From a bacterium (GTDB lineage Bacteria; SZUA-79; Acidulodesulfobacterales; Acidulodesulfobacteraceae), in contig JAJZJX010000001.1 in assembly GCA_021850985.1 (NCBI GenBank), forward strand, positions 121,389 to 185,388: 64,000 bases of DNA, in the 5' to 3' direction. The notes beneath the pieces are model-generated. The model was given only the letters and a program-made list of their open reading frames with translations, was not told the DNA's origin and ran no database searches. Both the position numbers and the translations under genes were made by a program. This document shows, piece by piece, positions 1-64,000 of this stretch. The first letter of the stretch is position 1. Each line of letters opens with the position of its first letter.

Positions 1-156
1 TTCAAGGGCGTTTTTTACGAAGTCCGCTCTCGACGGATCGGTATCGTAAATAAAAATTTTTAGACCTATGGATTTCGACCTGGTTATTCCTTTTATTAGT
101 CCGTAAGCCATATTACCGGCCCCTATAAAACCTATTGAAATTTTCTTTATAGGCAT
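1..156 (-). CDS. proC: Pyrroline-5-carboxylate reductase-like NAD(P)-binding protein, N-terminal part only (runs off window)
   Basis: Reverse strand reads MPIKKISIGFIGAGNMAYGLIKGITRSKSIGLKIFIYDTDPSRADFVKNALE; GFIGAGNMA motif; AGGAGG Shine-Dalgarno upstream. Confidence 0.75.
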   Translation of the reverse strand, partial: MPIKKISIGFIGAGNMAYGLIKGITRSKSIGLKIFIYDTDPSRADFVKNALE

Positions 157-175
157 AACATCCTCCTTATTATAT

Positions 176-1384
176 TTATTTATATTTTCCTTCCTTAATA
201 GCCGAAGATACTCCGAAAGATATAAGAAGTATAACTCCATATAGGACAAAAATCCAGTGAAGCGCAAATTTTTGAGCTATTATTCCGCCTATGGGGGCTG
301 CGACCGAACCTATGCCGAAACCGGAAAAGAAAAAAACGCCGTATGCCGTCGCCCTGAATTTTTCATCGGCGTTTTCGCTTATCATAAGGTTTGAAATAGG
401 GTTTATAGAGAAATTAAAAGCGGAAAACGCAAGAATAGATATAAAAAGTAAAATATCGTGGGTAAAACCGGAAATTAAAAGAAAAATTCCGCTTATTAAC
501 ACTAAAAAAGCAAAAACTCTGTTCGATTTATAGTTCTTCGTTATTCTGGTGCTGTTATACTGAAAAAAAACTCCTACCAGAAGAGCGATAGTTACAAAAA
601 ACCCTCCTGCCGCGGCGGCTTGATTATGAAAAAAGATATAGTTTTTAAGTTCGGTGCCGATATAAGCCGGCAAAAAAGAAAACACGCCCTGGAAAACAAA
701 TCCGTTCAAAAACTCGGCTATAAAAATCAGAATCAGGTTTAAATGAAAAAATTCTTTAAGAAAAGCTTTTATGTTTGACGAACCTTTTTTTATTTCGCTC
801 CCTTCTTTTATTTCGGATGCTGCATTGCCGCCCGAAGCCTGCAGTTTCAGTATATAAGACCAAGCTAAGAGTATTAAAAAAAGTATGCCGAGTATCATAT
901 ATGGAAAATTATATCCGAAAAAATACCCGAGTATTCCGGCAAAACCCGCGCTTAAAGCTACTCCTAGAGTGCCGGCTATGCCGTGTATCGCAAACGCCCT
1001 GAGCTTATCGCTTCCTATAAACGACATCATGCTTAAACCTACCGGATGATAAATACTCCCTATCAGCCCCATAAGTATTATAGACAGCGAGAAAATAAAA
1101 AAATTAGGCGCTAAAGCCGCCGTAAAAGAAAACAAAGCCATTCCGCCGAGATAAATCCGCAAAATATGTTTCTTTTTTATTTTATCCGCGATAAAACCTA
1201 CGGGCAATGATCCTGCGCCGAATAAAAAAAGGTAAATGCCCGCAATAGCTCCAAGCGTTTCATAGTTTACGTCAAATTTAGTTTTAATAAGTATTAATAT
1301 TGCCGGATACGTAAGTATTGCCACATGGCAAAAAAAATGGGAAAAACTTAAAAACGAAATAGTTTCTTTTTCTTCTTTCTTCAT
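176..1384 (-). CDS. MFS transporter (fosmidomycin-resistance-like)
   Basis: ORF 402 aa, about 12 hydrophobic segments, MFS-type PVGFIADKIKKK loop. Confidence 0.75.
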   Translation of the reverse strand: MKKEEKETISFLSFSHFFCHVAILTYPAILILIKTKFDVNYETLGAIAGIYLFLFGAGSLPVGFIADKIKKKHILRIYLGGMALFSFTAALAPNFFIFSLSIILMGLIGSIYHPVGLSMMSFIGSDKLRAFAIHGIAGTLGVALSAGFAGILGYFFGYNFPYMILGILFLILLAWSYILKLQASGGNAASEIKEGSEIKKGSSNIKAFLKEFFHLNLILIFIAEFLNGFVFQGVFSFLPAYIGTELKNYIFFHNQAAAAGGFFVTIALLVGVFFQYNSTRITKNYKSNRVFAFLVLISGIFLLISGFTHDILLFISILAFSAFNFSINPISNLMISENADEKFRATAYGVFFFSGFGIGSVAAPIGGIIAQKFALHWIFVLYGVILLISFGVSSAIKEGKYK

Positions 1385-1497
1385 TGTGTTGTTATTTTAC
1401 TAAATTTAGCCTGTCATTAGCAATTACTTATTGCGGTCCAAATCCCGATTTAGAATTTTTTATGCCGGTAAAGAATGAATCGACAAATATAAAGGCA

Positions 1498-1591
1498 TCA
1501 TTGCGAGCATATCTTTGACAGCGTTTATAAAAGCCAATGTATAAAAGCCAACGGCTTTTATGTTATGCAATAAAAGATATGCTCGCAATGA
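1498..1591. repeat. Palindromic intergenic element with 19-bp perfect terminal inverted repeats and an internal hairpin
   Basis: tcattgcgagcatatcttt (1498-1516) / aaagatatgctcgcaatga (1573-1591); internal ataaaagcc-aac-ggcttttat (1541-1561). Confidence 0.85.
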
Positions 1592-1699
1592 CAGGATATT
1601 ATAATTTATAAATATTTTTTAAATCGGTATTTTTTATAGCGTCTGCACTCAAATCGATTTTTAGCACTTCGTTTAAAAATATGCTATAATTTTTTAATT

Positions 1700-2758
1700 A
1701 TGGATAATATCTGTTATTACGATGATAATGAAGACGGCGTACGCAAGGAGATTCATAATCATAGCGGCAGCCGCAACCATAATCACGACTATGGGCTTAA
1801 TCACGACCATAATCACGACTATGGGCTTAATCACGACCATAGTCATTCCTTATACCTCTTTACCGAAACGTTTCAAACTGAAAAAAAACTGAAATTAGCT
1901 TTCTTGCTGACATTGTTAATACTGGCAATTGAATTTACGGGCGCCGTATTATCTAAAAGCATGGCTTTATATTCCGAATCGGGACATGTTTTGGTCGATG
2001 CATCGTCGCTTTTTTTGGCATGGTTTGCACAGATACAGGTAAGAAAAAGCCCTTCGGAAAAAAATACTTACGGCTACCACAGAATAGGAATACTTGCCGC
2101 TCTTTTAAATTCTCTTTTACTTCTTATGCTATCCGCAATATTAATATACGAAAGTTATTTAAGGCTGTTGCATCCCGAAAAAATAAATTCAAATATAATG
2201 ATTATTTTTCCCCTTATAAGCTTAATTATTAACGGCTTCATAGGCTTTAAAATACACGGCGGAATGCATCATAATTTAAATCTTAAAAGCTCTTTTTTCC
2301 ATATACTCGGTGATTCTTTGGTTTCTTTATCGATTATCGCCGGCGGAATAATTATTTATTTTACCGGATATTATTACATAGATGCCGTTATAAGTCTTTT
2401 AATATCTCCTCTTCTCGCTATAGGAGCATTTTCGGTGATTAACGAAACTATCAATATATTGCTCGAAGGAGTGCCGAAAGAGATTGATTTTACGCAAGTC
2501 AAAGAAGAAATATTAAAAACTCCGGGCGTAAAAAACGTTCACGACCTTCACATATGGAGCATGTCGAAATCTTTTAAGCTTATGAGCGCGCATATACTAG
2601 TCGAACCGACCGTAGTCAAATCTTCTGATATTTGCTGTATAATAAATAACATCCAAGACGTTATGGAGGAAAAATTTAACATAAATCACACGGTTATTCA
2701 GCCCGAATTATCTGCCTGCGATACGACTAACGGTTTCTGCATTCATAAAAATTTATAA
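1700..2758 (+). CDS. Cation diffusion facilitator (CDF) family heavy-metal efflux protein, His-rich N-terminus
   Basis: ORF 352 aa; CDF transmembrane core, His-rich HNHDYGLNHDHNHDYGLNHDHSHS. Confidence 0.9.
   Translation: MDNICYYDDNEDGVRKEIHNHSGSRNHNHDYGLNHDHNHDYGLNHDHSHSLYLFTETFQTEKKLKLAFLLTLLILAIEFTGAVLSKSMALYSESGHVLVDASSLFLAWFAQIQVRKSPSEKNTYGYHRIGILAALLNSLLLLMLSAILIYESYLRLLHPEKINSNIMIIFPLISLIINGFIGFKIHGGMHHNLNLKSSFFHILGDSLVSLSIIAGGIIIYFTGYYYIDAVISLLISPLLAIGAFSVINETINILLEGVPKEIDFTQVKEEILKTPGVKNVHDLHIWSMSKSFKLMSAHILVEPTVVKSSDICCIINNIQDVMEEKFNINHTVIQPELSACDTTNGFCIHKNL
1781..1840 (+). repeat. Perfect 30-bp tandem duplication (in frame) in the CDF His-rich region
   Basis: aatcacgactatgggcttaatcacgaccat twice back to back (1781-1810, 1811-1840). 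Confidence 0.95.
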
Positions 2759-2847
2759 TAACGGTTTATTTTTTACTTGAATTAATTTTAAAAATATGTA
2801 AAATATTTATAACCAGAAAAAATAATTATAAAATATATCTGTCTATT

Positions 2848-3687
2848 ATGAGGATTATCAAATCCGAAGAAATTTCAAACGCCGTTAAAAATTTGATTAT
2901 TCACTCCAGCATAAACTTGCCCGAAGATACGCATAACGGACTTAAAGCCGCCTTTGAACGGGAAATATCGGAACAGGGGAAAACGGTTTTAAGCAAAATC
3001 TTATTAAATGCAGAAATTGCAAAAAACGAATCTAAACCCTTATGTCAGGATACAGGTCTTGCGGTTTTTTTCGTCGAAATAGGCAAAGAAGTATCCGTCG
3101 AGGGCAAAAACTTAACGGAAGCAATCAATGAAGGCACAAGATTAGGATATTCTGAAGGATATTTAAGAAAATCTACGTGCGATCCTATTTCCAGAAAAAA
3201 CGTAGGCGATAACACTCCCGCGATAATTCATTACGAATTTAACGACGGCGAAAAGATTAAAATAATGTATGCCGCAAAAGGCGGCGGCAGCGAAAACATG
3301 AGCGCCCTTAAGATGATGCGCCCTTCCGACGGAAAAGAGGGAATAATCGACTTTGCGGTAGAAACAATGCGCTCGGCGGGACCTAATCCGTGCCCTCCTA
3401 ATATTGTCGGCATCGGCATAGGGGGAAACTTTGAAAGGTCGGCTATTCTTGCTAAAAAATCGCTTTTTAGAAAACTAAACGAGCCTAACGTCGATACTGA
3501 ATTAGCGGAAATGGAAAAAATTATATTTGAAAAAATTAATAATATAGGAACCGGACCTATGGGATTCGGCGGGATCTGCACCGTTTTAGGGGTTCATATA
3601 ACCAAAGAACCTTGCCACATAGCCAGTATGCCGGTAGCGCTTAACGTCGAATGCCATTCTCACAGGCATTCGGAAATTATTTTATAG
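2848..3687 (+). CDS. fumA: Class I fumarate hydratase alpha subunit
   Basis: ORF 279 aa; PLCQDTGLAVFFVEIG and KGGGSENMS motifs; followed by beta subunit. Confidence 0.9.
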   Translation: MRIIKSEEISNAVKNLIIHSSINLPEDTHNGLKAAFEREISEQGKTVLSKILLNAEIAKNESKPLCQDTGLAVFFVEIGKEVSVEGKNLTEAINEGTRLGYSEGYLRKSTCDPISRKNVGDNTPAIIHYEFNDGEKIKIMYAAKGGGSENMSALKMMRPSDGKEGIIDFAVETMRSAGPNPCPPNIVGIGIGGNFERSAILAKKSLFRKLNEPNVDTELAEMEKIIFEKINNIGTGPMGFGGICTVLGVHITKEPCHIASMPVALNVECHSHRHSEIIL

Positions 3688-3750
3688 CATAGCATTATTG
3701 TATTATTTATAGTTTATTATTAAACAATTATATTTTACAAATTTTAAAAA

Positions 3751-4314
3751 ATGAGCCCAATAAAAATAACTACTCCTTTAGACGACGAAATTATATTAAA
3801 GTTAAAAACCGGCGATGAAGTTCTTATAAGCGGGACAATCTATACGGCAAGAGACGCGGCTCACTCCAGGTTAGTCAAACTTATCGAAGAAAATAAACCG
3901 CTTCCGTTTGAACTTAAAGGACAAATAATCTACTACGTCGGACCGACGCCTGAAAAACCCGGCGAAGTTATCGGCTCTGCAGGACCGACCACGAGCTACA
4001 GAATGGATAAATATGCGCCGCTCTTATTAGAACACGGCTTGAAAGGCATGATAGGCAAAGGCAAAAGATCTGCGGAAGTAAAAGAATCAATTAAAAAACA
4101 TAAAGCTGTTTATTTCGGGGCAATCGGCGGCGCGGGCGCTTTAATATCGAAAACAATAACGTCAAGCAAGGTTATAGCATATGAAGACCTCCTGTCGGAA
4201 GCCGTAAGAAAACTAACGGTAGTTGATTTTCCCGCAATTGTCGTAAACGACGTTTACGGCGGCGACCTTTATGAAGAGGGAAGAGAAAAGTATAAAAATA
4301 AATACAGCAAATAA
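3751..4314 (+). CDS. fumB: Class I fumarate hydratase beta subunit
   Basis: ORF 187 aa; SGTIYTARDAAH, GPTTSYRMDKY motifs. Confidence 0.9.
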   Translation: MSPIKITTPLDDEIILKLKTGDEVLISGTIYTARDAAHSRLVKLIEENKPLPFELKGQIIYYVGPTPEKPGEVIGSAGPTTSYRMDKYAPLLLEHGLKGMIGKGKRSAEVKESIKKHKAVYFGAIGGAGALISKTITSSKVIAYEDLLSEAVRKLTVVDFPAIVVNDVYGGDLYEEGREKYKNKYSK

Positions 4315-4362
4315 ATATCGTTATAATAAGTATAATCAAATTAACATACGGGAACAATTACT

Positions 4363-5526
4363 ATGGATATTCATGAATATCAGGCAAAAGAATTATTAAA
4401 CAGGCACGGGATTAAAACTCTTAAATCTATTTTATGCTTTAAACCGGACGAAGTTTACAACGCTTATAAAACTTTATCGTCTTCGGTAGCTGCGGTAAAA
4501 GCGCAGGTTCACGCAGGCGGAAGAGGCAAAGGCGGCGGCGTTAAAATAGTAAAATCTGCCGATGAAGCAAAGTCTATTGCCGAAAAAATGATAGGGATGA
4601 CCCTTGTAACTGCTCAAACCGGCAAAGAAGGCAAATTAGTCAAAAAAGTTTTGGTAGAAGAAGGCGCCGCTATTATAAAAGAATTTTATTTATCTCTTAC
4701 GGTCGATAGAAAAAATGCGGCAATAGCGTTCGTTCTTAGCGCCGAAGGCGGAATGGAAATAGAAGAAGTTTCAAAAAACCGGCCGGAAAAAATATTGACG
4801 GTTTCAATTAATCCATTGTATGGTTTAAAGTCCTATCATATTCTTGAAATGTCTTTATTTTTAGGCATAGATAGAAATTTATTCGGCGGATTTTCTAAGC
4901 TTATTAATCTTTTATATGGGGCATTTGTAGCCGAAGATATGTCGATGCTTGAAATTAACCCGCTGATTTTAACCGGCTCGGAAGAATTTATTCCGCTTGA
5001 CGCTAAAGTAATATTGGACGACAATGCCGATTTCAGGCATCCTAATTTTAAAGATTTAATTGACGAAGACGAAGAAGAGCCGCTTGAAGTGAAAGCAAAA
5101 AGCGTAGGATTAAATTATATAAAGTTAGACGGAAACGTCGGATGTATGGTAAACGGAGCCGGCTTGGCTATGGCTACCATGGATACGATTAAAGAATTCG
5201 GAGCGGCTCCCGCAAACTTTTTAGACGTCGGCGGAACTGCCGACGCAAAGAGGGTCGAAACTGCATTTAACATTCTTTTGTCCGACAAAAACGTTAAAGG
5301 AATTTTTATAAATATTTTCGGCGGTATCGTAAAATGTGACATGGTTGCAGAAGGCGTAGTATCCGCGGCTAAAAATATCGGCTTAAAACTTCCGGTCGTA
5401 GTAAGGCTTGAAGGAACTAATGCAGATGAGGCGGCGAAAATTATTGAAAATTCAGGTATGAACTTCGTATCGGCAGAAAGTCTTGCCGATGGAGCAAAAA
5501 AGATTTCAAAAATTGTTAACGGTTGA
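4363..5526 (+). CDS. sucC: Succinyl-CoA synthetase beta subunit (ADP-forming type)
   Basis: ORF 387 aa; MDIHEYQAKELL, KAQVHAGGRGKGGGVK. Confidence 0.95.
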   Translation: MDIHEYQAKELLNRHGIKTLKSILCFKPDEVYNAYKTLSSSVAAVKAQVHAGGRGKGGGVKIVKSADEAKSIAEKMIGMTLVTAQTGKEGKLVKKVLVEEGAAIIKEFYLSLTVDRKNAAIAFVLSAEGGMEIEEVSKNRPEKILTVSINPLYGLKSYHILEMSLFLGIDRNLFGGFSKLINLLYGAFVAEDMSMLEINPLILTGSEEFIPLDAKVILDDNADFRHPNFKDLIDEDEEEPLEVKAKSVGLNYIKLDGNVGCMVNGAGLAMATMDTIKEFGAAPANFLDVGGTADAKRVETAFNILLSDKNVKGIFINIFGGIVKCDMVAEGVVSAAKNIGLKLPVVVRLEGTNADEAAKIIENSGMNFVSAESLADGAKKISKIVNG

Positions 5527-5583
5527 TAACATTTTTATTTTAATAATAAAATAATTTAATAATTTATTATAAGGATCAATTTT

Positions 5584-6459
5584 ATGAGTATTCTCGTAAA
5601 TAAAAACACAAATGTTTTAGTACAGGGTATAACCGGCAAAGAAGGTTCGTTTCATGCTCAAAAATGCATAGAATATGGAACTAAAGTCGTAGCGGGAGTA
5701 ACTCCTTTTAAAGGCAAGACTTTATTCAACGATTCCGTTCCCGTTTACAACACTATCAAGGAAGCTAAAAAAGAGCATAAAATCGACGCTACTATGGTTT
5801 TTGTTCCTGCAGGTTTTGCGGCGGCGGGAGTCATAGAAGCCATTGAAGCCGAGATACCTTTAATAGTTTGCATTACGGAAGGAATACCCGTTGTTGACAT
5901 GCTCAACGTTAAATCGGCTCTTAACTGTTCTAAGTCTTTTATGATTGGCCCAAACTGCCCGGGTATAATTACGGCGGACGAATGCAAAATAGGTATAATG
6001 CCCGGTTTTATTCATAAAAAAGGACGGGTCGGCGTATTGTCGAGAAGCGGAACGCTGACTTATGAAGCAGTTAATCAGCTTACCAAAGCAGGCTACGGCG
6101 AAACTACATGCGTAGGAATCGGCGGCGACCCTATAATAGGCTCCCCATTTATATCTTTTTTAAAAATGTTTGAACAGGATCCTGAAACCGATGCCGTGGT
6201 TATGATCGGAGAAATAGGCGGAACGGCTGAAGAAGAAGCTTCGGAATATGTTAAAAACCATATGAAAAAACCTGTAATAGGTTTTATAGCCGGCAAAACC
6301 GCTCCGGCAGGCAAAAGAATGGGCCATGCCGGCGCAATAATTTCAGGCGGAAAAGGAACCGCATCGGATAAACTTAAAACTATGGAAAAAAACGGAATTC
6401 ATATCGCAGACAATCCTTCGGTTATTGCTGAAACCGTAAAAAAAGCTTTAAAGATTTAA
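5584..6459 (+). CDS. sucD: Succinyl-CoA synthetase alpha subunit
   Basis: ORF 291 aa; [24 protein letters not shown]-like, active-site GHAGAI. Confidence 0.95.
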
Positions 6460-6497
6460 TTTCATAATTTTAATTAATTTTTTTATAGGAGGCTAAA

Positions 6498-6833
6498 GTG
6501 ACCGGAAAAGAAAGTACTAAAACGAATAAAAACCAAAATAATACGGCTGCGTTAAGTCCTGCAAACTATGTTGTATGCGAAGGCATAGAGACCGAAGTCA
6601 AAACAAAAAATAATCTTACTATTAAGGAAGTTTCGGGAAAAGGGAAAAAGGAAGACGTAAAAATCGATATAGTCGTTAATTACTGCAAAGGGTGCGAAAT
6701 CTGCGTTGCATTCTGTCCCGAAGGCGTACTCGTTATGAATAAAGAGGTAGCCGAAGTAGTAGATATTTCTAAATGCACAAAATGCAATATTTGCGAATAT
6801 TTATGTCCCGATTTTTCTATTAGCGTAGAATAA
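6498..6833 (+). CDS. korD: 4Fe-4S ferredoxin subunit of 2-oxoglutarate:ferredoxin oxidoreductase
   Basis: GTG start; CKGCEICVAFCP and CTKCNICEYLCP motifs; adjacent korABC. Confidence 0.85.
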   Translation: MTGKESTKTNKNQNNTAALSPANYVVCEGIETEVKTKNNLTIKEVSGKGKKEDVKIDIVVNYCKGCEICVAFCPEGVLVMNKEVAEVVDISKCTKCNICEYLCPDFSISVE

Positions 6834-6862
6834 ACATAGTTAACAACGGAGGAAATAAAACT

Positions 6863-7999
6863 ATGAGCAAGAATATAAAATTAATGCAGGGAAATGAAGC
6901 GGTCGCGGAAGGCGCCGTCATCGCCGGATGCGATTTTTTTGCGGGGTATCCCATAACTCCTTCTTCGGAAGTAGCTGAAATTTTATCAAGCAAACTTCCT
7001 AAAATAGGAAAAGTATTCCTTCAGATGGAAGATGAAATTGCGGCAATGGGTGCTATATTAGGGGCGGCTTTGGGCGGCGCAAAGGTTATTACTGCCACTT
7101 CTGGTCCAGGTATGTCTCTTAAGCAAGAAAATATAGGTTATGCTTCAATGTGCGAAATACCATGCGTAATTGTTAATGTTATGAGGGGTGGACCTTCCAC
7201 CGGACTTCCCACGCTTCCGGCTCAAGGCGATGTTATGCAGGCTAAATGGGGGACGCACGGCGACCATGCGGTAATAGCGATTACCCCTTCAAGCGTTAAC
7301 GAATCTCTTTATGAAACTATACGCGCATTTAATTTAGCTATAAAATACAGAACACCGGTCATTATTTTAACAGACGAAATAATAGGTCACATGAGGGAAA
7401 AGGTAGTAATTCCGGATAAAAGCGAAGTTGAAGTATTAGATATTAAGCTTCCCGACGTTCCCCCCGAAAAGTATAACCCCTATAATTATACTTCGGGAAA
7501 AGTGACGCCTCTTGCCCCGATGGGAGAAGGATACCGTTACCACGTTACGGGTCTTATACACGGAGAAACCGGTTTTCCGTCTCAAAAAACCGATGTTATT
7601 CAAAATGCTCAAAACTGGCTAATAGATAAAATTTATAAAAACATTAAAGATATAGAAAAATTTGAAGAATTTCAGACTGACGATGCGGATATTCTTATCG
7701 TAGCCTACGGTTCAACCTCCAGGTCGTCAAGGCAGGCAATTTCTGTGGCAAGAGCCGCAGGCATTAAAGTCGGAATGTTTAGGCCTATAACTATTTGGCC
7801 TTTTCCTGAAGAGCAGATTTCGAATCTTTCTAAAAAAATTAAAAAAGTATTGGTCGTAGAAATGAATATGGGGCAGATAATATTAGAAGTTCAAAGAGCC
7901 GCATGCGGAAGTAAAGTTTACGGACTGCACATAGTCAACGGAGAGCCTATTACTCCAGATCAGATATTTGCAAAAATTAAAGAAGTATCCGAAAATTAA
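6863..7999 (+). CDS. korA: 2-oxoglutarate:ferredoxin oxidoreductase alpha subunit
   Basis: ORF 378 aa; GYPITPSSEVAE, TATSGPGMSL. Confidence 0.92.
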   Translation: MSKNIKLMQGNEAVAEGAVIAGCDFFAGYPITPSSEVAEILSSKLPKIGKVFLQMEDEIAAMGAILGAALGGAKVITATSGPGMSLKQENIGYASMCEIPCVIVNVMRGGPSTGLPTLPAQGDVMQAKWGTHGDHAVIAITPSSVNESLYETIRAFNLAIKYRTPVIILTDEIIGHMREKVVIPDKSEVEVLDIKLPDVPPEKYNPYNYTSGKVTPLAPMGEGYRYHVTGLIHGETGFPSQKTDVIQNAQNWLIDKIYKNIKDIEKFEEFQTDDADILIVAYGSTSRSSRQAISVARAAGIKVGMFRPITIWPFPEEQISNLSKKIKKVLVVEMNMGQIILEVQRAACGSKVYGLHIVNGEPITPDQIFAKIKEVSEN

Positions 8000-8025
8000 T
8001 AATTTTAAATCAGGGAGATTTAAAA

Positions 8026-8853
8026 ATGATAAAAACAAAATTCAACTACGATTATTACTTGCGTAAAAATACTTTACCGCATATATGGTGTCCCGGATGC
8101 GGAGACGGAATTATTTTAAAAGCCCTTTTAAGAGCGATTCATAAATGCGGTTATTCTAAAGACGAGGTAGTCATAACTTCCGGTATCGGCTGCGCATCGA
8201 GGCTTCCCGGATATGTAGATTTTAATACGATTCATACTACTCACGGAAGAGCTTTAACATTTGCTATCGGCATGAAAATGTATAAACCGAAACTTAAAGT
8301 TATTACAATTTCCGGCGACGGAGATGCTCTTGCTATCGGCGGAAACCATTTTATTCATGCCGCAAGAAGAAATATAGATATGACTTTGATTGTTTTTAAC
8401 AACTATACATACGGTATGACGGGCGGACAGTTTTCTCCGACTCAGCCGTTGGACAGCTTCGCTACTACGACGCCGTTCGGCAGCATCGAGCCTCCTTTCG
8501 ACGTTTGCAACTTAGCTCAGGCAGCCGGAGCTACCTGGGTTGGAAGATCTACTTCTTACCATGCCGTCCAGCTTGAAAAATTTATGGTAGATGCATTAAA
8601 CCATACCGGATTTTCGGTATTAGACGTTATAACTAACTGCCACATTTCCTACGGCAGAAGAAATAAAATGAAATCTCCAGTGGATATGATTAAATATCAG
8701 AAAGAAAAAGCAGTTCCTGCGCGTTCCGCTGAAAATATGTCTCCGGAAGAACTTGCCGGAAGATTTAAAACCGGAGTACTTTTTGAAGCAAAAGATCGTC
8801 CTGAATTTTGCGGGGAATATCATAAACAGTTAGAATTGGTAAAAACTAAATAA
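8026..8853 (+). CDS. korB: 2-oxoglutarate:ferredoxin oxidoreductase beta subunit
   Basis: ORF 275 aa; WCPGCGDGI, GDGDALAIGGNH TPP motif. Confidence 0.92.
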   Translation: MIKTKFNYDYYLRKNTLPHIWCPGCGDGIILKALLRAIHKCGYSKDEVVITSGIGCASRLPGYVDFNTIHTTHGRALTFAIGMKMYKPKLKVITISGDGDALAIGGNHFIHAARRNIDMTLIVFNNYTYGMTGGQFSPTQPLDSFATTTPFGSIEPPFDVCNLAQAAGATWVGRSTSYHAVQLEKFMVDALNHTGFSVLDVITNCHISYGRRNKMKSPVDMIKYQKEKAVPARSAENMSPEELAGRFKTGVLFEAKDRPEFCGEYHKQLELVKTK

Positions 8854-8877
8854 AAATTATAAAAGAGGGATAATAAT

Positions 8878-9426
8878 ATGAGCGAAAGAATAGAATTCAG
8901 GTTTTCCGGCTCCGGAGGACAGGGTCTGATATTAGCGGGTATTATTTTGGCGGACGCAGCTGCAATTTACGAAAACAAAAATGCGGTTCAAACACAGTCT
9001 TACGGTCCTGAAGCAAGGGGAGGCTCAAGCAAATCGGAAGTCATTATATCCGACGACCCCATAGAATATCCTAAGGCAACTAAAGTTAATTATATGGTAT
9101 CTTTAACTCAGGAAGCTTTTAATAAGTACATAAACGATGTTAAAGACGACGGCATAGTTATAGTCGATAAGGAGCTTGTGACCGATTTTTCAAAAGCAAA
9201 AGGCAAATTATACGTGCTTGACATGGTTAAATCCGCAAGGGAAGAGCTAGGCAAGCTTTTAGGGCTCAATATTATATCGCTTGGTGTATTGGTAGAAATA
9301 TCCGGCATAGTGTCGCACGATTCTATAGAAAAAGCTCTGCTTAAAAGAGTGCCTAAAGGATTTGAAGATTATAACAAAAAAGCCTTGGAAATAGGCTTCA
9401 GACTCGCAAAAGAAGTTAAGAAATAA
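8878..9426 (+). CDS. korC: 2-oxoglutarate:ferredoxin oxidoreductase gamma subunit
   Basis: ORF 182 aa; FSGSGGQGLILAG, SYGPEARGGSSKSEV. Confidence 0.92.
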   Translation: MSERIEFRFSGSGGQGLILAGIILADAAAIYENKNAVQTQSYGPEARGGSSKSEVIISDDPIEYPKATKVNYMVSLTQEAFNKYINDVKDDGIVIVDKELVTDFSKAKGKLYVLDMVKSAREELGKLLGLNIISLGVLVEISGIVSHDSIEKALLKRVPKGFEDYNKKALEIGFRLAKEVKK

Positions 9427-9475
9427 GTTAAAATATATAATATAAAATAATAAATTATGAGGAGAATTAAAGTTA

Positions 9476-9892
9476 ATGATTGAGCAAACGCTTTCTATAA
9501 TTAAACCCGACGGCGTAAAAAAGGGTTTATCAGGCAAGATTATTTCGATATTCGAAGATAACGGTTTTGAAATTAAAGCCGTAAAAAAAGTTCACCTTAC
9601 CAAAAAACAAGCTGAAGGTTTTTATTATATACATAAAGAAAGACCTTTTTTTGGCAGCCTGATAGATTTTATGACGGAAGGACCTATTATTCCTATGGTG
9701 CTGTCGTGCGAAAACGCTATATTAAAAAATAGGGAAATAATGGGAGCTACAAACCCTAAAGATGCGAAAGAAGGAACCATCAGGAAAATGTTTGCCGAAA
9801 GCATAGAAAGAAACATTGTACACGGTTCGGATTCCATAGAATCCGCAAAATTTGAAATTTCTTATTTTTTTAACGTTTTTGAAATATTATAA
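9476..9892 (+). CDS. ndk: Nucleoside diphosphate kinase
   Basis: ORF 138 aa; [27 protein letters not shown]. Confidence 0.95.
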
Positions 9893-9906
9893 AATTTTAA
9901 ATAATA

Positions 9907-10581
9907 TTGAAATATCGATATACAGATAAGGTTATCAATCTTTTTGAAGAGAACTACGGCGAGTTAAAGCCTTTTTTAAACTTTAATAATGCCTTCCAGC
10001 TTTTAATAGCCGTAGTTCTTTCTGCGCAGTGCACGGATAAAAGAGTCAATATTATTACCGAAAAACTTTTTAAAGTTTACGTTAAACCTTCCGATTTAGC
10101 TAAAAAAAATCTTGAAGATTTTGAAGAAGAGATAAAAACCTGCGGCATGTTTCATAATAAAGCAAAAAATCTTATTGAAACTTCAAAAATTCTCTCCGAA
10201 AAATTTAACGACGATGTTCCTGCAAATTTCGATGCCTTAGTTTCCCTGCCCGGAGTCGGAAGAAAATCTGCAAATGTCATTCTCGGCACATATTTTAATG
10301 AAGAACGTTTCCCCGTGGACACCCATGTTTTCCGCGTTGCAAACCGCTTAGGGCTTGCAGATTCAGATACGCCGGAAAAAACGGAAAACGACCTTACCGG
10401 AATAATCCCTTCCAATTTATGGATGAAAATGCACAGATGGCTTATTTACCACGGCAGAACTTACTGCACGGCAAGAAATCCAAAGTGTTTCGACTGTTTT
10501 CTAAAAAACTACTGCCGGTATTATAAAAAAACTACTTTAATCCCAGAATCTTGTGCAGCTGAACCCCAAGCCGGACATTAA
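9907..10581 (+). CDS. nth: Endonuclease III
   Basis: TTG start; HhH LPGVGRKSANV; C-x6-C-x2-C-x5-C (CTARNPKCFDCFLKNYC). Confidence 0.93.
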   Translation: MKYRYTDKVINLFEENYGELKPFLNFNNAFQLLIAVVLSAQCTDKRVNIITEKLFKVYVKPSDLAKKNLEDFEEEIKTCGMFHNKAKNLIETSKILSEKFNDDVPANFDALVSLPGVGRKSANVILGTYFNEERFPVDTHVFRVANRLGLADSDTPEKTENDLTGIIPSNLWMKMHRWLIYHGRTYCTARNPKCFDCFLKNYCRYYKKTTLIPESCAAEPQAGH

Positions 10582-11176
10582 GTCCATCTTTTAATATTTT
10601 TTCGGCAATTTCTTTGTGCGAAACGGCGCCTTCAACGGGAGAAAATATCAGCTTATGCGAGCCAAGAGAATATTCCGTTATAAAATTTTTCGCATAATCA
10701 TAATCGTCTTTGTTTCCTATAACGAATTTTATCTCGTCGTTTATGCTTATATATTTTAAATTTTCAAAAAAAAATTCTTTTGAATAACCGCTTGACGGAC
10801 ATTTTACGTCTATAATTTTAATAACGTTTCGATGCACTTTTTTAAGGCTTATAGTTCCGTTTGTTTCTAATAAAACCGTATAGTTTAAATCGATCAGCCT
10901 GTTCATAAGTTCAAGCGATTCGTTTTGCATCATGGGTTCGCCGCCGGTAATTTCAACAAGTTTAACGCCGGCAGAGCCTAAGCTGCATGTCGATTTAATT
11001 ATATCTTCTATACCGATCGGCTTAGAATTTTTTATGTCCAGCGCTTCTTTGGTGTCGCAGTAACCGCATCTCAGGTTGCATCCGGCAAGCCTGATAAATT
11101 TACAGGGATAGCCCGAGTATGAAGATTCACCCTGAATACTATAAAAAATATCGTTTACGTATAGCATGATCGACAA
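10532..11176 (-). CDS. queE: 7-carboxy-7-deazaguanine synthase-like radical SAM protein
   Basis: ORF 214 aa; FYSIQGESSYSGYPCKFIRLAGCNLRCGYCDT, EITGGEPMMQ. Confidence 0.85.
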   Translation of the reverse strand: MSIMLYVNDIFYSIQGESSYSGYPCKFIRLAGCNLRCGYCDTKEALDIKNSKPIGIEDIIKSTCSLGSAGVKLVEITGGEPMMQNESLELMNRLIDLNYTVLLETNGTISLKKVHRNVIKIIDVKCPSSGYSKEFFFENLKYISINDEIKFVIGNKDDYDYAKNFITEYSLGSHKLIFSPVEGAVSHKEIAEKILKDGLNVRLGVQLHKILGLK

Positions 11177-11182
11177 TTTGTG

Positions 11183-11220
11183 GCGGGGACAGAATTTAAT
11201 TCTGCCCCTCTGTCCCCGTA
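11183..11220. repeat. Palindromic GGGACAGAAttTAATTCTGCCCC-type element
   Basis: ggcggggacagaatttaattctgcccctctgtccccgta; degenerate relative of 24969-24997 and 36373-36401. Confidence 0.75.
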
Positions 11221-11288
11221 GTTATAATCAATTTGAATATTTCTATTAATTGTTATATAATTAAAAAATAAAGCGAGGTATAAATATT

Positions 11289-11657
11289 ATGTTTGGAATA
11301 GGCGCACCGGAATTAATCATTATAGCGGTAATAGCTTTGCTCGTATTCGGACCTTCTAAGCTGCCTGAACTCGGAAAAACCTTGGGCAAAGGCTTAAGGG
11401 AGTTCAAAAAAGCTTCGTCCGACTTAAAAGAGCAGATAAATCCGCTTAACGACATTAACGAAAACGACTCCGATAAACCTGAACATGAAGTAAATATAAA
11501 GAGTTCTAATCTTATCGAAAATAATACGCAAGAAACAAAAAAACCCGTTAAAAAAAGAACGGCGGTTAAAAATAAAAAATCGCCGGCAGCTGATTCAAGC
11601 AAATCTTCGCAAAGAAAACCTAAAGCTACGATAAAAACAAAATCTTCAAAAAGTTAA
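11289..11657 (+). CDS. tatA: Sec-independent translocase TatA/TatB family protein
   Basis: [42 protein letters not shown]. Confidence 0.88.
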
Positions 11658-11664
11658 AAAATCG

Positions 11665-15353
<3,689 letters not shown>

Positions 15354-15566
15354 ATTTTGGATGTTTATTATTATATTATAATTAATTTTAAAAACATTAA
15401 TAGTAATAGGAGCGTTTAAAAAGTTTAAAAACAACTAATTAATTAAAATTATTAACAGTTTTTTGTTTAAAAGTATGTGTTATTTTCACCATCTTTTCTT
15501 TTAAAAATGTTTAATTCTTTTAATATGAAAAAATTAAACAGAAAATTAACATACTTTTAACCTGAA

Positions 15567-16949
15567 CTATTTTTTAATTATTTTAATAATATTATTTAAT
15601 GTTTTTTCTAATCCTTCATTATTTACAAGATTCTTTTTTACTTTATTAACCGCATAAATTATAGAAGAATGATCTTTGCCCCCGAATTTATCGCCTATTT
15701 CCGGAAAAGACAGTTCGGTATAAGTTCTTATTAAATACATGGCAATTTGGCGCGGTTCGACAAATTCTTTTAATTTTTTATTTGATTTAATATCGGCTAT
15801 TTTAATATTAAAATAATTGCACACCGATTTTATGACGTTTTCAGCCGTTATAACTTTCTCGTTTTCTTTTAATAAATTAGAAGTGGCCTCGATTGCAAGA
15901 TCTATATCTATAGGTCTTCCCGTAAAAGAAGAATATGCGGATATTTTAATCATTGCCCCTTCTAATTCCCTAATATTAGAATTAATTTTATTAGCTAAAA
16001 GATTTATAACTTCATCCGGAAAATTTATATTATTCAAAATAGCTTTCTTTTTAAGGATTGCTACTCTTGTTTCAAAATCAGGAGGCTGAATATCGGCTAT
16101 CAACCCCCATTCAAATCTCGACCTTATTCTTTCTTCTAAGCTGACTATATCTTTAGGAATTTTATCGCTTGAAACCACGATTTGTTTTTGATTTTCATAC
16201 AGCGCATTAAAAGTATAAAAAAATTCTTCCTGAGTTCTTTCTTTACCGGCGATAAACTGTATATCGTCAATAAGTAAAACATCTACGTTTCTGTATCTGT
16301 TTCTAAAATCTACCATTTTATCGTCCCTGATGGAAGTAATCATTTCATTTGTAAATTTTTCGGAAGATACAAGATAAACGTTTAAATTTTTTTCTTTTAT
16401 TATTTTATTGGCTATGGCATTAAGCAGATGTGTTTTTCCAAGTCCCACGTCGCTGTATATAAACATAGGATTATAAGTCTGTCCCGGCAGATTAGCTACG
16501 GCGACGCTTGCCGCATGCGCAAACTGGTTTCCTGAACCTATTACGAAATTCTCAAAGGTATATTTTTCGTTTATATTAAGATATTCTTTTTTTAAACTTT
16601 TTTTATTTTCTGTATTTTTTTCTTTAACATCGGTTTTTAAATTTACCGGAGCTAAATTTATATTGCTTTCGATATTATTATTATTATTTTTACAGGCGAA
16701 ATTATTTTCGGAAGTTTCGTTAATATTATATATCATATTAAGTCCTTCGTCGTTGTTTAAATTTTTCCATATATTTAAAATAATTTCACGGTAAGATTCA
16801 TTAATTATATCCTTAAAGAATTTATTCGGTACGGAAAATATAAGCGTATTGTCGTTTAAAGATATATCGGCAGGATTAAACCATATATTAAAATTGCTGT
16901 CGCCGATCTCTTTTTTTAATTCGTTTAATAGAGGTTCGATTGTATCCAT
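15567..16949 (-). CDS. dnaA: Chromosomal replication initiator DnaA
   Basis: ORF 460 aa; YTFENFVIGSGNQFAHAA, GLGKTHLLNAI, GGKDHSSI. Confidence 0.97.
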   Translation of the reverse strand: MDTIEPLLNELKKEIGDSNFNIWFNPADISLNDNTLIFSVPNKFFKDIINESYREIILNIWKNLNNDEGLNMIYNINETSENNFACKNNNNNIESNINLAPVNLKTDVKEKNTENKKSLKKEYLNINEKYTFENFVIGSGNQFAHAASVAVANLPGQTYNPMFIYSDVGLGKTHLLNAIANKIIKEKNLNVYLVSSEKFTNEMITSIRDDKMVDFRNRYRNVDVLLIDDIQFIAGKERTQEEFFYTFNALYENQKQIVVSSDKIPKDIVSLEERIRSRFEWGLIADIQPPDFETRVAILKKKAILNNINFPDEVINLLANKINSNIRELEGAMIKISAYSSFTGRPIDIDLAIEATSNLLKENEKVITAENVIKSVCNYFNIKIADIKSNKKLKEFVEPRQIAMYLIRTYTELSFPEIGDKFGGKDHSSIIYAVNKVKKNLVNNEGLEKTLNNIIKIIKK

Positions 16950-16964
16950 AATAAATTATACAAT

Positions 16965-16986
16965 GTTATCAACAGTTGTTGATAAC
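16965..16986. promoter_or_regulatory. Inverted pair of DnaA-box-like 9-mers
   Basis: gttatcaacagttgttgataac: TTATCAACA (16966-16974) and TGTTGATAA (16977-16985), directly upstream of dnaA. Confidence 0.7.
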
Positions 16987-17233
16987 TCAAATATGTCTTT
17001 AATTACAATAAGTTATATTAAAAAATTAGTGCTAAATCAGGCTTTATTTTTTAAATTTTTATGGAAATATTTTCAGTATAAAATTTAACAAATCAACATT
17101 ATCAAATTTTAAAATATATTTCAATTATATTTCAATAAATTTTTTCTTATAAAATCAATGCGTTAAATATTTTAATATTACATGCAGCCTTTTATTACCT
17201 CAAGTTAAGCAATAATCGAAAAATAAAAACCGC

Positions 17234-17262
17234 TTGACATTCGCAGTATTATTTGGTTTAAT
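17234..17262 (+). promoter_or_regulatory. Sigma70-like promoter for rpmH-rnpA
   Basis: TTGACA - 17 nt - TTTAAT, about 50 nt upstream of rpmH. Confidence 0.6.
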
Positions 17263-17313
17263 TAAAATTTATCTTATTAAAAATTATATTATTAATAAAA
17301 CGGAGCAATCGTT

Positions 17314-17463
17314 ATGAAAAGAACTTTTCAACCAAGTAAATTAAAAAGAAAAAGAACGCACGGTTTTTTAAGCAGGATGAGCACTAAAAACGGAAGATTG
17401 GTTTTATCGAGGCGCAGAAGAAAGGGAAGAAAAATACTTGTTCCGGTAATTAGTTCTAAATAG
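17314..17463 (+). CDS. rpmH: 50S ribosomal protein L34
   Basis: Not in ORF track; [49 protein letters not shown]. Confidence 0.97.
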
Positions 17464-17503
17464 TTTTGAATAGTTTTGCGCATTTTAAGCTTTATTGAAT
17501 ATA

Positions 17504-17842
17504 ATGTCTGAAAAAAATTTCAAATTAAAAAAAGACATTAAACTAAAAGACAAAAGCCGCATAGATTATATTTTTAAACAAGGGCTTAAAAAGCCGCAAA
17601 AAGTTTCTGTCATTTATTATGTTGAGTCCGATAGTTTTAAATTTTTAATTACTTTTAAAAGAAAACTTCTTAATTCCGTAAAAAGAAACAAATTTAAAAG
17701 AATAATAAAAGAATTTATAAGGCTAAACCGGCATTATCTTAAAAAAATAGATTGCGCCGTATTATTAGTTAAAATTCCTCCTTCTAAAATTCATCTGTTA
17801 AAAGAGCTTGAATTTTTAATACAAAATGAAAATTTTAAATAG
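17504..17842 (+). CDS. rnpA: Ribonuclease P protein component
   Basis: ORF 17495-17842 (ATG at 17504); position after rpmH; KRNKFKRIIKEFIR. Confidence 0.88.
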   Translation: MSEKNFKLKKDIKLKDKSRIDYIFKQGLKKPQKVSVIYYVESDSFKFLITFKRKLLNSVKRNKFKRIIKEFIRLNRHYLKKIDCAVLLVKIPPSKIHLLKELEFLIQNENFK

Positions 17843-18056
17843 ATTTTTTATAATACTTATTAATTTTTACAGAAAGCTTATATCCCCAATATTGCCGCAA
17901 AGCTGCAGATTTTATCCGACTTGTTCCGAATACGCCGTAGAATGTTTTCAAACTTTCGGGTTTTTCAAAGCTTTTTTTTTATCTATATACAGGATTATCA
18001 GATGCAATCCTTTATCTAAGGGCGGGTATGATCCGGTCGATAAGCATGCGCATTAA
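17826..18056 (+). CDS. yidD: Membrane protein insertion efficiency factor YidD
   Basis: YRKLISPILPQSCRFYPTCSEYAVECF. Confidence 0.95.
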   Translation: MKILNRFFIILINFYRKLISPILPQSCRFYPTCSEYAVECFQTFGFFKAFFLSIYRIIRCNPLSKGGYDPVDKHAH

Positions 18057-18119
18057 AATTAGCCGTTATGCCGGCATTATTTAATTGATTTACTTATATA
18101 TACAGTAAAAGGAGTTTTT

Positions 18120-19688
18120 TTGGAAAAGAGAATAATTATAGCTTCAATTTTATCGGTAGTCTTAATAATAGCTTGGGGCTATTTTATGCCTCACGGTAAA
18201 AATGCGCCGGCCATAAATAAACAAACTGCTGCAGTAAATAAAGTTTCCGGTTTAAAACAGAAAGCAAGCGTTAAAAATTTAAAAAAAATTATTACTCTTA
18301 AATCTAAAAAAATAAAAAAATTAATTTCTATATCAAATTCTTTGAGAAGCATTAAAACCGTATCGTATAAAGGAAATACGATGCATGTAAATTTTAATAA
18401 ATATACCGGCGCAATAGACGGCTTAAAACTTTTAGACTATTCATACACTGAAAAAAATTCTAAAAATAAAGTTAATCTATCCAATTCTAAAAATATTCCC
18501 GAAGTAATTAACTTTATACCAAAAAATCAAAATGTTCCCATAAAACTGCTCAACATAATAAGTAAAAAAAATTCGGTAAAATTTATCTATAATATAAACG
18601 GCAAGGCTATACTTACAAAAGAATATAAGTTTTACGACGATAAGTATCTTTTAGATGCGTCGGTTTATATTAAAAATATCGGCAATAAACCGTATAAGCT
18701 TCGAGGCCGGTTTATTCTTTCGGCGGGCTTAAAACCGACTTCATCCAAAAGCCCTAATTTTCTTAATTTTACGCCCGCAGTTTATATTAACAAAAGTTTT
18801 CAAACCCCGACTATTACTAATAAAGAAAAATTTACGGGAAATATTTCTTTTGCAGGATTTAATTCCAAATATTTTTTACTTTCGGCTTTGTCGCCTGGAA
18901 TTAACGTAACTGCAGAAAAAAAAGGCAATATAATTTCTTTTATTATTCCTAAAACGCTGTCGGCGGCTTCCGGTAAAACAGTAGAAACGTCTTTAAAATT
19001 TTACGGAGGGCCAAAAAAATTATCCCTGCTAAATCCTCTGGGGCATAATCTTAGTTCTACTTTAAACTTCGGCTTTTTCGGATTTTTTTCTATAATTTTA
19101 CTGCATGTACTCGAATTTTTCTACGCCTATGTTCACAATTACGGAGTTGCGATTATACTTCTCGTTTTAGCCATAAGGATAGTATTTTATCCGCTTACCT
19201 ATACCGGTTTTAAATCTATGAAGCAGATGCAGAAATTAACGCCGAAAATTAACGAAATGCGCGAAAAATACAAAGACAATAAAGCCGAATTAAATAAAAA
19301 AATTATGGAACTTTATAAGGAAAGCAGGGTTAATCCGTTCGGAGGCTGCCTCCCGATGCTTTTGCAGATTCCGGTTTTTTACGGTTTGTATGAAGCGCTT
19401 TTAATTTCTATTCAGCTCAGGAATGCTCCATTTATCTTATGGATACACAATCTTTCAGTCCAGGATCCTTATTATATCCTGCCTATATTAATGGGCATAT
19501 CTATGCTGATTTCACAAAAAATGAACCCTATGGTAGGAGATCCGGCGCAGGCTAAAATAATGCTAATTCTTCCCGTCGTTTTTACGTTTATTTTTATTCA
19601 TTTCCCGGCAGGTCTTCTTTTATACTGGACGGTCAACAATCTTTTAACCATCGCCCAGCAATATATTATAAACAGAAAATTTGCATAA
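18120..19688 (+). CDS. yidC: Membrane protein insertase YidC
   Basis: TTG start; ORF 522 aa; NPFGGCLPMLLQIPVFYGLYEAL. Confidence 0.95.
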   Translation: MEKRIIIASILSVVLIIAWGYFMPHGKNAPAINKQTAAVNKVSGLKQKASVKNLKKIITLKSKKIKKLISISNSLRSIKTVSYKGNTMHVNFNKYTGAIDGLKLLDYSYTEKNSKNKVNLSNSKNIPEVINFIPKNQNVPIKLLNIISKKNSVKFIYNINGKAILTKEYKFYDDKYLLDASVYIKNIGNKPYKLRGRFILSAGLKPTSSKSPNFLNFTPAVYINKSFQTPTITNKEKFTGNISFAGFNSKYFLLSALSPGINVTAEKKGNIISFIIPKTLSAASGKTVETSLKFYGGPKKLSLLNPLGHNLSSTLNFGFFGFFSIILLHVLEFFYAYVHNYGVAIILLVLAIRIVFYPLTYTGFKSMKQMQKLTPKINEMREKYKDNKAELNKKIMELYKESRVNPFGGCLPMLLQIPVFYGLYEALLISIQLRNAPFILWIHNLSVQDPYYILPILMGISMLISQKMNPMVGDPAQAKIMLILPVVFTFIFIHFPAGLLLYWTVNNLLTIAQQYIINRKFA

Positions 19689-19706
19689 CATTCTTTTCAC
19701 GGCGTT

Positions 19707-21113
19707 ATGTCTTCTTTAACATACGAAATAGATACGATTTGCGCTATTTCTTCTCCTGCCGGCGAAGGAGCAATAAGCATTATCAGGGCATCAGGTAAAG
19801 ACTGCCTGCATATACTGCAAAAAATTTTTAAGCCGTACCGCAAAGATTTTTCGGATATAAAACCCCGTTTTTTATATACCGGCCGCATTTTCGATTTACA
19901 AACCGAATCGTTCGTGGATGAAGCGGTATGTGTTTTCATCAAAGGTCCGAATTCTTATACCGGAGAAGATATGTTTGAAATATATCCTCACGGAGGAGTA
20001 TTCAATACCAAATATATCCTCGAAATTATTTTAAAATCCGGCGCAAGGCTTGCATATAACGGCGAATTTACCAAAAGAGCCTATCTGAACAATAAAATCA
20101 GCCTTATCAAAGCCGAATCAATTCTGGAAATAATCAAGGCTAATTCTTTAAAAACCTTAGTTATCGCAAATAACGAATTGAGCGGCCTGTTAGAAAAAAA
20201 AATAGAAAAAATTAAAGAAGATTATATTTATATGCTTGCTTCGGTCGAAGCCTTGATAGATTTTCCGGAGGAGGAATTTGAAAATCTTAATGCCGATTTT
20301 ATAAAAAAATCTGAAGAGACGGCAGGGTTAATCGGCGGACTTATAGAATCTTACGAGAATTACGAGCTGAACAAGCGCGGTTTCAGCGTAGTAATAGCAG
20401 GAGCGCCTAACGTAGGAAAGTCCAGCATATTAAACAGACTCTTAGATAAAAAAAGAGCCATAGTATCCGATACTCCCGGAACTACCAGAGATTATATCGA
20501 AGAAAATCTGTTTTTGTCTAACAAACCGGTTAAAATTATAGATACGGCCGGTTTAAGAGAAACCGATAATAAGATTGAGCATGAGGGTATAAAAAGCAGT
20601 CATGATCAGATTAAAAACGCAGATGCCGTTTTATATGTTTTTGACGTTAACGATTTATCGGAAAACGAAATTTTAACAGATATATTGGAAGAAAAAAAAG
20701 ATAATTTAATTCCGGTTATAAATAAATTAGATACTTTTAACGGAAAAGACTTAAGCATAATAGAAAAAAAATTGATGCGGACTTTCGAATTTGCTAACGG
20801 TCCTATTTTTATAAGCGCCAAGACAGGAGACGGTTTTGATTTTATGAAAAAGGCTTTGCACGATATTATTTTAAAAATCGAGGGCAGCGTTATGGACGAT
20901 GTCGGCATTACGACTGTAAGACAAAAAAATTTACTTGTAAAATCTTTAGAATTATTAAATAACGCAAAAGATAAATTTAAAGAAGGACGTCCTCTCGAAT
21001 TAATATCGATAGATTTAAGAGACGGCATTAACGTCCTTGACGAGATTGTCGGCGGGGTAACAGGCGAAGACGTTCTTGATATGCTTTTCAAAGAATTCTG
21101 TATAGGCAAGTAG
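19707..21113 (+). CDS. mnmE: tRNA modification GTPase MnmE
   Basis: ORF 468 aa; GAPNVGKSSILNRLL, C-terminal FCIGK. Confidence 0.96.
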   Translation: MSSLTYEIDTICAISSPAGEGAISIIRASGKDCLHILQKIFKPYRKDFSDIKPRFLYTGRIFDLQTESFVDEAVCVFIKGPNSYTGEDMFEIYPHGGVFNTKYILEIILKSGARLAYNGEFTKRAYLNNKISLIKAESILEIIKANSLKTLVIANNELSGLLEKKIEKIKEDYIYMLASVEALIDFPEEEFENLNADFIKKSEETAGLIGGLIESYENYELNKRGFSVVIAGAPNVGKSSILNRLLDKKRAIVSDTPGTTRDYIEENLFLSNKPVKIIDTAGLRETDNKIEHEGIKSSHDQIKNADAVLYVFDVNDLSENEILTDILEEKKDNLIPVINKLDTFNGKDLSIIEKKLMRTFEFANGPIFISAKTGDGFDFMKKALHDIILKIEGSVMDDVGITTVRQKNLLVKSLELLNNAKDKFKEGRPLELISIDLRDGINVLDEIVGGVTGEDVLDMLFKEFCIGK

Positions 21114-21217
21114 AACGCAGCGGTTAATATTAAAGTTTATCGTTTTTAGATTATAATAACATAGAAACGATAAATTAAAACTTTTAAAACAAATAATTTT
21201 GCAATATAATTTTTGCT

Positions 21218-23026
21218 ATGGAAACTAAAAATAGTACGAATAGTTTTGACGTAATAGTTGTGGGCGCAGGACATGCAGGCATAGAAGCTTCTCTCGCCGC
21301 GGCGAGGATGGGCTTGAGCGCTGCCGTGATTACGATTAATTTGGATAATATCGGGCAGATGTCCTGCAATCCCGCGATAGGAGGGCTTGCCAAGGGGCAT
21401 CTCGTGCGGGAAATCGATGCGCTCGGCGGCGAGATGGGAAAGGCCATAGACAAAACAGGCATTCAGTTTAGGACGCTTAATACTAAAAAAGGTCCGGCGG
21501 TCAGGTCGTCGCGCGCTCAGGCTGATATGTTTAAGTACAAAACCTATATGAAGTCGGCTTTAGAATCGGACCAAAACTTAACGATTATTCAGTCTATGGT
21601 CGATTCGCTGACGGTAAAAAACGGCAAAGTTTCCGGAGTAGTTTTATGGACTGGAGAAGAACTGTCTGCGGATGCAGTTATATTAACGACGGGAACTTTT
21701 TTAAGGGGTCTGGTTCACATCGGTCTTTTTAACTATAAAGCCGGAAGAGCCGGCGACTTTGCTTCTAATAAGCTTTCTTTAAGTCTCATTGAAAACGGCC
21801 TTGAATTAGGAAGGCTTAAAACCGGAACGACGCCGAGATTGGACGGAAGGACTATAGATTTTTCCGAACTTGAGGAGCAAAAAGGAGAAGACGATTTTAT
21901 TCCTTTTTCTATAGCGGATAAAAAGATAAACAACGAAATCAGCTGTTATATTACATATACCAACAAAAACACCCACGACGCAATTTTAAAAGATTTGGAT
22001 AAGTCTCCCTTATATTGCGGGGTTATTAAAGGAATAGGCCCGAGATACTGCCCTTCCATAGAAGATAAAGTCGTCAGGTTTAAAGATAAAGAAAGGCATC
22101 AGATATTTTTGGAAAGGGAAAGTTTAGACTCTGTAGAATACTATCCCAATGGGCTTTCGACCAGCCTCCCTTTAGATACTCAGCTTAATTTTTTAAGAAG
22201 CATTAAAGGGCTTGAGAACGTAAAGATAATGAGGCCCGGCTATGCCATAGAATATGATTATGTCTTGCCCACCCAGCTTAATCATTCATTAGAAACAAAA
22301 AAAATCGAAGGGCTTTTTTTGGCGGGGCAGATTAACGGAACATCGGGTTATGAAGAAGCTGCGGCACAAGGTATTATTGCCGGAATTAACGCCGCTTTAA
22401 AGATAAAAGGGGAAAAACCTTTAATTTTAAGAAGAGATGAGGCATATATAGGCGTTTTAATCGACGATTTAATAACCCTCGGCACTTCCGAACCTTACAG
22501 AATGTTTACGTCGCGTGCCGAATACAGGCTGCTGTTAAGGGAAGACAATGCAGATTTCAGGCTGTGCGAATTCGGTAAAAAAACCGGACTTTTAGACGAC
22601 GAAAGATATGCTATATACAAAGAAAGATTAGACGGTTTTAACAAGTTAATTTCATTTTTAAAAACTTACGAAAAAGGAAAATATTACGACCTTTTGAAGC
22701 GTCCGGATGTCGATTTAGAAAGTATCGCCAATGAATTAAACGAAGAGCTAAATAAATTTGACAAAGATATAATAAGCAGAGTAGAGCTTTTTGTCAAATA
22801 TGAGGGTTATATTTCAAGGCAGAATGAGGAAATTAACAGGTTAAAAAAGTATGACGATTTTAAGATTGAAGATGATATGGATTTTAATTTTATACCAGGA
22901 TTGTCTATAGAAGTCGTAGAAAAACTTAATAAAATACGCCCTAAAACTATATCCGAAGCAAGCCGTATTTCAGGTATTACCCCTGCGGCGGTAAGTATTT
23001 TATTAATGAGATGCAGAAAGGAGTAA
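21218..23026 (+). CDS. mnmG: tRNA uridine 5-carboxymethylaminomethyl modification enzyme MnmG
   Basis: ORF 602 aa; GAGHAGIEASLAAARMG, CNPAIGGLAKGHLVREIDALGG. Confidence 0.97.
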   Translation: METKNSTNSFDVIVVGAGHAGIEASLAAARMGLSAAVITINLDNIGQMSCNPAIGGLAKGHLVREIDALGGEMGKAIDKTGIQFRTLNTKKGPAVRSSRAQADMFKYKTYMKSALESDQNLTIIQSMVDSLTVKNGKVSGVVLWTGEELSADAVILTTGTFLRGLVHIGLFNYKAGRAGDFASNKLSLSLIENGLELGRLKTGTTPRLDGRTIDFSELEEQKGEDDFIPFSIADKKINNEISCYITYTNKNTHDAILKDLDKSPLYCGVIKGIGPRYCPSIEDKVVRFKDKERHQIFLERESLDSVEYYPNGLSTSLPLDTQLNFLRSIKGLENVKIMRPGYAIEYDYVLPTQLNHSLETKKIEGLFLAGQINGTSGYEEAAAQGIIAGINAALKIKGEKPLILRRDEAYIGVLIDDLITLGTSEPYRMFTSRAEYRLLLREDNADFRLCEFGKKTGLLDDERYAIYKERLDGFNKLISFLKTYEKGKYYDLLKRPDVDLESIANELNEELNKFDKDIISRVELFVKYEGYISRQNEEINRLKKYDDFKIEDDMDFNFIPGLSIEVVEKLNKIRPKTISEASRISGITPAAVSILLMRCRKE

Positions 23027-23027
23027 A

Positions 23028-23069
23028 AGGTGTCAGAAATACGGTGACAGGATTGAATTCTGTCACCGT
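23028..23069. repeat. Palindromic ACGGTGACAGgattgAATTCTGTCACCGT element plus partial aaaggtgtcag motif
   Basis: acggtgacaggattgaattctgtcaccgt (23041-23069), directly after mnmG. Confidence 0.8.
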
Positions 23070-23082
23070 CACAAATTGATAT

Positions 23083-23098
23083 TGTTTCACGTGAAACA
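23083..23098. promoter_or_regulatory. parS: parS centromere site (perfect 16-mer)
   Basis: tgtttcacgtgaaaca, the canonical ParB/Spo0J binding palindrome. Confidence 0.92.
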
Positions 23099-23188
23099 TG
23101 CTTATTTTTTCCTTGACTTATTTTTTTTAAAATAGCATACTTATAATATGTAAAAATTAATATTAATTAAACGTATAGGAGGCTATTT

Positions 23189-23263
23189 ATGCGAAGTGAA
23201 CCTGACAGTAGCGATTATTGTTTGAATTCAAAAAAATCGAAAATAGCTTTAATGCTTCATTAG
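23189..23263 (+). CDS. Possible 24-aa leader peptide upstream of Nramp gene
   Basis: AGGAGG Shine-Dalgarno at about 23178; MRSEPDSSDYCLNSKKSKIALMLH*. Confidence 0.35.
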   Translation: MRSEPDSSDYCLNSKKSKIALMLH

Positions 23264-23373
23264 AAGATGAGCGTTTAATTAATATAAACTTTCCTTTATA
23301 AACTTTGTAATCTTTAATATTTCTCTCTTGCTAATGAACGGTTAAAGCTGTTTATTAAGTAAGGAGACGAAAT

Positions 23374-24723
23374 ATGAAAGACGAATACAAAGAAAAACTC
23401 GACAGCCTCCCCGTAGATATTAAGCTTAGAGCAGCAGACAGGCTTAAAATCCATCTTATGAGACAAAAATACGGGTATTTTTCCCGCCTTTGCCTATTAA
23501 TGGCGCTTATAGGCCCCGGAATACTCGTAATGATTGCCGACAACGATGCCGGCGGAGTTATGACTTATGCGCAGACCGGCTCTATATTCGGAATAGGTTT
23601 TTTTATTCCCTTTATGATAATAATGCTGCCGGTGGCTTATATAGTGCAGGAGATGACCGTAAGGCTCGGCGCCGTAACTCACAGAGGACACGCCGAAATG
23701 ATATGGAAAAGATACGGAAAGTTCTGGGGCGCTTTTTCATTAATCGACCTTGTAATAGCAAACGTATTGACGCTGATAACTGAATTTATCGGAATAACCA
23801 TAGGCATGCGCGTTTTTGGCGTACCTCCGCTGATTTCTTCAATATCTGCCGTTATTATTATAGCTTCTATTCAGCTTTTTTTGCGTTACTGGGCTTGGGA
23901 GTGGATTAGTTTGAGCATAGCAGCGTTTAACTTGATATTTGTTCCATTAGTTTTTTTTGTTCCGCATTTACACTGGGGAGCGGTTGCAAGAAGTTTTGGG
24001 ACTTGGCATATACCCGGAGGCGTAAGTTCTTTATTTATTTATGTTGTACTTGCAAACTTAGGTACTACAATTGCTCCATGGATGCTTTTTTTTCAGCAGT
24101 CGTCGGTAGTAGATAAAGGCCTTACCGTGAAAGATATCAGGGACGGCCAGTTCGATACATTTATAGGCTCGGTATTTATGGTAATAGTCGCAATAGCTAT
24201 TATACTTATTACGGCAGGAACGGTTTACGGTTTTACTAAAACACCTAATCTTGACATACAGACTATTCTTTCCGCAATCTCTTTAAAAATGGGACCTCTT
24301 GCCATGAGACTTTTTGCTCTAGGATTAGTCGAAGCGGGCATTATAGCGGCTATAGCAATATCCGCAAGCACTTCTTGGGCAATGGGGGAAGCTTTCGGCT
24401 GGCCTAAAAGCATCAATATGCCGCCTATGCAAGGCTGGAAATTTTACCTTCCGGGCGTTATAAGCCTTTTAATAGCCGGAGGCATAGTTTTAATACCTAA
24501 TGCGCCTTTAGGTTTTTTAAACTTAACAGTTCAGGTGGTAGCGACTATTTTTATGCCTGCGGCTATGATGTTTTTACTGCTTCTTTTAAACGATAAAGAG
24601 ATAATGGGCGTACATGTAAATAAACCTTGGCAGAATATATCGGCTTTTACTATAGTAGGATTTTTGATAATTATGAACTTTATGTACGGTTTAACGGTGG
24701 TTTTTCCGCATTTATTAGGATGA
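23374..24723 (+). CDS. Nramp-family divalent metal transporter
   Basis: ORF 449 aa; GPGILVMIADNDAGGVMTYAQTG; multi-TM. Confidence 0.85.
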   Translation: MKDEYKEKLDSLPVDIKLRAADRLKIHLMRQKYGYFSRLCLLMALIGPGILVMIADNDAGGVMTYAQTGSIFGIGFFIPFMIIMLPVAYIVQEMTVRLGAVTHRGHAEMIWKRYGKFWGAFSLIDLVIANVLTLITEFIGITIGMRVFGVPPLISSISAVIIIASIQLFLRYWAWEWISLSIAAFNLIFVPLVFFVPHLHWGAVARSFGTWHIPGGVSSLFIYVVLANLGTTIAPWMLFFQQSSVVDKGLTVKDIRDGQFDTFIGSVFMVIVAIAIILITAGTVYGFTKTPNLDIQTILSAISLKMGPLAMRLFALGLVEAGIIAAIAISASTSWAMGEAFGWPKSINMPPMQGWKFYLPGVISLLIAGGIVLIPNAPLGFLNLTVQVVATIFMPAAMMFLLLLLNDKEIMGVHVNKPWQNISAFTIVGFLIIMNFMYGLTVVFPHLLG

Positions 24724-24753
24724 TACTTTAATAATAACGGCAAGAGGTGCAAT

Positions 24754-24963
24754 ATGAAAAATAATAAAAAAAATACAAAAGATATTAATCTTGACGAAGA
24801 CTGGGAAGATTTTATAAAAGAAGAAGGGTTGATAGATTATAATAAAATACCGGTGCAAAAAGCAGAAATAAAAGGATGGGTTCAAATAGCCTTCTGGTTT
24901 CTTAGAATTTATATACTTATAATGATCGTAATGGTAATTATAGGGTTTTCGAGGATTAATTAA
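24754..24963 (+). CDS. Small single-TM hypothetical protein downstream of Nramp
   Basis: ORF 69 aa, acidic N-terminus, one hydrophobic helix. Confidence 0.6.
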   Translation: MKNNKKNTKDINLDEDWEDFIKEEGLIDYNKIPVQKAEIKGWVQIAFWFLRIYILIMIVMVIIGFSRIN

Positions 24964-24968
24964 TAGTG

Positions 24969-24997
24969 ACGGGGACAGAATTAAATTCTGTCCCCGT
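24969..24997. repeat. Perfect palindrome ACGGGGACAGAATT-a-AATTCTGTCCCCGT
   Basis: 14-bp perfect arms; 11 nt before ATG at 25009; identical to 36373-36401. Confidence 0.95.
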
Positions 24998-25008
24998 ATC
25001 AAATTATT

Positions 25009-27075
25009 ATGGAAATAAAATATTCCGTGTGTCCTCACGACTGTCCTGATACATGCGCTTTAAAGGTCGAAGTCGAGGACGGTAAAATCGTTAAAGTCGC
25101 AGGCGATCCGTCGCATACTGTAACAAAAGGAGTTATCTGCGAAAAAGTAAGGGCTTATCCGGAACGAATTTACGGAAATAGGATATTACAGCCGATGCGC
25201 AGAGCTGGGAAAAAGGGCGGCGGCAAATTTGAGATAATAAGTTGGAACGATGCCGTTGATGAAATTGCTAAACATTGGAAAGAGCTTATTTCTAAATACG
25301 GTTCGGAAAGCATTTTGCCTTATTCATACGGCGGGACGGAAGGTATAATAAACAAAGCAAGTATGGATAGACGCCTTTTTAATAAAATAGGCGCTGCGGC
25401 TCTCGACCGCACTATCTGTTCGGCGGCCGGAAGTTTAGGCTATCAGCTTGCTTACGGAGAGTCCAAAGGGGTAAATCCTTTAGACTCGGTTAACGCAAAG
25501 CTGATAATATTCTGGGGAATAAACGCTTTAGAAACAAATATGCATCAGGCTCTTTTAGCCGAGGCGGCACGGAAAAACGGCGCTAAAATAATTGCCATAG
25601 ACGTTCACCGGAATAAAACGGCAAAGTGGGCGGACGATTTTTATATGATTCTCCCGGGTTCCGACGGCGCGCTTGCTCTTGGCATTGCGCATATTATATT
25701 AAGAGATGACTTAGAAGATAAAGTTTTTTTAGAAAAATATTCTTTCGGATTTGACGAATTTTGCAAAAAAGCCGAGGAATATCCTCCCGATAAAGTTGCC
25801 GGCATTACAGGCCTTTCAAAAGAGCGCATAGAGTATTTAGCAAAACTTTACGCAGAAACTAAACCGTCGTTTTTAAGAATAGGAAACGGACTTCAGCATC
25901 ATAAAAACGGAGGTATTAATACTTGGCTTATTTCATTGCTTCCCGCTTTAACCGGCGTATGGCAGGATAAAGGCGGAGGCGCGTTAAAATCTAATTCAGG
26001 ATATTTTCCTTTAAACGAACAGGCTTTAAAAAGACCGGATTTATTAAAAAAAACTGTAAGAACGGTAAATATGGTTCAGCTTGGAAAAGCTTTGTGCGAA
26101 CTTAAAAATCCTCCTATTATGTCGCTCTATGTTTACAACAGCAATCCCGCAGTCGTAGCTCCCAATCAAAACCTAGTGATTAAAGGGCTTGCAAGGGAAG
26201 ACCTTTTTACCGTCGTTCACGAACAGACTGTGACCGATACGGCAAAATGGGCGGATATTATACTTCCTGCAACGACAAGTTTTGAACATTCAGATCTTTA
26301 CGTAAGCTACTGGCATACTTTTATTCAGTGGGCAGACCCCGTTATACCGCCTTTGGGAGAGGCAAAGCCTAATATAGAAGTATTTAAACTTATTGCCGAT
26401 GCTTTAGGTTTTAACGACGAATGTTTTTTAGAAACGGAAGAAAATATAGCTTATCAAGCCATTGACCTTCCATATTGGAAAGAAAAAGGGATAACTTTTG
26501 AAAAGTTAAAAAAAGAAAGGTTTATTAAGATAGAAACGGAAGACTACCCTTTTAAATTTGATAAACTTAATACTTCCTCAGGTAAAATAGATTTTAAAAG
26601 CAAAAAAGCCGCGGCTTGCGGAATTTCGGAAGTGCCGCAATATAATCCTATTAATTACTATTATGATATACAAAAAAGTGTATTTAATAAGGGCAATACT
26701 GCATCAAATCCTAATTACCCCTTAACATTCGTAAGTCCGCCCAATCACTTTTTTTTAAATTCGTCTTTTGCCGGCGTATCTTCTTTAAAAGAAAAGGCTG
26801 TCGAGCCTTTTTTGGAAATTAATCCTCATGACGCCGAAGTCAGGGGAATTAAAGACGGAGATTTAGTCAAGGTCGAAAACGAGCGGGGCGGTTTATCCAT
26901 TAAAGCCAAAGTTTTAAATTCCGTTCTGCCGGGTGTCGTCGTTTCCGCAGGTTTGTGGTGGAAAGACGATTACGTAAACGGTTCCGGAGTAAACGCTTTG
27001 ACTCCCGACGATTTATCGGATATCGGCGGCGGCGCTACTTTTTTTTCCTCGCAGGTCGAAGTTAAAAAAATTTAA
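25009..27075 (+). CDS. Molybdopterin-dependent oxidoreductase (DMSO reductase superfamily)
   Basis: ORF 688 aa; CPHDCPDTCALKVEV, GVICEKVRAYPERIY, C-terminal molydopterin dinucleotide-binding region. Confidence 0.88.
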   Translation: MEIKYSVCPHDCPDTCALKVEVEDGKIVKVAGDPSHTVTKGVICEKVRAYPERIYGNRILQPMRRAGKKGGGKFEIISWNDAVDEIAKHWKELISKYGSESILPYSYGGTEGIINKASMDRRLFNKIGAAALDRTICSAAGSLGYQLAYGESKGVNPLDSVNAKLIIFWGINALETNMHQALLAEAARKNGAKIIAIDVHRNKTAKWADDFYMILPGSDGALALGIAHIILRDDLEDKVFLEKYSFGFDEFCKKAEEYPPDKVAGITGLSKERIEYLAKLYAETKPSFLRIGNGLQHHKNGGINTWLISLLPALTGVWQDKGGGALKSNSGYFPLNEQALKRPDLLKKTVRTVNMVQLGKALCELKNPPIMSLYVYNSNPAVVAPNQNLVIKGLAREDLFTVVHEQTVTDTAKWADIILPATTSFEHSDLYVSYWHTFIQWADPVIPPLGEAKPNIEVFKLIADALGFNDECFLETEENIAYQAIDLPYWKEKGITFEKLKKERFIKIETEDYPFKFDKLNTSSGKIDFKSKKAAACGISEVPQYNPINYYYDIQKSVFNKGNTASNPNYPLTFVSPPNHFFLNSSFAGVSSLKEKAVEPFLEINPHDAEVRGIKDGDLVKVENERGGLSIKAKVLNSVLPGVVVSAGLWWKDDYVNGSGVNALTPDDLSDIGGGATFFSSQVEVKKI

Positions 27076-27166
27076 AAATTTTCCTTGCTATTTTTTAAGC
27101 ATTTGCTATAATTAAAAAGTTTTGACTTTAAATTATACAATACGGAGGATTAAGTTTTGATATTAA

Positions 27167-29086
27167 ATGGATAACCTTAAACATAAAGGGATATTCAGAT
27201 ATTTTTTTAATTGTCTGACTATTTTATCCGCCGTGTTTTTTACGGTTTTAAGCATATACTGTTTTAAAAGCGAATTTACCATTCAATCCTCTTTTATAAA
27301 TTTTTCTTTCAAATTTGACGCTCTTTCCCTATTTTTCGTAATATTCATATCTTCTCTTTCCCTGTTTATTTCTATTTTTTCGATAAAATACGGGGATAAA
27401 TACGACGATAAACCTTCCCTTTTTATCTATTCTTTTTTATTTATAATATCTATGCTTATTCTCGTTATAAGCAACGATATGCTGACTTTTTTGATTTTTT
27501 GGGAATTGATGTCCATTTTTTCTTTTCTGTTAGTTATTTACGAAGGAAGCGAAGAATCAAGGAAAGCGGGTTTTTTATACTTTTTAATGACGCACATAGG
27601 CACTATTCTAATAACCGCCGCTTTTATAATGCTTTATTTAAAAACATCTTCTTTTTCCTTCGATTACTATAAAGGTGCGGCTGGAATTATAATACTGGCG
27701 GCGGCAATAACGGGATTTTCTATTAAAGCGGGAATTATGCCGTTTCATACATGGCTGCCTTACGCTCATCCGGTTGCGCCCGCCAATATTTCGGCAGTTA
27801 TGTCGGGCGTAATGGTAAATATGGCTATCTACGGTATTTTAAAATTTTTATTCGTTTTCAGTTCGGGGTCGAACTCGTTTCTCGGGATTATACTTCTCGT
27901 CATAGGGGCTTTATCGGCTCTTATGGGAATAATGTATGCCATGGCGCAGAAAGATATTAAAAAACTGCTTGCGTTTTCCACCATTGAAAATATGGGAATA
28001 ATTTTTATGGGAATAGGCGTATCGTACTGGGCGCGCATAGAAAATTTTAAATCGCTTGAATATCTTGCAATGCTTGCCGTGCTTTTGCATATAATAAATC
28101 ACGGTTTAAGCAAAAGTTCGCTTTTTATGGGTTCAGGTCTAATAGACAAATATACGCATACGAGAAATATGGAAAAACTAGGCGGTCTTTCAAAAAAAAT
28201 GGGACAGTTGTCGGTGCTGTTTCTTATAGGCGTAATGTCTATTTCGGCTATGCCACCTTTAAACGGGTTTTTAAGCGAGTGGTATTTGTATATTTCTTTA
28301 ATAGGTTCGGTTTTTACCGGAAACTTGTATATGGTTTATTTTTCGATAATAGCCATAGCTCTTCTGTCTCTTGCGGGAGCCGCAGCAGGCGCGGCTTTTA
28401 CAAAATTATTCGGAATAACTTTTCTTGGAAAACCTAGGACGTCTAATGCCGAAAATGCAAAAAAATCTCACATTATCGAAAGAATAGGAATTGCGCTGCC
28501 CGTTCTTTTGTGTATTTATATCGGCGTTTATCCGTATCAGATAATTTCGGGTTTAAATTCCGTTATTTTTTATTTGACCGGAGGAACGGTAAACCCAAAT
28601 CCGTTTTCGGCAGTCGGCGCAGTAAAAATTCATTCGTTTTCTTTATACGCTCCGGCTATAATAGCCGCTATGTTTTCCGTTTTATTATTAATAATTTTTT
28701 TCTATTTTAAGATATTTGCTTCGGATAAAAAAAGAGTGTTCGAAACATGGGCATGCGGACTTGACGAAAAAAATCCTAAAGCACAGTATTCCGGCAGCGG
28801 ATTTTCCTCAAGTATAATGAAAGTCTTTTCCTCTTTTTATTCGTCTGTTTCGGAAATCGACTTTGAAAGGGACGTAAAAAAATATTTCAGGTCTAAATCG
28901 GTTTATACGGAAGAAGTTAACGATATCGTGGAAAAATATATATATATTCCTGCGGGCAAATTATATTTTAAAATTTCCGATTTTTTTAACAGAGCCGCTA
29001 ATTCGGCAAATATAAACGTTTCGCTCGGATATTTATTTTTAACTTTAATCGTATGCTTTATTATTTATATATTTATAATAAGATAA
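27167..29086 (+). CDS. hyfB: Hydrogenase-4 component B / NuoL-like proton-pumping subunit
   Basis: ORF 639 aa; PFHTWLPYAHPVAPANISAVMSGVM. Confidence 0.85.
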   Translation: MDNLKHKGIFRYFFNCLTILSAVFFTVLSIYCFKSEFTIQSSFINFSFKFDALSLFFVIFISSLSLFISIFSIKYGDKYDDKPSLFIYSFLFIISMLILVISNDMLTFLIFWELMSIFSFLLVIYEGSEESRKAGFLYFLMTHIGTILITAAFIMLYLKTSSFSFDYYKGAAGIIILAAAITGFSIKAGIMPFHTWLPYAHPVAPANISAVMSGVMVNMAIYGILKFLFVFSSGSNSFLGIILLVIGALSALMGIMYAMAQKDIKKLLAFSTIENMGIIFMGIGVSYWARIENFKSLEYLAMLAVLLHIINHGLSKSSLFMGSGLIDKYTHTRNMEKLGGLSKKMGQLSVLFLIGVMSISAMPPLNGFLSEWYLYISLIGSVFTGNLYMVYFSIIAIALLSLAGAAAGAAFTKLFGITFLGKPRTSNAENAKKSHIIERIGIALPVLLCIYIGVYPYQIISGLNSVIFYLTGGTVNPNPFSAVGAVKIHSFSLYAPAIIAAMFSVLLLIIFFYFKIFASDKKRVFETWACGLDEKNPKAQYSGSGFSSSIMKVFSSFYSSVSEIDFERDVKKYFRSKSVYTEEVNDIVEKYIYIPAGKLYFKISDFFNRAANSANINVSLGYLFLTLIVCFIIYIFIIR

Positions 29087-29098
29087 AAACAAAAAATT

Positions 29099-30073
29099 AT
29101 GAATTTTAACGGACAGCATTTAATAATAGGCGCAGTTCAATTTTTTATAATTGTTCTGCTTGCGCCTTTTTTTGCAGGTTTTATTCATAAATTAAAGCAG
29201 CGCGCAAGAGGGCAGAAGGGAATAAATATATTTCAATTTTATATAAATTTTAATAAATTATTAAAAAAAGAGATAGTTTTATCCAAAGATGCGACGTTTA
29301 TATCTAATGTAGCCCCTTATATAGTCTTTGTAACGTATTTAATTATACTATTAATGCTGCCGGCATTTTACAGATATTCTCTGCTCGGCATGTCTTCGGA
29401 CGTAATTTTAATCGCTTACTCTCTTGCCCTTGCGACTTTTTTTATGACTCTTTACGCTATGGATCAGGGCAGCGCTTTCGGCGGTCTCGGCGCCGCCAGG
29501 GAATGGTTTTTAACTGTCCTTTCGGAGCCTTCTTTAATATTCATTTTTATATCGCTTGCTATCTATACAAAACAGGGCAGAATTACCGATATTTTTTATG
29601 TTATCCAGAAAGGAGCCGAAAACGCTTTTTTGACGGGAAGCGGTTCAAGCGCAGTATCCGTCGCCATACCTTTTTTGCTTTTTATTTCGCTTTTTATAGT
29701 AAGCATATCGGAAAATGCAAGGATTCCCATAGACAATCCTGAAACGCACCTTGAACTTACTATGTTTCATGAAGCAAATATATTAGAGGCAAGCGGAAAG
29801 CATCTCGGACTTTTTGAATATGGAAGTTATTTGAAAATTACTGTATTTTTAACGGTAATGTCCCTTATCCTGTTTCCGTATATGGCGGTAAATTTATATC
29901 AAATACCTTTAGCTTTTATGGTTTATTTTTTAAAGATGATAATCTTATGCGCTCTAATTGCCGGCGTCGAAATAGTTAACCCTAAAATGCGAGTTTTCAG
30001 GGTGCCGAACATTCTTTCGGTCTCGTTCATACTGTCTTTGATAGCGATGATATTGTCTATTAGGAGATTTTAA
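29099..30073 (+). CDS. hyfC: Hydrogenase-4 component C / NuoH-like subunit
   Basis: ORF 324 aa; ARIPIDNPETHLELTMFHEANILEASG. Confidence 0.87.
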   Translation: MNFNGQHLIIGAVQFFIIVLLAPFFAGFIHKLKQRARGQKGINIFQFYINFNKLLKKEIVLSKDATFISNVAPYIVFVTYLIILLMLPAFYRYSLLGMSSDVILIAYSLALATFFMTLYAMDQGSAFGGLGAAREWFLTVLSEPSLIFIFISLAIYTKQGRITDIFYVIQKGAENAFLTGSGSSAVSVAIPFLLFISLFIVSISENARIPIDNPETHLELTMFHEANILEASGKHLGLFEYGSYLKITVFLTVMSLILFPYMAVNLYQIPLAFMVYFLKMIILCALIAGVEIVNPKMRVFRVPNILSVSFILSLIAMILSIRRF

Positions 30074-30075
30074 AA

Positions 30076-30693
30076 ATGATAATGGAAAAAATAGCCGAAC
30101 TTTTTATAATTTTAATACTTGTTTCGGTCGTGCTAAACGTAAGTTCGCCTTTTATAAAATTTGCCATAAAGCTTTACTCTTTTCAGTCCCTTATGCTGGC
30201 ATTTTATATTTTAATGGGCGCAGTTCATTTTAATTCTGTAAATTTATACGGTTCTTTTGTCATTACTATAATTTTTAAGGTTATTTTAATTCCCTATTTT
30301 TTATTCAAAACGCTTAAAAAAGTTAAAATGGATAAAGAAATAGATATGTATATAGGCATACCCGAAGCTCTCGTTTTTGCGGGTTCTTTAACGTTGCTTT
30401 CCAATTTGATAGCCCAAAAAATCGTTAAAACAGGCATTACTTTCGGTTCTTTCGTGTTTACGATATCTCTTGCTACGTTTTTAATAGGGGCGATGCTTAT
30501 GATAACAAGAAAAACCTTGTTTTCGCAGATTATAGGATTTTTAACTATAGATAACGCAATTTTTTTGGCGGCAAACAGCATTACTCACGGAATGCCTCTT
30601 TTAGTAGAACTGGGCGTTCTTTTCGATCTTTTCGTCAGCATACTTATATTGTCGCTTCTGATATTAAACTTAAGGAGAAACGTTGCATCATAA
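30076..30693 (+). CDS. hyfE: Hydrogenase-4 component E / NuoK-like subunit
   Basis: ORF 205 aa; hydrophobic, FLTIDNAIFLAANSITHGMPLLVELGVLFDL. Confidence 0.82.
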   Translation: MIMEKIAELFIILILVSVVLNVSSPFIKFAIKLYSFQSLMLAFYILMGAVHFNSVNLYGSFVITIIFKVILIPYFLFKTLKKVKMDKEIDMYIGIPEALVFAGSLTLLSNLIAQKIVKTGITFGSFVFTISLATFLIGAMLMITRKTLFSQIIGFLTIDNAIFLAANSITHGMPLLVELGVLFDLFVSILILSLLILNLRRNVAS

Positions 30694-32212
30694 ACTTTTA
30701 GACTTAATATTAATACTTCCGGCGGCGGCTTTGATATTTTCAATTTTTACCGACGTGCTATGGATGTCTTATCTTCAGTTGGCGGTGTCCGTTCTTGTTT
30801 TTTTAACGGTCGGCGCAGTAGCCCTTTCTTTTAATTCTATATCCGTTTTTCTCGGGGGTTTTTTCTTCTTGGATTATATTAATTTAGTGATACTTATAAC
30901 AGTTTCGACGCTCGAACTTTTCGTGGCATTTTATTCTTTCGGATACGTCAGGAGCGAAATAGCCGGCGGCGTATCGAAAAGAAAATTTAAATTTTATTAT
31001 TTCTGGAAAAATTTATTTATTTTCAGCATGATGGTTTCGATACTGTCTAATAATCTAGGCATTTACTGGACGGGACTGGAAGCAACGACGCTTGCGACTG
31101 CTTTATTAGTTTCTTTTAACAGGACTAAAGAATCTTTCGAAGCTACATGGAAATACGTCATAATGTGTTCGGTAGGCATTGCCATAGGGCTTTTTGCTAT
31201 AGTTATATTATATTTTACCACTTTTCAGGTTTACGGCGAAAGCATGCGTTCTTTATCTTTTATAAATATTATGCAGGCAGGCGCAAAATTAGACAAAAAT
31301 TTTCTTATGCTGTCTTTTATTCTTGCGCTTGTCGGATTTGGGACGAAAGTAGGATTTGCTCCTATGCACAACTGGCTTCCAGATGCGCATTCGCAGGGTC
31401 CAAGCCCCGTCAGCGCATTATTGTCTGGTGTTTTGCTTAATACCGCACTTTTGGGTATTTTGAGATTTTATCAGATAAACAGCGCCGCCGGCATATATTA
31501 TCCGCGGTATTTTCTAATCGGTTTCGGTTTTTTAACTATTATGGTATCGGCTTTTTCGATAATAAAGCAGACAGACTACAAGCGGCTTTTCGCATTCTCT
31601 TCCATGGAAAATATGGGCATTATAGCGCTTGGTTTCGGCATAGGCGGAATTGCGGTTATAGGAAGCCTGCTTCAGATTTTTTTTCACGCTTTGAATAAAG
31701 GGCTGCTTTTTTTATCTTCGGGAAACGTTCTTGCGGCTACCCATGAAAGAAGAATAGATAAGATAAGAAATTTATCCAAAAATTTTCCGATTACGGGTAT
31801 AGTTCTCCTTTTCGGGGCAATGGGAATCAGCGGTATGCCGCCGTTTGCTATGTTTCTTGGAGAAATATATATTATGACGGGCGTTTTTAGAACCGATATA
31901 TGGCTGGGATTTTTAGTTTTTATCCTTCTTATTTTAGTTTTTGTAGGACTTTTCGGAAAAGTTCTTAAAATGTACGTCGGAAAGGAAAATGAAGACAGAG
32001 AAGAAGAAGGCGAAGAAAGCGAATTTAAAAGCGGCGTTACAGGCGGGGCGCATAAAGCGGTTAACGAGGCTGCGCTTCATACTTTCATTGTCTATGTTCC
32101 GTTAATAATTCTTTTGTTTTCATCGTTTCTTTTATTTTATATTCCGTATCCTTTTTTACATATAGTGAAATCTGCGGCGGCAGAATTTGGAGGAAAGTTG
32201 ATTTTTAAATGA
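30683..32212 (+). CDS. hyfF: Hydrogenase-4 component F / NuoM/N-like subunit
   Basis: ORF 509 aa; GFAPMHNWLPDAHSQGPSPVSALLSGVLLN. Confidence 0.87.
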   Translation: MHHKLLDLILILPAAALIFSIFTDVLWMSYLQLAVSVLVFLTVGAVALSFNSISVFLGGFFFLDYINLVILITVSTLELFVAFYSFGYVRSEIAGGVSKRKFKFYYFWKNLFIFSMMVSILSNNLGIYWTGLEATTLATALLVSFNRTKESFEATWKYVIMCSVGIAIGLFAIVILYFTTFQVYGESMRSLSFINIMQAGAKLDKNFLMLSFILALVGFGTKVGFAPMHNWLPDAHSQGPSPVSALLSGVLLNTALLGILRFYQINSAAGIYYPRYFLIGFGFLTIMVSAFSIIKQTDYKRLFAFSSMENMGIIALGFGIGGIAVIGSLLQIFFHALNKGLLFLSSGNVLAATHERRIDKIRNLSKNFPITGIVLLFGAMGISGMPPFAMFLGEIYIMTGVFRTDIWLGFLVFILLILVFVGLFGKVLKMYVGKENEDREEEGEESEFKSGVTGGAHKAVNEAALHTFIVYVPLIILLFSSFLLFYIPYPFLHIVKSAAAEFGGKLIFK

Positions 32213-33726
32213 ATAAGATTATGTTTAATAAACACTATACAGAAATAGAATCGGACTATTTTGCGAATTCGGCGGAAATTCTTAAAGCTTCGGGAAAATA
32301 CCTGCTCGGCATCGTTGCGGCTGACGAAAGAAGCATAAATTCTAAATTCAGCATTAGATATTTTTTCGGAGGAACGGATGGCGGCGGCATAGAGGAATAT
32401 TGCGTAAAAACCGATGAAAGTTTTCGCTCTATTTCTAAAATATGTCCTTCGGCAAAAATGTACGAGCGCGAAATATACGATTTATTCGGACTTTTACCGG
32501 AAGGTCACCCGGACTTAAGGCCTTTAATGCTTTATCCCGAAAACTGGGATTCCTCCGTTCATCCTTTGAGAAAAGATTATAACGGTGTAATTCACGAAAT
32601 GAAAAAATACGGCGGGTATAAATTTAAAGAAGTTTTGGGGGAAGGCATTTTTAACGTATTAGTGGGACCTGTCCATGCGGGAATAATCGAACCAGGGCAT
32701 TTCAGGTTTTCTTTAGCGGGAGAGCCGGTTTTACAGCTTGAAATAAGGCATTTTTGGAAACACAGGGGCATTGAAAAACTCTGCGAAGGCAAAGATTTTA
32801 ACGAAGCGTTAGGTATTATTTCAAAGATTTCGGGAGATAACAGCGTCAATATATCAATAAGCTATCTTGAAGCCGCAGAAAGTATCTTAAATATCGAAAT
32901 AACCGAAAGAGCTAAATATATAAGGGTAATTCTTGCTGAACTTGAAAGAATTTGGAACTATGTGCGTGACGTTGCGTGGATTTTTATGGATATAGGATTT
33001 GCCTTGCCGGCGCAGAATCTGTTTGCGCTTCAGGAAGAGTTGATGAGACTCAATAAAAATTTAAGCGGCCACAGATTTTTGTTTAATTCTTTGACTTTGG
33101 GCGGCGTTAATTTCGATATGGATTCACGGAAATTAAAAGAAATAGAAGATATGGTAAATAAGGTCGAAAATATTATAAAAGATTCGGAAGAATTTATCTT
33201 AAGTTCTTCTTCGGTTTTAGACAGGCTTGAGTTTACCGGAAAAATTAACAAGAAAACTGCGGAAGAGCTTTCTCTTTGCGGCATAAGCGCAAGAGCGTCG
33301 GAACTAAAGCGCGATACCAGAGCGGAATTTCCTTATCTTATATACGGCAGGTTAAATTTAAAGCCGGTTATTCTTGACGGCGGCGATGTTTTTGCAAGAA
33401 CGGCGCTAAGAATTAAAGAAATTTATCTTTCTAAAAAAATAATTTCCGATTTATCGTCTAACATGCCCGAAGGAAATATTGCCGTTTCATGCGAAAGTAA
33501 GCCCGAAGCTTTCGGCTATGCCGTAGGCAATTCGGAAACTTCGAGAGGCAACGCTTTTTTCTATATAATGGCGGACGACAAGGGGAAGATTTTCAGGCTT
33601 AAATATATCGATCCGTCGTTCAGAATTTGGCCTTCAATTCAGTACGGGGTGCTGGGGAATATAATTGCAGATTTTCCTTTAATAAACAAAAGCCTTAATC
33701 TTTCATATGCAGGGAACGATATGTGA
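32209..33726 (+). CDS. hyfG: Hyf/Ehr-type large subunit (fused NuoC-NuoD-like), lacking NiFe-ligand cysteines
   Basis: ORF 505 aa; LRPLMLYPENW, EPGHFRFSLAGEPVLQLEIRHFWKHRGIE; SKISGDNS and DPSFRIWPS where CxxC motifs would be. Confidence 0.85.
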   Translation: MNKIMFNKHYTEIESDYFANSAEILKASGKYLLGIVAADERSINSKFSIRYFFGGTDGGGIEEYCVKTDESFRSISKICPSAKMYEREIYDLFGLLPEGHPDLRPLMLYPENWDSSVHPLRKDYNGVIHEMKKYGGYKFKEVLGEGIFNVLVGPVHAGIIEPGHFRFSLAGEPVLQLEIRHFWKHRGIEKLCEGKDFNEALGIISKISGDNSVNISISYLEAAESILNIEITERAKYIRVILAELERIWNYVRDVAWIFMDIGFALPAQNLFALQEELMRLNKNLSGHRFLFNSLTLGGVNFDMDSRKLKEIEDMVNKVENIIKDSEEFILSSSSVLDRLEFTGKINKKTAEELSLCGISARASELKRDTRAEFPYLIYGRLNLKPVILDGGDVFARTALRIKEIYLSKKIISDLSSNMPEGNIAVSCESKPEAFGYAVGNSETSRGNAFFYIMADDKGKIFRLKYIDPSFRIWPSIQYGVLGNIIADFPLINKSLNLSYAGNDM

Positions 33727-33753
33727 TTTATGGCAGTTAACAGTGTTATTGAT

Positions 33754-33780
33754 GTCATTGCGAGCGAAGCGAAGCAATCT
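33754..33780. repeat. GTCATTGCGAGCGAAGCGAAGCAATCT intergenic repeat motif
   Basis: Shares tcattgcgagc with the element at 1498-1591. Confidence 0.7.
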
Positions 33781-33851
33781 TTTGATAGTTTGCAAAATAA
33801 CAGGAAAAGTAGGAAAAGGTATATTAATAAGATAGGCGGTGAGATAATATT

Positions 33852-34388
33852 ATGTTTTTAAAAAAACTGTTATTTAAAAATAAGACACAGGATATAGCTC
33901 CGGAAAGCGGAGAGGGGTCGGTTTTAATTAAAGGGGATGAATTAAAACTTTTGGTTGACAAGGTATTTGGAAGAAGTTTATTCGTCAGGCTCGTGGACAG
34001 CGGCTCCTGCAACGCTTGCGAAACCGAACTGGCTGCTCTTTCTAACCCTTATTACGATTTGGAAAGATTCGGCATAAAGTTTGTCGCATCGCCGAAGCAT
34101 GCCGACATTCTTATGGTAACCGGATGCTTAACCAGAAATATGCTTAATCCGCTTTTAAAGACATACGAGAACATTCCTTCGCCTAAGTTTGTTATTACCG
34201 TAGGCGACTGCGCAGAAACCGGCGGACCTTTTAAAGATTCGTATTCGGTATGCGGACCGGTTTCAAAATATTTAAATGCCGCAGTTCACGTCAAAGGATG
34301 CCCGCCTGAACCCAAAGCGGTAATATCTGCATTTTTAAAATTAATGGATATTCTAAAATCAGGCAAGCAGGAAAAGCTGCCGGATTAA
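33852..34388 (+). CDS. hyfI: Hyf/Ehr-type small subunit (NuoB-like)
   Basis: ORF 178 aa; DSGSCNACETELAAL, VGDCAETGGPF, KGCPPEPKAV. Confidence 0.87.
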   Translation: MFLKKLLFKNKTQDIAPESGEGSVLIKGDELKLLVDKVFGRSLFVRLVDSGSCNACETELAALSNPYYDLERFGIKFVASPKHADILMVTGCLTRNMLNPLLKTYENIPSPKFVITVGDCAETGGPFKDSYSVCGPVSKYLNAAVHVKGCPPEPKAVISAFLKLMDILKSGKQEKLPD

Positions 34389-34476
34389 TTTTCCATAATA
34401 AATAAATTTGTATATTAATTGACTTTACCGTATACGAAAAATAAAATCTGACACCCTTTTCCTTTCCCAATTTGTG

Positions 34477-34505
34477 ACGGTGACAGAATTCAATTTTGTC
34501 ACCGT
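34477..34505. repeat. Palindromic ACGGTGACAGAATTCAATTTTGTCACCGT element
   Basis: 29-nt near-perfect palindrome; preceded by aaaatctgacaccctttt motif. Confidence 0.85.
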
Positions 34506-34522
34506 ATCTAAAAAAGAAACCC

Positions 34523-34554
34523 TTGACATTATACATAAGTATAAGGTGTACAAT
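34523..34554 (+). promoter_or_regulatory. MerR-family-type promoter for merA
   Basis: TTGACA - 20 nt containing ttatac-ataa-gtataa dyad - TACAAT. Confidence 0.75.
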
Positions 34555-34609
34555 ATAAGTATTGAGTATAATTAAACTGCATCTTAACTTTAACTAATGG
34601 AGAAAAAAC

Positions 34610-36310
34610 ATGAAAAAGATTAAAATTAACGTGGAAGGTATGACCTGCGAACACTGCGTTACGTCTTTAAATAAAGCGGTCAATAAAGTAAAGGGGGTTG
34701 TTAAAGTAGATACGTCTTTGGCTAAAAAAGAAAGTTTAATTTTAGCTGCAGACGACATAAAAGTTGAAGATATTACAAAAAGCATTGAAAATGCGGGATA
34801 TAAACCTTTATCGCATGAAACCGTTAATGTTTCGGAATCCGAATTAGAAAAAAGCGGAACGGAAACCGGCAATACTGAAGAAAAAAAACATAATTATCAA
34901 TACGATTTAATAGTAGTCGGCGGAGGTTCTGCAGCTTTTTCCGCCGCTATAAAATTTGCCGACGAAGGGAAAAAAGTTTGCGTAGTAGAAAACTGGATTA
35001 TTGGAGGCACCTGTCTTAATAGAGGATGCGTTCCGTCGAAACATCTTTTGGAAGCCGCAAGAATATATTATGAGCCGCTTAATAATAAATTTAAAGGCAT
35101 AGAAACAAAACAGGCGCGTATTGACGTTAAAGAGCTTATAAAAGTTAAAACCGAACTCCTTGACAGTCTTAGAGAAATGAAATATTATAACGTATTAAGG
35201 GGTTACAGCAATATTACTTTTATAGAAGGCAGAGGGAGTTTCGAATCGAAAAATTCGGTAAAAGTTATTCCCAATGATAAAAGTAAAGAATCTTTTAATA
35301 TTACTGCCGAAAAATTTATTATAGCAACGGGTTCGAAAAATCAGATAATAAATATTGAAGGATTGGAAACTGTCGGCTATATTACTAATGAAGAGATATT
35401 GAAGCTCGATTATCTGCCGGAAACTCTTTTAATACTTGGAACGAGGGCTGTATCGTTAGAATTTGCCCAGATGTTTAGAAGGTTCGGTTCAAATGTTATA
35501 GTTGTAGGGCGTTCGGGAAGAATTTTGCTTAACGAAGAACCTGAGATTTCAGATACGCTCATTGAAATATTAAAAAAAGAAGGAATTGAGTTTTTGATGA
35601 ATTCCGGCATAAACAAACTTTATAAAAAAGACGGCAAAAAATTTGCTGAAATTAAAACGAAAGAAGGGCTTAAGGCGGTTAAGTTTGACGAATTTTTAAT
35701 GGCTACCGGCGTTGTAGGAAATACTGACGGATTAAATCTTAGCATTGTCGGCGTGAAAACAGACAAATACGGTTTCGTAAAAGTCGACGGCGAGCTTAAG
35801 ACCGATAATCCTGATATTTACGCCTGCGGGGACGTTACCGGTTTAACTAGGCTTGTTACGACTGCGGCTTACGACGGCAAAATTGCTGCAGAAAATATGT
35901 TGCACGTGAAACATTTAAAAGTCGATTATTCTGCAGTTGCGCATACCATATTTACCGATCCAGAAGTTTCGTCCGTCGGGTTGACCGAAGAAGCTGCAAT
36001 TAAAGAAGGTTACGACGTAATAAAAACAGTTTTTCCTGTAGAATACGTTCCTAAGGCAAGATCTATTTTTAAAACCGAAGGCGTTATAAAGATGATAGCC
36101 GATAAAAAAACGGGCAGGGTTCTTGGCGTCCATATGGTTGCGCACAACTCGTCGGAAACGATTCAGCAGGCAAGCGTCTATCTTCAAAATAGCTATACGA
36201 TTCAGCAGATAGGCGAAGAGATAGGGGTCTATCCGACTATGGCTGAAGGACTTAAGCTTGCGGCGCAGACTTTTACTAAAGACGTAAGCAAGCTTAGCTG
36301 CTGCGCCTAA
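34610..36310 (+). CDS. merA: Mercuric reductase-like flavoprotein with N-terminal HMA domain
   Basis: HMA GMTCEHC; active site GGTCLNRGCVPSKHLLEA; C-terminal vicinal cysteines KLSCCA. Confidence 0.88.
   Translation: MKKIKINVEGMTCEHCVTSLNKAVNKVKGVVKVDTSLAKKESLILAADDIKVEDITKSIENAGYKPLSHETVNVSESELEKSGTETGNTEEKKHNYQYDLIVVGGGSAAFSAAIKFADEGKKVCVVENWIIGGTCLNRGCVPSKHLLEAARIYYEPLNNKFKGIETKQARIDVKELIKVKTELLDSLREMKYYNVLRGYSNITFIEGRGSFESKNSVKVIPNDKSKESFNITAEKFIIATGSKNQIINIEGLETVGYITNEEILKLDYLPETLLILGTRAVSLEFAQMFRRFGSNVIVVGRSGRILLNEEPEISDTLIEILKKEGIEFLMNSGINKLYKKDGKKFAEIKTKEGLKAVKFDEFLMATGVVGNTDGLNLSIVGVKTDKYGFVKVDGELKTDNPDIYACGDVTGLTRLVTTAAYDGKIAAENMLHVKHLKVDYSAVAHTIFTDPEVSSVGLTEEAAIKEGYDVIKTVFPVEYVPKARSIFKTEGVIKMIADKKTGRVLGVHMVAHNSSETIQQASVYLQNSYTIQQIGEEIGVYPTMAEGLKLAAQTFTKDVSKLSCCA
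35898..35913. promoter_or_regulatory. Near-perfect parS-like site (15/16) inside merA
   Basis: tgttgcacgtgaaaca versus tgtttcacgtgaaaca. Confidence 0.45.
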
Positions 36311-36337
36311 TAACATTTCGATTTGTATAATTTTGTG

Positions 36338-36362
36338 ACGGTGCCGGAATTGAATTCCGGCT
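36338..36362. repeat. Diverged palindromic element (acggtgccggaattgaattccggct)
   Basis: ccggaattgaattccgg core, adjacent to the 36373-36401 palindrome. Confidence 0.75.
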
Positions 36363-36372
36363 GTAATTTGTG

Positions 36373-36401
36373 ACGGGGACAGAATTAAATTCTGTCCCCG
36401 T
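36373..36401. repeat. Perfect palindrome ACGGGGACAGAATT-a-AATTCTGTCCCCGT (second identical copy)
   Basis: Identical 29 nt to 24969-24997; 12 nt before ATG 36414. Confidence 0.95.
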
Positions 36402-36413
36402 ATCAATAGAATT

Positions 36414-38204
36414 ATGGAAGATAAAAATATAAATCTGACGATTTCGAGTATAATCAAAGAGGCTGATGGCAGGCAAGGAGCTTTATTTTATATATTAAAC
36501 GGTATAAACGAAAAGCTCGGCTATATACCTGACGATGCTATTTTGCTGATTTCTGAAAGCCTTAATATTTCAAAGGCGGAAGCGTACGGATTTCTTAGCT
36601 TTTTTAAGAATTACAATAAAGAATCAGATACAGCCGCTGATCCTTATCGTAAAATCGTAGTCTGCAGATCGGAAAGCTGCGAAGCGGCAGGTTCAAAAAG
36701 ACTGCTCGAACATATAAAAACAAGTTTAAATATAGATTTCGGTAAATTTAGTCCTGACGGAAAGTATTTTTTAGATTATGTTTACTGTTTCGGACACTGC
36801 GCAGCTTCGCCTGCAGTTGAAGTTGACGGTATTTTATACGAAAAAGTTACCTCAGAAACTTTCGACGAAATTATTAAAGCCCCAGAATCTAATAAATTAG
36901 GAAGTCCTGCAGAAGTTAAATCTGTTTTCCTCGTTAAAAATTTTGATCCGGTTAAATCTTTAATATTTGATTTAACCGGAAGTTTAAATCCTTTATCCGT
37001 CAGTGATTATGTAAATTCAGGCGGATTTGCCGCTTTAAAAAAGGTTATAGAAGGCGTAAAATCGGGCGATGAATCAGGAAAACAGTTTTTTATAGATGAA
37101 TTAAAGCGTTCCAAGCTTAGAGGCAGGGGAGGGGCAGGATTTCCTGCAGGGATTAAATGGGAAACGGTTTTTAAAGAAAAATCGGACATTAAGTATATAA
37201 TATGCAATGCCGATGAAGGAGATTCCGGCGCTTATGCCGACAGGATTATTCTTGAAAACCGCCCTCTTTCCGTTATCGAAGGAATGATTATTGCCGGTTT
37301 ACTAACCGGAGCGGAATACGGCTGCATATATTTAAGAGCCGAGTATAAGGCGGTCAAAAGTATAATCGAAGGAGCTCTTGAGGTTTTGAAAGACGGCGGT
37401 TATTTGGGTGGCGATATTTTAGGTTCAGGCTTTAAATTCGATATTGATTTAATTATAGGAGCTGGCAGCTATTTATGCGGAGAAGAAACCGCTCTTATGG
37501 AGAGCGTCGAAAATAAAAGGGGAACGGTAAGACAGAGGCCGCCGGTGCCTGCCGTAAAGGGGTTATACGGAAAACCTACAGTTATTAATAACGTGCTTAC
37601 TTTTGCCTATGCGGCATATATTCTAAAAGACGAATCTAATTTAGAAAATTTTTTGTCTTTAGGTACGGAAAATTCAAAAGGCACGCTGCCTTTTCAAGTT
37701 TCGGGAGCCGTTAAAAACCCTGGAATTTTTGAACTTCCTTTCGGCGTAACGTTAAAAGAACTGTTAAGTTTTGCGGAAGCGCAGAGCAATGCTAAAGCGG
37801 TTCAGATAGGCGGACCTCTCGGAGCTTACTTTCCTTTAAGCGAAGAATTTTTAAGTTTAAATCTTTCTTATGAAAGCGTTTTAGAGAAAGGCGGTTTGCT
37901 TGGACACGGAGGGATAGTAGTTTTTGGGGAAGAAACCGATTTTAAATACAGGCTGTTAAATGCGCTGGATTTTTTTATAGACGAATCATGCGGAAAGTGT
38001 GCTCCCTGCAGGATAGGGACGGTAAGGCTTAAGGAATTGTTTGAAAGAGTTTTAAAGAAGCAGAATGTAGAAGAAAATTTAAAAATAATTGACGAAATTC
38101 TTAAGTCTATGAAATATCTGTCTTTATGCGCTTTCGGAGCGGGCGTTCATATGCCTGTAAGAAGTCTTTTGACTTATTTTAAGAGCGAAATTTTAGAAAA
38201 ATAA
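36414..38204 (+). CDS. NADH-binding NuoEF-like fusion (formate dehydrogenase beta-type)
   Basis: ORF 596 aa; NuoE-like N-terminus; RGGAGFPAGIKWETV, GAGSYLCGEETALMES, CGKCAPCRIGT. Confidence 0.88.
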   Translation: MEDKNINLTISSIIKEADGRQGALFYILNGINEKLGYIPDDAILLISESLNISKAEAYGFLSFFKNYNKESDTAADPYRKIVVCRSESCEAAGSKRLLEHIKTSLNIDFGKFSPDGKYFLDYVYCFGHCAASPAVEVDGILYEKVTSETFDEIIKAPESNKLGSPAEVKSVFLVKNFDPVKSLIFDLTGSLNPLSVSDYVNSGGFAALKKVIEGVKSGDESGKQFFIDELKRSKLRGRGGAGFPAGIKWETVFKEKSDIKYIICNADEGDSGAYADRIILENRPLSVIEGMIIAGLLTGAEYGCIYLRAEYKAVKSIIEGALEVLKDGGYLGGDILGSGFKFDIDLIIGAGSYLCGEETALMESVENKRGTVRQRPPVPAVKGLYGKPTVINNVLTFAYAAYILKDESNLENFLSLGTENSKGTLPFQVSGAVKNPGIFELPFGVTLKELLSFAEAQSNAKAVQIGGPLGAYFPLSEEFLSLNLSYESVLEKGGLLGHGGIVVFGEETDFKYRLLNALDFFIDESCGKCAPCRIGTVRLKELFERVLKKQNVEENLKIIDEILKSMKYLSLCAFGAGVHMPVRSLLTYFKSEILEK

Positions 38205-38246
38205 AATCTATATAACATTATTCAAATATTTAAAATATATAAAGAA

Positions 38247-41219
38247 ATGAACGGCGAAAAAGAAAACAACTCGGAAATAATCACGATAGAAATTGACGGC
38301 AAAATCGTTAAAGCGGAAAAAGGAATTACCGTACTTCGGGCGGCAAAACAAAACGGCATATATATTCCAGCGCTTTGCGATTATAAAGATTTATTGCCTT
38401 ACGGTTCATGCAGGCTTTGCGGAGTTATAGTAGAAGGCAGGAAAGGATATTTTGCTTCATGCTCTTTATATGCAGAAGAAGGCATGAAAATAAAGACCGT
38501 TTCTGATGAGCTTTTTTCTTTAAAAAAGACTTTAATGGAACTTTATCTTTCCGATCATCCTAACGACTGTCTCACATGCTTTAAAAACGGTCTTTGCGAA
38601 CTTCAAACTGCGGCGTCTTATTTTGACTTAAACGGAATAAGATTCAGGGGAAAAAGCCATCTAAACCTTTCAATAGATAATTCAAATCCTTATTTTTTAT
38701 TTGACCCTAAAAGATGTGTAGTTTGCGCAAGATGCGTAAGGGCTTGTGCGGAAATACAGGGAAATTTTGCGCTTACGGTTGCAGGAAGAGGTTTTAATTC
38801 GGTTGTAAAAGCCGGATGGAACAGAGAAGGCAATTTTTTTAATTCCGAATGCGTTTCTTGCGGCGCTTGTGTAAAAGCTTGTCCGACCGGCGCGCTTATT
38901 GAAAAAAGCTTAGCCGATTACGGCAAACCTTTTAAAAGCACAACAACGACTTGCGGCTACTGCGGAGTCGGATGCTCTTTTAACATTGAAACGAAAGGAG
39001 ATAATATTATAAGGGCTGTTCCTGTTGACGACAGCCTTTCGAATTACGGACGCTCCTGCATTAAAGGAAGGTTTTCTTTCGGCTACGCCAAAAGCCCAGA
39101 GAGACTTAAAAAGCCGCTAATAAGAGAAAATATAGATTTGCCTTTCAGGGAGGTTTCGTGGGAAGAAGCCTTCGGTTTTATCGCCGAAAGATTTAAGAAT
39201 ATTCAGCATAAATATGGAATTAACGCCTTAGGCGCAATCAGTTCGTCAAGATGTACCAACGAAGAAAATTACTTGATGCAAAAACTAGTCAGGGCTGCTT
39301 TTCATAATAATAATATCGATACATGCGCAAGAGTTTGTCATCAGCCTACGGGTTATGGTCTCGGCGTCGCTTTCGGAGCCGGTGCGGGAACGCAGGATTT
39401 AAGTTCCGTTTTTTACTCTGACGTTATAATGATTATCGGCTCAAATCCTACGGAAGCGCATCCTGTCGCAGGCTCTTTTATAAGGCAGGCTGCCCGTAAG
39501 GGAGCAAAACTGATAGTAATAGACCCTAGGAAAACCGAGGTTGCAAGGTCGCCTCACGTTGCCGCAAGTTATCACTTAAGGCCGCTTCCTGGAACCAACG
39601 TCATACTTCTTAATTCAATGGCTTATTATATTTTAAAAGAAAATTTAATTAAAAAAGATTTTATAGCAACAAGATGCGACGAAGAGTCTTTTAAGTTATG
39701 GGCTGATTTTATACTTAACGAATCTAATTCGCCTGAAGCCGCATCGAAAATCAGCGGCGTTCCGGCAGAATTTATCGAAGGGGCGGCACGACTTTATGCG
39801 GAAGCTCAAGCCGCGTCTATTTTTTACGGTCTCGGAGTAACCGAACATCTTCAGGGTTCTACAGGAGTTCTTGCGATAGCTAATTTAGCAATGGCGACGG
39901 GAAATATAGGCAGAAAAGGTACGGGCGTTTCTCCTCTAAGAGGACAGAACAACGTTCAGGGAGCGGCGGACATGGGGGCAGAGCCTTCGACGCTCCCGGG
40001 CTACAGGCATATTTCCGACGAAAAGACGAGAACTTTATATGAAAAAATTTGGAACGTAAAATTGGACGACTTACCGGGCATGAGGCTTCCGGATATGTTA
40101 AGGGGCGGATTGGACGGCAGATTTAAAGGTATATATATAATGGGAGAAGACATAGTTCAAACCGATCCCGATTCAAACAGAATAATTGAATCTTTAAGAA
40201 ATATGGATACCGTAGTCGTCCACGATTTGTTCAAAACCGTTACCTCGGAGCATGCTCACGTCATACTCCCTGGTTCATCTTTTTTAGAAAAAGACGGCAC
40301 TTTTACGAATTGGGAAAGAAGGGTACAGAGGGTAAGAAAAGTTATAGAGCCGGTAGCGGGTTTGCAGGACTGGCAGGTAATCGCAAGACTTTCAAAATCG
40401 TTAGGCTATAATATGTATTATTATAATCCTTCCGAAATAATGGATGAAATTGCAATTACTACGCCTCAGTTTTCGGGACTCAGCTATGAATTGCTTGATA
40501 AAAAAGGTTCAATTCAGTGGCCGGTTAATTCCGAAAATCCCGAAGGTACGCCTATTTTGCATAAAGAGAAGTTCGCAAGAGGCAAAGGCAGGTTTGCTAT
40601 TACGAAACACATAGGTTCCAAAGATTTTATATCGGAAGAATATCCTTTTATTTTAACCACCGTAAGAAATCTTTTCCAGTATAACTGTTCAAATAATACC
40701 AGAAGGAGTTTTAACAGTTTATGGTACGGACAAGACGTTTTGGAAATCTGCGAAGAAGATGCCGAAGCTTTATCGATAAAAGACGGCAGTTTAGTTACCG
40801 TAAAAAGCAAAAAGGGTTCGGTTACCCTTAACGCTAAAATCAGCAAAAGAGTTATGAAAGGGGTAGTCGCTACCACCTTTCACTTTCCCGAACTTAAAAC
40901 CAACGTTTTAACCAGCGAATACGCCGACTGGTCAACCGAAACCCCCGAATATAAAGTAACGGCGGTTGCTATAAGCAAAGTCTACAAGCCTTTTGCTTCA
41001 AGAAATTATAATCCTTTATTTAAAGGAGACGAAGAAATTAAATCTATGTTTTTAGACATCTGCAGGATTTTTGCTCCGTATCCTATTGAAATTGCGGCGG
41101 AAGAAATTCAAAACCACGTCAACAAATACTGGGAACCGTTTTTACGCAAAAAACTCTTTGAGATATACGCCTGCGACGAAAACAGTTTTAAAACGGCTAT
41201 AATAAAAGCGATAGTATGA
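38247..41219 (+). CDS. Formate dehydrogenase alpha subunit-like (NuoG-type N-terminus + Mo/W-bisMGD domain, Cys type)
   Basis: ORF 990 aa; 2Fe-2S CxxC region, CVVCARCVRAC, CVSCGACVKACP, TTTCGYCGVGCSF, CARVCHQPTG. Confidence 0.9.
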   Translation: MNGEKENNSEIITIEIDGKIVKAEKGITVLRAAKQNGIYIPALCDYKDLLPYGSCRLCGVIVEGRKGYFASCSLYAEEGMKIKTVSDELFSLKKTLMELYLSDHPNDCLTCFKNGLCELQTAASYFDLNGIRFRGKSHLNLSIDNSNPYFLFDPKRCVVCARCVRACAEIQGNFALTVAGRGFNSVVKAGWNREGNFFNSECVSCGACVKACPTGALIEKSLADYGKPFKSTTTTCGYCGVGCSFNIETKGDNIIRAVPVDDSLSNYGRSCIKGRFSFGYAKSPERLKKPLIRENIDLPFREVSWEEAFGFIAERFKNIQHKYGINALGAISSSRCTNEENYLMQKLVRAAFHNNNIDTCARVCHQPTGYGLGVAFGAGAGTQDLSSVFYSDVIMIIGSNPTEAHPVAGSFIRQAARKGAKLIVIDPRKTEVARSPHVAASYHLRPLPGTNVILLNSMAYYILKENLIKKDFIATRCDEESFKLWADFILNESNSPEAASKISGVPAEFIEGAARLYAEAQAASIFYGLGVTEHLQGSTGVLAIANLAMATGNIGRKGTGVSPLRGQNNVQGAADMGAEPSTLPGYRHISDEKTRTLYEKIWNVKLDDLPGMRLPDMLRGGLDGRFKGIYIMGEDIVQTDPDSNRIIESLRNMDTVVVHDLFKTVTSEHAHVILPGSSFLEKDGTFTNWERRVQRVRKVIEPVAGLQDWQVIARLSKSLGYNMYYYNPSEIMDEIAITTPQFSGLSYELLDKKGSIQWPVNSENPEGTPILHKEKFARGKGRFAITKHIGSKDFISEEYPFILTTVRNLFQYNCSNNTRRSFNSLWYGQDVLEICEEDAEALSIKDGSLVTVKSKKGSVTLNAKISKRVMKGVVATTFHFPELKTNVLTSEYADWSTETPEYKVTAVAISKVYKPFASRNYNPLFKGDEEIKSMFLDICRIFAPYPIEIAAEEIQNHVNKYWEPFLRKKLFEIYACDENSFKTAIIKAIV

Positions 41220-41240
41220 AATTAACAAAGATTATGATTT

Positions 41241-41546
41241 TTATTTAATAATAACGCCTGTTCTTTTTGCGACTTCGTAAATATTTTTATTATCGGTAAA
41301 ATTATTTACAACAATATCTATAGCCTGTTCGCCAATTTTTTTATCGAGCGCTACTGCATAAGAAATTTTTTTTTTGTATAGCTCTCTAGGGCTTAGGGGT
41401 AGTTTTGTTTCTATATATATATCTATGTCCCCGCCTCTTTTATCATCATCGGTTCTTGAGCCGAAAATATAAATTTCGGCGTTTTCTCCGAAATAAACTT
41501 TAGCCGTTTTCTTTATAAAATCCAATTCTTCTTTTTTTAATCTCAT
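41241..41546 (-). CDS. mntA: MNT-type nucleotidyltransferase (antitoxin-like)
   Basis: GSRTDDDKRGGDIDIYI motif; partner HEPN gene overlaps by 4 nt. Confidence 0.8.
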   Translation of the reverse strand: MRLKKEELDFIKKTAKVYFGENAEIYIFGSRTDDDKRGGDIDIYIETKLPLSPRELYKKKISYAVALDKKIGEQAIDIVVNNFTDNKNIYEVAKRTGVIIK

Positions 41547-42082
41547 AATAAAAGTTCGTCAATATAATCCTGCTTTATTTGGAAATCTTTAATATCTACA
41601 TTATATGGTTTTAAAATATTTTCTATTACGTAGGCGTTAGTTTTACAATATATAGTTAAAATATTTTTCGCTTTAAAAAACGATTCGTTTAATTGCTCAA
41701 CATTTTCTTTGTCGTCTTCCGGATATTCATGGGTAAAATTATTTCTTATTTTTCTTATCTCGTGCCATTCGTCAACGTTGTCGATTATATGATATTTTTC
41801 CATATAATTTACAATATTAATGAAAGACATAGTTTCCGTGTCAATATTGTTTTCCTGCAATATCTGTTGAAAAAGTTTGCCAATTCTATCTTGCAATTTT
41901 GTAAATCTAAGGATATAAGAATCGATGAGGGTAGTTTCTTCGCTTGATAAATTATTATATTTTTCAATAGACAACGGCATAAAGCGGCGCATTTCGTTTA
42001 TGTCGTAAACAATTTTATAAATATGTTTATTGCATTCTATTAAAGAGCTTTTTAATCTCAATATTGTAATTTCTTCTTCCAT
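41543..42082 (-). CDS. HEPN-domain protein (HepT-like)
   Basis: R-x4-H motif RNNFTH in IRKIRNNFTHEYPED; adjacent MNT gene. Confidence 0.7.
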   Translation of the reverse strand: MEEEITILRLKSSLIECNKHIYKIVYDINEMRRFMPLSIEKYNNLSSEETTLIDSYILRFTKLQDRIGKLFQQILQENNIDTETMSFINIVNYMEKYHIIDNVDEWHEIRKIRNNFTHEYPEDDKENVEQLNESFFKAKNILTIYCKTNAYVIENILKPYNVDIKDFQIKQDYIDELLL

Positions 42083-42248
42083 CTTGTAAGCAACATTGCA
42101 CCGTACATGTTTATATAAATTATATCATATTTTATTTATGCGAAAAAGTGTTCAAAAAACCTCTGATTCATAAAAAATTAGTTAAATAAATTATGAATCT
42201 TTTATCTTCTGCCATAGGCAGTGTTTTTAAATTTTTCTCTAATATAAA

Positions 42249-42300
42249 CCAAAATTTCCGATATAAATCCAAAAATATAATTTTCTATTGGAAATTTTGG
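42249..42300. repeat. Intergenic inverted repeat
   Basis: ccaaaatttcc (42249-42259) / ggaaattttgg (42290-42300). Confidence 0.65.
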
Positions 42301-42574
42301 GAATAAATACATATATTAATTGATAATAAGTATATTATGTTATGCAAGATATTTTGATAAAAGCTTTTATGACATTTCAAATGTTATTATAATTTATATA
42401 ATAGAAACCGTCAACAGTAAGACCTGGACCGCAATTAATAATAGTTTTTATTTTTTTAGATAATAATAAAATTTCTATTGCAGAATCAAGGATTAAAATT
42501 TTACTTGATTTTAAAACGATGTTTTATTATAATTAAAATAACTTTTAAAAATATAATTTTTCTGAAAACATCAT

Positions 42575-42814
42575 TCCTGTCACATTGGAGCTTGGCGGTA
42601 AATCGCCGAATATTTTTTTGACAGTGTTATGGAAAAAGATGATAATTTTTTAAATAAAGCACAGGTAAACAAATTTACAAAAGGTATTCAGGCAGGACGC
42701 GTATGGGTAAATTGTTATCATTTATATCCTGCGCATGCTTCATTCGGCGGCTATAAAAAATCAGGTATTGGGCGAGAAACCCACATGATGATGTTAAATC
42801 AGTATCGTCATACT
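42575..42814 (+). pseudogene. Aldehyde dehydrogenase remnant (frameshift plus internal deletion)
   Basis: [15 protein letters not shown] | [15 protein letters not shown] ... [36 protein letters not shown]; frames separated at a 7-T run. Confidence 0.85.
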
Positions 42815-42822
42815 AAAGCAGA

Positions 42823-43038
42823 GATTTATTTATTGGTGAAATTCATGAATGTAAATTTTATATGTCTGCTGACCAATTTGAATATTATAAAAATATGCAT
42901 TTAACAATAGATGTTATTAAAGGCAAGGGTTCTAGTTTTTCATTAGAAATTCCTTTAGGAGTAAGATTTATAGCTAAATCAAGACTGCTTACCGATGAAG
43001 AATTAGAAAATATTAGGTATCCTGAAACATCAGATTGA
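42823..43038 (+). pseudogene. DUF779-family remnant (C-terminal part) fused downstream of the ALDH remnant
   Basis: [71 protein letters not shown], no start codon. Confidence 0.75.
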
Positions 43039-43122
43039 ATAATTTTGATAAAAATTTTCGATAATAATCATATGTTAATTGTAAACAAATAAGTTGAAAA
43101 TATAAAATATAAAGGTACTATT

Positions 43123-43419
43123 ATGAGCTATATATTGTCATTAAGCATGTTCCCAGTAGATAAGGGAGAATCTTTAAGTGGATATGTTTCAAAGGTATCT
43201 AAGATAATTGACGACTCCGGGCTAAATTATGTTATAACACCAATGGCTACCATAATAGAAAGCGAAAATATCGACAGTCTTTTAAGTATTGTTAGAAAAG
43301 GCTTTGAAGTTCTTGAAGAAAATTCAAACCGCGTATATGCTAATATCGCTATTGATTACAGGAAATCAGGGCTCGGAAGACTGGAGCAAAAAGTTAAATC
43401 TTTGAAATCTAAAATCTAA
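43123..43419 (+). CDS. MTH1187-family thiamine-binding protein
   Basis: ORF 98 aa; LSMFPVDKGESLSGYVSKV, ANIAIDYRK. Confidence 0.85.
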   Translation: MSYILSLSMFPVDKGESLSGYVSKVSKIIDDSGLNYVITPMATIIESENIDSLLSIVRKGFEVLEENSNRVYANIAIDYRKSGLGRLEQKVKSLKSKI

Positions 43420-43494
43420 AATTGGATTAATAGCAATCTTATATTAATTATGTTTATATTAATTATGCTTGGTTATGCCGCAAATCTTATGCTG

Positions 43495-44391
43495 TTAAAC
43501 AATTAAGACTGTAAGCATTAAAATTCCGAGTAAAATTATAAAAGAGCCCTGATAAATTCTTAATGTTTTAGCTGCGGAATTTTTGGAAATATAAGCTCCT
43601 GCTTTAGAGCCAATTAATGCGCCTACTCCTAAGGGTATAATATAAACAGCTAAATTAAAGGGGTTCTTAACGTAGTAAAAATGAATCAGTCCACCGATTA
43701 AAGAAATAATTGCCATAATCGATATAATGGTCGAAAATGCAATTCTTGGAGGTATTTGCTCGACGGCGGTCAAAAAAGTTCCCGTTATTCCTCCTATGCC
43801 GATTCCCATAAAGCCTGAAATGAAACCTGCTATTAAAGAAAAGATGTTTATGGCAACAGGGCTTTTTATTTCGTAGTCGTATGCAGTTCCGTTTGTTTCT
43901 TTAAGCTTTTTTCTTATATGTCCTCTAAAATAACTCCGGCTATCGATTTCGTTATTTTTTAGTGCTTCTTCGCCCTGCTTATCGCAATAATTAATTTTAA
44001 CCGCCGCCTGTTTTTTTATCGCAATAAGCGAAAATATTCCTATGCCTATTACTATTATCGAAAAAATCCATTTAAATTGATTTGCAGGAATATAATTGCT
44101 TAAAACCGAACCTGCTATAATGCCAAGTAGCGCAGGAATAGAAACCATTATAAAAAGATGCCTGTCAATAGCTCTGTCTTTGTAAAAAATGTATGAGCCG
44201 CCTGCAGTGCTTATCATTATGGTAAAAAGCGACAAACCGCTCGATTCTAACGGAGACAAATGCATATAGAATATAAAAAACGGAACTAATAATATTCCGC
44301 CGCCGATCCCTATAGCGTTTCCTACTATACCTACTAAAATAGCGGTTATAAAAAGCGTGAAATATATTAAAATCAGATTTAAAAAATGCAT
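43495..44391 (-). CDS. Sulfite exporter TauE/SafE family protein
   Basis: ORF 298 aa; multi-TM, GNAIGIGGGILLVPFF and GFISGFMGIGIGGITGTFL. Confidence 0.87.
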   Translation of the reverse strand: MHFLNLILIYFTLFITAILVGIVGNAIGIGGGILLVPFFIFYMHLSPLESSGLSLFTIMISTAGGSYIFYKDRAIDRHLFIMVSIPALLGIIAGSVLSNYIPANQFKWIFSIIVIGIGIFSLIAIKKQAAVKINYCDKQGEEALKNNEIDSRSYFRGHIRKKLKETNGTAYDYEIKSPVAINIFSLIAGFISGFMGIGIGGITGTFLTAVEQIPPRIAFSTIISIMAIISLIGGLIHFYYVKNPFNLAVYIIPLGVGALIGSKAGAYISKNSAAKTLRIYQGSFIILLGILMLTVLIV

Positions 44392-44564
44392 ATTTATATT
44401 TTTGGATAGCGGTTAATATCCCAATTATTTCATTATTTGCATTGTTTAATTACGATGCCAAATTTTAGTAATATGTGTGCGGTTAAAATCGAAATAGGTG
44501 TCCAGTTGCGACAGAAACTTACAAGCTATTTTTTTAGAGCCGCAAACTTTTATTAAAAGGGCGG

Positions 44565-45473
44565 TTATTTTGCCGCATTTAACTTCTTTGATTGTTTTTT
44601 AATGATATCGAATTGCCAGGCAAGTTCTGAGATTATTTGGTTATTAGACGTTATAGTAATCTTTCCCAATAAATCTTCCCTATGTGAAATTATCCCTATA
44701 GATAATTCTTCGGATATCGCAAAACTGGCGTACGGCAACATTTTATCTAATTCGTTTTGAAAAACGTAAAATACATCGATATTATTTTTTGCCTGTTCAT
44801 TCATAATTTCTTTCATTTTGGTAAAATCATCCTCGTTCTTTAAAATAAATATTCGTTCGATATGAACGCCTCTTTTTGCCTGCCTGTAATTTTGCTGCGT
44901 GTGTTCTGTCACATCCTTGCCGTATCCCCAATAAAACGGTTCTATAAGATTGCTTACAACCTTAAACGACTGCCCCGGTTTTAATTCTTTCAATACAATT
45001 AATTTAGCGGCGTAAATATCATGAAAAATAAAATCTCCGCCTTTTTCCGCCTGCTTTAATAGGGTATGAATTTTTTCAAAATCTTCTATTGCTATTTTCG
45101 TCGAAATATCCGATTTTTTCTTTTTAAGCTTGTTATACAGCATTATAGTTTCATTAATAGAGATTTGTTCCCTGAGAGGCAGTTCCAGCGACGGAAAAGC
45201 AGCCTTTAATCTTTTTTCAAGATTATCGATGGCTATTACAATTTCCGCAAGAATAGCGGCTAATGCAAAAGCCAATACGATTACTATTTTCGTGGAAACG
45301 CTTAAATGGAAATATGCTCCTAACCAAAATGTGAAAACTATAAATAAAATGCCGAATATTCCTATTAGCAGGCGCAAAAATATAACCCTCGACATTACAT
45401 TTCCCCTTAATAATAAAATTAATATATTAATCGATGATATTTGTATTATACAAGATTTTATTATATCGGGCAA
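44565..45473 (-). CDS. Hypothetical membrane-anchored protein
   Basis: ORF 302 aa; two N-terminal TM helices then soluble domain. Confidence 0.6.
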   Translation of the reverse strand: MPDIIKSCIIQISSINILILLLRGNVMSRVIFLRLLIGIFGILFIVFTFWLGAYFHLSVSTKIVIVLAFALAAILAEIVIAIDNLEKRLKAAFPSLELPLREQISINETIMLYNKLKKKKSDISTKIAIEDFEKIHTLLKQAEKGGDFIFHDIYAAKLIVLKELKPGQSFKVVSNLIEPFYWGYGKDVTEHTQQNYRQAKRGVHIERIFILKNEDDFTKMKEIMNEQAKNNIDVFYVFQNELDKMLPYASFAISEELSIGIISHREDLLGKITITSNNQIISELAWQFDIIKKQSKKLNAAK

Positions 45474-45664
45474 TATTGCGTCGCTTCATTAGCAGCTATT
45501 TTTACCTGTTTTGGGTTCAGGCGGCATTTAACCGCCTTTCAAGGCAAATACTTTAAGGATCGAGAAAGCTTTTTTAATAGAAATAACAATTCAATATTAA
45601 ATTAAAATAAATTATATTTTTTTATCAATATTTATTTCAATAATGTCTAAAATAATTCTTTAAA

Positions 45665-46129
45665 TTATTTAATTAGTATAAAGTAAAATAAAGGCAGGCA
45701 AAGCAGTTCGTTTAGCAAAAACAGTTTTACCGACCATTTATGCAGGCTGTTAAACTTTTTTCTTTTCGGGTCGTTCTGCGGAGTATCGTCGATTGAACCC
45801 ATTTGCTCTTTAAGTGCGTTCATTTTTTTAGAAATGAAATTTTCGGAAAACAGCAATACAATAAGTATTATTATAGGAAGAACGAAAATGCTTAATACTG
45901 CGGCTTTTTTTGCATATAATATATAACCTGCAGCTATCATCAAAATCTGGGTAATATATCCGATTATGGAAAATTTGCCGAGAAGCGCGCCGACCATGCT
46001 GCCTGCTTCATGTCTAGACTTTAATGTTTTAAAGATATAAGGTGCGGCTATATAGCCTATAAATATACTTGAACCGAAAAAAATCGATAAACAGAATGTA
46101 TAAGCATATAATAAAACATTAATAAACAT
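45665..46129 (-). CDS. DUF4149-like membrane protein
   Basis: ORF 154 aa; four TM helices; FFGSSIFIGYIAAPYIF. Confidence 0.55.
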   Translation of the reverse strand: MFINVLLYAYTFCLSIFFGSSIFIGYIAAPYIFKTLKSRHEAGSMVGALLGKFSIIGYITQILMIAAGYILYAKKAAVLSIFVLPIIILIVLLFSENFISKKMNALKEQMGSIDDTPQNDPKRKKFNSLHKWSVKLFLLNELLCLPLFYFILIK

Positions 46130-46194
46130 TTGCTGCCCCCAAAATTTATTATAATAATTTTAAATTTATTTATATTTATGCTACTTTAAAGATT

Positions 46195-46593
46195 TTATCT
46201 TTGAAATTTTAAAACGTTAAGCATTGGGCAATCGCCTTTATCCGTTTTTTTTGCTTCGCATTGGGATATAAGGTCAAGAAGCTCTTTTCGTATAATGCTT
46301 AATGAATTAATTTTTTTGTCGATTTCCGTAACCTTTTCCTGTGCCAGTTTTTTAACTCTGGAGCATGTGTTATTTTTTTCGTTGTCTATAGAAAAAATTT
46401 CCGCTATCTGTTTTAACGAAAACCCTATTTCTTTAGCATGTTTTATAAAACGCAAAACTTCGACGGCTTTTACGGGATATATTCTGTAGCCGGCTTCATT
46501 AGTAGCCGGTTTGTCTATTAATCCTATGCGTTCGTAGTATCTTACCGTCTGCACGTTTACCCCAGCCTCTTTGGCTAACTGTCCTATAGTCAT
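46195..46593 (-). CDS. merR: MerR-family transcriptional regulator (Hg/heavy-metal type)
   Basis: TIGQLAKEAGVNVQTVRYYERIGLI; three Cys in C-terminal half (TCSR, QCEAK, DCPML). Confidence 0.8.
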   Translation of the reverse strand: MTIGQLAKEAGVNVQTVRYYERIGLIDKPATNEAGYRIYPVKAVEVLRFIKHAKEIGFSLKQIAEIFSIDNEKNNTCSRVKKLAQEKVTEIDKKINSLSIIRKELLDLISQCEAKKTDKGDCPMLNVLKFQR

Positions 46594-46600
46594 TTATTAT

Positions 46601-47332
46601 TTACTTATAGATTATTTTAAATTTTGCTATCAGCCTGAAATTACCTTTTTTACCATCGTTATAATCTGTTTTATAGAACAATATTTGTTCTAAAGCGATT
46701 TTTTTCGATTTATATTTAAAAGATTCGATATTTTTAACTTCTTCGATTTTCGATAGAAATAAATATATATCAGTATCGTTTTTCAAATTCAAATTTTCTA
46801 TTAAACGGATAATTTCTGCGGCGTTAAAAGCCGCACGCGTAACTACGGCTGTTATTTGGTCATAATCTTTATAATTAAAAATATTAATATTTAAACATTT
46901 AAAATTGTTGAGACCCAATTTTCTTGCTACGGCTTTTTGAAAATTGCATTTTTTTAATACAGATTCTACGGAAATAATTTTTAAATCGGGCATTAATATA
47001 TTTATAATCACTCCTGGAAAACCTGCTCCAGAGCCTATGTCTAATATATAACCGCCGGTATTTGACGACAGCGTCCCCAGCGGGCTTAAAATTTTTATTA
47101 AATATGCGCTGTCAATAACATGCTTTTTAATAAATTCATCAATATCGGTAACGGTTGTTAAATTTATCTTTTTATTCCATTCTAAAAGCTCTTCGTAATA
47201 TAAATAAATTTTATCGATTTTTTCTTTTAAATTTTCAACATTGTTTTTATTGCCCGAAGGCAAAATACCGTAAGCTAATAAATAATTGTAAATGTTATCG
47301 GTAAATATATTCTTTGAAGAGGTATTGTCCAT
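46601..47332 (-). CDS. rsmG: 16S rRNA (guanine527-N7)-methyltransferase RsmG
   Basis: ORF 243 aa; LDIGSGAGFPGVIINIL; WNKKINLTTVTDIDEFIKKHVIDS. Confidence 0.92.
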   Translation of the reverse strand: MDNTSSKNIFTDNIYNYLLAYGILPSGNKNNVENLKEKIDKIYLYYEELLEWNKKINLTTVTDIDEFIKKHVIDSAYLIKILSPLGTLSSNTGGYILDIGSGAGFPGVIINILMPDLKIISVESVLKKCNFQKAVARKLGLNNFKCLNINIFNYKDYDQITAVVTRAAFNAAEIIRLIENLNLKNDTDIYLFLSKIEEVKNIESFKYKSKKIALEQILFYKTDYNDGKKGNFRLIAKFKIIYK

Positions 47333-47386
47333 AATTTCATGATTTAAGCGTATATTTTAAGCATAATATGTGAAAAATCTTTATTT

Positions 47387-47902
47387 TTATGTTTCACGTG
47401 AAACAGATGAAATACTGAGAAATTTTTGCATTATTTCATGTTTTTCTTCTTGCGATAATTGCATATCCGCCATGTTGAACAATATCTGCTCTTCTTTATC
47501 AATATGTTCGGATAAAAGTTTAAAAAAAGCAAACCCGTCGTTTAAAATCGAATTAAATTCTTTAGTGGTTTGATAACTTTTAATTTTAGATTTAAATTCA
47601 GAGGAAATTTCTCTGCTCTGTTTATGTTCTAACAGCATTACATGAATAGGACCTGTTTCCGTTCCTATATATTTGCCGAGAACGGGGAACAGTCCGTCCT
47701 CTTCTTTTTTAAAATGGACTTCTAAGTCTTTGTCTATAAAAGCCGTTATTTCGTTAAGCTGGTTGATTAAGTTGTTTCTTAAGCCTTCAGAAGACACCCT
47801 GCCTATTTTTTTTAAATATTCTTCAAGGTTATTCAAGACGCTTCTAACGATTTCATGGTCGCTTTTTAAGGCGATAATAGGGTCTATTGATGAAGTTTCC
47901 AT
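47387..47902 (-). CDS. Hemerythrin-domain protein
   Basis: ORF 171 aa; HxxxE-type motifs (DLEVHFKKEEDGLFPVLG, HVMLLEHKQSR, LLSEHIDKEEQILF). Confidence 0.82.
   Translation of the reverse strand: METSSIDPIIALKSDHEIVRSVLNNLEEYLKKIGRVSSEGLRNNLINQLNEITAFIDKDLEVHFKKEEDGLFPVLGKYIGTETGPIHVMLLEHKQSREISSEFKSKIKSYQTTKEFNSILNDGFAFFKLLSEHIDKEEQILFNMADMQLSQEEKHEIMQKFLSISSVSRET
47390..47405. promoter_or_regulatory. parS: parS site (perfect 16-mer), inside the hemerythrin gene 3' end
   Basis: tgtttcacgtgaaaca; encodes ..VSRET* of the hemerythrin protein; about 58 bp upstream of rsmG. Confidence 0.92.
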
Positions 47903-48108
47903 TATAATATCTCCGCGCTATAAGTTTTTAACCATAAATAATTCCTATAAATAATAATACATCAAAGATTATATTCTATCAATACTAATTTCAAGGTAAT
48001 TAAATTAATTTTATTTATTTAAATTTTAATTCATTTTTGACGACAGGTTAAATTGTGGTATAATAAAAAATAATTTGTTAAAATTAATATTAACAGGGGT
48101 TAAAAAAA

Positions 48109-48558
48109 ATGGCTGAAGTACAGGGCTGCGAACTTCCCGAAGATTTATATTACGACGTAGAAAAAGATACGTGGGCAAAACCTTTAGGCGATAATATAGT
48201 TATGCTTGGCATGACGGATGTTGCGCAAACGCAGGCAGGAAAGATACTGCACGTTACTTTTAAAAAACTCGGCAGCATAGTTCAAAAAAGAGGAAATACC
48301 GCTACTATAGAAAGCGGAAAATGGGTAGGCCCTATTCCTTCTCCAGTATCAGGCGAAATAATTGAAGTAAACGAAGCGCTGCTGAAAGATCCTCTATTAT
48401 TAAATTTATCTCCTTATACCGATGCCTGGGTTTGCAAAGTTAAGGCTTCAGATATAAATGAATTAAAAACTCTGTTGACAGGGAAAGAAGCTGTAGAAAA
48501 ATACAGGGAAAAAATAATTAAAGAGCAGATTCAATGTATGAGATGTTCCAGCCAGTAA
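48109..48558 (+). CDS. GcvH-like / LbpA-type lipoate-binding protein
   Basis: ORF 149 aa; TATIESGKWVGPIPSPVSGEI lipoyl site; C-terminal CMRC. Confidence 0.75.
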   Translation: MAEVQGCELPEDLYYDVEKDTWAKPLGDNIVMLGMTDVAQTQAGKILHVTFKKLGSIVQKRGNTATIESGKWVGPIPSPVSGEIIEVNEALLKDPLLLNLSPYTDAWVCKVKASDINELKTLLTGKEAVEKYREKIIKEQIQCMRCSSQ

Positions 48559-48585
48559 TCACTTAAATATTACAAATTTTTTTTT

Positions 48586-48849
48586 ATGGAAAATAAAAAA
48601 CACGACGTAATACTTCTTGTTTCTAAATGGTGCGAGGAATGTGTTCCTGCGGATAACGCTTGGAAAAGATTGGCAGAAGAAAGAAAGGATTTTAACTATA
48701 GGTCTTTAGATGTTTCGGAACCTGAAGGCAGAAGGTTTTCTATCGAATTATATATAAGAAGCGTTCCTTCCACGCTAATTGACGGAAAACTTGCATTTGT
48801 AGGTATCCCTACTAAAGAGGAAGCTTCTGAATTATTAGATTTGTCTTAA
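48586..48849 (+). CDS. Thioredoxin/glutaredoxin-fold protein
   Basis: ORF 87 aa; SKWCEECVPADNAW, RSVPSTLIDGKLAFVG. Confidence 0.78.
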   Translation: MENKKHDVILLVSKWCEECVPADNAWKRLAEERKDFNYRSLDVSEPEGRRFSIELYIRSVPSTLIDGKLAFVGIPTKEEASELLDLS

Positions 48850-48862
48850 AGCCGGAATTACT

Positions 48863-48932
48863 TGGAATAGGTGTTAAATAATTGATTTAATAAGAAAATA
48901 TCTGCAAAAAAATTAATCTGACACCTTTTCCG
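48863..48932. repeat. Degenerate GGAAAAGGTGTCAGAT...ATCTGACACCTTTTCC inverted element
   Basis: ggaataggtgttaaat / attaatctgacaccttttcc; same family as 50826-50916. Confidence 0.65.
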
Positions 48933-48954
48933 AAGGTATTTATTTTAAGATTAT

Positions 48955-49347
48955 TTGAAATTTTTGGAGGTTAAAATGGCTAAAATAGCTATTATAGTTT
49001 TAGAAGGACCGGCACTTGAGGAGTCAGTTGCAAAAATAAGGCATGCTATGATTTATTCCAAAGAAATTAAATTATCCGGAAATGAAATAACGCTCATTTT
49101 TGACGGCAACGGTACAAAGTGGCTCGATATTATTTCAAACGAAACTTCTAAATTCGATTTTCTGAATAAACTCTTTAAAGAAATAACGGAAATGGGTATA
49201 GTGTATAAAGCATGCGGTTTTTGCTCCGCCAGGAAGGAAGTTAAAGAAAGCTTATCTGCAAAAAATATCCAGTTTTTATCTGAGTTTGAGGGACATCCGG
49301 ACGTTGGAAAGCTGATAAACGAGGGCTGGCAAATTATCGTTATTTAA
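48955..49347 (+). CDS. DsrE-family-like protein
   Basis: ORF 130 aa (probably starts MAKIAIIV at 48976); VYKACGFCSARKEV; DsrE-like fold pattern. Confidence 0.65.
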   Translation: MKFLEVKMAKIAIIVLEGPALEESVAKIRHAMIYSKEIKLSGNEITLIFDGNGTKWLDIISNETSKFDFLNKLFKEITEMGIVYKACGFCSARKEVKESLSAKNIQFLSEFEGHPDVGKLINEGWQIIVI

Positions 49348-49366
49348 CTCAAAAAGGTGATTAAAA

Positions 49367-49585
49367 ATGAAAAAAATAAAAATAGAAGTAGGCGGTATGA
49401 CTTGCGAGCATTGCGTAGCAAGGGTTAACAAATTTGTAAAAAACGTAAACGGCGTAAAAGACGTTAAAACTTCATTGAAGGAAAATAAATCTTATATCGA
49501 GACAAACGACGATGTTTCCGTTGATTCTATAAAATCGGCTATAGAAGATGCAGGGTATAAGCCAGGTAAATACGAAATTGGATAA
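49367..49585 (+). CDS. HMA-domain metal chaperone (CopZ/MerP-like, no signal peptide)
   Basis: GMTCEHCVARVNKFV. Confidence 0.9.
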   Translation: MKKIKIEVGGMTCEHCVARVNKFVKNVNGVKDVKTSLKENKSYIETNDDVSVDSIKSAIEDAGYKPGKYEIG

Positions 49586-49605
49586 AGCTTATTAACTAAC
49601 ATTGT

Positions 49606-50178
49606 CTATAAATTCAGTAAGTAATTTTTAAGATTATGAAAACAGTCTTTAAGTAATTCTTCGCTTTGAGATGACTTAGAAAGCATAATGCAGCCTTCGA
49701 ACGAGCCTATTATGAAACTTGCAACGCTTTTTACGTCGGTCTTTTTATCTATTATTTTTTTTGTTACGGCGTTTTCTAAAGCTTTCTCTATATAACCATG
49801 CCATAAATTTATTACTTCGTTTATATATTTAGCCAAAATCTCATCTTTTGCAGACAGTTCAAGCATTAAATTGCCGACCGGACAGCCGTTTTTTGCTAAT
49901 CTTTTGCCGTTTTTACGATAAATTTCGTCGATAACTTTAATTATTGCGGAAATCGGGTTTTCGGCATTGCTTATGCCGCTCCAATTATCAGAATAAGCGG
50001 GTTTAATGACTTCTTCTATTACTGCGGCGGCAATATCTCTTTTTGATTTAAAGTGATAATAAACACACCCTTTGGTAGCATTAATTTTATCCAGTATATC
50101 TTGAATGCCCATGCCTTCATAGCCTTTTTCTAAAAGAAGGCTGTATGCGGCATCTATTATTTCTTCTCTTTTAAGCAA
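49606..50178 (-). CDS. TetR/AcrR-family regulator
   Basis: N-terminal HTH REEIIDAAYSLLLEKGYEGMGIQDIL..YYHFKSK. Confidence 0.88.
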   Translation of the reverse strand: MLKREEIIDAAYSLLLEKGYEGMGIQDILDKINATKGCVYYHFKSKRDIAAAVIEEVIKPAYSDNWSGISNAENPISAIIKVIDEIYRKNGKRLAKNGCPVGNLMLELSAKDEILAKYINEVINLWHGYIEKALENAVTKKIIDKKTDVKSVASFIIGSFEGCIMLSKSSQSEELLKDCFHNLKNYLLNL

Positions 50179-50304
50179 TTTTAATTTCCTAAAAACGGCT
50201 AATCCGTTTTAAATTTTAATTATAAATTTTTATATTAAACGCATATTGCTATTGTTATAATTCCTTAATTTTATAATTATATGCGGATTAGCCGTTAAAA
50301 TAAA

Positions 50305-50658
50305 CTAAAAAGTTATGGGCTGATATCCGTCTGCCATAAATCCGGCTATTGCCTGTCCTACGTGAACGAGTTCCATTTTCTTGCTTGTTAAAATAGGGGC
50401 TATCCCGTATCCTTCGGCTATGGCAACGCAAGCCTGAGGAACGATATTATTTGCGAGAACCTGATCGTAGGCTTCAAGTATTTCTTTGTCATCCGTTTTT
50501 GCGATAAATTCTTCTCCTGGACCAAAAAATACGAGTTTCACGTCTTCAAAAGCCCCGCCGTTTTTTGTTCTCCATGCAAAATTAAGTCCTACTTTAACTT
50601 TTGCCGAATCGTTGCCGCCCGATAAAATAATTACTAAAGCTTTTGCTTTCGACATAAT
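50305..50658 (-). CDS. DsrE-family protein
   Basis: ORF 50305-50709; likely start MSKAKALVIILSGG at about 50655; DsrE-like LVFFGPGEEF. Confidence 0.65.
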   Translation of the reverse strand: MMSKAKALVIILSGGNDSAKVKVGLNFAWRTKNGGAFEDVKLVFFGPGEEFIAKTDDKEILEAYDQVLANNIVPQACVAIAEGYGIAPILTSKKMELVHVGQAIAGFMADGYQPITF

Positions 50659-50825
50659 AAATCCTCCTTTAATGAATGATAATAATTTTATTTTAAGGCG
50701 GTAATACAAACATACCGACCAGTTTGTATTTTATAACAGTAATATAAAAATGTCAAATTAATTTCCTTAATCCTGCAATAGAAAATATTTATTAATTTCT
50801 TTATCAGGTTAAGCAAAGTATGAGA

Positions 50826-50916
50826 GGAAAAGGTGTCAGATTTTATTTTTTTGCATGCGAAATAGTTCGAATAACAAAAAAATATCTGCAAAAAAATAAA
50901 ATCTGACACCTTTTCC
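50826..50916. repeat. 30-bp perfect inverted repeat (GGAAAAGGTGTCAGATTTTATTTTTTTGCA)
   Basis: Left arm 50826-50855, right arm 50887-50916, 31-nt spacer. Confidence 0.95.
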
Positions 50917-50956
50917 GAAAATAGGTTAACAAATATAAAATATGGAGTTCAAAATA

Positions 50957-51007
50957 ATTCCCTAACCGCTTTATTGAAATAAATAGAAAAACGGTTAGGG
51001 AGTTTTT
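50957..51007. terminator. Strong hairpin downstream of precursor peptide 1
   Basis: tccctaaccg (50959-50968) / cggttaggga (50992-51001), flanking T-run. Confidence 0.65.
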
Positions 51008-51026
51008 AATCAAACGCAAACTGCGC

Positions 51027-51146
51027 TTATTTGCACTCCTTTCAGGAATAGCAAGAATCCTTTAAGCCGTAATCTTTGTTAATTAATGAATAAAATTCTT
51101 CTGCCTGAATTTCTGCAAACATTGGCGCATCATACACTTTTTTCAT
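51027..51146 (-). CDS. RiPP-like precursor peptide 1 with in-frame TGA (candidate selenocysteine at residue 35)
   Basis: AAAGGAGGTGA Shine-Dalgarno; MKKVYDAPMFAEIQAEEFYSLINKDYGLKDSCYS-[TGA]-KECK*; TGA at 51042-51044; 39 codons, same as paralogs. Confidence 0.8.
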
Positions 51147-51164
51147 AAAAGTCACCTCCTTTTG

Positions 51165-51425
51165 TTATTCGTTATCATAAATGTATTTTTTGCTTAAAAG
51201 CTTTTGAATCAAGGCTTCGAAGTCTTTTTTCGCTTCCTGCTCCGTTACGTTAAATTCCTGCATTATCGTTGACAATATGTTTTCGTTCGTTGTGCGTCCG
51301 TCGCATAAGGATAAGATTTTATAAGATATTTCGTTAAGCTTATAAATATCGCCGGTTGCGTTATCAAAAAAAATATAGTACGTTTCGTCTTGTTTGATAG
51401 ACACTGTATCCGAAAGTTTTAGCAT
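51165..51425 (-). CDS. PqqD-like RiPP recognition element protein
   Basis: ORF 86 aa; YYIFFDNATGDIYKLNEISYKILSLCDGRTTNENIL. Confidence 0.8.
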   Translation of the reverse strand: MLKLSDTVSIKQDETYYIFFDNATGDIYKLNEISYKILSLCDGRTTNENILSTIMQEFNVTEQEAKKDFEALIQKLLSKKYIYDNE

Positions 51426-51453
51426 TTCATCATTCCTTTTAAAAATTATATTT

Positions 51454-52485
51454 TTATATCCAGCACTGAGGATCTTTTGAATTTAAATCGTGATTATAAT
51501 AATAGCTTATGGCTTTGCATCCGCCGCATCTATCGGAATGAGAACAGCCTGCACATTCGTTTTTTCCGCTCCTTTTCCTTAAATTCCATAAAATATCGGA
51601 ATTATACCATATCTTAAATAATCCGTCCGTTAAAATATTTCCAAGCGGAAGAAAAAGCCTTCTGCAAGGAAGCAGAGTTCCATCATGCATTATACATAGG
51701 GAAGATAAACCGATAGGGCAATATCCGCCGGCATTTTCGTCTATCAGGTTCCATAACGGGCGCGACGTCGAAAGTTTAGTATTTCTATTTTTAAATTCTA
51801 TTTTTGATTTTTCGTAAACATCAAAATATATTTTTTTTAAATCTTTAGCTTCAATAAAAAATTCTTCTTTTTCCTTATCGTTCATTGTGGTCATTCTTTC
51901 TACCGTCAGTGCGTCTATATCAAGCGAAGCTGCCAATTCCGGCATTTTAGAGGCTGATGCGGCATTTTTTTTATGAAGCGTAAACATCAAAACGGTTTTT
52001 ATTCCCGAATTTTTTAACATTGCAACCGCGCTTACCGTTTTTAAAAACGCCCCATCCCCTCTTATTGCATCATGCGTTTTTTCATCGTGTCCGTCAAGCG
52101 ATACTTGAATTTCGGATAATTTTTTATAAGTTTTCAGTTTTTCGATTAACTCATCATTAATTAAAGTTCCGTTTGTCAGAACGGCGATATTTTTAAAATT
52201 ATCCGAATTTTCGATTAAATCTATTAAATAAAAAAGTCCTTCCGGTTTTAAAAAAGGCTCCCCTCCGGTCAGAGAAACGTAGCATTTCATATTCCATTTA
52301 GCCATTGCTTCGTCTAATTTTTTAAATATAGCGTTAAGAATATCGAAATCGATGTTTTTATTGTTGTATCCGTTTTGATAGCAATGTTTGCATCTTAAAT
52401 TGCAGGAATCTATAAAATGCCATTGCACATAAAATTCATTGTCCGTTTTTTTATTATTATAAGCATCCATAATTAAATTATACAA
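51454..52485 (-). CDS. Radical SAM/SPASM peptide maturase
   Basis: CNLRCKHCY; SLTGGEPFLKP; C-terminal SPASM-like cysteines CPIG..CIMHDGTLLPCRR..CAGCSHSDRCGGC. Confidence 0.9.
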   Translation of the reverse strand: MYNLIMDAYNNKKTDNEFYVQWHFIDSCNLRCKHCYQNGYNNKNIDFDILNAIFKKLDEAMAKWNMKCYVSLTGGEPFLKPEGLFYLIDLIENSDNFKNIAVLTNGTLINDELIEKLKTYKKLSEIQVSLDGHDEKTHDAIRGDGAFLKTVSAVAMLKNSGIKTVLMFTLHKKNAASASKMPELAASLDIDALTVERMTTMNDKEKEEFFIEAKDLKKIYFDVYEKSKIEFKNRNTKLSTSRPLWNLIDENAGGYCPIGLSSLCIMHDGTLLPCRRLFLPLGNILTDGLFKIWYNSDILWNLRKRSGKNECAGCSHSDRCGGCKAISYYYNHDLNSKDPQCWI

Positions 52486-52546
52486 TAGATTTTAAAATTT
52501 TCTATTCTTTTTGCCAAAGTAAAATTTAGTATGCCACCGCATAAAT

Positions 52547-52583
52547 ATAAAATCAACGCCTTTAAATAAGACGTTGATTTTAT
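52547..52583 (-). terminator. Hairpin downstream of precursor peptide 2
   Basis: ataaaatcaacg (52547-52558) / cgttgattttat (52572-52583), perfect 12 bp. Confidence 0.65.
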
Positions 52584-52603
52584 GGAAATTTAAATTTTTA
52601 AAT

Positions 52604-52723
52604 TTAAAAACAAGCTCTGCAGGTGCGGCATGAATTTGCGTCTCTATAACTTTTCATAATAATGCGATTAAATTCTTCCGCTGAAATTTCTTTAAATAAC
52701 GGTATTTCATATATGCTTTTCAA
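52604..52723 (-). CDS. RiPP-like precursor peptide 2 (39 aa, CxxCxxC)
   Basis: TTG start after AAGGGGGTG; MKSIYEIPLFKEISAEEFNRIIMKSYRDANSCRTCRACF*; paralog of peptides 1 and 3. Confidence 0.88.
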   Translation of the reverse strand: MKSIYEIPLFKEISAEEFNRIIMKSYRDANSCRTCRACF

Positions 52724-52759
52724 TTCGATTCACCCCCTTTTCTTTTATTATTTTATATT

Positions 52760-53389
52760 TTATGGATAAGTAGGGTATGACACATTGACAACAGGCCAAT
52801 TAATTAACATTTTGCGTAAACGGTTTTTTTGCTGCGCTGTCAGTATCCGCATAGCATCAATGTGTGCGCTAATAATTTTTTCTCCCACTATTTTTTCTGT
52901 ATTTTCAAATATCTTTTCGTATTTTATTAATTTGCTTTTACTTGGATTGTTTTTCAAGACCTCCATATAAAACATTTTTCTTGATTTGTTTAAAGTATTT
53001 ATTAAAGGGACACTTTCCCTTAGCACTTTTTTTACTATCATAGCTTCCTGTTTTATCTGATTAGAGTTTAGTTTTAAAATTTTACTATTCATAAACATCA
53101 AATGTGCACCTGGATATGTCTTATAAAAGAAGGGCATAATCAATATCGCATGGATGTAAGGCTGCCAAAACGGTATCAACCTGTGTATCTTCATTAAAGT
53201 AGATCTATTTATAAGCTTATTCATTAAAGTGCTTTTTTTTCCGGCCATTGCCGCGTTATGACCTGTTGGCATATTGTTTCCGCATGGATTTTTCATCATT
53301 GCAAAACTTGATTGTGTAATGCCGAAACTTATAAAAATTAGTAAAAGCAGCAATAAGAAGGGATAATTTTTTTTAATCATAATCAACAT
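52760..53389 (-). CDS. Secreted Spy/CpxP-like (LTxxQ-type) protein with N-terminal MKNPCGN motif
   Basis: Signal peptide; MMKNPCGNNMPTGHN near predicted mature N-terminus; LTAQQ motif. Confidence 0.55.
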   Translation of the reverse strand: MLIMIKKNYPFLLLLLLIFISFGITQSSFAMMKNPCGNNMPTGHNAAMAGKKSTLMNKLINRSTLMKIHRLIPFWQPYIHAILIMPFFYKTYPGAHLMFMNSKILKLNSNQIKQEAMIVKKVLRESVPLINTLNKSRKMFYMEVLKNNPSKSKLIKYEKIFENTEKIVGEKIISAHIDAMRILTAQQKNRLRKMLINWPVVNVSYPTYP

Positions 53390-53414
53390 CTCCTATTATT
53401 AATCATTAACATTA

Positions 53415-53477
53415 ATTAATTCATTCAGCCTACTTATAATCCTGCATATTGAAAAAATGAAGGCTGAATGAATTAAT
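53415..53477 (-). terminator. 17-bp perfect hairpin downstream of precursor peptide 3
   Basis: attaattcattcagcct (53415-53431) / aggctgaatgaattaat (53461-53477). Confidence 0.65.
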
Positions 53478-53491
53478 TGAAGCTAATCTGT

Positions 53492-53611
53492 TTACTTGCA
53501 AGATTTACAAGAACAGCAAGAATTTTTTATTTCATGACATTCCATAATTAAACCGGTAAATTCTTCCGCTGAAATTTCATAAAATAATGGAATTTTGTAG
53601 GTTTTTTTCAT
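53492..53611 (-). CDS. RiPP-like precursor peptide 3 (39 aa, CCxCxxC)
   Basis: TAAGGAGGTG Shine-Dalgarno; MKKTYKIPLFYEISAEEFTGLIMECHEIKNSCCSCKSCK*. Confidence 0.9.
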   Translation of the reverse strand: MKKTYKIPLFYEISAEEFTGLIMECHEIKNSCCSCKSCK

Positions 53612-53636
53612 AAATTTCACCTCCTTATTTTTAAAT

Positions 53637-54113
53637 TTACATTGCAATTAAAAATGTATAACCTTCTTTAATTTTTTTTAAAATTTGTAAAGTTCCGCTG
53701 GGAATTATTTTTATAAAATGCGGTATATTTTTGGGATTCACGCCGTTTAGCATTAAGGCGTTGCCGCTGATCCTGAAACTTACGCCTTTGCTTCTAAGAA
53801 AATTAAGTAAACGATTGTGTTCCGTATGTGAAACGGTTAAAAACTTTACGACGGGTCCATAAAAAACTATCTGTATTGAATATTTTTTGCCTTCCGATTT
53901 AAGGTACCTTATTGCATGTTCCGCATTTAACATGGAAATTCCTAACTGTTGTCCTGGCATATTGACGCCGGCGACTATCTTTACGGGTTTATTATAGTTT
54001 CTATAAAACCCGCCGTAGTTAGAATTTTGTCCGGCGAACGCGGAAACAGAGCTAAAACCTAAAATAAGAATCGAAGCGGCTATTATAAAAAAATTAATCT
54101 TAAACATAAGCAT
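53637..54113 (-). CDS. Exported DsrE-like protein
   Basis: Signal peptide; KPVKIVAGVNMPGQQLGISMLNAEHAIRYLKSEGKKYSIQIVFYGPVVKFL. Confidence 0.6.
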   Translation of the reverse strand: MLMFKINFFIIAASILILGFSSVSAFAGQNSNYGGFYRNYNKPVKIVAGVNMPGQQLGISMLNAEHAIRYLKSEGKKYSIQIVFYGPVVKFLTVSHTEHNRLLNFLRSKGVSFRISGNALMLNGVNPKNIPHFIKIIPSGTLQILKKIKEGYTFLIAM

Positions 54114-54280
54114 AATCTCCTTTATTATTTTTTATTTTTAAACATTGCAATATAATGATATATTATTATTCATATTATAAATTATTTAAAAAAAATCCTG
54201 TCACGCAAGAGACATTTTTTTAAATTTATTATAGTTATAATATAAATTATTATAAATCAATTTCAGCAAGGAGGTTTAAA

Positions 54281-54487
54281 ATGCCTATTTATCAGTATAA
54301 ATGCCAAAAATGCGGCAATAATTTTGAAATTTATCAAAGCAAGATTTCTGAATTTTATCTAAAATTGTTTAAGACAAAAAAAGAAATAAAATGCCCATCC
54401 TGCAATGCCAATGATATTGTTCTTGCGAAGAAAGTAGAACTTAACGAAGCGATTGCTTGCGGTAAAACATCCGGCAAGTTTGGGTGA
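54281..54487 (+). CDS. FmdB-like zinc-ribbon protein
   Basis: MPIYQYKCQKCGNNFE ... CPSCNANDI. Confidence 0.82.
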   Translation: MPIYQYKCQKCGNNFEIYQSKISEFYLKLFKTKKEIKCPSCNANDIVLAKKVELNEAIACGKTSGKFG

Positions 54488-54610
54488 GGTTCATAAAGCA
54501 GGCAGGCTGCCTTCATTTTTGTATGTTTCTAAAATATCTTAATATATAAAATAAATAAAACTTATATGTATGCAAAAAATAACAATTAATTAACTAAACT
54601 GGAGGTATTT

Positions 54611-54790
54611 ATGAAAAGATTAATTATCCTGGCTGCGGCCGTATTTATGACGTTCGGATTAACAGCGATTGGAAACGCTCATGCGAGCAGCGCCGGCATG
54701 TCAAATGCCTGCGGCAAGAAAAAAAGCTCAATGAAAAATGCCTGCGGCAAAATGAAAAACCCCTGCGGGAACGGCAGCGGAATGAAGTAA
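54611..54790 (+). CDS. Small secreted Cys/Gly-repeat protein (59 aa), not in ORF track
   Basis: GGAGG Shine-Dalgarno; MKRLIILAAAVFMTFGLTAIGNAHASSAGMSNACGKKKSSMKNACGKMKNPCGNGSGMK*. Confidence 0.85.
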   Translation: MKRLIILAAAVFMTFGLTAIGNAHASSAGMSNACGKKKSSMKNACGKMKNPCGNGSGMK

Positions 54791-54806
54791 AAGAAAGTCG
54801 ATTATT

Positions 54807-54851
54807 ACCGGCGCAGATTATTAATTGTTATTTTTTTTAATCCGCGCCGGT
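54807..54851 (+). terminator. Hairpin after the small secreted peptide gene
   Basis: accggcgcagatta / taatccgcgccggt with T-rich loop. Confidence 0.6.
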
Positions 54852-54878
54852 TTGTTTATTTTAACGGGGGTTCGGTTT

Positions 54879-56303
54879 GTGAAGCATAAAAAATATAAAT
54901 CGCTGCAAGTTCTTCATAGTATTACAGATATTTTTAGATTTAAGCGTTCAAAAAAGATACCGCTTTATACGCCGATAATTTTAATTCCGTTACTTTTTGC
55001 ATTTATTATTTTTTTAACGGTTTCTGCTTTTTATGTTTCTGCAAAAGTTTATTCAAGAAATCAAAATTTTTATAAAAAATATTTATATCTAAAAAAACTA
55101 GCCGGCAATAAAAATATTCGCAAATTCTTAAACATTTACTGGGAAACCCCTATTGATGAGGGAATGCCACCTCATCAATGGCCAAAGATTCAACAATCCC
55201 TTTCACCTAAATCTTGCATGGCATGTCATTACGATCAATACGAACAATGGAAGAATTCGAGAATGTCCCATTCAATGGATGCCGGTGTAGTTGCACAGCT
55301 TTTATTAAAAGAAATGACGTCAAAACACTGGAAACCATGGGTAGAAAGCTGTTTAAGCTGCCATTCTCCAATAGCCGAATATTATGTAAAATACGGAAAA
55401 TATAAAGGGCTAAATAATGAGGAAAAAAACATTTTAAAAGGGGAGCCGAAAGAGCAAAAAGCGATGACCTCAGCTTTAAACATGCTAAAAATACCCATCG
55501 GCAAAGGTGCTTTAAGCGTAAGCTGCGCAGCCTGCCATGTAAGGTATTATCATAGATTTGGACCAGGCATTAAAAGATATATAAAAGAAGGAAACATTGC
55601 GCATGGAGGTTTTGTTCCGTCTAATGCGTTCAATCATTCATATTTTTGTATAAAATGCCATCAATTTGGACCTGATCAAAGAAGGCTTGACGGAAAATTG
55701 TTTGAAAATACCTACAACGAATGGAAACGAAGTATTTATGCAAAAAAAGGAATTTCTTGCGAGGTTTGCCATAATCCGCAAGGGTCAATGGCATTTAAAA
55801 GCATTTATAATAAAAATTTTGTATTGAAAGCCGTAACTATTCGCTTTAAAATTAAAAAGATTAATATTATTTCCGGCAGTGTTCAGGCAATTCTCAGTTT
55901 AAAAAATTCAGGAGTCGGACATGATTTTCCTACTTATACGACGCCTAAGGTTATTTTGCACATAGGTCAAGAAAATTTAGAAAAAAAAGTTTTTCAAAAA
56001 ACGGTTGAAAGTTATATAATAGGCTGGAGCGTTAGTTTAAATTTAAAAAAGCAGTATTTTGACACGCGCCTAAAACCGTTTCAAACCGCTAAACTAATTT
56101 ATGACCGCCCGTTAGTTAAGAAAGCTAAATATCTAAAGGCATGGGTAGTTGTTGAACCGGAATCTCATTATGTTAGATTTTTTAAGGCATTTCTAAAGAT
56201 TAAGCGGCTGCCTAAAATTATTAAAACTTTAATTTCTGAAGCGCTAAAACAAGATTTAGATAGTAAATATATTTTATGGAAAGAACAAACAAAATTAAAT
56301 TAA
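54879..56303 (+). CDS. Membrane-anchored multiheme c-type cytochrome (5 CxxCH)
   Basis: ORF 54825-56303, likely GTG start at 54879; CMACH, CLSCH, CAACH, CIKCH, CEVCH. Confidence 0.88.
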   Translation: MKHKKYKSLQVLHSITDIFRFKRSKKIPLYTPIILIPLLFAFIIFLTVSAFYVSAKVYSRNQNFYKKYLYLKKLAGNKNIRKFLNIYWETPIDEGMPPHQWPKIQQSLSPKSCMACHYDQYEQWKNSRMSHSMDAGVVAQLLLKEMTSKHWKPWVESCLSCHSPIAEYYVKYGKYKGLNNEEKNILKGEPKEQKAMTSALNMLKIPIGKGALSVSCAACHVRYYHRFGPGIKRYIKEGNIAHGGFVPSNAFNHSYFCIKCHQFGPDQRRLDGKLFENTYNEWKRSIYAKKGISCEVCHNPQGSMAFKSIYNKNFVLKAVTIRFKIKKINIISGSVQAILSLKNSGVGHDFPTYTTPKVILHIGQENLEKKVFQKTVESYIIGWSVSLNLKKQYFDTRLKPFQTAKLIYDRPLVKKAKYLKAWVVVEPESHYVRFFKAFLKIKRLPKIIKTLISEALKQDLDSKYILWKEQTKLN

Positions 56304-56310
56304 TAATTTA

Positions 56311-57045
56311 TCAAAAATGGCCGGCTATTTCTTTTAATTTATTTAAATCTTTGATAATAAGCCTTTTTTTATAAAAATCTATAATTCCAAGATATTTTAA
56401 TTTATCCAGTATAATCGTCGTTCTCTGCCTTGATGCTCCCGCCAAATTTGAAATTTCTTCGTGAGTTAATTTAAATTTAATTTGTAAGGATTGTTTGGTT
56501 TCAAGCGGTGATTTTTCGGTCATTTCTTTAATCCCAAAATTATTTGCAAGGTATATTAAGACCTCGGCAATTCTGATGTCTAAACTTTTATATGCCAAAG
56601 ATATAATTTTTGTTGAAACATATTTGAATCGCAAACCTATTAATTTTAAAATTTTATTGCTAATATCCGGATAATTGGCCAGTATTTTATCGAAATCATC
56701 TTTTTTGAATTTACAAACCAAAGAATCCGTCATAGCGTATGCGTTTTCTGCTTCTAAAAAATCGAGTCTTGCCGGACTGCTGAAGATATAGTCGCCGAAA
56801 TTGCCAAAAATTTCACCGGGTTTAAGAATTTCAACTATATATTCTTTTCCGTCTTCGTTAGATAAAGTTATTTTAACGTTCCCTTCTTTTAAAACATAAA
56901 TAGAACTAAATGAAGGTTCATCTAAATATATGTTGTCGTTTTTCTTATAATATTCCATTTTAGATAGTTTATCTATATTCTCAATATCTTTTGATGGAAT
57001 ACTTTCGAATATTCTTAGTTTTTGCAAAAGCCATATTTTATTCAT
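56311..57045 (-). CDS. Crp/Fnr-family transcriptional regulator
   Basis: ORF 244 aa; cNMP-binding fold, C-terminal HTH LTHEEISNLAGASRQRTTIILDKLKYLGII. Confidence 0.87.
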   Translation of the reverse strand: MNKIWLLQKLRIFESIPSKDIENIDKLSKMEYYKKNDNIYLDEPSFSSIYVLKEGNVKITLSNEDGKEYIVEILKPGEIFGNFGDYIFSSPARLDFLEAENAYAMTDSLVCKFKKDDFDKILANYPDISNKILKLIGLRFKYVSTKIISLAYKSLDIRIAEVLIYLANNFGIKEMTEKSPLETKQSLQIKFKLTHEEISNLAGASRQRTTIILDKLKYLGIIDFYKKRLIIKDLNKLKEIAGHF

Positions 57046-57293
57046 ATATTATAAATTGTGTTTGCATAAAAAAATAACAAAGTTAATTTATATATTATAT
57101 ATTATCAAAAATAAAAATAATAAACAAAATTTCTTAATCCGTCAAAAAATTTATTTTTAATACTTATTTAATGAACTTAAGCTTAAGGTTTTCTGTTGAC
57201 AGCTTTTATTTTTAGTTTTATAATTATTATATGAATATAAATTCATATAATAAATTTATATCCTCAATTCAACTTTTAACTCTATAAAAACAT

Positions 57294-57629
57294 ATGACAA
57301 ATAACGAGTTAACGCTTAACAAATTTTTTAAACTGCTAGGCGACGAAAGCAAATTTAAAATAATTTCCGAACTAAAAAACGGGGAGAAATGCGTATGCGT
57401 TATCTATAAAGCGCTTAGTCTCGACCAGACATTAGTTTCGCATCATTTGTCGGCTTTAAAAAAAGCCGGATTAATAGAGGGAAGGAAATCTGGCAAGTGG
57501 GTTTATTATTCGCTTAACAGGGAAGCATTTAAAGAAATAGAAAATATTTATAAAGATTTATTTGGTATAGATAAATTAAAAGAAATTAAAAGCGTCGAAT
57601 GCGGCGACGATAAAATTTGTGCTGTATAA
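57294..57629 (+). CDS. arsR: ArsR-family regulator
   Basis: ORF 111 aa; ELKNGEKCVCVIYKALSLDQTLVSHHLSALKKAGLIEGRKSGKWVYYSL. Confidence 0.92.
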   Translation: MTNNELTLNKFFKLLGDESKFKIISELKNGEKCVCVIYKALSLDQTLVSHHLSALKKAGLIEGRKSGKWVYYSLNREAFKEIENIYKDLFGIDKLKEIKSVECGDDKICAV

Positions 57630-57680
57630 ATATGTATTTAATTAATTTATTAATTTTAAAAAAGGAGGTACGAATTAATC

Positions 57681-58007
57681 ATGGATAAAATAATCTTTGA
57701 GATTTACGATCCGGCTTTATGCTGCTCCACCGGAGTTTGCGGTCCAAATTCAGACGAAAAACTTATAAAAGTTAGGAATTTAATCGACAAATTAAAATCG
57801 GATTTCGGCGAGTATATAGAAATAAAAAGGCAGACTATATCGCAGGAACCGAAGAAATTTCTTGAAAACCCTTCAGTTCAGCTACTAATGAAAAATGAAG
57901 GGAAAGCCGCCCTGCCGGTCTGTATTTTAAACGGAAAGGTCATAACATACGGGAGATACCCAGAAGAAAAAGAGGTTTACAGCTTTATTTCATCTTTATC
58001 ATCTTAA
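57681..58007 (+). CDS. arsD: Arsenite metallochaperone ArsD
   Basis: EIYDPALCCSTGVCGPNSDEKL. Confidence 0.95.
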   Translation: MDKIIFEIYDPALCCSTGVCGPNSDEKLIKVRNLIDKLKSDFGEYIEIKRQTISQEPKKFLENPSVQLLMKNEGKAALPVCILNGKVITYGRYPEEKEVYSFISSLSS

Positions 58008-58041
58008 ATTTAACCGTTCTTAAGATATATCGGAGGATAAA

Positions 58042-59796
58042 ATGCATTATTACTTTTTTCACGGCAAAGGAGGCGTCGGCAAGACCACCGTATCGTCGGC
58101 ATTTGCCGTGAGATTTGCGCTCGAAGGAAAAAAAACGTTAATCGTTTCGACAGACCCTGCATCCAACCTGAGCGACATTTTTGAGCAAAACATAGGAAGC
58201 ATAGAAAAAAAGATTGAAGGATTTGAAAATCTTTACGCGTTAGAAATGGATACGGATGCCGAGGTTATAAAGTATAGGCAGAAGGTTCTCGGCGACAGCG
58301 CAGAGTTTTTGCCGGAAGAAGTTTTAAATTCTATCGAGGAAGAGTTTAAATCTCCATGCACCTCGGAAATAGCTTTCTTTAACGGTTTTACCGAGCTTTT
58401 TCTTAAGAAAGATTACGATGTCATTATATTCGATACGGCTCCTTCCGCGCACACTTTAAGACTACTTGAGCTTCCTATGGAATGGACTGCTTATATCGAT
58501 GAAGTCAAAAAAGGCGCAGGACAGACATGTATGGGGCCCGTAGTAAATTTAGACGGATATTACGAACAGTATAAAACCGCCCTAAATGGAATAAAAGACC
58601 CTGAACTTACGACGTTTGTATTTGTGATGCGTCCTAAAGAACTGGATTTGCTGGAAATTGAAAATTCAACGGAAGAAGTCAAAAAATTCGGCATAAAAAA
58701 TATAGAAATAATAGTTAACGGTATCTTACCGGACAAGCTATTCCGCAAAAATGAGTTTAAAGAAATTATCGCTGACCAGAGAAAGGTACTAAAACAGATA
58801 TATTCAATGGGTTTTAAAACTCTAGAAATAAATTTAAAGAAAAATGAGGTAAAGGGATTAAGGCCGCTGATCGTCTTTTTTTCAAGTTTAATTGAAGATT
58901 CCGACGAAGATAAAATTGCTTTTACGGATGAAATCGATATTAAACAAAAAAACGATGAACTTATCCGGGATATAATGCCTCAAAAGACGCCGTTTTACCT
59001 GTTTTTCACCGGCAAGGGCGGGACGGGCAAAACTGTGTCTTCCCTTTTGTTCGGGAAATATTTTGCCGGCGGAGGAATGAAAACTTTAGTGGTTTCTGCA
59101 GATTATTCCGGACATATAACAAAAATAACCGGATTAAAAAATATAGGCGAAGCTCCGATAAAGTCCGAAGTTGACGATAATTTATATTTTGCAAAAATTT
59201 CTCCGGATTCGGCTTTAGACGAATATAAGAAAAACACAGTCGAATATTTTAAATCGTATTCCGGCAACGTAAAATCGCTTAAGGTTTTAGAAGAGGAATT
59301 GAACTCCCCCTGCACCGAAGAGGTTGCCGTTTTTAAAAAATTCTGCAGTTTCTTTTTTGAATATAAAGATTACGACGTTATAATTTTCGATGCCGCACCC
59401 ACCGGTCATGCTTTGCGTCTTTTATATATAAGTTTGGAATATGCCAAAATGGACAGGAAAGATGCAAGTCTCGAAGAATTCGTTAAAATACTTAAAGATA
59501 CGAATAAAACCATATTTTCGCTCTGCCTTTATCCCGAATACAGCCCTATAGAGGAAGCCAAAAGGGCATACGACGATTTAAAAGCGGCCGGAATTAATAC
59601 ATCCTTTCTGGTCGTTAATTATATCCTCGGCGGAAATTTTAACGACGCTTTTTTTAACGGCAGGAAGAAAATGCAGGAAACTTATATTGAATCGATAAAG
59701 CAAAAATTTGATATTCCTTTTTTTACGATACCGCAGTATATAAGCGAGATTAATAATCAAAAAACTTTGGACGCGCTTTATTCCGGCGTATTTTAA
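58042..59796 (+). CDS. arsA: Arsenite-activated ATPase ArsA (tandem)
   Basis: Two P-loops: GKGGVGKTTVSSAF and GKGGTGKTVSSLLF. Confidence 0.95.
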   Translation: MHYYFFHGKGGVGKTTVSSAFAVRFALEGKKTLIVSTDPASNLSDIFEQNIGSIEKKIEGFENLYALEMDTDAEVIKYRQKVLGDSAEFLPEEVLNSIEEEFKSPCTSEIAFFNGFTELFLKKDYDVIIFDTAPSAHTLRLLELPMEWTAYIDEVKKGAGQTCMGPVVNLDGYYEQYKTALNGIKDPELTTFVFVMRPKELDLLEIENSTEEVKKFGIKNIEIIVNGILPDKLFRKNEFKEIIADQRKVLKQIYSMGFKTLEINLKKNEVKGLRPLIVFFSSLIEDSDEDKIAFTDEIDIKQKNDELIRDIMPQKTPFYLFFTGKGGTGKTVSSLLFGKYFAGGGMKTLVVSADYSGHITKITGLKNIGEAPIKSEVDDNLYFAKISPDSALDEYKKNTVEYFKSYSGNVKSLKVLEEELNSPCTEEVAVFKKFCSFFFEYKDYDVIIFDAAPTGHALRLLYISLEYAKMDRKDASLEEFVKILKDTNKTIFSLCLYPEYSPIEEAKRAYDDLKAAGINTSFLVVNYILGGNFNDAFFNGRKKMQETYIESIKQKFDIPFFTIPQYISEINNQKTLDALYSGVF

Positions 59797-59829
59797 CTAA
59801 TAGATTTTTACGATAAAGGTGTATATATT

Positions 59830-61149
59830 ATGGGTTTACAATTGTCTCACGATTATAAAGTTATTTTTGCCGTAGCTATTTTTCTTTTTACGCTCTTTCT
59901 TGTTATAAAAAAACCATACAATATAGGAATAGGCTATAGCGCAGTAATAGGCGCGGTTTTAGCCTTTATTTTCGGAATAATACAATATATCGACATTTTT
60001 AAAGTAGTCGATATCGTTTGGGATGCTACATTTACTTTTGTGGCTACGATAATTATTTCTTTAATACTTGACGAAATAGGTTTTTTTGAATGGGCGGCGC
60101 TGCATATCGCAAGATTTGCGGGAGGAAGTGGCAGAAAATTATTTATCTACGTTATACTTCTTGGAGCATTAGTTGCCGCTTTGTTTGCAAACGACGGAGC
60201 CGCGCTTATTATCACGCCTATAGTGTATGAAAAAATGAAGGCGCTTAAATTTGAAAAAAAACATATGATCCCATTTATAATGGCAGCGGGCTTTATTGCC
60301 GATACTGCGTCTCTTCCCCTTAAAACATCCAACTTAGTTAATATAGTATCGACAGATTACTTTAACATAGGTTTTTTTACATATTTTATAAATATGTTGA
60401 CGCCGGATATCTTTTCTATTGTAGTTTCGACTTGTGCGCTTTATCTTTTTTTCAGGAAAGATATTCCCGCCCGTTACGATGTCGGTTCATTGAAAATACC
60501 TAAAGATGCAATAAAAGACGAAAAGCTTTTTAAATATTCTTTTTTAATTTTGGTTCTGCTTTTAGGCGGTTATTTTGCAAGCGAATTTTTAAATTTACCC
60601 GTTTCGATTTTTGCAATTACTTTTGCAGCGCTGTTTTCTTATATGGGTTTCAAGAGCCCTGCCGTTAATTTAAAAAGCGTGTTTAAAGACGCCCCGTGGA
60701 GCATAGTGATATTTTCAATAGGAATGTATCTTGTTGTTTTTGGCTTAAAGAATGTAGGTTTAACCGAGTTGCTGGGGAGGTCTATTTCTTATTTTTCCCA
60801 TTCAGGCGTTTTTATTTTAACTGTTTATACGGGGTATTTGGCGGCTTTTATATCTTCTATTATGAATAATATGCCGACGGTAATGATAAATTCCCTTGCA
60901 ATTCATTCGGCAAATCTTAAAAGCATAATGCTGAAACCTGCCGTATATGCTAATGTTATAGGATGCGATTTAGGACCTAAAATTACCCCTATCGGTTCTT
61001 TGGCGACTTTATTATGGCTCAACGTATTGGAAAGAAAAGGAATAAAAATAAGCTGGGGTTATTACTTTAAGGTAGGAATAATTTTAACGGTGCCGGTTTT
61101 ATTTTTTACGCTTTTAGGCCTTTACTTTATTATGTCGGCAAGGATTTAA
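59830..61149 (+). CDS. arsB: Arsenite efflux permease ArsB
   Basis: ORF 439 aa; ANDGAALIITPIVYEKM, MNNMPTVMINSLAI; in ars operon. Confidence 0.93.
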   Translation: MGLQLSHDYKVIFAVAIFLFTLFLVIKKPYNIGIGYSAVIGAVLAFIFGIIQYIDIFKVVDIVWDATFTFVATIIISLILDEIGFFEWAALHIARFAGGSGRKLFIYVILLGALVAALFANDGAALIITPIVYEKMKALKFEKKHMIPFIMAAGFIADTASLPLKTSNLVNIVSTDYFNIGFFTYFINMLTPDIFSIVVSTCALYLFFRKDIPARYDVGSLKIPKDAIKDEKLFKYSFLILVLLLGGYFASEFLNLPVSIFAITFAALFSYMGFKSPAVNLKSVFKDAPWSIVIFSIGMYLVVFGLKNVGLTELLGRSISYFSHSGVFILTVYTGYLAAFISSIMNNMPTVMINSLAIHSANLKSIMLKPAVYANVIGCDLGPKITPIGSLATLLWLNVLERKGIKISWGYYFKVGIILTVPVLFFTLLGLYFIMSARI

Positions 61150-61176
61150 ATATTTAAATAAAAAGGAGGGAAGACA

Positions 61177-61617
61177 ATGAAAATAATTTTTCTATGCACG
61201 GGAAATTCTGCAAGGAGTCAAATGGCAGAAGGGTTTGCTATAGATTTAAAGGAAAAGGTTTATAAGGATAAAAATTTGATAATTTTGAGTGCAGGAGTAT
61301 CTCCTAAGCCTGTAAATCCTTTATCTATAAAGGTTATGGCCGAAAAAGGCATCGACTTGACCGGACATAAATCAAAATCTTTAGACGATATAGATTTAAC
61401 AAATGCCGATTATATAATTACCTTGTGCGGAGACGCTAAAGATAACTGTCCGTATGTCGGGGCAAAAACTAAAAATCTTCACTGGGATTTATTAGACCCT
61501 GCGAATGCCGAGGGAAACGAAGAAGAAAAACTTGATTTTTTTAGAAAAATCAGGGATGAAATTGAAATCAGAGTAAAAGATTTTATGTTTCACGTGAAAC
61601 ATAAAAATAAAATTTAA
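61177..61617 (+). CDS. arsC: Arsenate reductase (thioredoxin-coupled, LMW-PTP type)
   Basis: FLCTGNSARSQMAEG; TLCGDAKDNCP. Confidence 0.95.
   Translation: MKIIFLCTGNSARSQMAEGFAIDLKEKVYKDKNLIILSAGVSPKPVNPLSIKVMAEKGIDLTGHKSKSLDDIDLTNADYIITLCGDAKDNCPYVGAKTKNLHWDLLDPANAEGNEEEKLDFFRKIRDEIEIRVKDFMFHVKHKNKI
61586..61601. promoter_or_regulatory. parS: parS site (perfect 16-mer), inside arsC 3' end
   Basis: tgtttcacgtgaaaca; encodes MFHVKH in the ArsC tail. Confidence 0.92.
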
Positions 61618-61639
61618 AAGGAATAATTTTATAAATATA

Positions 61640-62704
61640 ATGGATGAAAATATAAATATTTTAGAGCTTTGTAAAAAACCGGAGCAAATCGAAAAGGCGA
61701 AGAGGGTTTCTTCGGAATGGTCGCGGTCGGATTACTCAGGCTCCATAAAATGCAGGATAAGCAATTCGTTCAGGATGAAATATAAGATTAAACCTGGGTT
61801 GTATGCGGTAGGCGAACCGGACGCGAATTCCGAGGTATTTGCAAGCGCAAATTATAAATTAAGCTTCGATGTTCTTAGAAAAGCTCTAAGCGGTTTAAGC
61901 GCATGGATATTGGTATTGGATACTAAAGGCATAAACGTATGGTGCGCCGCCGCAAAAGGAACATTCGGCACCAAAGAGCTTGTAAGGCGTATAGACGGAG
62001 TTAAACTCGGAAATTTTTTAAATCACCGGAGGATAATACTTCCTCAGCTTGGAGCTGTCGGCGTTAACGCCGATTCCGTTTTTAAACGGACGGGGTTCAA
62101 AGTCTATTTCGGTCCCGTGTATGCAAAAGACATTAAGGCTTATTTAAATGCGGGAAGAAGAAAAACTGCAGAAATGAGGAAAATTAAATTTTCTATGCTT
62201 GACAGGCTTATTTTGACGCCGAGGGAAGTTATTCCGGCAATGAATAAATTTATTATTTTTGCGGTAATTATACTTTTATTTTTCGGTATCCAGCCGACGG
62301 GCATTTTATTTAAAAGCGCATGGGTTTACGGAGAGCCTTTCCTGCTGCTGGGGCTTGCAAGTATTACAGCAGGTTCGTTTATAACGCCCGTATTTCTTCC
62401 TTTTATACCTTTTCGCTCGTTTGCATTAAAAGGCTGGATAACGGGAATATTATTAACCGTCCCTGTTATTTTCCTTTTTAACTCACCCGAGTTAAAAAAT
62501 ATTTTAATTTTTAGCGCAACAATTCTTTTCTTTCCCATGGCAAGCTCGTATTTAGCATTGCAATTTACAGGTTCTACTACATTTACAAATATGAGCGGCG
62601 TAAAAAAAGAATTGAAAACAGCCCTGCCGGTTTATCTAATATCTGCCGTTATATCTATTGTTTTATTGATAATTTATAAACTTCATAAATTGGCGGTTAT
62701 ATGA
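61640..62704 (+). CDS. hgcA: Mercury-methylation corrinoid protein HgcA
   Basis: Cap-helix-like NVWCAAAKGTFGTKELVRRI; C-terminal TM domain; overlaps hgcB. Confidence 0.92.
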   Translation: MDENINILELCKKPEQIEKAKRVSSEWSRSDYSGSIKCRISNSFRMKYKIKPGLYAVGEPDANSEVFASANYKLSFDVLRKALSGLSAWILVLDTKGINVWCAAAKGTFGTKELVRRIDGVKLGNFLNHRRIILPQLGAVGVNADSVFKRTGFKVYFGPVYAKDIKAYLNAGRRKTAEMRKIKFSMLDRLILTPREVIPAMNKFIIFAVIILLFFGIQPTGILFKSAWVYGEPFLLLGLASITAGSFITPVFLPFIPFRSFALKGWITGILLTVPVIFLFNSPELKNILIFSATILFFPMASSYLALQFTGSTTFTNMSGVKKELKTALPVYLISAVISIVLLIIYKLHKLAVI

Positions 62705-62994
62705 AATATCTCAAGAATGTATCGAGCCTTAAATTTTTTGCCGAAAAATGCACTAACTGCTTAGTATGCATAGACGTATGCCCGCACGAAGTATTTAAGC
62801 TTAAAAACAAAAAAGTCGTCGTTGCCGATAAAGATTTATGCATGGAATGCGGCGCCTGCGCTCTTAACTGCAAATACGGGGCTATAGCCGTAAATTCTGG
62901 CGTCGGATGTGCAACAGGCATTATAAACGGGATGCTAACCGGAGGCGAGCCTTCCTGCGATTGCGGCGGCTCAGCGTCTTCCGAATGCTGTTGA
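62701..62994 (+). CDS. hgcB: HgcB 2x[4Fe-4S] ferredoxin
   Basis: CTNCLVCIDVCP and CMECGACALNC; C-terminal Cys pair ECC; ATGA overlap with hgcA. Confidence 0.93.
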   Translation: MKYLKNVSSLKFFAEKCTNCLVCIDVCPHEVFKLKNKKVVVADKDLCMECGACALNCKYGAIAVNSGVGCATGIINGMLTGGEPSCDCGGSASSECC

Positions 62995-63047
62995 CAGTAT
63001 TAAAATCTTGTCTTTATTATTAAATTAACTGAATAGCTCTTAAACTG

Positions 63048-63434
63048 TTACCACACTGTTTTTACGTTATATTTACTTATATAATCGTCAGACGTAATTA
63101 TCTTCATTTTTTCTATGGATGCCTGAGCTATTAAAATTCTATCAAAAGGGTCTTTATGAATTTCGGGAAGCTTAGTAATTGCAAGTGCATGAGGGATAGT
63201 GACGGAAAGAGGAATATATCCGTATTCGGCGATGTTTTCAGCGATAAATTTATTAAGATCTTTTTTTAATTTTAATTTGCCTATAGCTATTTTTATACTT
63301 AATTCCCACACCGAGGCGGAGCTTAAATATATATTGTTTTTACCGTCTTCTATGGTTTTTTTTGCAGATGGCGACAGTTTTATGTCATCGGATGCAAACC
63401 ATAAAAATACATGAGTATCAAGAAGATAATCCAT
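63048..63434 (-). CDS. vapC: PIN-domain toxin (VapC-like)
   Basis: MDYLLDTHVFLWFASDD; HKDPFDRILIAQA. Confidence 0.9.
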   Translation of the reverse strand: MDYLLDTHVFLWFASDDIKLSPSAKKTIEDGKNNIYLSSASVWELSIKIAIGKLKLKKDLNKFIAENIAEYGYIPLSVTIPHALAITKLPEIHKDPFDRILIAQASIEKMKIITSDDYISKYNVKTVW

Positions 63435-63436
63435 AA

Positions 63437-63670
63437 TTATTTGTAAAATTGATTTATAATTTTACTTGGTAACGGTTTGTCTATATCTTCGGAAAATTCT
63501 ATATATTTTTTGAATAAGCCGGATAATCTGTTTTTTTTCTTATTTTCTATAGGTATTATTTTAACTAAAGGCAGTCCCGCTCTGCCTATTATTATTTCTT
63601 CTCCTTCCAAAACATCGTTTATGATTTTTGAAAGGTTAGTCTTTGCTTCGTATATATTAATTTCTTTCAT
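63437..63670 (-). CDS. Phd/YefM-type antitoxin
   Basis: MKEINIYEAKTNLSKIINDVLEGEEIIIGRAGLPLVKIIP; adjacent PIN toxin. Confidence 0.88.
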   Translation of the reverse strand: MKEINIYEAKTNLSKIINDVLEGEEIIIGRAGLPLVKIIPIENKKKNRLSGLFKKYIEFSEDIDKPLPSKIINQFYK

Positions 63671-63892
63671 TTATTATTAAACTCCGTTTCAAAGTTTTTA
63701 TTCCTATACTAATTATTATAGACTAGGTCGTTGGTTAAGTCAATTAAATCTTAACAATAAAAGTTAAAAATATTATAATTTGAACCTATAAGCATGGATA
63801 TAAATTTGCTAATTAAATACCTGTATAAACATCCCATATAAATTTTTATCGAAAAAAAATTCCAACCGGCTGCAAAAAAAACTTGACATTAT

Positions 63893-63924
63893 ACCTAAGT
63901 ATAAGGTGTAAAATATAAATATTC
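63893..63924 (+). promoter_or_regulatory. MerR-family-type promoter, near copy of the merA promoter
   Basis: TTGACA - ttatacctaagtataaggtg (20 nt) - TAAAAT. Confidence 0.75.
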
Positions 63925-63973
63925 GGCAATGAAAAAAATTATAAAATTTAATAAATTAAAAATGGAGGTTTTT

Positions 63974-64000
63974 ATGAAAAACTATTTAAATGCGAAAAAA
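63974..64000 (+). CDS. Start of a further ORF (runs off window)
   Basis: GGAGG then ATG; MKNYLNAKK.. Confidence 0.5.

Follow-up and report, generated by a model that had tools for sequence, protein, structure and literature searches.

A selenocysteine-containing precursor peptide family, probably of RiPP type, encoded beside a radical-SAM/SPASM enzyme in one bacterial phylum

The short gene pep1, in a window of 64,000 nucleotides (the whole stretch of DNA that was analysed), is very likely a selenoprotein gene and, within that reading, most likely encodes a RiPP precursor; its enzymatic modification is inferred, and no product has been seen. Selenocysteine (Sec) insertion at codon 35, an in-frame TGA, is strongly supported and on sequence grounds close to certain, with no Sec product observed. 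This insertion had been inferred in an earlier note on the same DNA, and is supported by the sel genes of the genome, by a covarying hairpin behind the TGA, and by alternation of TGA with TGC and TGT among homologs that keep the tail after this codon.

The pep1 gene and its paralogs

pep1 lies at 51027..51146 on the minus strand (39 codons plus a TAA stop), with a leader-like N-terminal part, MKKVYDAPMFAEIQAEEF..., a core SCYS[U]KECK, and the ribosome-binding site AAAGGAGGTGA just 5' of the ATG. The TGA at codon 35 (51042..51044, minus strand, read from 51044 to 51042) belongs to the frame that the ATG at 51146 opens, and the full reading is MKKVYDAPMFAEIQAEEFYSLINKDYGLKDSCYS[U]KECK-stop, 39 residues. 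Standard gene callers halt at UGA, and a gene of this kind would therefore be annotated as a truncated ORF or not at all.

Two Cys paralogs are present on the same strand, pep2 (52604..52723, core SCRTCRACF, TTG start) and pep3 (53492..53611, core SCCSCKSCK), neither with a SECIS. The three peptides align without gaps, with the pep1 TGA opposite invariant Cys35, and the placement of this codon against Cys35 of both paralogs in the earlier note is thus exact. On the minus strand the order is radical-SAM/SPASM gene, PqqD gene, pep1 and a terminator-like repeat, with pep2 and pep3 upstream. The repeat (CCCTAACCG...CGGTTAGGG, about 50959..51001, minus strand, with T-rich DNA 3' of it) was read from the sequence as a probable intrinsic operon terminator, and similar inverted repeats were also found 3' of several homologs. 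A long palindrome at about 50820-50915 of the window, formed by GGAAAAGGTGTCAGATTTTATTTTTTTGC... and the inverted repeat of it, resembles a mobile or REP-like hairpin element.

Conservation of the TGA codon and of the tail behind it

A first search of the genome collection, with the radical-SAM enzyme as query, gave 10 related loci, all from metagenome bins, and a precursor was present at nine of them, in each case with TGA and a KECK(K) or KSCK tail. A profile search for the precursor itself, over 30 genomes of the phylum (order-level and phylum-level searches give the same 30), detected the family in 27. The counts below omit a 13-residue fragment at a contig end, weak chance matches, and one copy in genome G026 (G026b, TGA without a hairpin), which was excluded as decayed because it has an internal TAA and has lost one Cys. 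Outside the phylum, no convincing member was found in the 386 genomes searched (30 of these being the phylum itself); a single weak match lay inside a 985-aa open frame and was taken as chance. The order to which the window genome belongs, Ca. Acidulodesulfobacterales, is known from acid mine drainage, with genomes of 1.9-2.5 Mb (PMC6776010).

Codon 35 is TGA in 26 of the counted copies, each from a separate genome, and TGC or TGT in the other 10, which is the alternation among orthologs, with conserved tail, that had been proposed earlier as a check. All 26 intact TGA copies keep a coding tail of the form K-[E/S/A]-C-[K/F], which bears out the earlier claim, made for pep1, of a K-E-C-K-stop tail past the TGA and a total length of 39. 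Codon changes past the TGA are mostly synonymous and in third positions: codon 36 is AAG or AAA (once AGA), codon 37 is GAA or GAG, or TCC, TCT or TCA (once GCT), codon 38 is TGC or TGT, and codon 39 is AAA or AAG (once TTT). Ten of the TGA copies end on a second TGA as final stop, so UGA is not globally recoded in these organisms. The N-terminal two-thirds of the family are conserved in the manner of a recognition leader, with the pattern Y-x2-P-x3-E-I-x-A-E-E-F.

A covarying SECIS-like hairpin behind the TGA

Folding of the RNA 3' of the TGA and a search for a SECIS in it, also suggested earlier as a check, gave a covarying SECIS-like hairpin at the right distance. In pep1 the hairpin is AAGCGCA-GUU-UGCGUUU (51012..51028, minus strand; supported by covariation and fold), with position 51021 as the apical G, 20 nt past the UGA. 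It overlaps the stop codon (51027-51029), and since it spans this codon, the greater part falls in the 3' UTR, where it is freed from coding constraint.

A hairpin with a 5-nt loop, AG[G/U]U(N), stands behind 26/26 TGA codons, with the loop G 19-26 nt past the UGA. In a set of 21 distinct sequences, pairing within the six-pair stem reaches 94.4%, and four of the six pairs change on both sides; the same sequences give 14 double-change cells, compared with 3.7 in shuffles, and the signal collapses in slid registers. In the published bSECIS model (PMC13188914), one of the first two loop nucleotides is a G, the loop has 3-9 nt and comes 16-37 nt after the UGA, and the stem has at least 4 bp; the present hairpins satisfy this model, their G being the second loop nucleotide, with G or U next to it, and their spacing 19-26 nt. 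The stem put forward in the earlier note, GCAAA/UUUGC, did not hold up (70% paired, as in shuffles, with no excess covariation), and the supported stem is AAGCGCA/UGCGUUU at 51012-51028.

The hairpin accompanies the TGA codon closely, being present in 26/26 copies with TGA and in 1/10 with Cys (Fisher p about 1e-7, kinship ignored, given as a summary only). The conserved TGA and tail, with the covarying hairpin behind them, go well past anything expected by chance. Of the 1,418 TGA triplets that the 64-kb window contains in all frames of both strands, only two precede such a hairpin core, one being that of pep1 and the other a TGA at 38702 on the plus strand, out of frame within a long gene.

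Selenocysteine machinery

All four genes named in the earlier note as a test, selA, selB, selC and selD, were found in the genome. selC (tRNA-Sec) scores 68.5 bits, above its gathering score, with anticodon TCA (ARAGORN); SelB is complete (656 aa, contig C73); SelA scores 565 bits; and SelD is itself a selenoprotein, its active-site motif HG[U]GCK containing an in-frame TGA (L028). That no sel gene lies in the window, as the note had stated, is unremarkable, since the genome carries these genes on contigs other than the one that holds the window. Across the phylum, SelA was detected in 29/30 genomes, in 28 of them above the family cut-off, and the single genome that gave no match is assembled to 86% completeness.

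A second SelB-like frame (428 aa) at the end of the short contig C30 may be a paralog or assembly strain variation (L009, L010). In several genomes one contig carries both the precursor locus and selA, 10-12 kb apart (L066, L063, L068, L061), which may be only ancestral synteny; the Sec precursor of genome G008 is at the ancestral locus (L068:9450-9569).

Neighbouring genes and the putative maturase

Directly upstream of pep1 are genes for a PqqD-family peptide chaperone, or RiPP recognition element (51165..51425, minus strand; PF05402, 56.1 bits, cut-off 23.4), and for a radical-SAM/SPASM enzyme, the putative maturase (51454..52461, minus strand; PF04055 and PF13186). The enzyme has a CX3CX2C motif and the invariant SPASM cysteines, and the NCBIfam models closest to it are those of the ACGX, SbtM and GeoRSP maturases, with scores far under the cut-offs (149, 138.3 and 132 bits, with cut-offs of 400, 350 and 400). 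Its closest solved structures, SkfB (6efn, E 1.4e-15) and 5wgg, point only to generic SPASM maturases. A search for plasmid relatives gave only distant radical-SAM proteins below 60% identity, the best among the matches listed being at about 28%.

In most clusters the radical-SAM, PqqD and precursor genes are adjacent in that order, and the radical-SAM and PqqD genes are the sole genes common to most clusters compared, the rest being variable or ordinary synteny; the two are present in 24/30 and 23/30 genomes of the phylum, respectively. The criterion for a radical-SAM RiPP, a short precursor near a radical-SAM/SPASM gene and an RRE/PqqD gene, is met with the exception of genomes G008 and G009. 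The proposal in the earlier note that pep1 is a RiPP precursor is supported by these two neighbours, with the reservation that the G008 precursor has neither.

Two exported proteins are encoded directly before the Cys paralogs: a helical protein (52760..53389, minus strand) before pep2, without a Pfam match and with homologs that precede the G012 precursors, and a DsrE-like protein (53637..54113, minus strand; DsrE below the gathering score) before pep3, with homologs directly ahead of Cys precursors in G005, G012 and G022. We regard the position of these genes ahead of Cys precursors as a hint, so far uninterpreted, at what the peptides do. At 57294-61617 of the window, some 6 kb away from the precursor genes, there is what reads from its sequence as an arsenic resistance-like cluster (ArsR, ArsD, a double ArsA, a transporter and ArsC).

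Alternative explanations

Three alternatives concern the decoding of the UGA. If the TGA were a true stop, the peptide would end ...CYS and the hairpin would be a regulatory or terminator element; a short TGA-ending ORF is formally possible in any one genome, but 26 copies show coding constraint past the TGA, the Cys paralogs continue in frame across the corresponding position, the hairpin is gone in 9/10 of the TGC or TGT copies, and a separate terminator-like repeat lies farther 3', all of which leaves this explanation very improbable. Reading of the UGA as another residue, such as Trp or Cys, by genome-wide or local recoding would agree with the alignment of the TGA to Cys in the paralogs; it is more improbable still, given that a tRNA-Sec(UCA) and the full Sec machinery are present, and that 10 of the same peptides terminate on TGA. 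A one-base sequencing or assembly error, with TGC or TGT as the true codon, might be suspected in a window genome fragmented into 84 contigs, and is the least credible of the three, already refuted by the homologs: 26 intact copies, found in this and other genomes of the phylum, share the TGA.

Sec decoding leaves the fate of the peptide to be considered, and an unlikely but more serious alternative is that Sec is inserted and the product is no RiPP: it would be a short selenopeptide left unmodified, with a redox or metal-binding role and C-x2-U-x2-C as its chalcogen ligand set, and the radical-SAM and PqqD proteins would serve another substrate. In genomes G008 (97% complete, 7 contigs) and G009 a Sec precursor with SECIS is present, yet neither a radical-SAM nor a PqqD homolog could be detected, and the precursors of G028, G001 and G010 are on a contig other than that of the enzyme, so maturation by the enzyme is unproven and may not be obligatory. 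The same explanation is favoured in that no dedicated exporter or protease was seen, and by the arsenic-type and DsrE-like genes nearby. It is opposed by the ordered adjacency of the three genes in most clusters, where the enzyme and PqqD genes alone are widely shared, and by the leader-like conservation of the N-terminal two-thirds. A RiPP precursor remains the preferred reading of pep1.

Proposed maturation and role

Under the preferred reading, Sec-tRNA delivered by SelB would decode the UGA at codon 35, directed by the hairpin with its apical G 20 nt downstream. The N-terminal leader (Y-x2-P-x3-E-I-x-A-E-E-F) would be bound by the separate PqqD-type protein, as inferred from its family and the gene neighbourhood, and the radical-SAM/SPASM enzyme, on the evidence of neighbourhood and enzyme family, would then modify the C-x2-U-x2-C core; the same enzyme probably acts in trans on the all-Cys pep2 and pep3. 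By analogy, the chemistry would most likely be chalcogen oxidation or cross-linking, giving a thio/selenoether or a thio(seleno)oxazole, and the selenolate may bind an auxiliary Fe-S cluster during catalysis. Precedents exist for both types of product. PapB, probed with artificial Sec, was shown to bind the chalcogen at an auxiliary cluster and to form a selenoether, and is thus a precedent for such binding by Sec or Cys (PMC10470005). SbtM, as a review describes it, converts a Cys substrate to a thiooxazole and removes four hydrogens from a Sec substrate as well (PMC11002830).

No conserved exporter, protease or immunity gene was found among the clusters compared. As this is so and the core is near-constant in the Sec copies, we favour a cofactor-like peptide for redox or metal handling over an antibiotic, although the inference is weak. 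A fuller picture is offered only tentatively, and is rather more doubtful than probable: a phylum-specific, near-universal Se-RiPP with a near-invariant C-x2-U-x2-C core, serving as a dedicated redox or metal cofactor and not as an antibiotic, present in Sec and Cys forms in one cell, and with a selenolate that naturally engages the auxiliary cluster of its maturase.

With three precursors and one enzyme, the window genome would hold Sec and Cys substrates of one maturase. Sec in radical-SAM peptide chemistry has so far been probed by artificial Sec substitution, and the occurrence of both substrates together in a single genome makes the contribution of Sec to this chemistry testable.

Comparison with known systems

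The nearest known counterpart is SbtA/SbtM (TIGR04081/TIGR04082), which likewise has a precursor with UGA-encoded Sec, a downstream SECIS, and an adjacent radical-SAM/SPASM enzyme. Two reviews (PMC11002830, PMC13188914), with reference to Lewis et al. 2021, describe it as the selenobacteriocin system, whose RiPPs are of the thio(seleno)oxazole type. The present enzyme is only distantly related to SbtM (138 bits to TIGR04082, far under the cut-off of 350; 335 vs 516 positions), and the PqqD protein, unlike in the SbtM system, is encoded by a separate gene. The core also differs, being C-x2-U-x2-C with one Sec here and SGUG with two Sec in SbtA, as does the occurrence of Sec and Cys paralogs within one genome. 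None of 22 precursors matched TIGR04081, and no match to it was found in the genome search, which had no positive control.

GeoRSP (TIGR04302/TIGR04303) and ACGX (TIGR04340) have alignable radical-SAM/SPASM enzymes, and GeoRSP also a PqqD-family partner, but the present enzyme reaches only 132 and 149 bits, respectively, against cut-offs of 400, and the precursor is unrelated to any NCBIfam model. Filing the system under TIGR04081/SbtM, GeoRSP or ACGX was rejected, the scores being under the cut-offs or a match being absent, and no convincing NCBIfam or Pfam match to the precursors was found. SkfB, CteB and PapB are similar in being SPASM/Twitch-type thioether maturases that act on Cys of leader-bearing peptides; PapB accepts artificial Sec and forms selenoethers (PMC10470005), whereas the present substrate has natural Sec.

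A 2026 inventory of prokaryotic selenoproteins comprises 119 families or subfamilies, including selenobacteriocin (TIGR04081, SGUG, two Sec) (PMC13188914 Table 1). Its families resemble the present one in having UGA with a bSECIS, Cys homologs at the same position, and motifs of the C-x2-U type. No C-x2-U-x2-C precursor with radical-SAM/PqqD genes is recognisable in that table, where selenobacteriocin alone can be identified from its name as a RiPP precursor, and in the open literature SbtA/SbtM was the only case found of natural Sec in RiPP precursors. Because no convincing family match was found, and no member outside the phylum in the 386 genomes searched, we call the present peptides a second, sequence-unrelated family of Sec-containing, radical-SAM-associated precursors; this rests on the open literature only, and a prior description is possible.

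Replacement of Sec by Cys within the family

Nine of the 10 Cys copies are without the hairpin core, and one, G012c, alone keeps a perfect hairpin. A damaged-looking version of the hairpin was seen in the Cys copies of G005, G012a, G022, G023b and G028a, which is the trace expected from replacement of Sec by Cys followed by SECIS decay. At least three separate replacements are inferred, because the contexts of the Cys copies differ (a DsrE-like gene, a helical protein gene, a lipoprotein gene, and the G029 pair); no tree was used, and 39 residues resolve little. Within the family, the conversion of Sec to Cys and the decay of the SECIS can be seen at several stages. In G012, the TGC copy with the perfect SECIS and a TGA copy on another contig have near-identical 3' regions (L060:11618-11737, L064:2674-2793), and this TGC/TGA pair is apparently a very recent Sec/Cys switch.
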